From Syncephalis fuscata (Eukaryota; Zoopagomycota; Zoopagomycetes; Zoopagales; Piptocephalidaceae): 64,000 nt of DNA. This document shows, piece after piece, positions 1-64,000 of this stretch (the stretch's first letter is position 1; each line of letters begins with the position of its first letter). The notes beneath the pieces were generated by a model that saw nothing but the letters and a program-made list of their open reading frames with translations, did no database searches and was not told where the DNA came from. A program made the translations under genes and the position numbers. Where the stretch lies: assembly GCA_025786725.1 (NCBI GenBank), contig JAHLTZ010000019.1:124001-188000 (forward strand), read 5' to 3'.

Positions 1-1439
1 ATGAAGGTCAACGTAGCTATATTGTAAGCTATATGCAATTTAATGGATCACAACATAAAGATCTCTATAAAGAAATCGAAGTGGCCAGTGTAGATGCCTT
101 CCAAGGTCGTGAAAAGGACTATATCATTCTTAGTTGTGTTCGTAGTAATGAACACCAAGGCATTGGTTTTCTTACTGATCCACGTCGATTAAATGTGGCT
201 CTTACCCGGGCCAGATTTGGTTTGGCCATTTAGGTAATCCCAAAGTATTAAGCAAGGTAAATAGAAATAGAATAACAAACAACCACTCTCTAATAATAAT
301 AATAACCACTACAATAATGATAGCATCCATTATGGCATCATTTATTGACCCATTTCAAGGATAAAGATTGCTTAGTTGAAGGACCACTTAGTCATCTTAA
401 ACCAAGTATGATTCAATTTAGTCGTCCTCGTAAAGCATGGACAATGCAAGATAAATTCCAACATGGTATTGTTCATCAAGTAGATGCCCGTGAAGCACTA
501 GGACGTGCACCCATGATGGCCAATGAATGTAAGTCTTTATAAATATAACTAATATAACTAATATAATAACATATATATACATATATATTGTATAGATCGA
601 CGTGATTTACCAACTAGATCAGGCACTTCTCGTGACTATGCCCGTACACACGATGCTGTGGGATATATATCTTCAGATGCATCAGGTAATCCATTACCAC
701 CACAAGCTCAATTCTCTATTCCATTACTGCCTACACCATCGGGTCCATTCTCACAAGATTGACACAACGTCGTCCATTCCCTAATAATAATAATAATAAT
801 TTGGATACAGCATCTAATTCTATTAATGGTAACAACAATAATGGTTATACGAGTGATACACGATCATTTGCCGATAGTTATGCCGCTTCTCTTTATTCAC
901 AAGATTTAAGTAATTATCCATCGACATCTACCATAAACACTTATCAACAACAACAAACATCGATGGCTTATCATCCTAATTCAATGGGATTATCTCAATC
1001 AGATAGATTACGTATGTCATCACATCAACCACCTTCATCATCATCACATCAACTACCACCACCACCATCCATCATCATCATCATTACCACCACCCTCATT
1101 ACAATCATCATCTAATATGATATCAATGCACTCTATAGGATTAAATAATAGTCATATCAATCAACATTTAGGATCAACTAGTGGTAATATACCACCATTA
1201 ACTACATCACAACAACAACAACACATCTTAATAATGGATTAACCGCTAGATCAGCTGCGGTATTTCTTAATGATTACAAATCACAAGCCGGTGATGATCT
1301 AAGTAGTTTAGCAGCTGAATCACTTGATTATAGATCACAAGCAGGATCTATTGATACACGATCACAATTGGGTAGTTCATTTGATACACGATCACAAACC
1401 GGATCTGATGTGTACAGTCAAGGATGTACTCGTTTCTAG
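1..1439 (+). CDS. UPF1: UPF1/RENT1 RNA helicase, C-terminal part (5' end outside window)
   Basis: Superfamily 1 RNA helicase of nonsense-mediated mRNA decay. The frame opens at base 3 with the EGQRSYIV stretch, followed by the helicase core: [20 protein letters not shown] (motif V region) and [11 protein letters not shown] (motif VI). After an intron (about 271-323) come [15 protein letters not shown] and LKPSMIQF, also typical of UPF1. A second intron (about 529-595) leads to a long Asn/Gln/Ser/Pro-rich tail with repeated DTRSQ-like units, ending in TAG at 1437-1439. SQ dipeptides occur there, as in the phosphorylated tail of animal UPF1. The frame is broken near 230 (one T short between GLAI and LGNPKVLSK), near 761, near 1070 and in a CAA run near 1220. 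The protein similarity continues across each break, so I read them as assembly indels rather than a pseudogene. Confidence 0.93.
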
Positions 1440-1927
1440 TCTATATTAATTATTACGGTTGTTATTATTGCTGTTATATTACTGTTACTGTTACTATTTA
1501 TTATTATCGATGGTCATGACCATAATAATGATGACGACTATTAGTCATTACTATCATTATTAACTAGTCAATTGAATTGCTGTCCATAAGCAAACCAACG
1601 AATGATAAATGAAAGAACGAACGATAAGTAAATCAGCAAGTAAGAGGATGTTTAAAGACGTGATACGCGTGTCTATTCCCAAGTTGTTTTCTCTAAACTC
1701 TTATGGTCTGTAGAATGTATTAATATACACGCCAATGAAACAACAATAATAATGGAGATGATGATGATGATGATGATGATGATGACAAGTTATATAAATA
1801 CAAATGTGACACAAAAAACAATGACACTAGAAAACAATTAAATGAATGAATATTATTGAATCATATCAATAAACACTAGTCCTCATCATTACTACTAATT
1901 AATTAATATATTAATCAAAAGTGTTTA
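1440..1927. other. Intergenic, 3' ends of UPF1 and NUP133
   Basis: Convergent intergenic stretch. It holds AT-rich 3'-UTR-like sequence and a (GAT)n run near 1756-1785. No coding potential is seen. Confidence 0.6.
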
Positions 1928-3411
1928 TTAATCATCGGTTACCATTCCTTCAGTATCCTCTTCAAATGATGCCATACTATTATCTTCTACTAATGGATCC
2001 ATATGAGTAGACATTTCATCTGAATCGGATGTATTCAACTGACCTGATACTATTGAAGTTGAACGAACAAGTATCATTGCTTCATTATGTTCATCGTCTT
2101 CCTCCTCTTCCTCTTCCTCTCCTCTTCTTCATCGGCATCATCTTCATCATTATCCATCATTATACTATCTTCTTGTTCATCATGATCATCATCATCATCA
2201 TCAGATAATACAATAGGGGTTATTTGTGATGGTAAAGATGTATAAAATCATCTAATGTTTGTGTTAACACTGGTGAAGATGCTTCTTCTATTTCTTGATC
2301 AAATAGATCTGTATTATGTAATGATAGATTTGTATTATCATTGATATAGATAGCTGTTGTATTCTCTTCTTCTTCTTCTTCCTCTTCTCTCTTCCTCTTC
2401 TTCCTCTTCCTCCTCTTCTTCTTTTCCTTCTTCTCTTTGATCAATAGGTAGTATAATGCCAGTTAAACGAATAATCTCATTATAGAATCGTGTAAATGCT
2501 TCATCTCCTATCAGTTGTTCCAACTGTAGATTCTCTGATCTATAATCGGCAATAAGTGCATCAATTTGGTCATTATCGCACCGGTAAATCTTAATTCCAT
2601 ATCAATTTTAGAGGTGGACCAGTACATTTCATGTGGTAATAACAAATAAGATGTAGTATGATCTATTATATATATATATATACAACAGTTAATATAATAA
2701 TAACATGTATAAAATGAATCTATATTACCAAAAGCCCCTGAACCTTGTGCAAATCTTAATACATGATACAATGCTGTTTTAGACAGTTGGACCATTAATT
2801 CTTCATCAGACCATCGAACCATTTCTCGTTTCATTTTTGTCCAACTATTATTTATAATTAGTAAATAATACATAATAATTAAAAGTGACTTACTTGTCTT
2901 TTAATAGGATACGACGCCATAACGTACGTAGTGCAGCATTTAATCGAGTCTCTGTCAATTGGTGTGCATTCTAATTAATTGTATTCATATAGTCATGGCT
3001 TATGGTCATCTAATCTAACTTACACAGGTAAAATGGTCAAGGCTCGTCCCATATCTTCAAGTTCATATTCACTTGATGCTTGTTTCAATGATATATATTC
3101 GACAAAGTCATCAATATCCAATGGTTCTCCTAGTAATAGATGACTAATCCATTTCTCCATCCACTATATTATCAATGTAATTAATATATACTTAATATGT
3201 GGTTATTATTAGGTTATTATATAACTTACGGTTGCAAAACGAGATGTACAGAATTTAGAATCTGCTTGTTTCTCTCGAATAAGAGTTGCTTTATTGGATA
3301 GTGCCATTTGACGGGTTGATGTTACTTGACTTGTATTCTCCACAACAGTTCAAGACATAACGATTGTAATCTCTCTTGCATTTCAACTCGATCCAATTGT
3401 TCATCAAATTC

Positions 3412-3444
<33 letters not shown>

Positions 3445-6400
3445 CGGTTATCTATTAATAATTAACTACTTACTGGCAATCTCTACTTGTACTTGGGGCT
3501 CATCAAGTTGGAATGTTGTTAATGATGCCATATAGGATAATTTACCAATACTAAGCATAATCTATTGCTATTTTGTTAGAACATTAAATGATATTACTAT
3601 TTTATTAACTACCTTTTGCCAATTAACACTTGTAGCATGTCCTGTTGATTGAATTAGTTTTTTTGATGCTTCATTAAATAGTCGTAGTCGTAAATCATGG
3701 ATCCAGGCCAAATCATCATATTGATATTGATCCAAGAATCGTTTTAACATGGCATTATATTGATCTGGCATTTCCAGTAACAATCGACGGTTATCTAAAT
3801 ATATAAATATAAATATGAATATAAATATAAATATATATATATGAATATAATGAGTTATAGTATTAACTGCTATTAATTTATATGTTAATACGTTAATACT
3901 TACGTGTTTCAATGTAATAAGTAAATAGGGCAAATCCAAAATCATCTCCATAAATGGATAAGTAATGTGGTATACGTCCTTTAATAACATCATCTCTTTC
4001 TTGGTAGGTAAATAGTAGTTTGATCAATAATTTGAAATTACGATACTGTTCAGCAATATGAATTGCTTGATCCAATTGTCCAAATGTTACTATAGATTTA
4101 AATAGTTGGTTATTATTAGTAATAATATCAATATAAATAATATGCATGATTACCTAAAGGTTTAATAATACGTAATTGTAGTTCCTTGTATCGTAATTCT
4201 AGCTTCTCTTTATCTTGATCATCAGTTGATCTATATATTCATTTAATTCATTATACTAATAATGTATACATATTAATATCTACTCTACCTTGATGATAAC
4301 CATGTTAATCGATCAGTAAATGTACGGAATAGCATATTTGACAATAGACATAATTGATAAAGTAGAGTTGAAGCCATCGAGACCGGTGTATCCAATGCTG
4401 TATTGATACCTATTGGTATTAATGCATCCTTTTTATCAGTATCCATCATTTCTTCAATATTAAGTGTCTGATTAAGTACAGCATCTTGTCCCATGCCATT
4501 TAAACATTCAATAATTGTTTCACATTGGGTTTGAATTAGACTAATACGATCTTCAGTTTCTAATAATAATAGATTTATTAGTATTTATTAGTATATGTAT
4601 ATGTATATGTATATAATAATACTCACCTGTCCATGAAGGTAGTGGTGGTAGTGTATCATTTAAACCATAGATAGAACCCATTTCTTTACGATAAGTGTAA
4701 CTAGCTTGTATTACCAACTAGATAACAATTGATTAATATTAATTAATATTGATTAATAGACTTATTACCTGAATCATACGATCAACTTGAATGACACAGT
4801 GGTAATAATCAGTTGAATGAGGTGATAGCTTTTCATTTTGTTTCATTAATTGTTGTTGTCGTTGTACATGATACAAAAGTCTATCAAGATGTACCAACTA
4901 TACAAGTAATTAACATTGTTATTATTACTATCATCATTTATTAATAATTAACTACTTACATGATGTTGGAAGAAGGTCTAACTGGATCCATTCTATTCTT
5001 AATGGCCTTGGTCATAATATTTAATTCTTTTCCTAACGATATAATTGCTTCTAGTAAAATTGAATTTGATTTCTTTGATGTAGACCGACTATTATATAAA
5101 TGTAAATAAATAAATAATACGTATAAATGGTTTGTGGTTATTAATTACCTTAGTTGTTGGTTATAATAATGCCATAAGTCAATGGCTGATGATAATTTTT
5201 CGGCTGACCAACATAATTTATATCGAGTAAGTAGTTCCAACTATTATCCTATTAATAAATACGCTCAATATATTTATTTATATCTATTTACCTTATTTTG
5301 TAGACCACTACTGTTCATAAAGTGCATAATACTAGTGGTGCATTCAAGTCGTTCGGCCAATTGTTGTCGCATATCCAAAGATGTATTTACATATTTTGAA
5401 GCTATATATTAACATATATTAACATATATTAATACATATATTAATATATATATTAACATATATATATCATCATACTTACCAGAAGTCAAAATCTCTTCAT
5501 TTACATCAAGTACAGCCATATCCAAATTGCCTTTAACTTTATCAGATAAAATAAATGATAATGGATTCTTATTCATTATTATAACAAAATTAACATGGTT
5601 AATATATAGATATATAGGTAGAGATATAAATGTAATTATTCAATAATATAGCTTACTTGATTAAAAGCACCAAAAAAGATCGCTTGTTCAATACGTGACT
5701 TTAAATGAAGTGTTTCTAATACTTGTTCATTTGGCATAAATAAACTTGTATTCAATCTAAATATAAATAGGTTATTATAGAGTATATATAGTATATATAG
5801 ATAATAATAATAATAATAATAACTTACCGACTTGCTCCTAAATGAGCTTCCTTTTGTATCCTAGCAGTATCCACTTGTACTAATAATAGACCAGTCGATG
5901 CACACACCATAACCATTTGACTCGATACACCATTTCGATTTACATTATTATCTCGTTCACTTTTACGCCATTCTCGTTGACATCCAGCACCTAATATACG
6001 GTCTTGATGTGTATGTTTTAGTGAAATTGCCTCTTGGAAACTAGATCCTATATAATAATCATTAATACCATTGTCAATAACTCTAATACTAATTAAACAA
6101 ACCAGGTAATAAAGAAGCAATGACGAGTGCATCTGGAAAGACGATATACACAGCTGTTCTATTACCTGATGGTAATAATAGTTGTGGACGTGTATTAGGT
6201 CGTGGATCATCATACTATCAATATAAATACAAATATACTATTAATATAGTCACAGTTATTAATCTAATATAATTACCGCAGTATAGTTGAGATCAATTCG
6301 ATCAATTAAAAACAATTCTTCACTACCTGATCCACTTTGTGTATCAAATATAGCAATACAGAATGATCGAGTAGGTGCCACCGTATTTATATTTCTATTA

Positions 6401-8238
6401 GATTGTTGTTGTTGATGTACCGATTGACGATACGATACAAGTACCGCTACTGATCCATCTATAGCATATTGAGCATCTAGTAGACGTACATGTAGATCAT
6501 CAGGATGATTCATTCCTGAATCTTGATCCGAGAATATATGATCGCGTACTCGTTCATAGATATCTTGTTCATGTACAAACTAATTACGTAATTAATCAAT
6601 AAAATCAATGTATTACCAACCACTACTAGTTACTAGTAATTTACCTTTTCCGGTCTTTGTTGATACAATTGCCACTTCTGCAAAGATGTAGCCGATAAGA
6701 ATATCATATAACTAATAGATTATTAATATAAACACCGTGCTATATCGACTATTATAATTACATACCGTACACCATGTTTATCATCTCGAGCACCTGGTGT
6801 AATAACTGACACTGGACTCAACGCCAATTCATGCGTCATTTCAAAGCTTCCCGTAACCATATCTTTAATACGACGACTCATTCGAGCCAACATATTCATA
6901 GATCGAGATAATGGTGCAAATGAGAGTGCCACCTTACCCGATGCATTCCATAATGATAGTTAAATAGATCACCTTGAGCTGTAGATACAACAAATCCACT
7001 TGGCTATAAAACGATGTTACTAATACTATAATTGCTATACTACTACTACTACTACTAACTTACTCTACAGGATTGCATATCTACTACCCAGTCACTATTA
7101 CTTAAGTGCATTCGAAGTTGTTGATTTCTATCTACACCTGCAATACCATAACTGACACGTTCCCAATATCTTACATGTCCATAAGCAGAACAGCACAATA
7201 GACCAGGTTCTCTATGCGTTCCATTGGGCACAAAGCATACAACAGGCAATCGTGTAGACATGACCATCTTCTTTGTATTAATATCCGGTAATGCTTCATC
7301 TAATCCTTCTTCATCTTTATCTTCGTCTTCTTCGATATCTTCTTCGTAGTCTAATGTTTCAATTGCCGTATCATTATATAAACCACGAGTACTGTTGCTA
7401 GTCTCTGATTGACCCGTAGGTAATGTAAATCCAATACATGTAGGTGTACCACTTCCTGTCTATAATATATATATATATATATATATATAACTAAATACAA
7501 ATTACTATTCATTACTATAACAACATACCTGTCTAAATGACCAAACATAACATTGTCTTAAGGCTACTAGGGCTGCATATTCACTTTGACTATCGATAAT
7601 TACACGGAAACTATCACTGTTCAAATCTAGATATACGTCAATATAACATGAATTAATAAATACTAACTAGTAAACTCACCGGAAACACTTAGAAATTCTT
7701 TCACTTTTAATGGAAGTGGTCCCAATACAGAAATTGAACATTGATCACTTTTTAACAAATATTGTTGTAACTTTTCTTCAACTGATAATGAAATATCTTC
7801 AATGTCATCACCATCTTGTAAATGTTGATATGCTTTCATATCAGCACTGGACATGGACATTGGCATATCAATATGACTAGGTGATAGTGGTCGTGAAAGA
7901 CTTGACGTTATAGTAGTAGTACTGAACGCGGTATTTGACGGATAATGACGTGTTTGCACAGAGGATGCCAGTGACGGTGTAGTCATTTCCGGTGACGATG
8001 ACCTTGCTTGTTCTTCAAGTGACGGCATTGATGAATCTAGCGTTGTTTGATCGGTCATCGTACTGGCGGTGGTTAAATCAACTAGAACGCGTTTGGTTCG
8101 GTGACGCGTTGGTGATCTTAACGAAGCAGCCGCGTCATCGTCACCGTCTGAAGAACCAGGAAGACTACCAGTACGCGCTACTGATCGTGAACGAGTCACT
8201 CGACGCGTAGTCGACTTTGGTGCCGTGGTCGTAAACAT
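1928..8238 (-). CDS. NUP133: Nuclear pore protein NUP133
   Basis: Scaffold nucleoporin of the Y-complex (Nup107-160/Nup84). A disordered Ser/Thr/Arg N-terminus begins at ATG 8238. The beta-propeller follows: LPLKVKEFLSVSG, CYVWSFRQTG, REPGLLCCSAYGHVRYWERV and PSGFVVSTAQGDLF. The alpha-helical stack comes next: QLDQAIHIAEQYRNFKLLIK, FGFALFTYYIETR and YDDLAWIHDLRLRLFNEASK, which align by eye with Nup133 rather than Nup155. An acidic Asp/Glu-rich tail ends with TAA at 1928-1930. The gene is cut by many short GT...AG introns, about 20 by eye. Frame breaks are visible in the Glu-rich run near 2380-2420, near 2240 and near 2120, probably indels in low-complexity DNA. The tail is unusually acidic for the family, and its exact sequence is uncertain because of these breaks. 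Confidence 0.8.
3411..3441. repeat. (ATT)n microsatellite in a NUP133 intron
   Basis: About ten ATT units lie inside an intron of the minus-strand gene. They create a spurious poly-Ile reading frame on the plus strand. Confidence 0.8.
7460..7490. repeat. (AT)n microsatellite in a NUP133 intron
   Basis: About 14 AT units within an intron. Similar AT runs occur at 8745-8770 and 8879-8893 in NTA1 introns, typical of this genome's introns. Confidence 0.8.
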
Positions 8239-8491
8239 GGCTCGTAGTCAAATATAAATATATATAGATATAGATATAGATAGATATAGTTAACTGACGA
8301 GTGAAAGAAAGAAAAAGACAATAAAATAATAACCATAACAATAACAAAATGTAATTAATCCACATTTACTAATGTTTTTATTATTATTTAATCATTATTC
8401 AATCATTATTATTTCCATCTTTATACAACTAACTTAAAACACTATTTCTACTCCTACTCCTACTACTTCTACTTTTACTACTACTATTATC

Positions 8492-9723
8492 ATGCGTATA
8501 GGTAAATAAAACTATTAATATACTGCTATTAAATACTTATTTATTTAATAGTCTCTTGTCAATTCAATCCTTTATTTAAAGAAGATGAGCGTAATAGGAA
8601 TTATGCTACACAGTTACTATCAAAGTAAATAATCTTTATTAAATACAATATATATATATTGATAAACTAAAATAGTTTAAAGCCTGGCGATGTTGATATA
8701 TTGTTATTACCAGAAATGGCATTCACTGGTAATTTAAACATATAAACAATATATATATATATATATATACCTGACAAGTCAATAGGTTATATGTTTAAAG
8801 ACCGAGAAGAGATAGAACCATGGACAGAAGATGCCATGACTGGTCCTACAGTTATTTGGGCTCAATCACAAGGTAACTATATATATATATATATTAATAA
8901 TTACAAATAATAGTAATATGACAATATAGCTCGTCGATTACAGTGTTTTGTTCTGGTTGGTTATCCAGAACGGGTTAGTGTTCCTTCAGGTCCGCCTATA
9001 TTTTATAATAGTGCGTGTATTGTGGATCGTAGTGGTCAACTTATTTCAACTTATCGTAAAGCCTACTTATACACTACTGATCTGTCCTGGTCCAGTTGGA
9101 GTGATACTGGCTTCTCTACCGTCTATTTAGATGGTATTGGCGAGGTAATAATAAAGAATAGATGATTACTATTAAAAATCAAGTATTAATATATAGTTAT
9201 TATTATTATTATAGGTGGGCATTGGTATTTGTATGGATGTTAATTATGATCTACGATTGAATAACTATATGGACTGTCCATTTGCTCAATATTTTAAAAA
9301 AAAACAAGTTAAACTTGTACTTGCCCTAATGAACTGGCTTGCCTCTGATAGTGTCATAGATGACACTAGTACAGATAATAGGACAGATAGTGATACGGCA
9401 CCTGATAGAGATACTCCAGACATTACTAATATCAACTATTGGTGTAGTCGACTCTATCCATTGATTAAATCGACAAAAGATACACTTAATAATACTGCCC
9501 GTTCAATCTATTTCATTAGTTCTAATCGTACGGGTACTGAACGAGGTAATGATATAGCAATACTTGATCTATATTATTAATTAACTTATTATTATAATTG
9601 ATAGATACAACATTTTGTGGTACTAGTACGGGTTTATTGTTTAAAGATGGTCAAGCCCATTTACTAGGCTGTTTAAATCAAAGTGAAGAAGGATTATTAA
9701 ATGTAGATGTAGAATTACAATGA
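8492..9723 (+). CDS. NTA1: Protein N-terminal amidase, nitrilase superfamily
   Basis: Deamidates N-terminal Asn/Gln to Asp/Glu, feeding the Arg/N-degron pathway. Seven exons join in phase: 8492-8501, 8552-8624, 8676-8728, 8786-8872, 8930-9144, 9215-9545 and 9605-9723. The very short first exon gives MRI and joins VSCQFNPLF. The nitrilase triad is visible: Glu in LLLPEMAFTGY, Lys in STYRKAYLYTTD and Cys in GIGICMDVNYDLR. RSIYFISSNRTGTER and TTFCGTSTGLLF match the yeast-type C-terminal half. A roughly 35-residue Asp/Thr-rich insert (about 9349-9426) sits after LVLALMNWLAS. This is the yeast-type amidase, not animal NTAN1. The stop lies 9 bp from the convergent CDT2 stop. Confidence 0.88.
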
Positions 9724-9732
9724 TATAAATGA

Positions 9733-11946
9733 CTAGGTTCGAACAGCTGTTCCATACTGTTCTCGTAGTGTCTCTGAGGATCGACATTCACGGGCTTGTT
9801 CTTGATCGACATACCATACGCGTATTGTGCCGTCATCTGAACAGCTGACCAGCTATAGTAATATATACGCGAATTAGTAAATAAATTGGTTATAAGTACA
9901 AATAGATGGTTATTTCACTTACTTCATGTGGGTTCCGATGAGACCAATTGACTCGGCTCACTTCTCCGGTATGCCCTCGCAGTTTAATTGGTTCTTGGCG
10001 CTTGCTTGGCGTGTCCATTTCCCAGATATATGCATATTCATTGGTAGAACCGCTTATTAGAAATCGATTATCAGGAGATACTGCTGTACCAACATAAAAG
10101 TTGGAGCAGCGATAGTCGTCGGAAGTATATGTGGCACGAGATCGTCCAAGAGTACGTGCATCATATTCATAGATGCTAACAAAAATGTTAATACATTAAT
10201 TGATATATATATAATATAATATATATATAATATAATAATAGCTTACGTGTTATCAGTGCAGGTAGCAAATAAACGTGTTCCACTATTATCCAACACTAGA
10301 GATGAAATGCCTATAGTTCACCAATGGTTAATGTTAGCCGTAATGTTAAATAAAATAATGGCTTACCATGAGGACGTTTGGCGACACCTGAATACTCAGA
10401 TTTGGATACTGGTGTTGGAATATCTCGATTGGAATAAGAGCCATGATGTCGGACATCCCAGTATTTAATAAGACCATCACTGGCACCGGCTGAGGCCAGT
10501 AAATGATCATGGTGTTTTAGAAATACAACTGAACTAACACTTTTGTGTAAATCCTACATTTACTATTAATATAAATATATTTAATTGAAACAATTAACAT
10601 ACCGTAAGAGTACGACGACGTTTACGACCACCAGCTACCTCGGATACACGTGCGTTCGCATTAGCAATTCTATTGGCCGGTCGGTGATGACAAACTATTA
10701 CATGTTAATAAATTGTTATATTATATGGCAAATAGCCTATATGCATATATATATATACTTACATTCATCGTCAGAAGCCACTGCCATACATCGCATATCC
10801 CATAGTAATACATTTCCATCTCGACCAGATGTAGCAAATATACCTATACATAAACAATTATTTGCTTATTCACTCTATTATCTAGTATAACATACTTGGT
10901 TCGGTAGGATGAAATACCACGCTTTTAACAGTGCCTTTGTGTCCATCAAATATGCCTAATAGTCGATTTGTTTCTACATCCCATAGCTTAACCAATTGGT
11001 CGCCAGCTCCAGTGGCCTATGCATATATGCATATATTATAGTAAGCAATTGTGTATATACAAATAGTAATAATTAGCAAAGATATAAGTGCTTACAATGC
11101 ATGTATCATCCCAGCTCCATTGAAAATTAAAAATGGAGTTTTTATGAGCATCCCATTGCTTGACTCGACTCTCTAATAGACAATGTTAGTTTATGTTTAG
11201 TATGTAAAAACATACATACCTGATTCGCGAAGTGTATAACGAGTATCTAATAAAGTGATATGTCCACTCTCATCGGATACAGCCAATAGTTTGCCATTGC
11301 GGGCATCTGGTAAAATATAATTAGAACAATAAACAAAATAGTATCATATCCATACTTACTATGTGAATAAGCCGCGTATAACGGCAGCATATTGTTGCTT
11401 TGTTCATCAAGAAATACAGCAGCATGATCTACGCTGCTGACAAAGTCATTAGCGTAGGCATTGGCTATTCGGGCTAAAATATTATATTGTTTTTGATTAA
11501 ATTAAATACTATAAACTCAATCCAGCCACTAGACACCAGAACTTACTAAAACGATGTGCTAAATCTGCATACGGCAAACTGAACATTTCTCGACGCATTA
11601 ACGACCGAGACAGCTTATATGGATAGGCAGTCTTGGCCAACCAACGACAGTAGTTGTTTACAGGTTGCTTCTGTTTAGTAGTTAAGTTTATGTTTTCTTC
11701 ATGTAGTATAGCTGTATCACCCTTTTCTGGGTCATTTTCCTTGTTGTCTACTGATTTGCAAGTAAGCGGTTTTACTTCCTTGGCAATACTGATTTGATGA
11801 TTTGGCAATGAACCAGTATTGTCGGGATCACCAATAGCACACAAGACACCGCGAGTACTCCCGCGATAGTTGCAACGCGTAGGTGTTGCCAAACTATTGG
11901 CTATGTTGCGAGATCGCAATATGCGATCGCGTATTGGTGTATCCAT
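9733..11946 (-). CDS. CDT2: CDT2/DTL, WD40 substrate receptor of CRL4 ubiquitin ligase
   Basis: CRL4-Cdt2 destroys PCNA-bound Cdt1 and other S-phase substrates. Start ATG 11946 opens a basic N-terminus with PTRCNYRGSTRGVLCAIGD, then a seven-bladed WD40 propeller across about ten exons. Diagnostic strings are LLAVSDESGHITLLDTR, AHKNSIFNFQWSWDDTCIAT, PIFATSGRDGNVLLWDMRC, DGLIKYWDVRHHG, GISSLVLDNSGTRLFATCTD and AVSPDNRFLISGSTNEYAYI. The two WDxR motifs (WDMR, WDVR) are the DDB1-binding signature of DCAF proteins. KLRGHTGEVSRVNWSH and SDDGTVRVWYVD (spelled SDDGTIRVWYVD here) form the last blade, and TAG at 9733-9735 follows soon after. So the long C-terminal PIP-box tail of animal DTL is absent. 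No frame breaks were noticed. Confidence 0.87.
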
Positions 11947-12967
11947 AGCTATTATAGCATAAACACCGGAGTTGAAGCAATTGAAAAGATATAGTTGAGT
12001 ATATCAATAGTAGTGGTAGTGGTAGTAGTGGTAGTAGTAGCAACGAATAACAGACACAGTCTTTCAAATACTGTTTTACTGTTATAAACAAGGTTAGATA
12101 ACAACAAATTGCAATAACAGCACAATAATAAGAGAAAAAATAAAGAAAAGTGCCAGTCGTTAATATCAAAATCAAAACACAATAGAAACTTTTTGACTGA
12201 ATGTGACGCGTACATGACGCGTATTATTGATTTGCAGGAGTTTCATTTTATTTACAATAAACATTTAGTAAATTGGCTGATGTGAATTGTAGACTGTAAT
12301 TTTAAATTGAAGTAATTATTAATATTAAATGCGGTATGTAATCATTTGACAATAAATACATTTAGCAAGCACAAAATAGTCAATCTTGCGTTGCTAATTA
12401 CTAATAACCTGTATGGACTGTGGATTGCTTATACAGACCATCGATTCCTTAATGCTTTTATTACATCATATACAGTATGCTCGTTGAGTATTATGACAGT
12501 ATTTGAAATGTATTACACGTATCTATTATATTACAATAAACTAGATTGCTTTTAAACAATTATTATTAGACTGTAGTTTTAGATTATAAATATCAAAGCC
12601 TGTTGTTGTAATTGCACACCTTCGTTATCTCGGCAATTCAGAACTAAAAGCAAAGCCGATTGGCAATAAACTGCCGTTTTTATTGGTGACAGTAAGGCTT
12701 GGTACTGCACGACGACACCCAAAGTACCAATGAAATAGCGAATATTTATCTAGATGTTGGTTACACTCAAAATTATGGGGAGCTAAATAATACACATGCC
12801 AGCTATGATTTGAGGGTACTACTTAGTACTAGTGTGATTAAACCAATTAATTCTATAATTAGTTCCATACGTGCATGCTTGAACATATGGCGGGAATATA
12901 AACGCCGTCGAGATACACGCAAAAGTGCAAAGGTAATTTATTGCTCCACCATAACTATCTCTTCACC
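11947..12967. other. Divergent intergenic region, CDT2 / GDSL hydrolase
   Basis: AT-rich promoter region shared by two divergent genes. (TAG/TGG)n-like repeats lie at 12000-12045 near the CDT2 start. Two open frames (12346-12555 and 12699-12986) look incidental: the second lacks an ATG and neither resembles a family. Confidence 0.55.
12897..12902 (+). promoter_or_regulatory. Putative TATA box of the GDSL hydrolase gene
   Basis: TATAAA, 66 nt upstream of ATG 12968, in a GC-richer patch (gggaatataaacgccg). Confidence 0.45.
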
Positions 12968-13882
12968 ATGCTTGTCCATTCATTAATAGTATCTCTTGTT
13001 GTAGTGGGACATCAAACTGCATCGGCTTTTGCCAAAAATATTGATGCTCATTCCATCAATCGTTTATTTGTTTTTGGAAATAGTGTGTCCGACAATGGCA
13101 ATGTTTTCAAACTAACTAAAGGAAAAGCTCCTAATCCCGATATGTACTTTAAAGGACGTTATAGTAACGGTCCAGTATGGTCGGAAAAGTTATCGGCTCG
13201 TCTAAGAGTTCCAATGGCCAACTATGCCTTTGGTGGTGCAACAACCGACAATGCTTTGGTGCCAGGCTATTCCAGTGAAGCAAAAATAGTGGTGCCAAGT
13301 GTTAAAGAACAGATCCAGTTTTACATCAAGCAGAAGAACTTATATAGCGAGCCGGTTCTTCGCTCGTTGTACGCCATTGAAATCGCCAACAACGATTATA
13401 TCAACATGGCCGGCCCTAATGTTGCTGCCAACACTACTTTGATCAACGGCGCTGTCAATAATATTATTAAAACCATCGACACTTTACGCTCGGACGTCGG
13501 TGCCCGCATGTTCCTCGTATTTGGCGTTGCTGCCCTAGAGTCCACGCCATACTTTTTAGCTCAACCGGCCGAGGTTCAAAAGGCCGCTTCTGATGTTAGT
13601 CAAGCTCACAATAAACAGCTTCGGTCCAAGATATCAGAGTACCAGAAACAGTATCCTAATATCGAGATATACTATTTTGGTTTCAGGGATTATATGCTCA
13701 AAGCGATCTCAAACAAGAAGAAGTATGGCTTGAACAACGTTAACACTCCGTGCCTTAGTTCCGATGGAAAGTCTCGCTGCTCCACTCCTGACAAGTATTT
13801 CTACTGGGACTTTTTCCATCCAACAACCGCCACTCATAGATTACTGATGGAGGATGTGCTCAAATCAAGCCATACCCTCTAA
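12968..13882 (+). CDS. Secreted GDSL/SGNH-family acylhydrolase
   Basis: Intronless, about 304 residues. Start ATG 12968 gives a clear signal peptide (MLVHSLIVSLVVVGHQTASA). SGNH blocks are present. Block I is FVFGNSVSDNGN (usual fungal form FGDSxSDxGN), with Ser as nucleophile. YFKGRYSNGPVWSEKL is the typical second stretch. NYAFGGATTDN is the block II/III region, and AIEIANNDYIN corresponds to the block with Asn (usual GxND). FYWDFFHPTTATH carries the catalytic Asp-His pair. It probably hydrolyses extracellular esters; the substrate cannot be told. Oddities are Asn in place of Asp before the catalytic Ser, and AxND-like in place of GxND. GC content is higher than the flanks. Confidence 0.87.
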   Translation: MLVHSLIVSLVVVGHQTASAFAKNIDAHSINRLFVFGNSVSDNGNVFKLTKGKAPNPDMYFKGRYSNGPVWSEKLSARLRVPMANYAFGGATTDNALVPGYSSEAKIVVPSVKEQIQFYIKQKNLYSEPVLRSLYAIEIANNDYINMAGPNVAANTTLINGAVNNIIKTIDTLRSDVGARMFLVFGVAALESTPYFLAQPAEVQKAASDVSQAHNKQLRSKISEYQKQYPNIEIYYFGFRDYMLKAISNKKKYGLNNVNTPCLSSDGKSRCSTPDKYFYWDFFHPTTATHRLLMEDVLKSSHTL

Positions 13883-14189
13883 AAGGATGATGATTTGACT
13901 GTATATAGCCAGTCCAAATACCTTAATTATAGATAAATCGACTACAGTGTTAATAAAGTACATTTATCTTTTTTAACTTCGTTATAATTAAATGGCACTA
14001 CGTGTTTTATGCAAATTAAACCAATCGCCTTCTATAGCTCTGTAAAGTAATTGTCATACTAACACACTAACAACAAATACTAAATAAAACGTAATTTAAT
14101 GAACTTAATGGCTAATGTTTTACTTGAAAATGAAATAGTATAAGCAATTTACTTGTCCAAACGAACGATACAATTTGCACAATGCGACA
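13883..14189. other. Convergent intergenic, polyadenylation region
   Basis: AT-rich. AATAAAG lies near 13952, probably serving the GDSL gene. No gene is seen. Confidence 0.5.
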
Positions 14190-16058
14190 TTACCATGTAT
14201 CTAACCAGGAAATACCCGGTAGATCCCGCGTTGCATAGCCATCGGCATCGGCTCGTTTCCAGTCTTTTAATAAAGCGGATGGACCAGCAGTTGCTTCACG
14301 TAAAGTTGCTTCATCCAGTTGGGGCGTACCACCCATTGTAATGCAGGCCATTCTTCCATAACGGTGCCGTAATTCAACCAAGGCATAAAGAGAACGAGTG
14401 GTGGCGCGCGTGCATCCAATTAGTGCAACATGTACCAGATGTTGTGCGCTGCGTGCTAATCGCTCAACGCCGCAATCAGTTACACGGTGATGAAAACTTA
14501 AATCAAGGAATGTAAGTTTTGGACAACCTGTTGCCAAAGCATCCAGACCTCGATCTGTAAGTCCGTTTGTAATGGATCTTTTTTGGTGTATTGAAAATGC
14601 TACTCTTGGTGGCAGCTCGTTATCCGAAGAAGAGCCGGTCATCGATGGAACTAGGTTATTGTTTGCAGAAATAGCTGTGCTTTCATTGCTTTGATTGGCA
14701 CTGCCATTATTGAGAAATACTGCAGTGTTATTTGGATCTTGCTGGGCAATTGATTCCGGAGTAATTGATGGAATCCGTGCCATGGAAAGCCATCCTAACT
14801 TTGAACAGAATTTGCCTAATGCTTCAGCCGTGGCATCAGAGCAGCCACACGTGCCGGTTAGGTCGATCCATTCAAGACGTGGGCAGCCTTGTGCCAAAGC
14901 CCAGACACCGATGTCTGTAACTTCGGGTAGTTCAGCCAGTCGTATGCGACGTATTGATCGGCAAGCTGATAATGCCCGTAGGCCATTGTCAGAAATTCGA
15001 GAGCAGCCTTTTAGGTTGATTTGCTCCAACGCGTGTGAAGCATGCTGAGCAATGGCCGCAATGCCATTATCGGTTACTCGAACGCAGTAGCTGAGATTAA
15101 TGGTGGACAGTGTTTTACCGCACGCTTCGGCAATTGCACCAATGCTTATATCAGTGACAAATATGCACCCATGCAGGCTGATAGAACGTAAATTTGTACA
15201 GTTGCTCATAAATCTCAGCACTGTTGCATCGCGAATCATAGAGTAAGCCGGCCATAAATCAAGCTGGCGAATCCATTGTCCGTGTTTAGCAAGTGGAATG
15301 TTAACAGGCACAAAATCGCTGTCCAGTGGGCGTCGGGCACGGACGCGAATTGAATAATCGGTTTTTGCCGTGGCCGGCGGCAAGTGTAAAGATGGCTTGT
15401 TAGTGCGAGTGCGTTCGTCCAACAGTGGTGTAAAGTAGATTTGCGGTGCACGCCACAGGATTGGTACGATGATTTTGCGCCACTGGCGACAAGTAGATTC
15501 ACAAGCACGTAAATCTTCTGGCTGTTGAAGAGATTGAAAAATCATAACTAAAATTTCTGGTGCAAGAAAATCAATGGTTGTACCAGTGGATGGAATATTG
15601 CAATGCTTATTGAAGGGAATTGATTTGCGCCGCTTACGAGATGGCATTCCAGATGCCACGCCCATAATAGGAATTCCCAAAATATTTACAGAGTTTGCAT
15701 TGATTACTGGCTCATTTAGACTTTGACGAGTTATTCGCCATGTTTGGATCAAAGAATTGGCTTCAGAGGTGGATTTTGTTGATTGTGTCGATAATGGAAT
15801 CGACGTAGATGCATGAGAAGTAGATGCAATCTTGCGTTTGGTTAAGCGATATCCGGATGTGACTGTCGTAGTTAAAGAATCACATGGAGCTTGTGCTGTT
15901 TTGGATGAATTGGAATTAACAATATTGTCCAAAGTTAAAAACATAGCTAGTAGCCAATAGGGTAGTACAGAATAGTAGCGACGAAGTATGAATGAGCAGG
16001 GTAAATACAAACAGATGAGAAGAAGGCGAATAATTGATATGCTGGATAGTTGTACCAT
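14190..16058 (-). CDS. F-box / leucine-rich-repeat protein (Grr1/AMN1-like)
   Basis: Single-exon frame of 622 residues. It is a predicted substrate adaptor of an SCF ubiquitin ligase. The F-box is near residues 165-210: DFLAPEILVMIFQSLQQPED followed by CRQWRKIIVPILWR. About ten cysteine-containing LRRs follow: LRSISLHGCIFVTDISIGAI, TINLSYCVRVTDNGIAAIA, QINLKGCSRISDNGLRAL, WIDLTGTCGCSDATAEAL and FLDLSFHHRVTDCGVERLA. A Ser/Asn-rich insertion sits at about residues 440-485. The first ATG (16058) has a good context (AAAATGG), but the first 38 residues are hydrophobic and unlike F-box proteins, and a TATA box lies only 26 nt upstream. Met39 at 15944 is therefore a serious alternative start. Closest in style to Grr1/Pof2; the substrate is unknown. 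Confidence 0.88.
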   Translation of the reverse strand: MVQLSSISIIRLLLICLYLPCSFILRRYYSVLPYWLLAMFLTLDNIVNSNSSKTAQAPCDSLTTTVTSGYRLTKRKIASTSHASTSIPLSTQSTKSTSEANSLIQTWRITRQSLNEPVINANSVNILGIPIMGVASGMPSRKRRKSIPFNKHCNIPSTGTTIDFLAPEILVMIFQSLQQPEDLRACESTCRQWRKIIVPILWRAPQIYFTPLLDERTRTNKPSLHLPPATAKTDYSIRVRARRPLDSDFVPVNIPLAKHGQWIRQLDLWPAYSMIRDATVLRFMSNCTNLRSISLHGCIFVTDISIGAIAEACGKTLSTINLSYCVRVTDNGIAAIAQHASHALEQINLKGCSRISDNGLRALSACRSIRRIRLAELPEVTDIGVWALAQGCPRLEWIDLTGTCGCSDATAEALGKFCSKLGWLSMARIPSITPESIAQQDPNNTAVFLNNGSANQSNESTAISANNNLVPSMTGSSSDNELPPRVAFSIHQKRSITNGLTDRGLDALATGCPKLTFLDLSFHHRVTDCGVERLARSAQHLVHVALIGCTRATTRSLYALVELRHRYGRMACITMGGTPQLDEATLREATAGPSALLKDWKRADADGYATRDLPGISWLDTW

Positions 16059-17508
16059 TTTAGATAGTCGGCTACGTACCCCTATTTATATAATGCGCGT
16101 ATTCTTTAGTTGAATGGGCTGGTGATCGTGTACGTAACTATGATGCTAAACACAACAAATGCCGAATGATTTAGCTACCGCGACAAACGCCGAGTAGAAG
16201 CCCGAAGAACAGTGATTTTGTGTGAACACTGATCACCGCAGCAATGCTTAGAATGATAATGCTAGTAAGTTGGTTGTGTGGCCGTGACAGCTTTTGCTTG
16301 TTGTATACGTCGTTAGTTGTCAAGAGCCGTTTCGTTGATGCTGCGAGATATGTTAAAAATAGACTGCAGAAAGCTCAAACGGCCAACCAGTGCTTTTGTT
16401 GTGAAAACGGAATAACGCCGTCACTACCCTGTAACAAAGGAAGAGAAGTGGGTAAATAAGCGAAAAGGAGTAGTTAGTTAGCGAGTAATGCAATATTCGT
16501 TGAATATTCCCAACTAAAAGGGGATTTGTTGATCAAATAGCGAATTTAATGGTAAATCCGATATGTGCCCAGTTATACGAGAGATCTTAATGTAACCGAG
16601 GTAACCTTGCCTCAACTTCCTATTGCGTAAAATACTTACGTGGACAACTAATGAAATTATAATCGGTTTAGTAGCAAGAAAATAGTAAAGTGCTCAAGTA
16701 AAGCAAGAATGAGCAAATAGTCAAGTTGACAACATAAACAGCTTCTCTAAGAACAGGCTGTTTAAAACTAGTGATACCATGACTGTTCAAGTGATACATC
16801 AGGAGATGTTCTAGTAGTGGGTTGAATCATAAACCATTAACAATCCCTCTAACGTGCACTGTAAGCATTAATTACGAAAATGCCACATTTACCCAAAATT
16901 CGAGTTTAACATGTCTGACACAGCCAGCAGGTGAGCAAACGGCCACATTTAACACGAGCCGGTATTAAAATGAAACAAATTAACAGCTATTGTTTTTGTT
17001 TCTTTTGAATCTTGTACTATTATTGGTAACACACTATTGTTTACTACAATATTTGCTAAAATGCTGATCCGTTGCCAACTAATGCATGTTAATTTAATTA
17101 GAATTAATGTAGCAATAGTTTAGATTATCATATAAACAACAATAGTATAGTTAATTTTATATCGTTATACTAGAATTACAAAATTGATCATTTACCATAT
17201 TTAAACATAACCAAATTAGTATCACTGTTCTCAAGCTTTATTATTTTTATTAGAATTAATAGTGTCTTCAATCGCAACAAAAGTTTTTGTCTACTATCAT
17301 GATCTCAATAATACAAAGATTTACTTCATAATTTTACCATTACTACGCTAGCCATAAAATAACAATAAAAATTTAGTTTATAGCAACGGAAAACTTTATG
17401 ATACATCATTCTATTATAACAAACATTTGGTCATAAAATAAAGCATATTCAATAAATGTTAAATATTAAATTACTATAATACATGTGGACGACATGACAT
17501 GCTGTTTA
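16059..17508. other. Intergenic, no gene recognised
   Basis: Promoter side of the F-box/LRR gene and 3' side of the DUF1749 gene. GC-richer up to about 16500, then AT-rich. An open frame at 16244-16459 resembles no family. Nothing else seen. Confidence 0.5.
16084..16092 (-). promoter_or_regulatory. Putative TATA box of the F-box/LRR gene
   Basis: Reads TATATAAAT on the minus strand. It is 26 nt upstream of the first ATG (16058) and 140 nt upstream of Met39 (15944), so it bears on the choice of start. Confidence 0.45.
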
Positions 17509-18381
17509 TTAACTTAGTTTAAGTTTATCAATAAAAGACAAAATGATATTAACCAAAGCAGTTTGGCCGGAAGCTGATGTAACAGTATGATCAACATTCG
17601 GAATAATTTCTAATGTAAGAAAGTTGGAATAGGCAGATTTAGCATTTGATAGGAGCTTCTCTTTCTTAACATTAACTGGAATAAATTCGTCGTTGCCTGA
17701 TTGAATCATGGCTAGCGGTACATTAACAGGAGCGTAAATAGCTTTTAGTTGTGCCGGCGCCAAATCGGACGAGAACATATCGTCGTCACCGTTTTTATCG
17801 ATAAAAGAAAGAAAACGATTCGCTGTAACAGGTGCAAATGGATATGCTTTTCGTGGCATCATTTCTTCGCCGTTTTTTTGCTGAACCATTTTGCGAGCAA
17901 TGCTAATCCATAAGTCATGTTGTGGCTCAAAATTGACATATGCTTCTCTATCCGAAACAGCACCATGCAATACGCAGCCTACCAGTGAAGCACGCTGTTT
18001 GGCAAATCGAGCAAAATACAACGATTGCTGGCTTCCTGTCGAATGGCCAATCATTAATATTCGCTTTTTGCCTTGTTTTATCAGATGTTCAACCAATAAA
18101 TCTAATTCACCTATATCGCGTTTTAGACTACCGGTACCAAAACCGTTATAGGATGAAGATAGGGTAGGATGCACCGTTGACCATCCCCGTTGTGCAGCAG
18201 CGGCGGAAAGAGGTCCCGCCCAAGGCAGTGAAAGCTGGCCTTCTGTAACTCCGGGAAGTAATATTAGTGCATTTGGTGTCTTGACAGGACCTGAATGAAA
18301 TGCCGTCAATTGAGGATCGTTGTAACCAAATGTAAATAAAGTGCCGGTTAACGCAGCCGCCCAGTTAATAGGAGCAATCAT
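17509..18381 (-). CDS. DUF1749 (UPF0613) alpha/beta-hydrolase
   Basis: Intronless, 290 residues. Alpha/beta-hydrolase of the fungal/plant DUF1749 family, which includes SidJ-type siderophore esterases. ALILLPGVTEGQLSLPW is the N-terminal strand/oxyanion region. The nucleophile elbow is MIGHSTGSQQSLYF (GHSTGS). The acid is in MIQSGNDEFIPVN and the histidine in IIPNVDHTVTSASG. LSSSYNGFGTGSLKRDIGEL before the elbow is typical of the family. No signal peptide is seen. The start ATG 18381 gives MIAPINWAAALTGTLF. Siderophore hydrolysis is only one possibility, and no siderophore genes are nearby. Confidence 0.87.
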   Translation of the reverse strand: MIAPINWAAALTGTLFTFGYNDPQLTAFHSGPVKTPNALILLPGVTEGQLSLPWAGPLSAAAAQRGWSTVHPTLSSSYNGFGTGSLKRDIGELDLLVEHLIKQGKKRILMIGHSTGSQQSLYFARFAKQRASLVGCVLHGAVSDREAYVNFEPQHDLWISIARKMVQQKNGEEMMPRKAYPFAPVTANRFLSFIDKNGDDDMFSSDLAPAQLKAIYAPVNVPLAMIQSGNDEFIPVNVKKEKLLSNAKSAYSNFLTLEIIPNVDHTVTSASGQTALVNIILSFIDKLKLS

Positions 18382-19965
18382 GATATTAAAATGTATATAT
18401 TACGATCACGGCTATGTAGCGTGTAATTTTAAAAAAGTAGAGCAGCAAAAATAAATGAAAGTAGTAGAATTTAGTCAGGTAGACAGTCAATGTATTTGGT
18501 ACTGTTTTTAGCACCTTTAAAAATGTTACTACGTTCTACTGTGAAAGATGTCCGAGAACATCGAAACTTGATATAGCTTGCAAAGAAAGACTGTCGGTAT
18601 TGCAATTAATCCTGTTGTTGTAACCAGCTCGTATTTTTGAAATAAAGGACAACAAGAGTTATTAGGTGAATGAGCACGACAGCAAAGACTAATAAAGTTA
18701 TGGAATTACCTGCTAGGTAGGTGCATTGTGATGCGATGGCAGAGACAGTTTATATTGTAATAAATCCATGATGTTACAAGGTCGTAAATATGCTAATTGT
18801 TAAGCAGTATGTCATATACTTATCATAAAATATCAAGGCGTGCATAGTTTTAAGGCGAATACAGCAGTCAATGCGTGTTACTGTTATACACATTCTTATC
18901 TGAATCGCTCTGTGATTTATGCGTTGGGTATATCATTAGGCGAACTCAGGCAATTTTAGTATAGGTGAGTAAAACCGCATAACTTATTTTAATTCAGTGC
19001 AAGAATTTGTTTTTATTATGTACATCCTTAATTAACCACAACTGAACTATATATACTTTCATTTGCATTACTGTTATGCGAATTAAGCAGAGAAATAATA
19101 AAGCTCGTATTTGATTAGCACAAGATTTGATAATGAGTTGTTACATAATTATGAATGATGTAGATTGTATATATATATCGCCATTAAAAATGACATGTTT
19201 TTATTACTTTATTATTTGTTATAACTGCACATATTAGTAGCAAATAAACATGTAACATAAGTAGAATAGTATTTATTAATCAATGTACAATGTACACGTT
19301 TGTATTTTTGGACACGATGCCGTTTAGTTTGGACAATTAGCAAAGCTGTGCAGTAAATGGACTGATTGAGTGTACTAGTTAATAATGAAACTAGAGATAA
19401 ACAAAAGCAACATTATAAAAAAACAATGCAACTAGAAATGAGCAAAATATGTTGTTAAAATGGTCCAATAGCACGAGAGTGATTGATAAATATTGGCTGA
19501 CCCGTTGTGCTCTAATTTTCTTGTTGTCTTGATATGCTTATTACTGGAAACATAGCACAATGTAAACTGTGTGTTTGATACAATACTATATCGCTTATTT
19601 TCTACTTATACTAACGATTTAGATGTAGACTAGAATTCTACAAGTCTTTCTTTTATCACAATGTGTCTCCTTTTTTGTTGACATAAAAGGAAATCGTTTG
19701 ACTATAGGATATGATTTTTAGGGGTAGCATATATTGCCAGCCCCTATGACACCCAAAAGGATGTTGTACAATTTATTTATTTATTTCTAGCCAAATTCAT
19801 ACTTTGGACGCCATTTAATATATTTGTCGTCAAGTAATTAATTTAATTCTTAGCATGTCATTAATTTATGGTAATTACTTAATTTGATTCAGCCGTTAAT
19901 TTAGTATCTATAAAACAGCACTTCGCCATCCAAAAAGTCTACTTAATTATAATCGCATTTTTAAT
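18382..19965. other. Divergent intergenic, DUF1749 hydrolase / tyrosinase
   Basis: 1.6 kb of AT-rich DNA between two divergent promoters. No open frame of interest. It ends in the tyrosinase promoter. Confidence 0.55.
19909..19915 (+). promoter_or_regulatory. Putative TATA box of the tyrosinase gene
   Basis: TATAAAA, 57 nt upstream of ATG 19966. Confidence 0.45.
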
Positions 19966-21483
19966 ATGATATCAAATTCAGTTGTAGCCTTTATTGCGGT
20001 CTTTATACTTCTTGCGAATGAGGTTACAGCCGTAGGGACGCTTCAAAATATACCAAGATGTTCAAGTATTCGTGGTCGTCGTGAAATCCGAACATTGTCC
20101 GACGAAGAGCGAAACCGCTTCTTCGCCGCCGTTCGAGCGCTACAATCAGGCCCTCGTCCAACGGTTTATGACAGGTAATTGATTTAGAAAATTATAGATA
20201 TTTACTTACAGCTTTAATAGATTTGTGCAAACACATTACAACGCACGCCAAGTTGCCCATGGCTGGCCTTGGTTTTTGCCATGGCATCGAGCGTTTATTC
20301 GCGAGTTTGAACGTCGGCTGCAGGAGAAGGATTCCTCAGTCATGCTGCCCTACTGGGTAAATACTATCTTGCTGCAATAGCCAAGTTGGATTTTAAACTA
20401 ACGAAAAATGATGTAGGACTGGGCCTACGACTCACAAGCTCCCGAGCAAGCTCCAGTATGGCAATCGAACTGGCTTGGAGGCAATGGCCGATCCAGCGAC
20501 AACTGTGTAACAGATGGCGTATTTGCTCGGTGGCGGCCATACTATCCTGACCAGCATTGCTTAAAACGCAGTTGGACTGGCCGTGATATTATTCCTGCTT
20601 TCTACTCGTCGGAAGCACTAAGCGCCATTGCTAGCCGAAACACACGCTACACCGACTTTTGCAGCCAGACCGAGTCTCCAGCCCACGATGCTGTTCATGT
20701 GGCAGTCGGTGCAGATATGGCTACCATGTATAGCCCAATGATCCTATATTCTGGCTGCACCATGCCTTTGTCGATAAGCAATGGAGTGACTGGCAACGGC
20801 TACGTCCACGCAATAGTCAAGCCTATGGCGGCATAAATCAGGATGGATCGCCAGCACGGCCCAGCGATCAGCTACAGCCCTACCCTTATCGTGTACTCGA
20901 CGTACTCGATACACGGGATCTTTGTTACACTTATGCGCCATTCCGCGTTGGCTCACACTTTAATCCGGATGACATCGAATCAAATCCGATGCCTGCAAGT
21001 ACGCCTATGCTAGCTGTTAGTAATAGAACAGCTATCGATCCACTGGACCGTACAGAAATACTTGGACTACGCATACCTACACCTATTCCAGATTCATGGC
21101 TTGTTATGAACCATGCAAATGTCACGGCAGTACGTGAGACCGAGATGTTCTTGCGTAATGTCGCGCTTGAAATCAACAATCTTCGCAGCCATGTATCACC
21201 ATCGGTGCCTGCATCACAACCAGATATACTTGCCGGTTTGATCAAGAAGATTAAACCAGGCAACGGTCAATTAACAGCCACGCGTAGAGGTCGTCAAATT
21301 GTGCTCAACTCCACGTTGCTGGAAAATCTGACCACGGACGAGGTCGTTGGCAAGGTGCAGCAATTCCTGGATTCGCTTCGAGAATTGCCGGTAGTCATTC
21401 AAGATAACATTGAAGAAGCTACGCTAGAAAGTATCATTGGCTCAGAATCAGCCGAGCAATTACGCGATAACTACGATATCTAA
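19966..21483 (+). CDS. Secreted tyrosinase (type-3 copper oxidase), frame broken near 20737
   Basis: Oxidises tyrosine/phenols to quinones (melanin-type chemistry). Exons are 19966-20174, 20221-20356 and 20417-21483, joining in phase. A signal peptide (MISNSVVAFIAVFILLANEV) precedes RCSSIRGRREIRTLSDEER. CuA ligands are in FVQTHYNARQVAHGWPW and LPWHRAFIREFERRL; YWDWAYDSQAPE follows. CuB ligands are in SPAHDAVHVAVG and, in the next frame, DPIFWLHHAFVDKQWSDW. The frame shifts exactly between SP and DPIFW: CCCAATGAT would need one more A, so one base is probably missing at about 20737-20738. The rest (YPYRVLDVLDTRDLCYTYAP) runs open to TAA at 21483. Low-copper or pseudogene status cannot be excluded, but everything else is intact. 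Confidence 0.87.
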
Positions 21484-22245
21484 TGATTTAGCTAGTGTAT
21501 TGTTATTTGTAATAGCTTTTAAGGTTATAAAAAACTAGGTGTCAATCGTCATAACATTAGTAAAGCAAATAAAAAGCTGATTATCTTTTATTTGGCAATA
21601 AAGTTAAGATGGCTAAATAAGTACTCTTTTATATTTGAAAATTAGTAAACAATTTATTAACAATTTAATGTGATTTGGGGCTAAATAACTATATTTGATA
21701 ACATTCGCGCAATTGAACTGCACATTCAATCTATTGAACATGGGGACAAGTGGTCAGTTTGATTTAATCGTCACATCATCACACTTATTGCTTTTTTGGT
21801 GGTCAAATGACTAATATTTAATAACGCCCAATCTATTGAACATGATGATGGGCGGTGAGTGACATCAGTCATCAAATACTCGTCATCATAGATTCGTTAT
21901 CCAGTATGCATATATTCAGTATACATATATCATTTTGCACTATTTATTCATTAGAACGTATATAATTGGATCGTGCAATGGCCAAACAATATTAATAAAA
22001 AGTATCGTTTGTTATTGACTTTATTCTTGTACATTCTAGCTCGGTTTATATAAATAAAGTAACGTTAATAATAGTAACATTAATTATGCTTATAATATTA
22101 CTGATGTTGTAGTATTAAATAGTAGCAATATTTAATAAATTAAACACCATTTTTACTAATAAACCACACTCTATTTGTCATTAAAATCCAAATTTGTATG
22201 TGCAGAATAGAGATAAAAGAAAAATAATAAACAGAAGCTACAGTG
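21484..22245. other. Convergent intergenic, tyrosinase / mitochondrial carrier
   Basis: AT-rich. AATAAA signals at 21568 and 21597 suit the tyrosinase 3' end. A short imperfect duplication (caatctattgaacatg) occurs near 21726 and 21828. No gene is seen. Confidence 0.5.
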
Positions 22246-23771
22246 CTATTCAGTATCTGGCGATGTTACAGTATCGATTGGGTGAGCAAACTCTTGGATA
22301 CGTTCTGTTACATATTCGTACACAGTAAAATTAAGAGCATGGATAGGAAAGGCACGTATTAGTGTGACAGAAATGCCGGTATATAATCCACGGAAGCCCG
22401 ATCGTTGAACAATGTCCCGTGCCACACGCCAACCACTCGGTGTCTTGTGCGTAAATCCTGTATTGCGATGTCCACTCATTGTGCTTGCTGATGCTTTACT
22501 AGCTGTAGCAATAGGACCGCCGGGTCCAGAGCCAATTACGGCTACAGCTGTAACATCTTTTTGGATAAGCGACTTGACCAAGTCCAGTGGAAATGTTAGT
22601 AGCCAGCAGAAAACACCTGCCAATCCACCAGCAAGAAAATGAACACCAGAAGATGTTCGGCCATCTCCTTCAATGGCAGACAGTGTACGTTTAATGCATT
22701 CATAGCCGGCAAAGTAGGTGCCGGTGCCAGCCAAATCACGAACTAGTTTGCATTAATATTAGAAAGTTAATTAAAATATACTAGCAATACTTGCTTATGT
22801 GGCTGTTTAGGCCATAGAATAGACCACTAGGACCACGAAGACGTACGATTTCTTTCACGGATGCCCAGGTAGGTTGTGTACGTGGATCAATTAGACGCTG
22901 TTGTGCATGTTGCGCAGCAAGCCGTGCTTCGGCTGATGCTTGTGGATCCATTAATGTACGCCGCAGCTCTTTTACCCTTTGTTCCCAGACAAGTACTTGC
23001 AATTGACGCTGGATTTTTACAAGTTCAAATGGACAGCTTAATGCTGCAATCGCTGCACCACTAGTGCCGCCGGCAATAAATGCAATTGCCCCAAGGTTAA
23101 ATATGTTTTCTGGCCGTCCATAAAGATCGCGCAGCTTTGCCTTGCTGCGTTCGTACACCGAAAAGCTTGTCGCGCGAAGGACAGATACAGTGAGTAATGG
23201 CGGTACAATGCCTAAATACCGCCAGTATGTTCATAGATAAGTTCCGACTCAGTAGTGTAGAGATATATAAATCAATTACCTCTAAAAAAGCCACGTACTC
23301 CTTCGACACGATATGTTTTACGTACACAGTCGCTCAACGAGCGATAGTTATGTGTTTGCATACGTGTCTTGACTGAATCAAACTACAGTAATAATTGATT
23401 AGAATAGTGTATAAATATACATTTTTACTGATTACCGGAAAGCCACAAAATACACTTGTTACAGCTGCACACGATGCAGCAACAACAGTACGGTTTTCTA
23501 TATTGATTCAATAAAGTTAGATCATCATAATCAGATACCATTTTTCATAATACTTACGCAAAAGTAATTGCTGTACACCTGTAAGCTCGATTGCTTCTGG
23601 AGATGTAACACCAAAACTATTTGCAGAAGATGGCGTATGTTCAGATGACAGAGTCTTTTCAGTACCATTACTCTTGTTGTTGGCCCGTGTCATAGTCATA
23701 ATGGCAGCGGCAGCCACAGCAGCGGCATCTGTGCTCGTGCTTGTAGACGGCGTGGAATGCACGTTAACCAT
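22246..23771 (-). CDS. Mitochondrial carrier protein (SLC25 family)
   Basis: Solute carrier of the inner mitochondrial membrane. Start ATG 23771; the frame continues upstream only to a non-ATG codon. All three carrier signatures are visible: CGFPFDSVKTRMQ (split by an intron after FP), LSCPFELVKIQRQLQ and LTFPLDLVKSLIQ. Each repeat has its partner motif: VEGVRGFFRG, LRGPSGLFYGL and SGFRGLYTGISVTLIRAFP. An N-terminal Ala/Ser/Thr-rich tail of about 60 residues and insertions in repeats 2 (VKELRRTLMDPQASAEARLA) and 3 (Gly/Ala/Ser-rich) make it longer than the usual roughly 300 residues. Substrate not assigned; the YMC/carnitine-ornithine-like group is a guess. About five introns. Confidence 0.87.
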
Positions 23772-24828
23772 GTCCAAGTAAACTCGTATCAACGCGTAAT
23801 GGCTACTGCAGCTAAGCCACTACAGCTATTCTATTTCCGTTGTCACGGAAACAAGAAAGTGAACCGTTAAATGGCGGTTGCGACAGCCAATATTGGTTAT
23901 TAGACAAAACGATATATTAATTAAGCAAGCCGGCAGCAGCCGCTAGCCAGTTTCACGTTTATAGAGGGATATAGTGGATCACTTGGAGGAATAGGCGAAA
24001 GAGTGACAAGTGTTTAGCATGAAACGGAAAAAAGAATGAATAAGCGAACAAGTAAGCAAGCAAACAAGCAAGCAAGCAGTTGAGGATGATGCGTGAGAGT
24101 GGGAATGCAATTGAGTGAATGAACGAATCAACGAATTAAGTGAGTGTAGATGTCGCCGTCACAGAAATCGATCTATTAATTTCAATTATATTTGCGTCTT
24201 TCTTGTCGGCTACCAACGTACCCGAGGCTCATTTACTTGTTTTGTGCGATAGTTCTTGGCCTTAGCAGTTAATTGGTATGATGCTTCGTGACATAAAACA
24301 GTTGTGCATTTGTAGATAAATGTTGCGTATCTGCAAGTAAATAGGCTGCACAGCTTACCCTGCAGATGTAATAATGTAAATGCGATCATCTTGACAGAAA
24401 GTATTAATAGACTAAAATGCCCCTTACTAGTAGACATACTATGGTTCATCTATCTAATATTGTGTTCATTGTATTATTCAATTGTATTGCTTGCCATTAA
24501 ATTTATATTCTTTGTTTAATTACACTTAAATGGTTTAGCATTAATAATTCCTATCTACACAATTACTGACATTAATTGCCAGCTTATTAATTGATTGATG
24601 CGACGGATAATAAACTGGCAAATCTAAAACTGGAAGATTGATTAGATACGTCATCAACGCCGAACTATCTGAGACGTATGCAAAGACAAATGGTCACCCG
24701 TGCAGAGCCGAAACGGAACAAAAAGGAGCCGCAATGATTTGGGGCAAGCTATTCACGCCTTGTGTTTTTTCTACTTCGCTTTCTACTTGATAGCATTCTT
24801 TTGTCGATACTGACTTGTGCAATTTATC
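23772..24828. other. Divergent intergenic, carrier / 6PGDH
   Basis: 1.06 kb. It contains an irregular CAAG/TAAG tandem run at 24045-24080. The open frame 24210-24449 (-) resembles nothing and is probably incidental. Confidence 0.5.
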
Positions 24829-26535
24829 ATGTCGGACACTGCCGTTGCGGATATTGGACTTATCGGTTTGGCCGTAATGGTAAGAGGCATATAGCGACTC
24901 GATAGATTGTTACTAACCACTTATGACACTGCCAACAATGCGTTGACTACCGACTATTGCAGGGCCAAAACCTTGTGCTAAACATGAATGACCACGGCTT
25001 TGTTGTAAGTAAATGTAGTAGTAAAGGCAGCAACGAATACTAGATTGCATATACTGACGATATATGCGTGTATTTATTTTAGGTGTGCGCATATAACCGC
25101 ACCGTATCCAGGGTCGATCATTTCCTTGAAAACGAGGCCAAAGGTACCAACGTTGTTGGTGCTCACTCGATCGAGGAACTGTGTCGTAAATTAAAACGAC
25201 CACGCAAGATTATTATGCTAGTCAAGGCAGGCAATCCGGTCGATGAGTTTATCAATCAACTATTGCCGTATCTCGAGCAAGGTGACATCATTATAGATGG
25301 CGGTAATAGTCATTTCCCTGATTCAATTCGCCGCACAAAGGAGCTAGAGGCAAAAGGCTTGCTATTTGTTGGTTGCGGTGTATCGGGTGGCGAAGAAGGT
25401 GCCCGCTATGGTCCTAGCATGATGCCAGGTGGCTCTACCGCAGCCTGGCCACACCTTAAACCAATCTTCCAGGCCATTGCCGCTAAGGCTGACGGCGAGC
25501 CGTGCTGTGACTGGGTCGGCGAGACAGGGGCCGGCCACTACGTTAAAATGGTCCACAATGGCATTGAATACGGTGACATGCAGCTGATCTGTGAAGCTTA
25601 TCAGCTGCTACGTGATGCTGTTGGTCTATCCAACGACGAGATTGCCGACGTATTTGAGGAATGGAATGGCGGAGAATTAAACTCTTTCCTTATTGAAATT
25701 ACGCGCGACATTATGCGTTTCAAAGACGATGATGGCCAACCATTAGTCGAGAAGATCCGCGACACAGCCGGACAGAAGGGTACTGGCAAGTGGACGGCCA
25801 TTTCTTCGCTTGATCTCGGTGTACCGGTTACTCTAATTGGTGAAGCCGTCTTCTCACGCTGCTTGTCAGCTCTAAAAGACGAACGTGTGCAGGCCAGCAA
25901 AGTATTGGCCGGCCCACATAACGAAAGGATTCAAGGAGACAAAAAAGAATTTATTCATAGCATTGGCAAGGCGCTATATGCTTCAAAGATCATTTCATAC
26001 GCCCAAGGCTTTATGCTAATGCGTGAAGCCGCCCGCAATGAGAACTGGAACCTTAACTATGGCGGTATTGCCTTGATGTGGAAGGGCGGTTGTATTATTC
26101 GCAGGTAAATTGAATGTATTACTAATATTTGTAACAATTACTTACCTAAATAATTATTATCAAATATTTTATTACAATAATAATAATAATAGTGCTTTCT
26201 TGGGCGATATCAAGGCTGCTTACAAAAAGAATCCTAAACTAGAATCATTATTATTTGACGATTTCTTCCAATCGGCCATTGCCAATGCTCAACAGCACTG
26301 GCGCGTTGTTGTTTCGCAAGCTGCCTTGCTTGGTATTCCTACACCTGCCTTCTCCACTGCTCTTGCCTTCTACGACGGCTACCGTACAGCTCGCTTACCC
26401 GCCAACCTTCTTCAGGCACAGCGTGACTACTTTGGCGCCCATACCTACGAATTACTGTCGAAGCCAGGTGAATATATCCACACCAACTGGACTGGCCGCG
26501 GTGGTAATGTTTCCAGCACTTCATATAACGCTTAA
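24829..26535 (+). CDS. GND1: 6-phosphogluconate dehydrogenase, decarboxylating
   Basis: Pentose-phosphate pathway, cytosol: 6-phosphogluconate + NADP+ to ribulose-5-phosphate + CO2 + NADPH. Exons are 24829-24879, 24963-25004, 25083-26104 and 26193-26535, all in phase. The Rossmann start ADIGLIGLAVMGQNLVLNM spans exons 1-2, followed by AYNRTVSRVDHFL. The catalytic loop is VSGGEEGARYGPSMMPGG, and the Lys helix is GAGHYVKMVHNGIEYGDMQ. QKGTGKWTAISSLDLGVPV and LPANLLQAQRDYFGAHTYE are hallmark C-terminal motifs. It ends with HTNWTGRGGNVSSTSYNA. Length is normal (about 485 residues). Frame intact. Confidence 0.97.
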
Positions 26536-26791
26536 TTGCATACAATATCCAATTCGTTTTTCTAGTATTAGACTTTTTAATAAACAGTTTTTTGCTAGTC
26601 AATTATTGTTATTGTTGTTATTGCTATTATTATTTGTTAGTAATTGATAAGTAAATTGAATCAATTTAACTAACATTGAGACATTACAATATAATTAATA
26701 ATAATAAGCTATTTAATCTAAAACTAGAAAACTGACCAACAAGCAAACATTTGTTCTTTAACTTGTCTGTTCTTCTCCTTTCTCTATCATC

Positions 26792-27486
26792 ATGTCATCT
26801 ACATCGCCTTTCTGGCGGAATCTAAGAAAGCTGCTTTCGGTGGTAAGTATACGTTGAATTATGCGATCCTGCACACAGCTTAATCTATGCGTAACAGAAT
26901 CCTACATTCACCGAGTCTATGCCGCCAAAAGATTACCGTATGCCATCACCGGGGTAAGCTTTATAGATCGCGTTTGTTAACGCCAACAATAAGTAATAGC
27001 ATACTGATCACTGCTATTTTACTATTGTAATAACGAATCAACATAGATCGCAACCAGAAACACATCGTGAACCAGTCACTAGCGTGTCAAATATCAGTAA
27101 AAACTATTACTTTCAACGTGATACGCGCCGTGCCTATCCACGTTTGTTGACGGTGTCGCAAGCAGAACTTGCTAAGCGTTTAGTAGCGCCCAGTGCAAGC
27201 CAGTAAGTTTACAACTGACCAATATGAGCTAGAATACTTACGACGTTTATCTAATGAATATCAATTTAGACTGGAAGCATCTGAGACAAAATCCGAGACG
27301 GAACCGACAGCCGTGGCCGAAATACCCGCTGTTCCTCTAACTGAGGCACTTGCCCAGGTTAAGCAGCCACTCTACTCGATTAATAATCTTCCACCAGTCC
27401 CGGGTCAGGCTTACAAGTGGACCATGGCCACGCACGTCACACCTGCTCCCGAGAATGTTTACTGGCCCGTCTACTATGTGCAGTAG
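26792..27486 (+). CDS. Probable mitochondrial complex I accessory subunit (fungal 21-kDa type)
   Basis: Four in-phase exons (26792-26842, 26898-26953, 27047-27202, 27270-27486) give about 159 residues. The N-terminus is MSSTSPFWRNLRKLLSVNPT. The core YYFQRDTRRAYPRLLTVSQA resembles, from memory, the fungal NADH:ubiquinone oxidoreductase 21-kDa-type subunits. The C-terminus (NNLPPVPGQAYKWTMA ... ENVYWPVYYVQ) also fits that group. A Glu/Thr/Ala-rich linker joins the two parts. No clear mitochondrial presequence. The stop is 90 bp from the convergent transporter stop. A profile search would settle the family; I am only moderately sure. Confidence 0.7.
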
Positions 27487-27575
27487 TTTAATACACCAGT
27501 CAAATAACTAAATACACTGAATGCTTTATTGAAATGTGATGACCCTATGCCATAACAACTATTAAGCAGTGCGAA

Positions 27576-29384
27576 TTAATTGTATATAGCACGCTTTAAC
27601 GTAAATGACACGCAAATGCACAATACACAAATGCCATAAACGGCCAGACCACCAGCCATCCATCGAAGTAATCTCTCTTTTCTTGATAGTGTAACAGTAG
27701 TGGCAGAATCATCCTGTAAACCGGTAATTCGCCAGTAAAATAAGCCTGGCAAAATGAATGAAATAGTCGTGGATCCAGTCGCTCCAACCAATGATAATAC
27801 CAAATCTAGTTTGTTTACAGTGATAGCTAATATGTAACTAGCAATGAGAATAGCAATGGTAAGTAGACGGAACCGATGTTCAGATGAAGTGCCTGGTCTA
27901 GGTCCTGGCAATGATGCTTGTTGTTGTGCAATTATTTCCTTCTTCTCGTCTTCGTCTTCCTCCTCCTCTTCATGTTCGCTATCCGATGTGTCTATGTCAT
28001 TGTTACTATCGATAGCTAGGTAGCTAGCAGGCTCATCTGACGGTAATAGAACTGGCAGTATATCCTCATGTTCATTCTCGGTTGAATTATGAGCAATGCT
28101 ATATGGTATTACTTTATCCAACGATGCCCGACATGGATGGCATTGTAATGGGTATGAGAATATCTGTAGAATAACCAGAGCTGCCTGGCCACCGGTTACA
28201 AGAATGCTTGGCTTGTACATAAGAATAATATTGGGCAATACACGATTACCAAAGCTAAGATATCCCGATAGACCAATAAATTCATAGATGAATAAACCAG
28301 CCATCATTGAATATCGAATAACTTGATTAACATAGCGTTGTGAATTATCAACGAGTTCGTTATAGACCGTGAATATCTAGATGCAATAATGTTAGGATTA
28401 GCTATTAATATATATTGGCCCATCTTACGTTTTGATGGCAAGTAAAAGCAAACACAAAGATGGGCAATTTAGTAAAGAAATCAGTTGAAAATTTAAACCA
28501 TGGCAAACTGTGTGGATTAGGACGTGGTGGCAAATCAGTATTAGGTGGGATGGATTCCGGCGACCAGTATGAGCCCACGACCAATAGGAATAGATAGACT
28601 ACGGCCATAAGTGCTGCCAAACTGGTGTGTCGTAGTGAATCAAGGCGCTTAAGGAAAGAGAGTGGCGCTACCACCAACACCATAGCCAGTGTAATCCATA
28701 ATCTACGATCATTTAACCAAGCAAAAGAACCACCGCCCAACAGCGGATCCATTACTTGAGGCATTAAATCGCCAATAATAATCAAGTAAGAGACGCCAAC
28801 CCCAAAACACTTGATAGCAATGGCCAGGTCAATGACAGTAGCCGCACCAGGATAAGTTCGTTGGGCCACACGATAAAATGAAGCATCTCGACTGTGAAGT
28901 GTAGCGGCACAGCGTGATAATAAATAAAGACCGAATCCTGAACAACATGCACTAAAAACAATGAGAAAAGCGCCGAAAACCAGTCCAGTAGCTGCAATGG
29001 CCGATGGCTACAAATAAATTCATTTAAATCAATTTATATGTATTTAATAATGCCAATGCCATTATTGTAATAATTAACAGTGTATTGTTGTTATGGTTAT
29101 TATAATTATTATTGCTATCAACAATAGGTAATTACCATAGCAAGCATGCCTGCCCCTAAGATAGTATTGGACAAATTGATAGTGGACGATTTAACAGTGG
29201 CACTTGGCATTGCATCCCGGTAATTGGACGCATTATTTGGCTCTGGATAAGTGTCGTCGTCATCTTCAATATCTATGCCACGCTGATGGTGCAATGGAAC
29301 GGCTGTTAGAACGATATCATTAGAATGAATATCGCTCGAAATACTATCGCTTTTATCGTTACCCTCTGTATCTTGATAGGTCAT
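27576..29384 (-). CDS. Vacuolar amino acid transporter, AVT5/6 (SLC38-like, AAAP) family
   Basis: Predicted exporter of amino acids from the vacuole. An acidic N-terminal tail begins at ATG 29384. TM1 is STINLSNTILGAGMLAM, and after an intron PSAIAATGLVFGAFLIVFSA continues. Other features are IDLAIAIKCFGVGVSYLIII, FKFSTDFFTKLPIFVFAFTC HQN (intron follows), IFTVYNELVD and EFIGLSGYLSFGN, all typical of the family. A large cytosolic loop rich in Asp/Glu (SEHEEEEEDEDEKKE) lies before the last TMs, as in Avt6-type proteins. About 11 TMs. The C-terminus is SFTLKRAIYN, with TAA at 27576-27578. The frame is intact across the introns I checked. Confidence 0.85.
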
Positions 29385-29649
29385 ACTAATATTTACTGAT
29401 AAATAATAGCCTACTAGCTATTCAAATAGAGGGAATATAGGATTCAACGTAGAATGAAGTGTGTTAATTGGTGTGATGACAAAGGTCAAAGAAAATGGTT
29501 AACTTTATAAAAGTGGAAACAGAATCTGTTTATTACAATATTTTTTAAAGAAAACCTGCCAATTTAATATAATTTTAATTGAATAACACTAATAATTGCA
29601 TTAATAGCAATACCAATAATAGAACAGTGGCAATAATAATAACAACCAA

Positions 29650-30373
29650 TCATGCAACGGTTATTTCTACTAACCACTGTGTCCATGCTTCATCTGACAT
29701 ATTGATACGCTGTAGTTCATTTAGTGCAATAGCTAATTTAACTGCTAATAAATGTTTACACTGTATATACATCTAGATTAATAAAATAGCCATTGCTCTA
29801 TTGATAGATAGTTACCATGGATCCTTGATTAGCTATAATTACTAAAGACATAGCTTAATATAACTGCTTTATCTATAATAAAGTAATATACGCACCACTA
29901 TGCATAAATGAAGCACAACTACAATAGGATTCATCGGCCAAGCATAGATATCGATTGCGTGTATTGCCTGCTACCTAATGGTATAATTAATATAATAGAT
30001 TTGTATTAAGAACAGTATACTCGGAATAACACACTTGGAACAAACCTCATAAGCACAGCGACCAGCTGAACATTGTCTCTCCATAACTAACATTATTTAT
30101 TATCATTAAACAGCATTATTAAATATTAGTGAATATCAGTATTTCTAAATAGTTTAGAACCTACTTTGTCGGCGATCTACAAGATCCAAGGCTGCAATCG
30201 AGACACGGTCAAATATTGAATGCAGCAATAGCAAAGTATCCTCCGTGACTATAATTGTCGTTTCAGTCTTTATTTACTGCTCACTATTACTTACGCGACT
30301 GTTCTGTTGCAATACGCCTGAGCAGATAGTCACTAAGAGTGTCTATGTTTATAGAGTCGAACAAAGAAGACAT
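29650..30373 (-). CDS. SWS1: SWIM zinc-finger protein, SWS1/Shu2/ZSWIM7 homologue
   Basis: Shu-complex subunit that promotes Rad51 filament assembly and error-free damage tolerance. None of its exons is long. Six exons join in perfect phase: 30295-30373, 30165-30248, 30046-30086, 29896-29974, 29816-29841 and 29650-29772, giving 143 residues (human ZSWIM7 is about 140). Key strings are SLFDSINIDTLSDYLLRRIA, RVSIAALDLVDRRQ, RNRYLCLADESYCSCASFMH and CKHLLAVKLAIALNELQRI. These give the CxC...CxH SWIM zinc ligands and the conserved ALDLVDR motif. Starts 211 bp from the divergent Rad5-like gene. Phase agreement over five introns makes the model firm. Confidence 0.85.
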
Positions 30374-30584
30374 CTTAATAATTATAAAAGTTACAAAATG
30401 AATTAGTCATCTTTTAAAAGGCCGTATTTCTCTTTTAACTATTGCCGCACTATCAATACTTGTTACTCTTGGCACGAGACGTGCGTATAAATCACACCTC
30501 TCTTACCAATAGTAAAGGGTAGTTTTGACGAGTATAGACTTGTAGGCACTGTTTTGTCATTCTTGTAGTATTTATTGTAAATCA
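30374..30584. promoter_or_regulatory. Shared divergent promoter, SWS1 / Rad5-like
   Basis: 211 bp between two divergent start codons. It must hold both promoters. No motif is assigned. Confidence 0.5.
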
Positions 30585-33500
30585 ATGTCAGAAAAGAGTA
30601 AAATGATACCGATACCGGCCATCACGGCCACTCCACTTGATACATTAGCTAGTAGTTCCAGCTCTAATAGTAATAGCAATGGCGATTTAGAAGAAAAGCC
30701 AGCGTCTGAAGGCGTAGCACAAGAACACAGTGACCATCGTGATACTATGTCGAATCTTGGTGATAGTAATACTAACGATAATAGGATAAATACCAGTGTG
30801 GATGTAGCCATTGATAATCCTACATCCAATAACCATCCAATAGTTATTGATCTTTGCGAAGATGATACAGAAGATAGTAAAAAAGATAATAATACTAATG
30901 GTATTATTAATGAACCTACAAGCTATACTATAGACGCAATACGAGGCAATAACAGTGAAGGTATTGACTGGAGGCGTGGTCTATCCAAGTTTCGACTAGG
31001 TTCTGCACATCAATATCATTGCCACTCACTACAACCACACCTAATGGGCATGCCACATTCTATAGTAGATCAGGCCATCATAGAGATATGACTTAATGCC
31101 TAATACACAAGAGTAATAAGACCATCGCTAAAACGACCACGACAACAACTTTGGTGTTGGATTATAATCCAGAAAGCGGTGAGCCAATTCAAACTACAGA
31201 AGATTATTTTCGACTATGGAAAACGTTACGCGGACCTAATAAATCGTTAATGGCACCCAATGATATAAATAATCCAATAGATCTAGAACATAATGTACAC
31301 GCTCAGACAACATTGGCTGCTGAAGCCCGTCAAAGATTATTGGAGGGACAACAACAACAACAACAACAGCCATCACCGACTACACCAACTACCAGTCATG
31401 GCACATCGTTTATTACTACATTAGACAATAGAATGAATATTCAATTTCGACCTACAAGCTTTGCATCAACACATCCAACAATGAACTCGACATCAAAACG
31501 TATAATGCCAACGAATGTGCCTTTAGTTCAACATTGGAGATCAAATGACCCAAATAATCCGACTTCTGTAGTTATTGATTTAACAGATACTGACGACTTG
31601 TTGCCTTCTCCCTCTCCCTCCTCCTCTTCTACCTCTTCTGTAACTGCGGCTAGTTCAGATGGGCTAGCCTTTAAAAGTACAACTAATCGATCGGGAATGG
31701 ATGCAGAACGATGCTATGGCATGTTAATGAGCACAATTCAGCCATATACTAGGCAGGTTGGTGTGATACAGCCACGTTTTGATCAAGTGGTGTCAATTTG
31801 TTTAAATAATCCTTATCCCGCGAACGACCTGAGACCGTTGAAGTTACTATGAAAACGTTTAATTCAACAACGCAATGTGAAGAAGAAACACGTATTGGTA
31901 AGGTTAATCTACCAGAAGGTCGATTTTTGGCCAATGTTCTTTATGGCAACTATGCTCGATTTGAAGCGATTATTCCAGCTACTTCATGGATTCAGCCAGA
32001 TTGTATTACATTGCTGGTAGTGGTCTATGCCCATACAACAGCTCTACCATTTCTAACTGTATACCTACGTGATACTCGTCTTAATTTGATAAAGCCCAAT
32101 ACGTGGGATTCCAACATAGTTTATGATGGATCTTGTGCAAGAATTAATGGTCGACCTGCACTACCCGCAAGTATGCCACGATCTATTCAGCCAAGATCGT
32201 CATTGGGCTATGGGACTGCGCCGTCGCAGGAAGGAGCGTCGCCGGCAATAATGCAACAATTAGCCTATGGTTATCCTAGTAGCAATTATAGAGAAACGTC
32301 TAATACACCATCTTCATGGGATATTAGAACGACATCACAGTCTGTTCAAGGAGAATTGGACGAGTTTCTAACTGATCTATCTGGATATGAAGATCTACCA
32401 GAGACAGAGCCAGGTGGGATAGATGATACTGTTTATATTGATTAATATTAACTATCGTTGTTAATAGACACACGGTTAATTGCAACTTTATATCGACATC
32501 AGCGACAAGCATTGACATTTATGTTGTTACGCGAGAAAGACGAGCGATTAACGATCAATGGTCAACGAGAACCGGCTGGACTCTGGCGTCCAAGGACAAG
32601 ACCTGGCTATCGTACATGTTATGTCAGTGCAGTGACAAGTTTGCCATTACATACGCAACCGCCACCAGTATTTGGTGGATTATTAGCTGATGATGTAAGT
32701 TATTAACATATCCATTGGTATTATTATTAATAATACTTTATTTAGATGGGATTGGGCAAAACAATTACGGCCATTTCCTTAATCCTTTCCACATTGGACG
32801 AGTCTCGTGATGAACGTCGCAAGACAGATCCATTAGCGGGCGGCACACTTATTATTTGTCCTTTATCGGTCATCTCAAATTGGGATGAGCAGATTGTTAC
32901 ACATGTAGTGCCTAAGACGCTATCTGTCTATGTACATCATGGTATTAGTCGAGTAGAAGATGTGGCATCATTGGCAGGATTTGTAAGTTATACATTATAT
33001 TATTGATTGGAGTAAACGTTAATAGATATAATAGGATGTAGTAATAACTACATTTAATTTAGTTTCATTACATTATTCCAAGGTATGAATACTATGGATG
33101 TATATATAATCGATAATTATGTTATTTACTACAAAACACTAGGCTGTTAAAATGGCAAAGCAAGCCAATAATAATAGTAATGGTAATAATAGTAGTAATA
33201 ATAGTAGTAATGGACAAGCAATAGAAATTGTACCAACTGGACTACAACAAATTAAATGGTTCCGTGTTATATTGGTAGGTATCAGTGTATATTGATAATA
33301 TCGATTATTTACTAAAACAATCTAGGATGAAGCTCATATTATTAAAGAGCCTAAAACAATGTTATGCCGATCTGTTTGCAACTTTCAAGCAGAACGACGT
33401 TGGTGTCTAACGTAATAATAATAATAATTACAATTTTCATTTTGTCTATAGCTCACTAATGTTGATCATTTATTTAGGGGTACACCTATACAGAATAGAT

Positions 33501-35276
33501 TAACGGATCTTTATAGTTTAATCAAGTATTTGCGTGTTACTCCATTTGACGATTTTGGCCATTGGCGACAACTATTTATAACACCTATTCAGCGTGGACA
33601 TCCAGAAGCTATGCGTCGATTACAAGTAAGTATGATGTTAACGAGCAGTATAATCCAGTTTATTAATACTGCAACCTTGGTAGATATTACTGAAATATCT
33701 TACTTTAAGACGTACCAAGACTACAAAGGTGAATGGCCGGCCATTATTAGATTTGCCGGAGAAAGAAGATCGACGAATATGGCTTGAATGGTCGGCCTCG
33801 GAACAAGCTCTTTATGAGAAATGGGCTGCTTTGGCCAAAGAAAGCGTTGCAGAACAAGTAAGTTGAAGTGAATTAGTAGTTAAGATGAAGCAGATTGTTA
33901 ATTGGCTATTCAGAAAATGAATATATCTCATATATTGGAATTATTACTTCGGTTAAGACAAGTGTGTGTGCATCCAGCATTATGTAAAGATATCCAAGTG
34001 ACCACCGATGAAAATGATTCATCAACAGGTAAATAAAAAGAAAATATTGCAAGTAACTAATAAAGCATAACATTATAAATTTAGATAATGCACAAGCAGA
34101 GACGGATGAAGTACGTGCTGCTCGAATATTGGAATTACTACGCTCGATTGGTGATGATTTTGTGTGCGTTGCATGCAAACAGTTACAGATTTACCGGGTG
34201 TTTCTAAATGCCAGCACTTGTATGTAAATTGTCCTTTTAATTGTTTATTACTAATAGTATACATATCACATAGATTCTGTCGTACTTGTATTGAAGATTT
34301 GTCTAAAACAACCACGAATACACCTATAGCCTGTCCTAGCTGCCAATCTATGTTTGTAATCACCGAACTAGTTACTGCAGTTGATATGGATATTATCAAT
34401 GGACAAGTAAGTGTCAGTTGAATGATAACGAATATAGATTGGCCAATATAATTAATGCATTAAATAGAAAACAACGGATGTTGCATCTACAACAAATGTA
34501 GATAGTACAAAATTGAATGTATTATTGGCAAATCTATGTGAAGCACGTGTAAAATCTGATAATAGTATTAAAAGTGTTGTATTCTCTCAGTGGACAAAAG
34601 CACTTGATTTAATTGCGGTAAATAGTATGGAATTGTTAATTAACACTATCTAACAATTGTTAATAGGTCAAATTACTGCTATCAATTTAAATTTGTTCGT
34701 CTTGATGGTACGATGAGACGTGAAGAACGTACAAAAGCACTTCAACAGTTTAGCCAAAATCCAGAAGTTACCATTGTACTTATATCATTACGTGCTGGTG
34801 GTGTTGGGTTAGTAACAGTTATATATATTCATACTATTTGTACTATTTGAGATAACCATTGCATATAGATTAAATCTTACTATGGCACAGCATGTCTATT
34901 TAATGGAACCTTATTGGTAAGACTTTATTTATTTTATCTAAATTACTGCTAAATGCTAATATCCATGTTATATATTTATATTTATGTATACTATACAGGA
35001 ATCCAGCGGTAGAACAACAAGCCATTGACCGTATCCATCGACTAGGACAAACAAAACCAGTAGTTGTTACACGTTTATTAATCAAGGTAATAGACAATAT
35101 TTTACATAGACTATATCGATAATAATCTTTATAATTTTCAGAACTCGGTCGAGGACCGAATTATTAAATTGCAAGAATATAAACAAAATATAGCACAGAT
35201 TTCTCTGTCACATACTTTGTCGAGAGAAGAGCTTAAAGAACAAAAACGAGAAGAGTTGCGTCGATTGTTCCAGTAA
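30585..35276 (+). CDS. Rad5/HLTF-like SNF2 ATPase with embedded RING finger
   Basis: DNA translocase/ubiquitin ligase of post-replication repair. The disordered N-terminus carries two SUMO-interaction-like motifs, IVIDLCEDD (about 30840) and VVIDLTDTD (about 31570). A HIRAN-like stretch follows ([17 protein letters not shown] ... [10 protein letters not shown]). The SNF2 core shows [33 protein letters not shown] (exon junction after D), [55 protein letters not shown] and [16 protein letters not shown]3HC4 RING lies at about 34150-34350 (SKCQHL...FCRTCIEDL...CPSC). The C-terminal helicase lobe has [52 protein letters not shown] and [11 protein letters not shown]. Frame breaks: about 31083-31150, 31805, 34165 (inside the RING) and 34690. 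Uls1/Rrp-type assignment is the main alternative, given the SUMO motifs. Confidence 0.87.
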
Positions 35277-35696
35277 ATCTTAAAACTGTGTATGTGATCT
35301 GTAAACTATACGATTTTTACAAGTTTTTATTTTTCCACTCTAATTATCTATAATCACCAGTATTATTAAGTGTAATAAAGAGTATTATTGGAGAATGAAT
35401 TAATTACAATTAATACACACACACACACATTGATTGCGTGGACGAGTGTGTGTGTGTGTGTGTGTGTGTGTGAGTGTGTGTGTAAAGTGAGGAACTTTTT
35501 CTTCAGCTATTATTTTTACCTTCTTCGCCTACTACTGTTTTTCCGGCATTCCACTACCTGTGTTGTTGCTGTTGCTGTCGTTGCTGTAGTAGTAGTGTAG
35601 TGGTAGTGGTATATTCATAGTTGGATCTCGTCTAGTCTAATTGCTGTCGGGATTTTATATTGCATCTTATTCTTCTATTGCTAGATCGTTAACACC
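35277..35696. other. Intergenic/5' leader upstream of eIF3c
   Basis: 420 bp between tandem genes. A long CA/TG microsatellite pair (listed separately) lies here, followed by T-rich and (GTT/GCT)n-like sequence near 35560-35610. No gene is seen. Confidence 0.6.
35414..35483. repeat. Inverted dinucleotide microsatellites (AC)n ... (GT)n
   Basis: (AC)7 at 35414-35428 is followed after 17 nt by a roughly 37-nt GT tract (35446-35483, one GA interruption). The two arms are complementary and could fold into a hairpin in the eIF3c leader. Confidence 0.85.
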
Positions 35697-38600
35697 ATGT
35701 CTCGCTTTTTCCGCGGATCAGATAGTGAGAGCGAATCGTCAAGCTCCAACTCAAGTTCGAGCTCGAGTTCCGAATACTCCTCTGATGAAGAAAGTTCGCA
35801 AAATGAGATTAGCGAGGAAGAACAGAGTAGTAGCGACTACTCTGACTCTGAATCCGAAGATGAAGACGTAAAACGCGTCGTTCGCTCCGCTAAAGATAAG
35901 CGCTTTGAAGAGATGCGTACATGCGTCAACAAGATTGAAAGTGCCCGTCGCACGAATAACTGGGTACTTTTGGCTACTGGTAAGTGTTGATTTATGAGTA
36001 ATCGTGTGCTTAACAGAACGGCTATTTGGCTGCTAAAATGTAACAACCAACTATACTTACCATACAACCATGATGTATATAGAATTTGACAAGCTGACCA
36101 AGACAGTCACCAAGTCTCAGAATGTAATTAAACAAACCGGTATACCGTCCTTCTTTACTCGTGCTCTTGTGTCTATCGAGGACTTTTTAAAAGAGTCCCA
36201 GGATGATAAGGAAGCGCGCAAGAAGATGAATGCCAGTAATGCTAAAGCTATGACAGCTATGAAGCAAAAGATCCGCAAGCACAATAAGCAATACGAGCGT
36301 GACATTGAAGCATTCCGCGCGGTAAGTAATAGTATTTATTGATCATTGCTGTCGATACATTAGTTTATTTATCGATTGTATTAAATAGAACCCCGTTTCT
36401 TCAGCGGAAAGTGCCGGTTCAGATGCTGAAGCTGAAGACGAAGAAGAGCCAAAGGAGAAGAAGAAGAAGAAGAAGGGATCGGCTGCTGTCCGTGCCTTGG
36501 AAGCAGAGGAAGGCGATGAAGACAACGATGGCTTTACAACAGTCGGTAAAGGTGGCAAGGCTGTTGTCTATACCACCGAAAATCTATTTAAGAAGCTGAG
36601 AGAAGTTATTATTGCTCGTGGTAAAAAAGTAAGCATTTAATAAATATTATAATATAGTATATATTAATGGTATTATATTATTTATTGGTATTATAGGGAA
36701 CAGATCGATCGGAACAGATTGGTGTTTTGCGTGAATTGTTGAAGGTTGCCGCTACTCCATTCCAGCAAATTCGTGTGCTTTTGGTATTGATTTCAACACA
36801 ATTTGATTATACACCAGGTGTTGCTGGTTATATGAATGTTGATATTTGGAAGAGGTAAGTAAATAAGATGTAATCATTAATGGTATTAATTAATAATTAA
36901 TTAATAATTAATTAACTATTTATTTATTTATTTATTTGTATGTATGTAAAATAATAGTACCGAACGGGAAATTAGCCAACTTTTGGGCATTTTGGAAGCA
37001 AATCCACAATATATTGTAAAAGAAGATGCCACCGACGCACTAGACGATGAAGCCGAAGCCAATGAAATTCGTGGTTCAATTGTTACATTTATTGAACGTT
37101 TGGACGATGAATTTACACGCGCACTTCAAAACATCGATCCACATACCACTGATTATGTGGATCGACTAAAGGATGAGAATGCATTGTACGCAGTTATTGT
37201 TCGTACACAAATCTACCTTACATCAAAGGATCTTGTCTCGAGTCTATGCCGAGTAATGAGCCGTCGTTTAGAGCACATTTACTTTAAGGTAATTTTATTA
37301 AGTAATAATATGCTAATAATAGTAATAACTGTTTAACTGTAGCCTGATCAAGTTGCCGCTATTGCAGAAAAGGCAGCCATTACACTGCTACCTAAACAGG
37401 CGGCTAGTGAAATGATTGTATATGAAGATGCTGATATTCCACGCCTAGTAAGCGAGCTTAGCACATTCCTTTACAAAAATGCACCACCTTTCTTGCGTAC
37501 ACGCGCTCTTTTGTGCCATATCTTCCATCATGCATTGGGTGGCCGCTTCTATAAAGCACGCGATCTGCTATTGCTCTCTCATTTGCAAGATAACATTACC
37601 CAGGCCGATATTAACACTCAAGTCCTTTACAATCGCACACTGGTCCAAATTGGTCTGTGTGCCTTCCGTCTTGGCATGATTAAAGAGGCCGAAGTGTGTC
37701 TACAAGACATCTGTGCATCAGGTCGTTTGAAGGAATTACTCGCTCAAGGCGTACAATATCAAAGGAATGCCGTTGCTAATCCAGAGAAGGAGAAGCTTGA
37801 ACGCCAACGCCAACTACCTTTCCATATGCATATTAACTTGGAACTTATCGAATGCGTTTATCTTACCTGTGCCATGCTTACGGAGATTCCTAATATGGCC
37901 AAGGCTGGCTCCTTGCCAGAGGCACGTAAGCGCATTAATAGCAAGCCATTCCGTCGTCTTTTGGACTACAGCGATCGATTGGCATTTGTTGGTAAGTGGA
38001 CATTTATTACCCGTAGTAGATGTCTAATTGTTTGCTAATCATAATAATGAATAGGTCCACCCGAAAATACGCGTGACCATATTGTAGCTGCATCCAAAGC
38101 ACTATTGAGCGGTGAATGGCAACAATGCCAAACACTTATCAAAGATATTAAGATCTGGGAACTTATGCCAGATCAAGAAAAGATCAAGACCATTTTGGTT
38201 GAGTAAGTGCACAAACGATAGAAAATACAACAACAGCTTTATTAACGATAAACTAGACGCATTCAAGAAGATGCTCTACGTACGCATTTATTTGCCAATG
38301 GCGCATACATTTCAACCATTTACTTGAAGGATTTGGCCGTTATGTTCGATCTATCAGATTCTAAAGTGCAGCGTTTAGTCGCTCGTATGATCTTTGAGGA
38401 AGGTCTACAGGCCAGTCTTGACCAGCCTAATAACTTGCTCGTCATGCAATGTGTCGAACCTACTGCTTTGCAAGCATTGGCACTAGCATTGGCCGACAAG
38501 GTTGTTATGATGGCAGACGATAATGAACGTGCACTTGATGTTAAACTTGGCTCGGATCGTCAAGGTGGCCAACGAGAAGGGGCCCGCGATAATCAACGTA

Positions 38601-38764
38601 ATCCTCGCAATGCTGCTGGCGGTGGCGGTGGCGGTGGTGGTAATGCTCGCGGCGGCAACCGAACAGGCAATCGCAATCCACGCGGCGGTGGCGGTAATCG
38701 CAACAACCGTGGTGGCCATCAAAACCGACCCCGGCGACAACAGCAACAGGAAGGAGCCGAGTAG
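35697..38764 (+). CDS. NIP1: Translation initiation factor eIF3 subunit c
   Basis: Core eIF3 subunit bridging eIF1/eIF5 and the 40S ribosome. Start ATG 35697 gives MSRFFRGSDSESESSSSNSS, the typical acidic/Ser N-terminus. Then come KRVVRSAKDKRFEEM and SARRTNNWVLLAT, and after an intron EFDKLTKTVTKSQNVIKQTG and PSFFTRALVSIEDFLKES. The basic KKKKKKG stretch, LKKLREVIIARGKK-like region (spelled NLFKKLREVIIARGKKG), FTRALQNIDPHTTDYVDRL, ARDLLLLSHLQDNI and MHINLELIECVYLTCAML follow. The PCI domain is at YISTIYLKDLAVMFDL to RMIFEEGLQASLDQP. The C-terminus is Gly/Arg/Asn-rich (RGG-like), ending RRQQQQEGAE with TAG at 38762. About seven introns, with one intron before DADIPRLVSEL-containing exon. Frame intact. 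Confidence 0.96.
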
Positions 38765-38961
38765 TTCATTGATTTTTTATCATTAAAACCAAACCATTAT
38801 TGGAAGTTATTTCCGTTCAATTGTCTATTATTGCATTTATAACAACAGTATTTGTATCAAGTTGTTTATTTAATGTATAGAACAAAATAGTATATTATTG
38901 TATAGAACAAAATAGTGATCGATAAGATATACTTTTACTGAGCTTGTTTCTTTGTTTATGC

Positions 38962-40989
38962 CTACAAATCTGTTACAATGGTCACCGTCTTCGTGTCCAT
39001 CGATGCCCATAGTCGTGATAGCTCACAGCCTTCCTCGCCGATACGGCACCAGTTCCTATAGGTAATAAAGCTTGTTTGGAAAGGTGGCCCTGCTTCAATT
39101 CGGGCCATTTGAGTGATGGTTGGCGCGTTAAGTTGCATCAATCGGTCTTCAGGCATTGCGACATAGCCTGTAATATCCAGACCACGTAGTTCTGGACACC
39201 GTGCCAATAGCTTTGATACATTAGTTTGGCTTATAACTAGATTATGGGCAATTAAACCACGCAATGCTGGCATAGCCAAATGATTAAAGCCATTATGCGT
39301 TGATGGCGATAAACAAGAAATATCTAGTAGAAATAATCGGTTACCGCACACTTTAGATAGCACCTTTATGCATTCAACTGATAGATTGGGTGATTTACAT
39401 AGCCGCAATAGTTGTAATTGGGGCAATTGAGAAAGCCAGCCAGCAAATACATCTGCCGTCCTCACTTCAATCCTATTATACAGCTCTAAACTAACAAGCT
39501 TGGGACAGAATTCGGGCAATTCAAGCACTAGTTGGTGATATTCTCGCTGTCTATTAATGAATAGACCCGACTGTTGATCTACAATAGGATGATCAAGTAG
39601 TAAATGGCGCAGTTCTGATAATTGAAACAATTGACCAAATAAATGTCGTATAAGCTCAACCTGAGAGGGTAGATTACATGCAATGTGTTCCAATTCCTTG
39701 CCTGCTTCCTCTAATATATGTGGCAGATGCTGTTGATCCATAGCAAGGCAGTTGACCATTTGTAATGAACGTAGATTTAGACGGGAAACTACCTTAAAGA
39801 TGCCTTTTTCTGTAACACGGAAACAGTGTGAAATATTCAAATGTCGCAATTTTAGACAGCCAATATTTGAATCAAATGTGTCTTCAATATTTGCTGTAGA
39901 TGTTTTTGTATCTATATTGCTGTTGTTTTTATGATTTTTGTTATCACTGCTTGCTGCTGGAAGTACCGAACCAATAAGTGTATACAGTCCACGATCTGTT
40001 ATACGAGCACAGCCTTTAAGAGATAGCCAACGTAGCGATTTGCCGTGGAGTAGAGCAATCAGTGATAGACTGGCATCAGTTACATTAATACAGCCGCTTA
40101 AATCTAGGCGTAATAGTCCAGGTCTTGACCGAATACTGGAAAGGCAAATGGCCAGTGTTGTTTCAGTAAGCTTGTCTAAACCGGCAAATGAAAGTACAGA
40201 AAGATGCGACATAATAGATGGCAGAAATTGGAAATCCGTCGATGAAAGCATATGACTCAGTTCAGGCGTGTTATGCCAATGTGCTATATCGAATATGCGT
40301 ACTTTTTCATAGCCAAATGAGCCATAGCGTCGATTTGCCACCAAACTACGCTTTGATGACGCTTGATTGTTTTGTTTTACCCGTTTAGATGGTCGATTAG
40401 CTTCAGCGTTTTCCATTTGGCTGAGTAGAAAGCGCTGAAACTTCATAAAGGAGGATAGCGATGGAAATCGAGGCATACGCCAAAGTAGATCGATCCCGCT
40501 AATGTACCACTTCTGGCAGACTCGTAAAGCACGAGCAAGATTGCGTAGAGTTGGTAGTTTCTGTGGACATGGTATGTTCGTGTAAAGTAACCGCTCTTGC
40601 CAGCCATCGCCTAGTCGGTCATAGCCACTATCGTCAGCATCAAGACGTTCTTCGGCCGCCAATAAGTTGATAGGGCACGAAGGCGATAGGTGAAGCAGTA
40701 CTAGCCGCAGTATTTCGACCGATAAGTCATTAGCGGCGGGTGGCTGGCGACGCGATGGCTTACACTGCACACCACTTCCATAAAAAGAGCTGGAACGTGC
40801 GCGAGCTTGTGCACGCATATGAGCACGTACACGCGCTAGACGTCTTCCGGTTACGTCTACGTTATCTGGCATAGAATAACTGCCGATTATTGCCAGATGT
40901 ACCAAGTCTAAGTTGCTTGGTAAAGGAAGATTACTCGGAAAAAAGTAAGCAAAGAGTTCGTTGACAATAGTATAGAAAAGACTCAACAT
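38962..40989 (-). CDS. F-box-like / leucine-rich-repeat protein
   Basis: Single-exon frame of 675 residues; a predicted SCF adaptor or LRR scaffold. An F-box-like region is at about residues 85-170 (NDLSVEILRLVLLHLSPS ... RALRVCQKWYISGIDLLWR), interrupted by an insertion of about 50 residues. LRRs follow: LRLDLSGCINVTDASLSLIA, WLSLKGCARITDRGLYTL, HLNISHCFRVTEKGIFKVV, VSLELYNRIEVRTADVF and GLDITGYVAMPEDRL. Start ATG 40989 has A at -3; the first 39 residues are hydrophobic, and Met40 (40872) is an alternative. It is unrelated in detail to the F-box gene at 14-16 kb except for the fold. The split F-box makes the call less certain than for that gene. Confidence 0.82.
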   Translation of the reverse strand: MLSLFYTIVNELFAYFFPSNLPLPSNLDLVHLAIIGSYSMPDNVDVTGRRLARVRAHMRAQARARSSSFYGSGVQCKPSRRQPPAANDLSVEILRLVLLHLSPSCPINLLAAEERLDADDSGYDRLGDGWQERLLYTNIPCPQKLPTLRNLARALRVCQKWYISGIDLLWRMPRFPSLSSFMKFQRFLLSQMENAEANRPSKRVKQNNQASSKRSLVANRRYGSFGYEKVRIFDIAHWHNTPELSHMLSSTDFQFLPSIMSHLSVLSFAGLDKLTETTLAICLSSIRSRPGLLRLDLSGCINVTDASLSLIALLHGKSLRWLSLKGCARITDRGLYTLIGSVLPAASSDNKNHKNNSNIDTKTSTANIEDTFDSNIGCLKLRHLNISHCFRVTEKGIFKVVSRLNLRSLQMVNCLAMDQQHLPHILEEAGKELEHIACNLPSQVELIRHLFGQLFQLSELRHLLLDHPIVDQQSGLFINRQREYHQLVLELPEFCPKLVSLELYNRIEVRTADVFAGWLSQLPQLQLLRLCKSPNLSVECIKVLSKVCGNRLFLLDISCLSPSTHNGFNHLAMPALRGLIAHNLVISQTNVSKLLARCPELRGLDITGYVAMPEDRLMQLNAPTITQMARIEAGPPFQTSFITYRNWCRIGEEGCELSRLWASMDTKTVTIVTDL

Positions 40990-42471
40990 GGTCCAGTTAC
41001 ACCGCTTTTTCTTTAGCCAGATACTGGCGCGTCGTTTTTAGTCTTTAGTGGCAAATAGCAAATGAAAGCACTTGGTATATACGACAGAATAGCGACAGGA
41101 AAAATTGGTTTGAATTGGTTTAGAATAAAATCTCACTATTTTTTATCATAATTACATTTGGTTAAATCGTCCAATTAAATTATAAAATAAATATTAAAAC
41201 TGCGTAAACTATTAGTTATTTGCACATGTTAGCAAAGGTATTTATAGTCAATAGCCTATTATATAATAATAAACAGTAGTAATTGATAAACATAGATTGT
41301 GCAAGTTAGCTTTTATATACATTAGCTTGTTTTATCCTTAATTGATAAACTAGCTTTAATTAAAGCTGTTTACGGATTTTAAACTCTACCAACATAACTA
41401 AATAAAGCAACAAAATAGAATTTGGCATTGTTTACATAGAAAATAATTAAGCTTTGCATTGAAAGTTTGTATAGTACTTGGTAACTTTTTGATAATAAAA
41501 TGTAGCTATGTGATCATTATAGTCATTCCAAGCTGATTTCGTATTAATCAAAACATGCAATAAATGGTTGACAATGCCGTTGAACAAGTCAAACACCCCT
41601 TTGTAAGTTATATATAGTAACTATTTGTATTTAGCATTTAGTAATGTTGAATATTGTAGATATACCAAATAAACTTGCTGGAATATTTTAACTTGATTTA
41701 ATGTGTATATAATGATCTGGCTTATCTTACCATTGCTAATAGTATTGTGCAAAACTAATTGTAAAGAATTAGTGCCAAATAGCACCATTCTAAATAAATA
41801 CATAATGGATCAATACATTTTTGTGCACTCAAATCAGCAGTAGGTGTATTCTTGCCAATAGTATAGATGTTGGCATAGTTTCATTAGGCATTATAAGAAT
41901 AAATATTACACCAGTTATTCTAAAGAAAACAGTAGTTGGCATAGTTGCAGTTGCCAAATATTACCAGTAGCATAGAAATATTGAATATTCCAGCATAATA
42001 TTAAAGTAAACAATTAACTCAGTAAGCAAGGCCTATAGCTGTTTAGTTGATGCTTGAGTAGACAATTTTTTCGTAAGCTATGAGTCAACATCAATAACAG
42101 ATAATTGTTTCTGTTTAGTTAAAAGGAGAGTTGTGCTTATTTAAAACTACAGCGATATAAATACGATGATTTAGCGTATTGTTTGCATAATAAATAAACA
42201 AATTGTGCAACACCAACCGTATAATAATTGTATTTTTAAATTATTTAGCATTGAAATTAAATTGTTACAATCTAAATGTAATTATTATAATACTACTGAC
42301 TCGGTAAAAGGCTCGGAAATAAAGCGACTATCGTTGGCAACTAATGTGTTTCTGAACCAACGGTTTGGTAATAATGACTCAACGTGTTTCCTTATTCTGT
42401 ATAAAACAACGCCTGTGAAAAAAATAACTCATATTAACTCTCTACTGCACAACATTATCAAATTTAGTTAC
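40990..42471. other. Divergent intergenic, F-box/LRR gene / RNA-repair gene
   Basis: 1.5 kb, strongly AT-rich. GATATAAATA near 42155 could be a TATA element. The frame of the downstream gene is open back to about 42205 but has no ATG there. No other gene is seen. Confidence 0.5.
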
Positions 42472-45400
42472 ATGGAAGGCAAGAACGCTGAAGAAGCTAT
42501 AACATTTCGTTGGGAGCGCGGATGCTTATTCGCAGTCGGTATAGCAATAGAGCAGTCGGTAAACAGCGATCTATTACCTGAAAAAACACAATTAGGAGCT
42601 AATAAACGACATGAACGCGATGGACAACATCATCACATCACTGTAATCCACCGCACTGAACTGGATAGCCTACTTAAACCGGCACCTACCAATTCATTTT
42701 CCACATGGCTAGCCAAACAACAAAAATCTCCCTCAATATCCAGTATGGATATGGCCGAAGCCTTGTGGCAAACCAAAAAGATATCTGTAAAGACTATGAC
42801 GAAGCCATCCGAATTATCCACCACTGAATGGAATGAATCACATTTGTTCGCAGACCTTGGACTAGGTAGCAATAAACAGGTTTACTATAAAGTGATCTGT
42901 TGGCCGTTTGGTGATGCCATTCGTGCTGCACTGGGACTATCCGTAAAGCAATTCCATATTACGGTTGGCTTTCAAGAGGCCGATCGCCATGACATTGACA
43001 AAGGACCCAATAGTCTGCGTGCAACCTACATTGGACTAAACAACAAAAAAGTGTATTTGCCGCTGGCGCGGGTCAGGCTTGGTATAACGATGGTAAAGCG
43101 GCAGTGTGAGTTGCTTCGAGATATTGATGCCATTGATGCAACGTTAAAGGCCCTGGAAATGCACTTGGACTATTGGCAAACACACGCCGACACCACTGTC
43201 GACGCCAATACTAAGCATGAGGTAGCTGAAGTTTACTACAGCTTGTTAGCGGCAAAAGCGTTTTTTATGCATCGTATTCGTGATGTTGATGGCTTGTTTG
43301 CAGTAGCACATGAAATGATAGCATGCCAACCATTGAACTACCAAGGATATGTCTATCAAGGAGATGCATATTTTCAACAGCAAAAACGGGATAGTGCAGC
43401 GTTTGTTTATTGGATTGCTTTGTCCTGTTTGGCTGCATCGTCGACGTCGGCATCTACTGTTGATGGTCTTGCACTGCAGAGTGCAGCTGCACGTCGTGCT
43501 CGCGATTACCTATGGCATGCACTAGAACGCTGCATGAAATATACAGACATATTCATTGAGCTCACTACGGATAACACGTCAATTCACACGAACAATGGGA
43601 TCGTTTACAGCACAATTACTATCATTGATACGTGATGCTTTTTGCAGCTACCTTTGTCAAAAGAATAATGATAATCCATTTGTATACAATGAGCAACAAA
43701 AAACCAATCTTGACCCTGTAGCAACTAAACGTCATTGGCTTGTCCAGCCTGGTAAAGAAGCCTATCGATTACCACGCTATTTTAGCTGGATAGTACCGTA
43801 TTTCTTAGCTGGAATGTCGACTCCACGATGCAGTGCTGATGTGCAAGCACTGCGATCAATTGGATTTTCTTTAGTAGCAACTGCTACTGTAGAAGAGCCT
43901 CTTCCTGCAGAATGGTTTGCTGATGCCAATAATATTAATAATAATACGGCTTTTAGTTTATATCAGCATAGCTTTGGCATATCCAACCTATTCCTTCCTG
44001 TGAAAAACTATGATCCACCAACAACAGCTCAGGTAGATGCATTTTTATTGGCTGCTGTAAAAGAACACGTAGCTAGCCATCGTAGCATGAAAATGGATAA
44101 TAGCACAGCCGACAATACACTTGGACAATGGAGGGCTGTACTGGTACACTGTGGAGGAGGAAAAGGCCGTGCTGGATGCTTTATTATAGGCTACTTACTA
44201 AGATATGGCTTATCAGCACCATGGCCAATGTGCAATACTTGCCAGGATGCAGTAATGTCACCATCAACTAGCCCGACTAACGAGAATGTTTTATGGTGCT
44301 TGGATACAAATTGTGTTCATAATCGACCACCTGCTATGTCGGCCGAGGATGCAGTGGCCTATCTCCGAAATGAACGTCCAGGCAGTATTGAGACAGAGCA
44401 GCAAATGTCATTTTTACGCAACTATGCTAGTAAATTATGGTGTCGATTTCAAAATTGCGGACAAGTTACAGATGCAGATGCATCTGAAAATGATGCAAAT
44501 ACATCGGATCCATTGTTACAAAATTTAAAAGTAACCGGCAATACGGCAGCTAATCCACATTTACTGTTGTTAGTTGGCTTGCCTGGTAGTGGCAAATCAT
44601 GGTTTTCTGAACAAATGGCCAAACGTAATCCAAATTGGAGAGTTGTGTCGCAGGATGAATTAGGTGGACGTGAGGCATTTGAGCGTGTTTTATCAAGTCA
44701 TACACGACAATTAGGACCGAATCATCGCGTTATTCTAGATCGTTGTCATGTTGATAAGAATTCGCGACAAACATCCTTAAAGTTGGCATTTCAGCCGTCG
44801 GCCGCACGGGTGGCAATTGTGTATTTTAATACAGATGTACGTACATGTGAGAAGCGAGCAGCTCATCGTATTTCACATCCTACGTTGATGGGTGAGCGAG
44901 CTAGTCGAGTTATTAAACAATTTGCAGCTCGATTGACGGTACCAACGCTTGAAGAGTGTAATGCATCAGTTATATGGCAAGTCAATAATCAAGCGGGTGC
45001 CGAACAGCTATTAAATCAACTATGTAAAGGCATTAGTATTGATGAAGTAATATCCAGCAAACTTGCCACCAAACTGTCTATAAATGTCGAGACCTCCACT
45101 AACAAAGATCAGTATTCTGCTATGAATCAGCCACTTCATCCTGATAGACCGCCAGTACTGCCACCATCAATGTCTAAAAGCAAAATGGCTGTAACATCAG
45201 AGGTGGCTTCATCTAGTAAAGTTGTTCGACATTTGTCCAATTTTTGCAAGTATCCACGAACTCAACATTTATCTAACTTGGGTGCTGCAACACGAGACGA
45301 TCTAGTACTTACTGCCAGGGACAGGGAGCGATTCTTTCAATGGCATCAAAAGAACAAGCGTACCATTACGGTAGAGGAGAAACTAGATGGTGCTAATGTT

Positions 45401-46087
45401 GGTATACGACTTGCTGCCAATATAAAGACGCGACTGGATGCTGACCATAGTGCGCAGCCATTTCTTGTTCAAAATCGTTCACACTATGTAACTTCTAAAG
45501 ATCATGTACAGTTTGAATCACTACGCTCTTATTTATTCCGCTACCGTGAAGCACTATTAGACATTTTGCTTTTAGATGATAATGATACTACTGAAGTGGA
45601 AACATCTAGCAGTTCAGCAGATTTGGAAGAAAATGAATTGGGCAGTCTTATTTTATTTGGTGAATGGCTTGCTGCTCGACATTCGGTAGAGTATACAAGT
45701 TTACCGGATCGATTTGTAGCATTTGATGTGTATGACACACGGACGAGCAAATTCTGGTCGCGACAACGCTTTCAAGCTGTAATGCAAAATAGCTCAGTGG
45801 CATGCGCTCCTACCATAATACAATGGCCAGCTAAAGAGGAAGCAGCGGCGGTGCCAGCAACATTCGACCTAGTTTTGTCGTATTTGGAACGCACATCGGC
45901 ATTTGGTACGACCAAGGTGGAGGGCGTCGTTGTACGAGTGGACGACGATCAGAATCACTGGCTATTGGACAAGGTTAAGCTTGTGCGTAGTGATTTTATA
46001 GCTGGTTGCGCATCAGGTCACTGGACAAAACGTCAAACTGTATGGAATGGCTTAGATGCTAGTGCCTATGACGTAGATGAAGAATAG
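42472..46087 (+). CDS. Multidomain RNA-repair-type enzyme: 2H phosphoesterase, phosphatase, kinase, RNA ligase
   Basis: Intronless. ATG 42472 starts MEGKNAEEAITFRWERG. Domain order: 2H phosphoesterase-like domain with motifs HITV at residues 55-58 and 162-165; a helical, possibly TPR-like region (about 205-350); then, in the +1 frame from about 43540-43635, a dual-specificity-type phosphatase with VLVHCGGGKGRAG (Cys codon 44150); a P-loop kinase with LLLVGLPGSGKSWF, SQDELG and LDRCHVDKNSRQ; and an RNA ligase with VEEKLDGANVGI (nucleophile Lys codon 45380), QNRSHYVT, FGEWLAARHSV and FVAFDVYD, TKVEGVVVRV and LLDKVKLVRSDF. Together about 1,200 residues. By family knowledge these could open 2',3'-cyclic ends, remove a phosphate, phosphorylate 5'-OH and seal. 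Yeast Trl1 has ligase-kinase-CPD order and no phosphatase. The two halves may be one gene with an indel, a programmed +1 shift, or two overlapping genes. Confidence 0.85.
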
Positions 46088-48763
46088 TAAAAAGTATAAT
46101 ATTAGTAGTTTTAATAATTGCAATAACAATAATCATAGTAATAAACAGTTTATACTTTATTTGCTACTTTGTCAGTATGCATAGGATAGAAATGGTACAG
46201 TAGCACATGCACATGCACACCACATGTACACCCAGCATTCCATGCTACTTGGTCCCCGTCTTCCTATTGACGGCCATTTAAATGAAGTGTTTGTTAATTG
46301 AATTGTATTCATTGTATAATTAGCTGATAGATATTAAATTACTTCTTGGCATAGTAAATACTATCAATAAAGTGTTGCTTATTTACTATTTATTCTTTTA
46401 CACTGAATCGACGTCATACTTTAGTTTTCTAATCACTGTTGCAATGGATAGACGATATTGTACACCCCCTCAAACATACATGGTATCACATGTAAGCTAG
46501 CCTTTACTTTCCTCCACCAGGGTGACACGAGTGAAGTCTCCAACAGTCAGCATTACCTTGTGAAAGCCAAGTTGGTAATGATATTCATTGACATTTGTTT
46601 GGATACCAGCCATTATTAAGTTTATTAATATGGGAATCATTTCAATTTCATTAATGTTGTCATTTGTTCTTTCACTTGTTATTTTATGCACCAAGTGCTT
46701 TGATCTAAACTGTTTAACTCGTGTTTATTCGTGTAGATTTGTAAAAGTTACAGTTTTATTGGTCTAGGTTAAATTCCGTTCAACCATCTTTGGACGACAG
46801 TAATTGCCATAAATTGTAATATTTTTTGAAATAGCCTAAAGCGGCGGTTGCCCTGTTCTCTCATCTCTCTCTCACACACTCACTCACTCACTCTGTGTCT
46901 ATCTGTCTGTCTGCCTGTTTCTCCCCGACCTAACAACCACCGCTCAACCAATGCCAATTATAGTTGTTGAGCACGATATTTGTCTTTTATTTACGTTTCA
47001 AGCTTGCCACCACAACGCTTTCCTTATGGTTTTTCCTTCTACTTGTTTTTAACCGTTTCCACCGCTTAATTTACCACTTTTTAATTTCTTTCTACTTCAA
47101 AGAAAAGCAGTCGGTCTTTTCTATCCTTGTTGGTCCATTTATTGGACAGTATTATTCATTTTACGTTGTTATTGGCGTTATTCTCTACATCCTGCACATC
47201 AATCGCCTAGTTCTGGCATATCCAGCCTTTTTTGCCTTTTACTTGCTTCTGTTGGTGCAATTACTCGACAACGACAATAATAATAGTAAACAGTAATTGC
47301 TAGTATCTTTCGGCGCAAGTAGACTACGCCAACTACTATTAATACTATTAATACTATTATTAATAACACTATTGCTATTACTATTGCTACTATTATCAAT
47401 TGTTGCTGTGACTTTCACCAGCCTGTGTGCTTATATATTTTCTATATCTTTTGTTCTATTTTTATTTACTATTACACTTACGACCACGACAAAGATTGAT
47501 TCGTTGTTATAACTTTTGTTCAGGTAAGCAATACTGCATCTATTCTATGTCGTGCCATGTCTACTTGCTGCACAAGGGTCGCTTCCATTCGGCTCATATT
47601 TGGGCACGGCCAGTACACACTACTGCTCTATGAATTACTATATTGAGTATGCAGGCTCATGCCTTGCTATCTTGCTCATCCTTCCATTCCTTTATCCACT
47701 GAGCTACAGCATGCTTCGTTCTTACATAACTCGTTTTACTCTACCCTTCACATCTAAACGTCATCAATGATACTGGACCGGTTTAATCCTGTTGTCTGGA
47801 CTCCGTATGTAAGAACAATAGTGTCAGAAGCCATGCTATTGCTACCATTGCTATTGCTACTGCTACTGCTACTACTGTTATTGTTGTTCATTATTTACCG
47901 CAACAAGAAAATGTATTTCGCAGTCTCGGCCTTGTATGACGTGTAGCTCTACAGCAATATTATCTGTCTGCATACCACATGTATTCACTGATATAACAAC
48001 AGCTGCATATCGTGTATCACACTTAACCAATCCCAATGGCATGGCGTTAACCAATTAAAAGATGGAAGCTGCCGACTTGCAAATGCCACGCGTGCATCTA
48101 TATCGCATCTTTATGTCGACCGTTGCTTCAAAGTCACAGCTGGTTTTACCGGCCGTCCATGAACATGTGGATATCTATTGAGAGAAGCTAACCGCTTCAT
48201 CTTATTTGCTGCGCCTGTCTTCCACATGATACTGGTATGCATATCCACATCCACCCTTGTAGTATTGATTCGACGCATCTGCTCGTTCATTTGTCCATTT
48301 GCTTGCTCATCGCTCGTTATCTACATACTTACTTTTTAGTTGCTTGTCAGGGCTCCCGCCTTTATTATTATTTCCTTATCATCTTCAATTCCTACTCTTC
48401 TTCTTCCTCCTCCCCTTTACAGTTCACTCCTACGCCGAGTGCACTTTCTCCTTTTTTTCTATATCGCCTATTTCCCCGCTACTTATCACCATTATCTATT
48501 GCGTTTGGTTGTGGGCCACTTTGTTTTTATATTACCGTGCCCCTTGTGCCTCCTTTTTGCCTATACATTGACTCAGGAACGGTAGTCTCCTTCATACAGA
48601 CATACATACGGGATTATCGGTCTTGAGCTCCACTGGTTTTTTTGTTGGTATTATTGTTTGTTTACCATTAGCTTTTACTTTTACTACGTCTACAACGACA
48701 GCACGCCCGTTTATACTTGCACACGTTTACATACACGTCTACACATACACTCACATATACCTA

Positions 48764-48792
48764 ACAACAACAACAACAACAACAACAACAAT
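48764..48792. repeat. (CAA)n microsatellite
   Basis: About nine CAA/ACA units in the gene-free region. Confidence 0.8.
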
Positions 48793-49157
48793 AGTCATAA
48801 CCAAAACAATACTCACCTTTACTACTACACTTACAATTACATCCATTACTATCAATACTACTACACACCGCTTACTTTCTACTTTTACTTTACTACTTCA
48901 CTTTTACCGCTACTACTACTGCTACTACATTGTGGAATATACCTGACCCGGCTTACAATTTCTTTTTTGTTTTATTCATTCTCTGTTTCAATTTGAACGC
49001 GCGACAGTCGTACTTTCTTTCTTGTTGTTTACTTCGTCGACACTTTTATTTGCATTCGTACTTTGCTGTATCGCATCCATTGTCTTTTTGTTTCACTACA
49101 AGCGTTACTCTGTAAGTTTGTATCATTGACGTGGGTATTTTTATACTTGCTATACTT

Positions 49158-49178
49158 ATATATATATATATATATATG
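49158..49178. repeat. (AT)n microsatellite
   Basis: About ten TA units in the gene-free region. (CAT)n follows at 49500-49522 and CGACAA repeats at 49450-49475. Confidence 0.7.
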
Positions 49179-50710
49179 AGTAATATTTTAATACTGTATT
49201 ATTGATAGTTAATCGCTATTTTATAATCAACTATTTATTTTTGACACTTTTACTAACAAATTGTCATAAATACATCTGGGGAATTGATAATAGCTATAGT
49301 ATCAAGAGAAGCGTCGTTATTAGCGGTTCTTACTCGATTATCATTTAAATCGGCTATCAGTATCCATATCGGCACGTCCATTTCGTTTTCATTACTATTA
49401 CACCTACGATTATTTTATTACTGCTAGTACTACAATAGTTATTATTCGACGACAACGACAACGACAACGATAGCGACAATAAGTATCGTCATCGCCACTA
49501 ACATCATCATCATCATCATCACCACCAACAACGACAACAACAACAACAACGATATCATCACTATCATTATCATCGCTTGACAGCAAACGATAATATCTAA
49601 AGAAAAACCAATTACTTATAAGCTAAAACGTCTGCCTCCGTCAACGATAAATCATCTGGATGATCTGTGTACCGCTGTACTGTTAGACTGCTACTATTCT
49701 GTGTTATTGTTGCTCTTTACAGCCTCTACTTACAGACGTTAGCACCGAAAGTGGCCTTTCTTTCTGTCCTACACGTCACTATACCCAAAATTACTCATAG
49801 TATTTAGCTTTCCATCGGCTGGCCGACCATTTCCAGAACCGGTGACGTTAATATTCGTGTTCTTCTTTTCTAGTCAAGAGAATACTACCAAATCAATTTG
49901 AAGCTTTGACGGTTACGCCATATCATTCTACGCGTGCGCGCTACTTGAACCATTGTTGTAGTTTGCCTATCATCGTGTGGGTGATTTCAAAGCTATTAGC
50001 AACGTATCTGGCATTACTTGCGCTAGCATTGTAGTGTGTGCAGTCTAAGTTTTATCTAACGTTCTAGCGTACGATCTTTAATATCGCTTACTTATGTTCA
50101 TGCAGTAAGTCAGCAACACACTACTGTTTGGTTTTCCTTGTTGCCGTAGCGTTTATCGGCTACTTTACCTTTTCTTTCCGTTGTAGACTGCTTGTCTAAT
50201 TTGCAAAGTATCCATTCCCGCACTCTATTGTCTAATCTATCGATATTGAATGCATTCGAGTCAATAAGAACAGTCCAGTAGCATTTGTTTTTCTTTTACT
50301 TATTTGCCGTCTATCAAGATTTGCTTCTACAACAAATACCATCACCACTACCGCTTTTACTACCACTACCTCCATTTACATTTATTTTCTACTCCAGTGT
50401 ACTCCACTGCTCTCCTTGAATCAAGCAACAAGGTGAAACGCGGTTAGTTCGACTACTGTTAAGCAATAGCATTTCTATTACCGCGTTTGGTCAGTACACA
50501 TCACCAATCACCGCCACACACACACACACACCCTCTCTGTTATTATCGAACCATTATTCGTTACTACCAGAGGATAGTGAGTGAGTGTTTTGAGCACATA
50601 ACGCTATCTACCTTTGTTTGACCACCTTTGAAAGGTAAGTTTACGATAACCATGGTGGGGGATAGGACAAGCGCATCCGCCTTTCTTCTTTATGTTGCGA
50701 TGTATCACTT

Positions 50711-50754
50711 GACTTTTCGATGTATCAATTTGTGATTACTTACATCGAAAAGTC
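50711..50754. repeat. 14-bp perfect inverted repeat (hairpin)
   Basis: GACTTTTCGATGTA at 50711-50724 is the exact reverse complement of 50741-50754, with a 16-nt loop. Confidence 0.85.
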
Positions 50755-50787
50755 GTAAAATGTCTTATGACGATTATCGGTGTTTCA

Positions 50788-50901
50788 CTTTCCATTTAAA
50801 TTATTGTGTTAAAATAGCACATTGTCATTGGATGTGTACAAGCTACGCACACTCAATGACATGTGTTCAGCTGTGACCGTTATGTCCAGCTAAATGGAAA
50901 G
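50788..50901. repeat. Nested inverted repeats
   Basis: CTTTCCATTTA at 50788-50798 pairs perfectly with TAAATGGAAAG at 50891-50901. Inside, TGTCATTG (50823-50830) pairs with CAATGACA (50854-50861), with a further TGTG/CACA pair inside that. Suggests a structured RNA or protein-bound DNA element. Confidence 0.75.
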
Positions 50902-52162
50902 GTCTGCCTTTGAAAAGTTGGCCTTTCCTATCCGCGCTTGTTCACGTTTCCTGTTTCCATTCTGGCTCACCTGAGTGGTTAACAAGTTTCAACACCCGCT
51001 TTCTTTCTTTCTTCCTTCCATGTATGTATGTGTGTGTGAGTGTGTGGATGACCACTTTCATGCAATGTTTTATTTCTTCCTTGAATGTGTGTTGACTTCG
51101 TCTTCACTCCCACATTCACTGAGTGACTGAGTGACTGTGAGAGTCAAGGCCAGGTCTCTTATCAAGGAGAAAATAAGACACTGCATGAGAGTGGGACCAT
51201 CACTTACTCACACACACACACATTCATTCATATAATATGATTTGATACACGGTTGATTTGGGGTGTGCCACCGCTTTCTTTCCCTTTTGTCATTTTTTTT
51301 GTTCACTTTCAAAATAGTAACGGCGGCAGCAGTGACACTTTATTAAGTCTACATATTTCCAGGCAACGACCCGTGAAGCTTAAACATTGCTTCGCATATT
51401 CTCTAACTACGACCAAACTTTTAGTTCTATCCTTTCTGTTTAGTCGTTTTTTCGTTTATTAACGCTCGCTTGTTGTTTAACCAAGTGCCTGCTTGCCTTT
51501 CGTTTTTTATTACGTTCGCTTTCCTTTTCTCGCTCTATTCCACCTCGTCTATTCATTTGGCGTATTCTTCTGTTCTACGAGATCCGTGCCGTCATCTTGC
51601 TATTCCCTTCATTCCAGCACTTGAGTAGCTCAATCTATACTTGTGCGGCTTTGATTGCGTTATCCATTCTAGCTGTGTAGCATTTAGAGACGTTTACTTT
51701 GTTCGATTGACGACGACGTTCTATACACACGTACCCACGTACGCATACACTTACACACAGCAAAAAAGAATTGACGTACGCCGCTACGCTGGACGTCTGC
51801 AGTCATTGTTTACAGCTTATTTCAATTCTTGGACTGAAGAAAAATATTGTGGCTATCGGTGTTGATTACTGTTAAAGTTTTCCCTAAATTGGCTGTAGAC
51901 ATTACGCTAAATCAATTTATGCTTGCCTATCATTATTGCCAATATATACATATGTATTAGTTGCCGTTGTGCCGTGGCTGTTTTATTAGCTTACACGTAC
52001 TTATCACACATTATATCTACATTGCCCCCGGCTAGGCTAGCTATTCCATATCGACCATTGTTGATTAGCAAAACACTACCCAACTACCTTTACTACTTTT
52101 ACTAGTATCACTACTACTAACACTACCATTCCACATCTATTTACCTATTAGCAAGCGTAGAT

Positions 52163-52184
52163 ACACACACACACACACACACAA
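52163..52184. repeat. (AC)n microsatellite
   Basis: About ten AC units. Shorter CA runs occur at 50516-50532 and 51209-51222. Confidence 0.75.
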
Positions 52185-52601
52185 ACGTGCATGTAAGGTA
52201 CATCTACGGTAAAACAGGTTAATCGTCATTTACTACACACGCGTGCATCTACAAGACGTTCATATATCACACACCACCATCACCAACATATCACTGTCAC
52301 CCCTACCATTTTCATTACATTAAACAGCAATATCTTTTGGATCTAAAGCTGCCTTGATTTTTACACATCTGTTTCTAGAGTCGAGGCAACTTTACAGGTC
52401 GTGTTTGCACTTTCCTGTTACTTGCACTGTTTCAAGCGCTGATTAACATCTATCAACGCTCGATTATATATTTGTCACTGTGACAAAAAGTACATTAGCA
52501 TTTTAGACGGTTTATCGTCGTATTATTTCTATTCGCATATTTGCCGATACTACTACTACTACTACTACTATTATTACTATATCATCACTATTGCCACTAC
52601 T

Positions 52602-53865
52602 ATGCCCAACACAATGCCTGCTATTGGATACGCAAATATGAACGGCATGGCCACCCATCACAATTACTACAGTCAATCGCAAAAGCGTTGGTTAAACTCT
52701 GCAGCTGTTAATACTGCTTCTATGATGGCTGGTCAATTGGCACCAGGCCGTGTCATGACCGATTTATGTATGGCCACTCTCGTGACCTTGTACCCAAGCA
52801 CGCAGCCTGGCAGCGAACGCGTTTCTACATTGCGCTGCTTTGTGCAAGCCGTTCTTGATGCTGCAGCCGTTTCGGCTGATGTAGTTATCCTGGCTCTTTA
52901 CTATTTGCGCCAGGCCTCCTCTAACAACGAGGCACCTTTAATGTCAAAAGTGGTAGATGCTAATGGCATCTGTATCGATGGCAGCGATAGTATGACTTCG
53001 CTTCAGTATTTATCAGGCGAAGAAGACACTCCAGCAACTCAGTTGCGAGTACGCTTTGTAGCTGCTCTTACATGTGCGCACAAGTTTGACGCTGATGCCG
53101 CATACACTACACGTACATGGGCCGATCTTGGCGGTTTGAATACCGCTGTGGTCGTGCGCGCCGAACGTGAACTGCTTGCACAGCTCGACTTTGTTTTAAA
53201 CGTATCACGCGATACACTATACACTTTCCGTGAGGAAATCAATCAATGGATGGTAACATCGGCTATGGAACAACAAGCTGCCGTCTACACCACCACCATA
53301 CCAATGAAAAGCCAGCCGTTGCCAACTATGCTTGCCAGCGCATGCAAGGTATGATAATGGGCCGCTGTGGCTGTGTATCATGTGCTGCATATATGGCTGC
53401 AAACAACAGCGAGTCCGTCAGTCCTAATACAAGCCCATCAAGCTTCCATCATCATATGTGGTCCGCTCAGGCGAATTACGGCTATGATATGTCATGGCCA
53501 GCCACACCCACCAATGCTTTCTCATTCGCACCCGATGATTACTTTGCAGCATCACGTTATGCTTATGCGCATGCATCGGTGGTAGCGGCTGCTGCTGCAT
53601 CGGCTGCCCATTCAAATAACGGGGTAGTGCACCATACTACTCGATGCCACAGCCTTATCAATCGCAAGAGGCATCGCCAGTAACTTATGCCGCACCCACC
53701 GCTGTTATGGCCATGCCCGAACCTCAATCGTCGGTGTGGCAAGCAGCTGCCAACGGCTGTTACTCACATGCCGCGATGGCCGATTACAGCAACCATTTTG
53801 ACATGGCTTTTCCGGCCAACACGGCAACAATGATGCCACAGCCAGTTGCTTTCTATGCATACTAA
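52602..53865 (+). CDS. PCL/PHO80-type cyclin
   Basis: Predicted partner of a Pho85/CDK5-type kinase. Start ATG 52602 gives MPNTMPAIGYANMNGMATHH. The cyclin box spans about residues 40-215: GRVMTDLCMATLVTLYPS, LRCFVQAVLDAAAVSADVVI and LALYYLRQASS. Then VRFVAALTCAHKFDADAAYT, RTWADLGGLNTAVVVRAERE and LLAQLDFVLNVSRDTLYTFR match the Pcl1/2 pattern (A-HKF, TW-----GL, ERE-L--LD). After about 53350 the frame moves twice (near 53350 and 53635), and the tail is rich in Ala/Met/His/Pro, ending AFYAY with TAA 53863-53865. The shifts may be indels or short unrecognised introns, so the tail is uncertain. It sits behind the 6.5 kb gene-free region. Confidence 0.83.
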
Positions 53866-54553
53866 TTCTATGTTACAATGTGCGTACTATGCTTACTATT
53901 TTCGTTGAAGTACCCTCTATTTGAAAATTATATTGAATGTCTATATGTGACATTCGATAATGCTTATGTTTTCCCGACAATGTTCCGTATCGACGCAACT
54001 TGTCTCTTACACTATTGCTGTTATTCCCTCTGTTTGAAGATAGTAACTACTGCAGTTACTGCACGCTAATTCATTCACTCATTTATTCATTTGATCTCAT
54101 ACACGGTGTGACTTTCAGTACTCGAGTTGATACTGTCTTTCTCTCTTTCCTTTTCAATTACTCGCGGTCGAGTGTGATAATACATATCCAACTGTAGGTT
54201 GGGCTTTTTCACTACCAGTAAAGTTCATGTAATTCTTTGCCCTTTCTCCTTTCCGATTCAACAACTACTGCACCAATCACCACAGCTACAAATATATACA
54301 TCCGTGCATTATTTACTAGTATTTTAGATAAATCTGGTTAATAATTTATATTTGTGTCTTTTATATACATTAATCCCCATTATGACTGCATTTTAACATT
54401 GCAAACTAACTGACTATCATCATTGCGTAGATGGCATTTATTCCTTTACATTTAATCGTATATAGCGGTTAAACTGGCATTTTCACTATAATAAATAGTT
54501 TCATTATATCACTTAACGATTATGCTTATGTGTATTATACAGTAACATATAGC
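53866..54553. other. Convergent intergenic, 3' region of the cyclin
   Basis: T-rich 3'-UTR-like sequence. Open frames here look incidental. Confidence 0.5.
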
Positions 54554-54985
54554 CTACCATAGTACAACTGGACGATCATATCGTGAAGCAGGTCGTTCAC
54601 TTGGTGCTGGTAGTCCATCTGGACAGCGTAAACGCGGCTTATCCACCGCTGTCTACATAATAACAACAATAATATGGAAACAACGATTAGTTATTAATAA
54701 ATAGATTTAAACATACAACACTTGCTTACTTCTTTAGCAGTAGTTGCCGGCTTCCGTAATAGATTTGGTTTGCTGCCAAGTAAATCGTCTAAGTAATTGA
54801 CAAAGTAAGTATAGTATAAATGATTGCTTGTGCCACTAGTCTATTACTTGTCGTGTAGTTAGCACAATAGCTTGTGGGTATATCCATGCACCCGAACGAA
54901 TAGGCTGTCCTGTAGCAGGGAATCCAGTAGCGGGTGTAGTATCTGTCTTGCGAAGAAGATCGTAATAGGAATGAGCTGACGACAT
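54554..54985 (-). CDS. Small conserved-looking protein of unknown function
   Basis: Not recognised. ATG 54985 opens MSSAHSYYDLLRKTDTTPAT, then GQPIRSGAWIYPQAIVLTTR. After an intron (donor GTAATAG near 54845) an exon reads DDLLGSKPNLLRKPATTAKE, and a last exon (about 54554-54650) gives TAVDKPRLRCPDGLPAPSE and ends DRPVVLW with TAG at 54554-54556. The second and third exons join in phase; the first and second are one base out, so the junction or a base may be wrong. About 105 residues, basic, no TM or signal peptide. Same strand as, and 190 bp downstream of, the phenylalanine hydroxylase gene. Support comes from the splice signals and codon-like composition only. Confidence 0.5.
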
Positions 54986-55178
54986 AGCTGTTGAGTTATA
55001 GCGAGTAAAAAAGAATAAGAAAGTGTATAAAAACAATAAATACTATTAATGTTATTATCGTTATCGTTATTATTATTATTATTATTAACAGTTTATTAAG
55101 TAACACATGGATCTATAGCATTATCTATATAGTAGATATATGAATAGATACCACTTTATCTTTTATCTTGTATATGGT

Positions 55179-56924
55179 TTAAGCCAAGCTACCAAGTCGC
55201 TCGATGGCATCGCATAGATTGGACATTTCTGTACGAATGCTTTGGGCATATTGTTGCACCTTCTTTTTGCTATCGAGTACTTCAATGGATTCGGTGTATG
55301 GATTGTAGCGAACCGAGAATGGTCGCTTCAAACTAGCAGCAAACTCGCGTACTTTATCCTTTGCATCTTTAAAGCTATCAGCAACAAAGTAGACAGGCTG
55401 ATACTCGGTAATTGGATACTTTTGCAGTGCAACCTTATTAGGCTCAAATGCTCGATGTTCCGGCTTATCAGTCAGTGCATATTCCAGCTCGCCAAATGAT
55501 GATAGTAGACCTGCACCATACGCACGTACTTTATCTCCTTCGCGGCAAAGTCCAACTCGACCGTAAACCAATAGATCTATTCATTAATAGCCATAAGTAC
55601 TCATATACAAATCTGGTTATTTGTTAACTTACTGTGGACAGCTTTTCAATATCCTCATCACTAGCACCTAGCGAGGCAAGACCAATCTCTTGAGAAAAGT
55701 CGGCAAAGTCTGGATCTGCAAACAATGGAGCATGTCCAAGTAGTTCATGACAGACATCGCTATATAATTAATATTGTTCGTGTTAATGTTCGTGCTATAA
55801 CAAAAGTGATAAGTATTCAATACATACGGTTCAGGTGTGTATAGTGGTTTTGATTCATGTCGAATATACTGTGTAGAGTGGAATACTCTAAAGGCCAATG
55901 CATTCAAGAAATCGCGTGAACTCAATAGACCCATGACCGGTCGAAGTGTAAATCCAGTGCATTCTATTTAATCTATAAGCATTGATGCTTATCAGCAACC
56001 AATAGTTTACCTTTAAGAAAGCGTGAAGTATCTTCAAGTTGTGGAATATTGTCCTCTTTGTAGCCACAGTTACGCATAAGTAACGGGAATACATACTGAT
56101 GTTCGTGGCAAGCATAGTTTGGAAACAGTTCGGTAAGCTTGCGGAAAACGACGCCCCTATAATTAAATATTAAATATACGAGTAGATCCTTTGTTAATAG
56201 GCTACTTACCAGGTGGCAGTCTCTGTAGCAGTATATTCGACATGTGGCAATGGTTGACCACTAAATGTGATATTAATCATTAGATAGTCATTATAAATAA
56301 ACTATATAACCTACTGTTTATACGTACGAGCAATACGTGTAATTTCTGCTCTACGCTTACGATAAGTTTCATCCTTAAAGCCAGGATGATCAGCATCTAA
56401 TAATTCAGTTAGATAAAATAGCTGTATAGTTTGATACTTACCAAGCTCTTCGCCCATTTCTAGCACTTTCTCAGCAAAGCCATCAAGATCAGAAATCTTA
56501 CGCGGGAACCAAGGTGTTTGGTCAACACCGTCCAAGACATTGCTTTGACTTAATCCAGCCTTGCCTACTAGACGGACGTGCTTTGCTAATGGCTGCAAAG
56601 TCTCCTGTACCTTTTGTACCTATATAGTTATATAGGATATTAATAAATCTTTATTCAATCTTTATTATAGTATTATCCTACCTGGCCATCATCTTTAGCA
56701 ACAAAATCAATAAAGAAATCGTAATCCCAGTCGCGAGTTCGACTTGGCCGCGACTCAATACGAGTCAACGACACACCAAGATCTCTTAAAGCCGATAGAC
56801 AACTATCAAGTGCGCCTACACGGTCAGTCACCGAAAGAATAAGCGACGTACGTCTAGTAGTATCCGTATCGTCAGCGATATAGGATTGGTGTTGGGAGGC
56901 GTGCGAGATAGACGACGACGACAT
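55179..56924 (-). CDS. PAH: Phenylalanine-4-hydroxylase (biopterin-dependent aromatic amino acid hydroxylase)
   Basis: Converts phenylalanine to tyrosine with tetrahydrobiopterin, Fe(II) and O2. ATG 56924. An ACT-type regulatory domain comes first ([20 protein letters not shown], then [26 protein letters not shown]). The catalytic domain follows: [90 protein letters not shown] and [20 protein letters not shown] (two Fe ligands His). The third ligand is the Glu of [11 protein letters not shown]. It ends at [14 protein letters not shown] 55179-55181. About seven introns, no frame breaks noticed. The N-terminal ACT domain and the ESRPSR motif suggest PAH rather than tyrosine or tryptophan hydroxylase. 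Confidence 0.94.
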
Positions 56925-57279
56925 AGTAATGATATAAAGCTAAACAGTGGTAGCAGTGGTAGCAGTAGCAGTAGCAGCAATAGAGCTATTCAAGTGAAGC
57001 AAGTAGTTCTGATAAAAAAGTGCGTAGAAAGTATAAAGAAGGAAAGGAAAGAGGAGGGCGGAAGTACGTAATTCATTTACGTCTTTTATCGTGGGAATAA
57101 TAAAAAAGCGCCCTTGCCTATTGCCTATTTGCCTTTTCTCTAATCACGTCATTTACGCTATTCACATCTATTCACGTCATCTATACAGTTTCTATCAATA
57201 TTGTTTATTTAATTTGAAGCATTAAACAGATGATAGTTATCGTAATTATTTATTATTATAGCAGAACAATATTAAACAT
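56925..57279. other. Tandem intergenic, PAH promoter / CCDC174 3' end
   Basis: About 355 bp. (GTAGCA)n-like repeats at 56948-56975 lie in the PAH leader. No gene is seen. Confidence 0.5.
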
Positions 57280-58803
57280 TTAGGATAAATCATCATTATT
57301 GTGAGATGATGGTCGTAGACTAGTAATTAAATTACTAATTGCCTGGGCTGTATCTTTATCAATAGAAATCGTTTTATCGTCCTTTTCCTCATAACGTGCA
57401 CGCTTCTGACGTAATTGTTCAGCACGCAAGGCCAATTGTTCTCGTCGTTTGTCACGTATATTTTGATGTGAGGCTCGTTTTTGTTCCGTCTATATTGTTC
57501 ATATATTAAAGTATTAACGATTGAATATCTAGTATTTACTAACTTACTTCAGCTCTTATTTCATTTAATTTCTGTAGTTGCTTGGCTCGTTCTTCTTCTG
57601 ACTGGGCAAATTGATAGTATCCCACGCCTTTTGTACGTATTTCTATCTAATAGTATTAGTATTGTATATTGATCTAAATCGACTATAGATACTTGCCTTT
57701 ATTGGCATTATAATGTAAATCTTTATCTTCATAATTATTATTAAATATATTGTTATCATTACTATTACTGTTAGTTACCTTTACTATCGGCTCTAGCCTC
57801 TTCTTCCCAACGCTGTCTTTCTTGTTCACGTCGCATATCAGCTGACATTAATTCAGGCATATCAGCATTACTTGCTGCTTCATTATTATTATTTGCTCTA
57901 TAGTATAAATCATTAATATAATAGCTGATTACATTCTACAGTACAATAGACTACTTACAGTAAAGACTTTGGCATATCTCGCTGTCTTATAGTACGTGTT
58001 CGACCAAATTCATCTGTATAATCTACCCATGCATCTGGACTATTTGAATATGTTGCTCTCCCTTCATCTTTAATTTCTAAATGATCATTTTGACGCTTTC
58101 TACTTGTTATTGATTCACTTCTATCCTCTATTGGATCATTGTCACGCTGGTCGTCACTACTGTCATCACTATCACCTGTCTACAGTATGGCTTGGTTAAA
58201 TACATTCAATATTAATATGATCTGCAATCAGCTTACTTGTTCACTATAATCCCATCGCTTCTTATCAAAGTCCACAAGTAGTGTATCACTTGTCGATTGG
58301 CTGCTATCTACAGCAATGTTAATAATAGTTACAAAAGTATGCACCATGAATATTTACCTTCCAGTTTCCCTTGTTGTAATTGTTTATAGAGCTGTGCCTT
58401 TCGTTCAAGGGCCTTTCGACTATTCTCTAGGTTGATTGCATCTTCTGAAGTGGCCTGGGCATCTCGAGCATTCCGTTCACTTACTCCACGGTTCTGACTT
58501 GTCCAGACCGTTTTAGCCTTCTAATAAGCATAACATGTATTATGTAACGCTTCTTCATTAAAACAGTAATTACTTACCTTTTGATGTTTCTTGGCCGGTA
58601 CATAACCTTTTGTGGCTGATGACCGTTTCTCCCGTTCAAACTGATCTGTAGCCCGAAATATTTCTGCTTTCAAGTCAAGTACCTATGCATACATTCAATA
58701 CGATTGCTCAATTTTACTTTACATTATCTAGTTAACCTACTGTAGTAGCACTAACGTCAATCAACTGCTTTGCTTTGTTGGTATTTCTATTGTTTGTTGT
58801 CAT
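57280..58803 (-). CDS. CCDC174: CCDC174 homologue (splicing/exon-junction-associated coiled-coil protein)
   Basis: ATG 58803 gives MTTNNRNTNKAKQLIDVSAT. Next come VLDLKAEIFRATDQFEREKR and KGYVPAKKHQKKAKTVWTSQ. NRGVSERNARDAQATSEDAI and LERKAQLYKQLQQGKLE follow. The WVDY motif AWVDYTDEFGRTRTIRQRDM and the C-terminal HYNANKEIRTKGVGYYQFAQ with EEERAKQLQKLNEIRAET are the signatures of CCDC174. The C-terminus is a basic/acidic coiled coil (KRASHQNIRDKRREQLALRA), ending HNNDDLS with TAA at 57280-57282. Human CCDC174 associates with the exon junction complex and spliceosome; nuclear function is inferred. About seven short introns. Confidence 0.8.
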
Positions 58804-59359
58804 TATTCTTATTATTCTCCTTCTTATTTGTTGATGTATTGATTAGATCAGTCAAGTGAATACAAGGTACTATGATTAATAAACACTATGTGGATATATG
58901 CGTACAGACATGTGTGTGTGTGTGTTTGTGTGTGTGTTGTTCATAGACCGTCGTGACTCTTGATTCTTTTACTCTCCTCGCATACAACGACTGATATCAT
59001 TAAATTCTTTCTTATTCTATACTCGTTTATTTGTCATATACTGTATTCCACCAGATATATCGTACACAGTTACGGCTAAGACTTGACAAGTAGTTCTTTT
59101 GGTGTATTTAACAAGTGTGCATGCACGAAGAGTTATTGGCTTGTCACTGTGCATAAATCCCTCTATTGCCACTACCAATTAAGCAGGTTCATCTTTCGCC
59201 CCTTTCTATCTTTTGTCTATAAGTGTTATTGCTAAAATACGTTGAATTGGCACTTTTCTACCGATTGTAAGAGAAAAGATTAGACTGTGGCTAGTTTGAC
59301 TCCTTGGCCGTTTAAGAAAGTGCAATTGCCCATACCAATTGGATTCTTTGTTATTACTA
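58804..59359. other. Divergent intergenic, CCDC174 / ATG4
   Basis: About 556 bp. Contains a TG microsatellite (58912-58938). The rest holds two promoters; no motif assigned. Confidence 0.5.
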
Positions 59360-62077
59360 ATGACCTCTACCGCAACTGACGGACAGGAACCGGCAACGTC
59401 GTTGTCGTCAGCTGCATTATCGTCTGTATCGTCACCCGTGCCATCAAATTGAATGTATCCGCTGTAGCAGCTATTGGTCCAAGAGAAGGCACTCCCGAAT
59501 ATGCCGCCAGTAACAACAGCCTAAGTGCCTGCAGTTCTTCAGCGTCTAGTACACCTAGCAACGAACCACAAACTACATCTAATGAAACAGATAAATTAGA
59601 AGAGCTAGGTGCCATTCGTATTCCAGTCACTCCACATTCTTTAACGCAAAATAAACGGGAGTCATTCACGTTTATACCTCGACCAACTTCTGAGGATGTA
59701 GTATCAGTGCATGGCTCATTTCCAGAAGACAATACACGTGGAGTGCTGTCCAATAGTCCGCATCAATATCCTCTACCTGTGGACAGAGATTCACCTCAGT
59801 TTTATGACCGGAATAATGCGTATATTCAAGTTAGAAATGATACTGGTGGTGATTTCAAACGATTATCTAACTCTAGCGACGATGGTTCAGAAGATTCAGA
59901 AGATTTGGATGATTCAGAGAATTTAGATACGGATAATTCAACGCATATAAGTAAGAAAAAGTTGAATGTAGTTACTCATCGGCATCAAAACGATGTAGAA
60001 GATGAGGCAGAATCAAATGTAAATACTTCAACTGTGTTTGTTACATCGCCATGTTCTCCTGGCATATTTGTAACGAATGAGGATGCAGATGCAGACTTGG
60101 TAACAGTGGCAAGAATGTCTAATGATCAAAGAGCTGAAACCAGTGACACTTTTTCTAATGACCATCCAGTGCCTGAGGTGGAGAACGTGTTGCCTGGTTG
60201 GCATGATGCCGTTCGGAGTGCCGGTACGCCTAATAGCGCCAATTCGGGAACATTAAAACTGCCTACGGGCGAATTTGTATCGGCAGTTTATGATGTAGCA
60301 GCTGATTTCAATCGACGTCTTTCTAATTGGTGGCACTCACATAGATTAGAAGAAATACCACAGGATCTAACTAAATCAATTAACGAGTCTGAATCAAGTA
60401 CTGAATTCACTGATGTCAATGATACAGCCACCAACCAGAAAACTGATAATAATAATAATAATAATAATAATAACGAGTCTACTACCTCAGCACCATCAGG
60501 CGTTGATTCTTTAGCCTCCTCTTCATCGTTATTATCAGCTTCATTTACTTATCGTAATCTTTGGTTACTTGGCAATCGATATACGATGACTAATGAATTA
60601 CCAAGAGAATTTCGTCTTGATTTCTATTCTCGTATTTGGTGCACGTATCGTTCGGATTTCGAGGCCATTGGCGAGACGGAATATACCTCGGATGCGGGAT
60701 GGGGCTGCATGCTACGAACGGGTCAGTCTTTATTTGCTCAAGCGCTGCTATTTCATTATATAGGACGTGGTAAGCTAGCCAGAAATGTGTTATTAATCAA
60801 ACATTGATGCAAATACTCTAGATTGGCGATGTGGACCAACAAACAAGAAAACGATAGAGGAATATGCTAAAGTATGCTATAGATAAATTGATAACAAGCG
60901 CCGGTATTAAACATTAATATAACATCCTAGATTCTATCTTGGTTCCATGATAGTGCAGAGGCGCCGTTTAGTTTGCATAATATTGCATTATTAGGAGAAA
61001 AGCATGGTAAAAAAGTTGGCGAATGGTTTGGTCCATTTACGGTAGCCAATGTTATACAGTAAGTAATTTGATAGGCAATATAAACTTAACTTGAAGCAAC
61101 TATATTAATGTAATCTATACTAGTCAATTAAATGAGAAATTTGATAAATCGCCATTACATATTCATGTGGCATCCGATGGTGTTATTTATCGCGATTTAA
61201 TTCCAGGTGCCGGTAAGGCGACGCCTGAAACTTGCACGGCAAAACAATCATTATTATCGGCACAATTAGCTCAGACACTTGGCCGTTCAACGCCTAAAAA
61301 CCAGACAGCATTAAATGACAGCGAATTTAAACCGACACTTATTCTTTTGGCTATTCGATTAGGCACTGATAAGTTGAATCCTATTTATCATCCTGCTGTA
61401 AAGGTAAGCATTAAATTACACATCATTGATTCATATTAACTTTACCTAGATGTGTTTGGCCTTTCCTCAAAGTGTTGGTATTGCTGGGTAAGTGCTATTT
61501 ATGTATTAATACATTGTTAATCATGCATTAAATATTAGTGGTCGTCCCTCTGCTTCTTTATATTTTATTGGATTTGATGGTAAATACTATTTATTAGTAT
61601 AATAACAACAATAATAATAATATTTGTTATTATTGTTACAGGAGATGATTTGTTCTTTTTAGATCCTCATTGTACACGAACCACAGTGACCACAAAAAAT
61701 TACAATAATTATACTGAAGAAGTAGGTTATTAGTATTAATATGGGGCATTTCTAACTATATGTTAAATAGGATTTGGCAAGTTATCATTGCCCTCGACCA
61801 AGAAGTATTCGTATTCACCGACTAGATCCGTGTATGCTTATTGGATTTTACTGTCGGGACCGCGATGATTTTGATGATTTATGTCGACGAGCTAGACTGG
61901 TAGGCTACTTTTATATTATTAGTATAATAATGCTAGTATAAAGACTAATATAATCATTGAATAAATTAGGTGGCAGAACTGGGCACTCCTATATTTTCAA
62001 TTGAACCATCAGCACCTGTTTACGATGATGATTCGTCAGTTGTTTCACTTGGCGGGTCAGATTCTTTTATACTTTAG
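59360..62077 (+). CDS. ATG4: ATG4 autophagy cysteine protease
   Basis: Cleaves the Atg8 C-terminus and delipidates Atg8-PE. ATG 59360 opens MTSTATDGQEPATSLSSAAL; the frame is one T short at about 59448 (AAATTGAAT), then continues LNVSAVAAIGPREGTPEY. A long disordered acidic region (to about 60540) includes a poly-Asn run encoded by (AAT)n at 60446-60474. The peptidase follows: FTYRNLWLLGNRY, SDAGWGCMLRTGQSLFAQAL (catalytic Cys), DWRCGPTNKKTIEEYAK, GEWFGPFTVANVI, KPTLILLAIRLGTDKLNPIY, MCLAFPQSVGIAGGRPSASL, YFIGFDGDDLFFLDPHCTR (Asp and His of the triad), SYHCPRPRSIRIHRLDPCM and LIGFYCRDRDDFDDLC. About seven introns. TAG 62075-62077. The N-terminal extension is far longer than in yeast Atg4. Confidence 0.92.
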
Positions 62078-63333
62078 TTCATTATTATGCAATAAATTAA
62101 CTATTCACACTAATATGTTAAATTACGACCAAAAAAGAATAAAATTATAATAGTGATCACGTATTTATGCTATATTAACAAATATATAGATATAAAATAG
62201 AATAAAAATAGTGTCATGCTGAGTGTGTAATCTATGTTGGATCAAATATTGATTATAATCATATTGCCATTTAATAAAGTGTAATGGCATCTAATTGCTA
62301 TTTGGAATGCTTATATACCTATTGTTGATTATACATAGATTATTATTAATTTTGTTTGATGCTTTAATGAATATATACACGAATTATTTTGTATTATTTG
62401 CAATAGTCGTTTATTTATAATATATATGCTTCATATAAACCATTGACACATGTATTAATTTGACTTATAACTGTATTTGATAAGATATCTTGAAGATATT
62501 TTACTTCTATACTTAATCTGGCTGAACTATTGTTTTAATCATGTTTAAAAACGTGGCTTTTTTGTTATTTTCAGTTGTATTTTACTAGAATGTATCATTG
62601 GATTGTAAATATGGCCTGTATGCATGTCAATAAATGATTTTTTCTCATCTCTTTCTTTAAGTATTGCGCATAGGGATCCAAAAAGTGGAGCAATATATCC
62701 GTCTAATGGACAAGTAATTGAACGTAGTAGATTTCCATTTTGAGCATACAAGACATCGAATATTCACTTATGTTGAATGAAAATAAGCTTCTCCCTGTAT
62801 AATTTGGTAATTATCATGCTGTTTATATTTTGACTTCATAATACACGCCTTTGGTCGGAACTATCAGCTAGTAGTAATTGGCCGTAATCTTTGTTTTTAC
62901 ATAGTGATTGTAATAAACTGTTTGATAAAAACTTGCCCATTCCAAACAATAGCAATAAAATGCTAAAATTTGTATCATTAGTGGACTTTTTAAAATTGTT
63001 TACATATCTTATATTAATTAAGCAAATCTTCTCCATATACATCTTAGCACGAATTAAAACGTTTGAGCAATATGGGATGCTGAATTAATTAAATAAAATC
63101 TTTTTACACTGATGCTGCCCTTGTTGAACGTTAAATAAACTTCATTGGATATGCATCAATCGATTGTCAACATTAACTGCTTGCAGGTTTTGAATATTTA
63201 TAGACGTAGGATCAGTATCAAATTATACAAAGTCGTGTATTATTTTTCACGTTAATAATTGAAATTGATTACGAAAAATGAACTGAACAGAGATGGACGG
63301 TTTATTCATAGGAAATTCTGGACCATGTATCCA
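62078..63333. other. AT-rich region, no convincing gene
   Basis: 1.25 kb after ATG4. Minus-strand open frames at 62545-62751 and 62836-63042 read like coding fragments but cannot be joined or recognised. Possibly the 3' part of a decayed or multi-exon gene starting near 63612. Confidence 0.45.
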
Positions 63334-63612
63334 TTATTTTTTATTTAGATTAACTAACTCAAATCTTTTCCATGACTCTTGTACATTGAAAGTCTTTAGC
63401 AGCATCCACTTGTCAAAAATACTATTTAAATAAAGTATTAATTGCTGTTTAGCTTTATCTACGCTTTGAAGGTAGATGAAATCAGGAGACGGATTGCCAG
63501 CATGACGCCATACTACCATTGCATCTCGGCGGCGTCTTTTTCGTCTATTTAACGATTCGATGACTGATGAACTAATAGAGTATTTATTTCCTCTTATGTA
63601 ATTTGCCTCCAT
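63334..63612 (-). CDS. Possible hypothetical protein (92 residues), doubtful
   Basis: ATG 63612 opens MEANYIRGNKYSISSSVIES, then a basic RRKRRRRDAMVVWRH and KWMLLKTFNVQESWKRFELV, ending in KK TAA. Composition is protein-like but no family is recognised. It could be a first exon with further exons down to about 62550, or a fragment. Confidence 0.35.
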   Translation of the reverse strand: MEANYIRGNKYSISSSVIESLNRRKRRRRDAMVVWRHAGNPSPDFIYLQSVDKAKQQLILYLNSIFDKWMLLKTFNVQESWKRFELVNLNKK

Positions 63613-63782
63613 TTCATTATATATTTATTATTGTAATAGCATTGATAAACAATTAATACCGTCATTATCATAACTAATTATTATTTATCTATTGGATCGC
63701 CAATATTTATAAATTTTACGTCATTGTATGTATTATGAGAATATTGGCTAAACGAACCGATGTGTTTTGTAGACATATTTAA

Positions 63783-64000
63783 CTATGACTTTGCCATTAA
63801 ACAAGAGTAATGACAAAAAATAGCTAATTCTTTCCATGCTAGTTCTTTGTTGCTGTACTTATTCTTCTTGCTAAAAATATCGTGTTGAATTGACCAGACT
63901 GTTGAGCCTTCTTCATCCTGAACCAAGCCATACCAAAAATTTACGTCGATTATTTCCAGTTGAGTAAATTTCCTGATCGGTAGTCGGCACGATCGTTTTT
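63783..64000 (-). CDS. 3' end of an unknown gene running off the window
   Basis: On the minus strand the frame is open from the window edge to TAG at 63783-63785, about 72 codons without a stop in very AT-rich DNA. It includes LEIIDVNFWYGLVQDEEGST and KELAWKELAIFCHYSC. Codon-like composition suggests a real gene end; not recognised. Confidence 0.4.
   Translation of the reverse strand, partial: KRSCRLPIRKFTQLEIIDVNFWYGLVQDEEGSTVWSIQHDIFSKKNKYSNKELAWKELAIFCHYSCLMAKS

Follow-up and report, generated by a model that had tools for sequence, protein, structure and literature searches.

Among the systems closest to the one described here, Trl1 carries ligase, kinase and 2H-type activities, and the 3' phosphatase of PNKP is a HAD phosphatase. 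A further group is catalogued from sequence: Pfam names a 2H domain (2H-SAK) and a PTP domain (PTP-SAK) after the Swiss Army Knife (SAK) protein, a name that probably goes back to two articles by Burroughs and Aravind, of 2016 in NAR and of 2023 in NAR Genomics and Bioinformatics. Among open-licence papers, our literature search found no biochemical study of a SAK protein, and a search on the SAK names gave no paper about this protein; in two articles in Viruses, "Swiss-army-knife" designates a HAD phosphatase (PMC7824862, PMC9503650).

The gene considered here lies in a window of 64 kb of Syncephalis fuscata DNA, which is part of contig C101 of a 29-Mb assembly (299 contigs) that was searched as a whole. 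S. fuscata belongs to the Piptocephalidaceae (Zoopagomycota, Zoopagomycotina), whose members are mycoparasites. A 339-residue stretch of the 6-phosphogluconate dehydrogenase (6PGD) encoded nearby matches S. fuscata at 100% identity, S. pseudoplumigaleata at 94% and S. plumigaleata at 88%. What the gene encodes is probably a fungal SAK protein for RNA repair, about 1,180 residues long and working through the cycle proposed below. Its features are as follows.

42472..43577, + strand: first coding part, residues 1-368 and two bases of codon 369 (ATG at 42472, open frame 42205-43635)
42598..42990, + strand: 2H phosphoesterase domain (2H-SAK, PF22547, profile positions 28-124 of 124; 70 bits, 2.9e-19)
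42634..42645, + strand: first 2H motif HITV, residues 55-58 (H55 column nearly invariant in alignment A3)
42955..42966, + strand: second 2H motif HITV, residues 162-165 (H162 column nearly invariant in alignment A3)
43027..43575, + strand: helical, TPR-like linker, approximate bounds (homologue-model helices 137-256; profile resembling TPR chains)
43578..43647, + strand: candidate 70-nt intron (GTCAAT...TTTTTGCAG) or frame-change region
43648..46087, + strand: second coding part, with PTP, kinase and ligase (stop codon 46085-46087)
43772..44413, + strand: cysteine phosphatase domain (PTP-SAK, PF22784; 127.9 bits, 4.3e-37), VHZ/DUSP23-like
44006..44008, + strand: Asn489 at the usual position of the acid-loop Asp (VHZ Asp65), from alignment to 4erc and 25xa
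44147..44176, + strand: phosphatase loop HCGGGKGRAG (Cys537, Arg543)
44390..44404, + strand: Q-loop with Glu617 and Gln621 (positions of VHZ Glu134 and Gln138)
44561..44941, + strand: P-loop polynucleotide kinase domain (AAA_33, PF13671; 44.7 bits, 2.2e-11)
44576..44599, + strand: Walker A loop GLPGSGKS
45362..45952, + strand: RNA ligase nucleotidyltransferase domain (RNA_ligase, PF09414; 86.9 bits, 2.3e-24)
45377..45403, + strand: ligase motif I EKLDGANVG (Lys947, predicted AMP acceptor)

All four Pfam matches lie above the curated cut-off, which is 27 bits for each of 2H-SAK, PTP-SAK, AAA_33 and RNA_ligase, and the four-domain match is far above chance. The motifs reported in an initial annotation of this DNA are all present (HCGGGKGRAG, GLPGSGKS, DELG, DRCHVDKN, EEKLDGANVG, FGEW, VEGVVVRV and DKVKLV), as are the two HITV motifs, at residues 55 and 162 and thus 107 apart. 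Within the ligase domain, EKLDGAN, FGEW, EGVVV and KVKLVR were all found; we take them to be motifs I, III, IV and V, with Lys947 of motif I as the presumed AMP acceptor. NCBIfam gave four weak matches to the kinase part, the best of them to PNK-3'Pase (7.5e-8, far below the cut-off of that family), and no match in the first half of the protein. The structure model of the S. fuscata protein, with a mean pLDDT of 67.8, was used for domain matches only. In the lists of structure matches, PTP, kinase and ligase chains took up the places shown (PTP and kinase chains in the list for the homologue model), and no 2H chain was among them. For the kinase part, the nearest solved chains are 9drz and 9d8a, followed by PNKP and bacterial polynucleotide kinases; 9drz and 9d8a are small Lichtheimia and Rhizopus kinases of about 165-176 residues, solved with GDP. 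The profile of the helical region taken as a whole resembles TPR chains, its single stretches each failing to pass alone.

Homologue searches, in which 7,998 and 7,995 candidates of a set length range were scored, gave at least 13 different homologues (seven proteins, then seven more with one repeat), including proteins of Entophlyctis luteolus, two Mycena species and Polyrhizophydium stewartii. The best-scoring one, from E. luteolus (P0001), shows 30% identity over a coverage of 88%. According to the database's precomputed domain calls, all four domains are present in 10 of the 13. A look for the same domain order in other fungal proteins, proposed at the outset, found the succession 2H, PTP, kinase, ligase of S. 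fuscata in P0001, P0003 and P0004. The initial annotation had not recognized the architecture as a described one; at the level of the family this is not borne out, and the idea of a new architecture was rejected, since two of the domains already bear the SAK name in Pfam and fungal homologues with the same order are found at NCBI. The SAK family is catalogued from sequence, and the S. fuscata gene is a real, well-conserved member of it. No Syncephalis SAK protein, and no annotated S. fuscata one, was among the homologue matches listed. Syncephalis is represented in the database; public gene models may lack the SAK gene, and its distribution in the genus may be patchy.

Catalytic residues were compared in S. 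fuscata and the 13 homologues, P0006 being excluded from alignments A1-A4 and P0002 and P0012 from A3, in which the end of the helical region is scattered. The phosphatase Cys and Arg are kept in all 14 sequences, as is the ligase Lys-x-Asp-Gly, and only P0007, with GLPGSGRA, is without the Walker A lysine found in the other 13. Both 2H motifs occur in 10 of the 12 sequences that span the domain (S. fuscata, P0001, P0004, P0005, P0006, P0008-P0011 and P0013). The second motif of P0003 reads HILL, P0002 is truncated, and P0012 is without the 2H domain. In P0007, from P. stewartii, both 2H histidines and an intact kinase P-loop are gone, and the phosphatase and ligase motifs are kept; either this protein carries out fewer steps than other members or its gene model is partly wrong. 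In P0006 (1,182 residues; longest contig listed, 3,854 bases), the order is PTP, kinase, ligase, 2H, with the 2H domain near the C-terminal end. P0006 may have arisen by rearrangement within the family, or two neighboring gene fragments may have been read together. In view of the losses in P0007, the HILL of P0003 and the order in P0006, not all members can perform each step alike.

The phosphatase deserves particular attention. Its PTP fold with an HCX5R loop is recovered by Pfam, by structure comparison and by the homologue model, and in the homologue model its nearest structure is VHZ. By profile alignment, Asn489 faces Asp65 of DUSP23 and an Asp of 25xa. This acid-loop position is occupied by Asn in all 14 SAK sequences (invariant in the 13 rows of alignment A2). 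Thus, SAK resembles VHZ/DUSP23 by its HCX5R loop and by the equivalents of Glu134 and Gln138 in its Q-loop (Glu617 and Gln621, kept in 14 of 14, with a short insertion between the two in P0001), and it resembles archaeal PTPs by the GG of its loop (HCGGGKGR), but it differs from VHZ/DUSP23 and from the archaeal Tk-PTP in that Asn stands in place of their loop Asp. Because the usual acid is missing, a weak or different activity is possible. Asp65 of VHZ is described as secondary to Glu134 as general acid (PMC9038691), Asp63 and Glu132 of Tk-PTP are both reported to act, with Gln136 also mattering (PMC5965843), and in the engineered ShufPTP an Asp-to-Asn change is reported to cost about 70-fold while the back-up acid remains (PMC12848742). 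The natural reading of the alignments is that the SAK phosphatase would be a one-acid version of the dual-acid class. We tentatively propose, as a possibility that is somewhat less likely than not, that it is a new PTP-fold RNA-end phosphatase, in which the Q-loop Glu or a ribose hydroxyl serves to remove the 2'- or 3'-phosphate, within a Tpt1-independent, one-chain route to clean junctions that is kept beside Trl1 for repair.

Alternatively, the phosphatase might handle another substrate, such as a 5' di- or triphosphate, an inositol pyrophosphate or a protein, the RNA being otherwise joined as by Trl1. The replacement of the loop Asp by Asn in all 14 sequences would fit such a role: acid loops without WPD are described for MCE1, a baculovirus RNA 5'-phosphatase and the PP-InsP phosphatases AtPFA-DSP1 and Siw14 (PMC9038691), and Siw14 and AtPFA-DSP1 are among our structure matches. 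However, the nearest structure is VHZ and not one of the MCE1- or Siw14-like enzymes, and the Glu and Gln of the VHZ-type alternative acid are kept throughout; moreover, the 2H domain of the same chain would produce a monophosphate that a standard ligase needs to have removed. Another substrate is therefore unlikely. In capping phosphatases, an Asn directly precedes the loop Arg. The SAK phosphatase has a Gly there, and for this reason an RNA triphosphatase is retained only as part of this alternative.

The initial annotation spoke of one polypeptide, which at this locus can be deduced only indirectly, since the two halves lie in different frames, a point that the initial annotation left unmentioned, and a single chain requires an intron or a frame change. 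The 2H and helical half lies in an ORF at 42205-43635 (+ strand; first ATG at 42472), and the PTP-kinase-ligase half in an ORF of another frame at 43556-46087 (+ strand), with an overlap of 80 bases (43556-43635). Removal of the GT-AG intron 43578-43647 (70 nt) leaves 1,181 residues without a stop, and many other joins do likewise. The acceptor, TTTTTGCAG, is good-looking; the donor, GTCAAT, differs from GTAAGA, GTAAGT and GTAAAT, read by eye in three introns of the nearby 6PGD gene. Inspection by eye suggested that the translated intron was similar to a helix found in the homologues; this resemblance was not upheld by a 12-homologue profile, against which the second half scores alike whether or not the disputed stretch is included (602.7 vs 603.4 bits). 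An intron, an assembly indel and a true frame change are all possible explanations of the frame break. Among the homologues, 10 have all four enzyme domains in a single protein record, which supports a one-gene reading, and the two halves are likely joined in one S. fuscata protein.

It could be objected that the gene is decaying, the frame change at 43556-43635 being disabling so that no full protein is made. The two frames without a consensus donor, the absence of an annotated S. fuscata SAK protein from the homologue matches listed and the existence of one relative without 2H and kinase motifs would agree with decay. Nevertheless, about 1,180 codons are otherwise open, the catalytic motifs that were checked are intact, the frame is restored via the acceptor-like TTTTTGCAG, and an assembly indel would give an identical picture, so that we regard decay as quite improbable. 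That the overlapping frames are two separate genes, for a 2H-helical protein and a PTP-kinase-ligase protein, is very improbable: the 2H domain is incomplete or absent in two of the 13 homologue records (P0002 and P0012), but both come from short contigs, whereas 2H, PTP, kinase and ligase stand in one record in P0001, P0003-P0006 (in another order in P0006), P0008-P0011 and P0013, and, with the ORFs overlapping, a second promoter would have hardly any space.

Eight other ORFs of the window were scanned with Pfam. Six match ordinary families (GDSL lipase, F-box/LRR, DUF1749, eIF3c, Peptidase_C54 and amino-acid transporter) and two match none, one of these being the ORF at 38965-40989, just upstream of the SAK gene; nothing among these eight points to RNA repair. 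Downstream of the gene, the region 46001-52000 has a negative GC skew, down to -0.27.

A joined SAK protein would not be the only RNA-joining enzyme of its host. A search of the genome for Trl1, RtcB and Tpt1, suggested together with the initial annotation, returned a PF09511 exon of a Trl1-type ligase (C289:4862-5446; the sole match of this profile in the genome at E <= 0.001), an exon of the Trl1 CPD domain PF08302 (C289:6478-7083) and Tpt1 exons (C278:196800-197207 and 197332-197556), and no candidate for RtcB. For PF09414, the SAK gene is the sole genomic match at E <= 0.001. So S. fuscata has the usual fungal tRNA-splicing set, plus SAK on top. The presence of the Trl1-type ligase, CPD and Tpt1 exons, with RtcB unmatched, argues against SAK as the sole joiner of tRNA and for an accessory repair role; of the two roles first suggested, repair of RNA is thereby favored, and the joining of tRNA by SAK alone, or its use as a replacement of Trl1, is disfavored. 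The PTP-SAK profile has one other match in the genome, at C1:462905-463012, with 27.1 bits, just above the cut-off of 27. The protein in question is of low complexity over long stretches, and its phosphatase loop, HCSAGCGRTG, looks like that of an ordinary tyrosine phosphatase.

At the level of sequence, the domain content, the conservation of catalytic residues and the homologues give good support to a single-protein heal-and-seal enzyme; each reaction, the substrate and the joining of the two frames are what we infer from these. The following cycle can be proposed. The substrate would be an RNA cut by a metal-independent ribonuclease, with 2',3'-cyclic phosphate and 5'-OH ends. The 2H domain would convert the cyclic phosphate to a monophosphate, which the VHZ-like phosphatase would remove via Cys537, Glu617 serving as the acid in place of a loop aspartate. 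Then, the kinase would phosphorylate the 5'-OH, and the ligase, self-adenylated at Lys947, would adenylate the 5' end and seal. The helical region may hold the parts together or bind a partner. The junction would be without the 2'-phosphate left by Trl1, so that Tpt1 would not be needed. In S. fuscata, SAK would act beside Trl1, most likely repairing RNA cut by toxins or stress nucleases.

The origin of the ligase was also considered. By identity, the closest ligases outside SAK are stand-alone bacterial enzymes of the PF09414 type, which resemble the SAK ligase domain with up to 36% identity among the best 80 of 498; viral ligases reach about 32% among the best. In the flanks of these 80 bacterial loci (up to 5 kb on each side, some short), no kinase, PTP or 2H profile match was found beside the ligase, and a bacterial operon with the same parts was rejected on these grounds. 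Kinase and ligase are near each other in 11 of 35 viral loci, such neighbors being the usual phage arrangement. A quick ligase tree was built with 94 rows (14 SAK, 56 of the 80 bacterial and 24 of the 35 viral loci), rows being dropped by an arbitrary number rule and a minimum of 180 residues. In this tree, the 14 SAK ligases form one group (support 91, not starred), which would agree with a single fusion. The smallest starred set around the S. fuscata ligase, which joins long branches, holds 21 viral, 14 SAK and two bacterial rows. The SAK ligases thus lie closer to viral rows than to most of the bacterial ones, and a simply bacterial origin is unsupported.

The interest of the system lies in a phosphatase chemistry that can be tested. 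If the cycle is true, one fungal protein mends cut RNA without helpers and without leaving a 2'-phosphate, unlike the Trl1-Tpt1 route; the PTP fold would then have a part to play at RNA ends, with its acid residues arranged in an unusual way, early-diverging fungi would allow direct tests of how RNA is damaged and repaired, and a single enzyme might serve as a tool to join RNAs that end in a cyclic phosphate.

As compared with known systems, the S. fuscata protein is closest to the SAK proteins of Pfam, with which it shares 2H-SAK and PTP-SAK and, after them, a kinase and a ligase of the PF09414 family, in the order seen in homologues; it differs from these relatives by low identity, long insertions and the frame break between its halves. 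The SAK kinase has the fold and sequence of PNKP, of bacterial Pnkp1 and of the fungal 9drz and 9d8a, but the phosphatase beside it is of PTP type and differs in this from that of PNKP. With Trl1, SAK has in common ligase, kinase and 2H-type activities in one chain. However, as the initial annotation had seen and as the Pfam domain order bears out, the order of Trl1 is reversed in SAK and a phosphatase and a helical region are added. The families also differ, SAK having PF09414 and 2H-SAK where Trl1 has PF09511 and PF08302: PF09511 is absent from the Pfam matches of the SAK protein at E <= 1, and neither the PF08302 CPD domain nor the ligase-kinase-CPD order is found in it.
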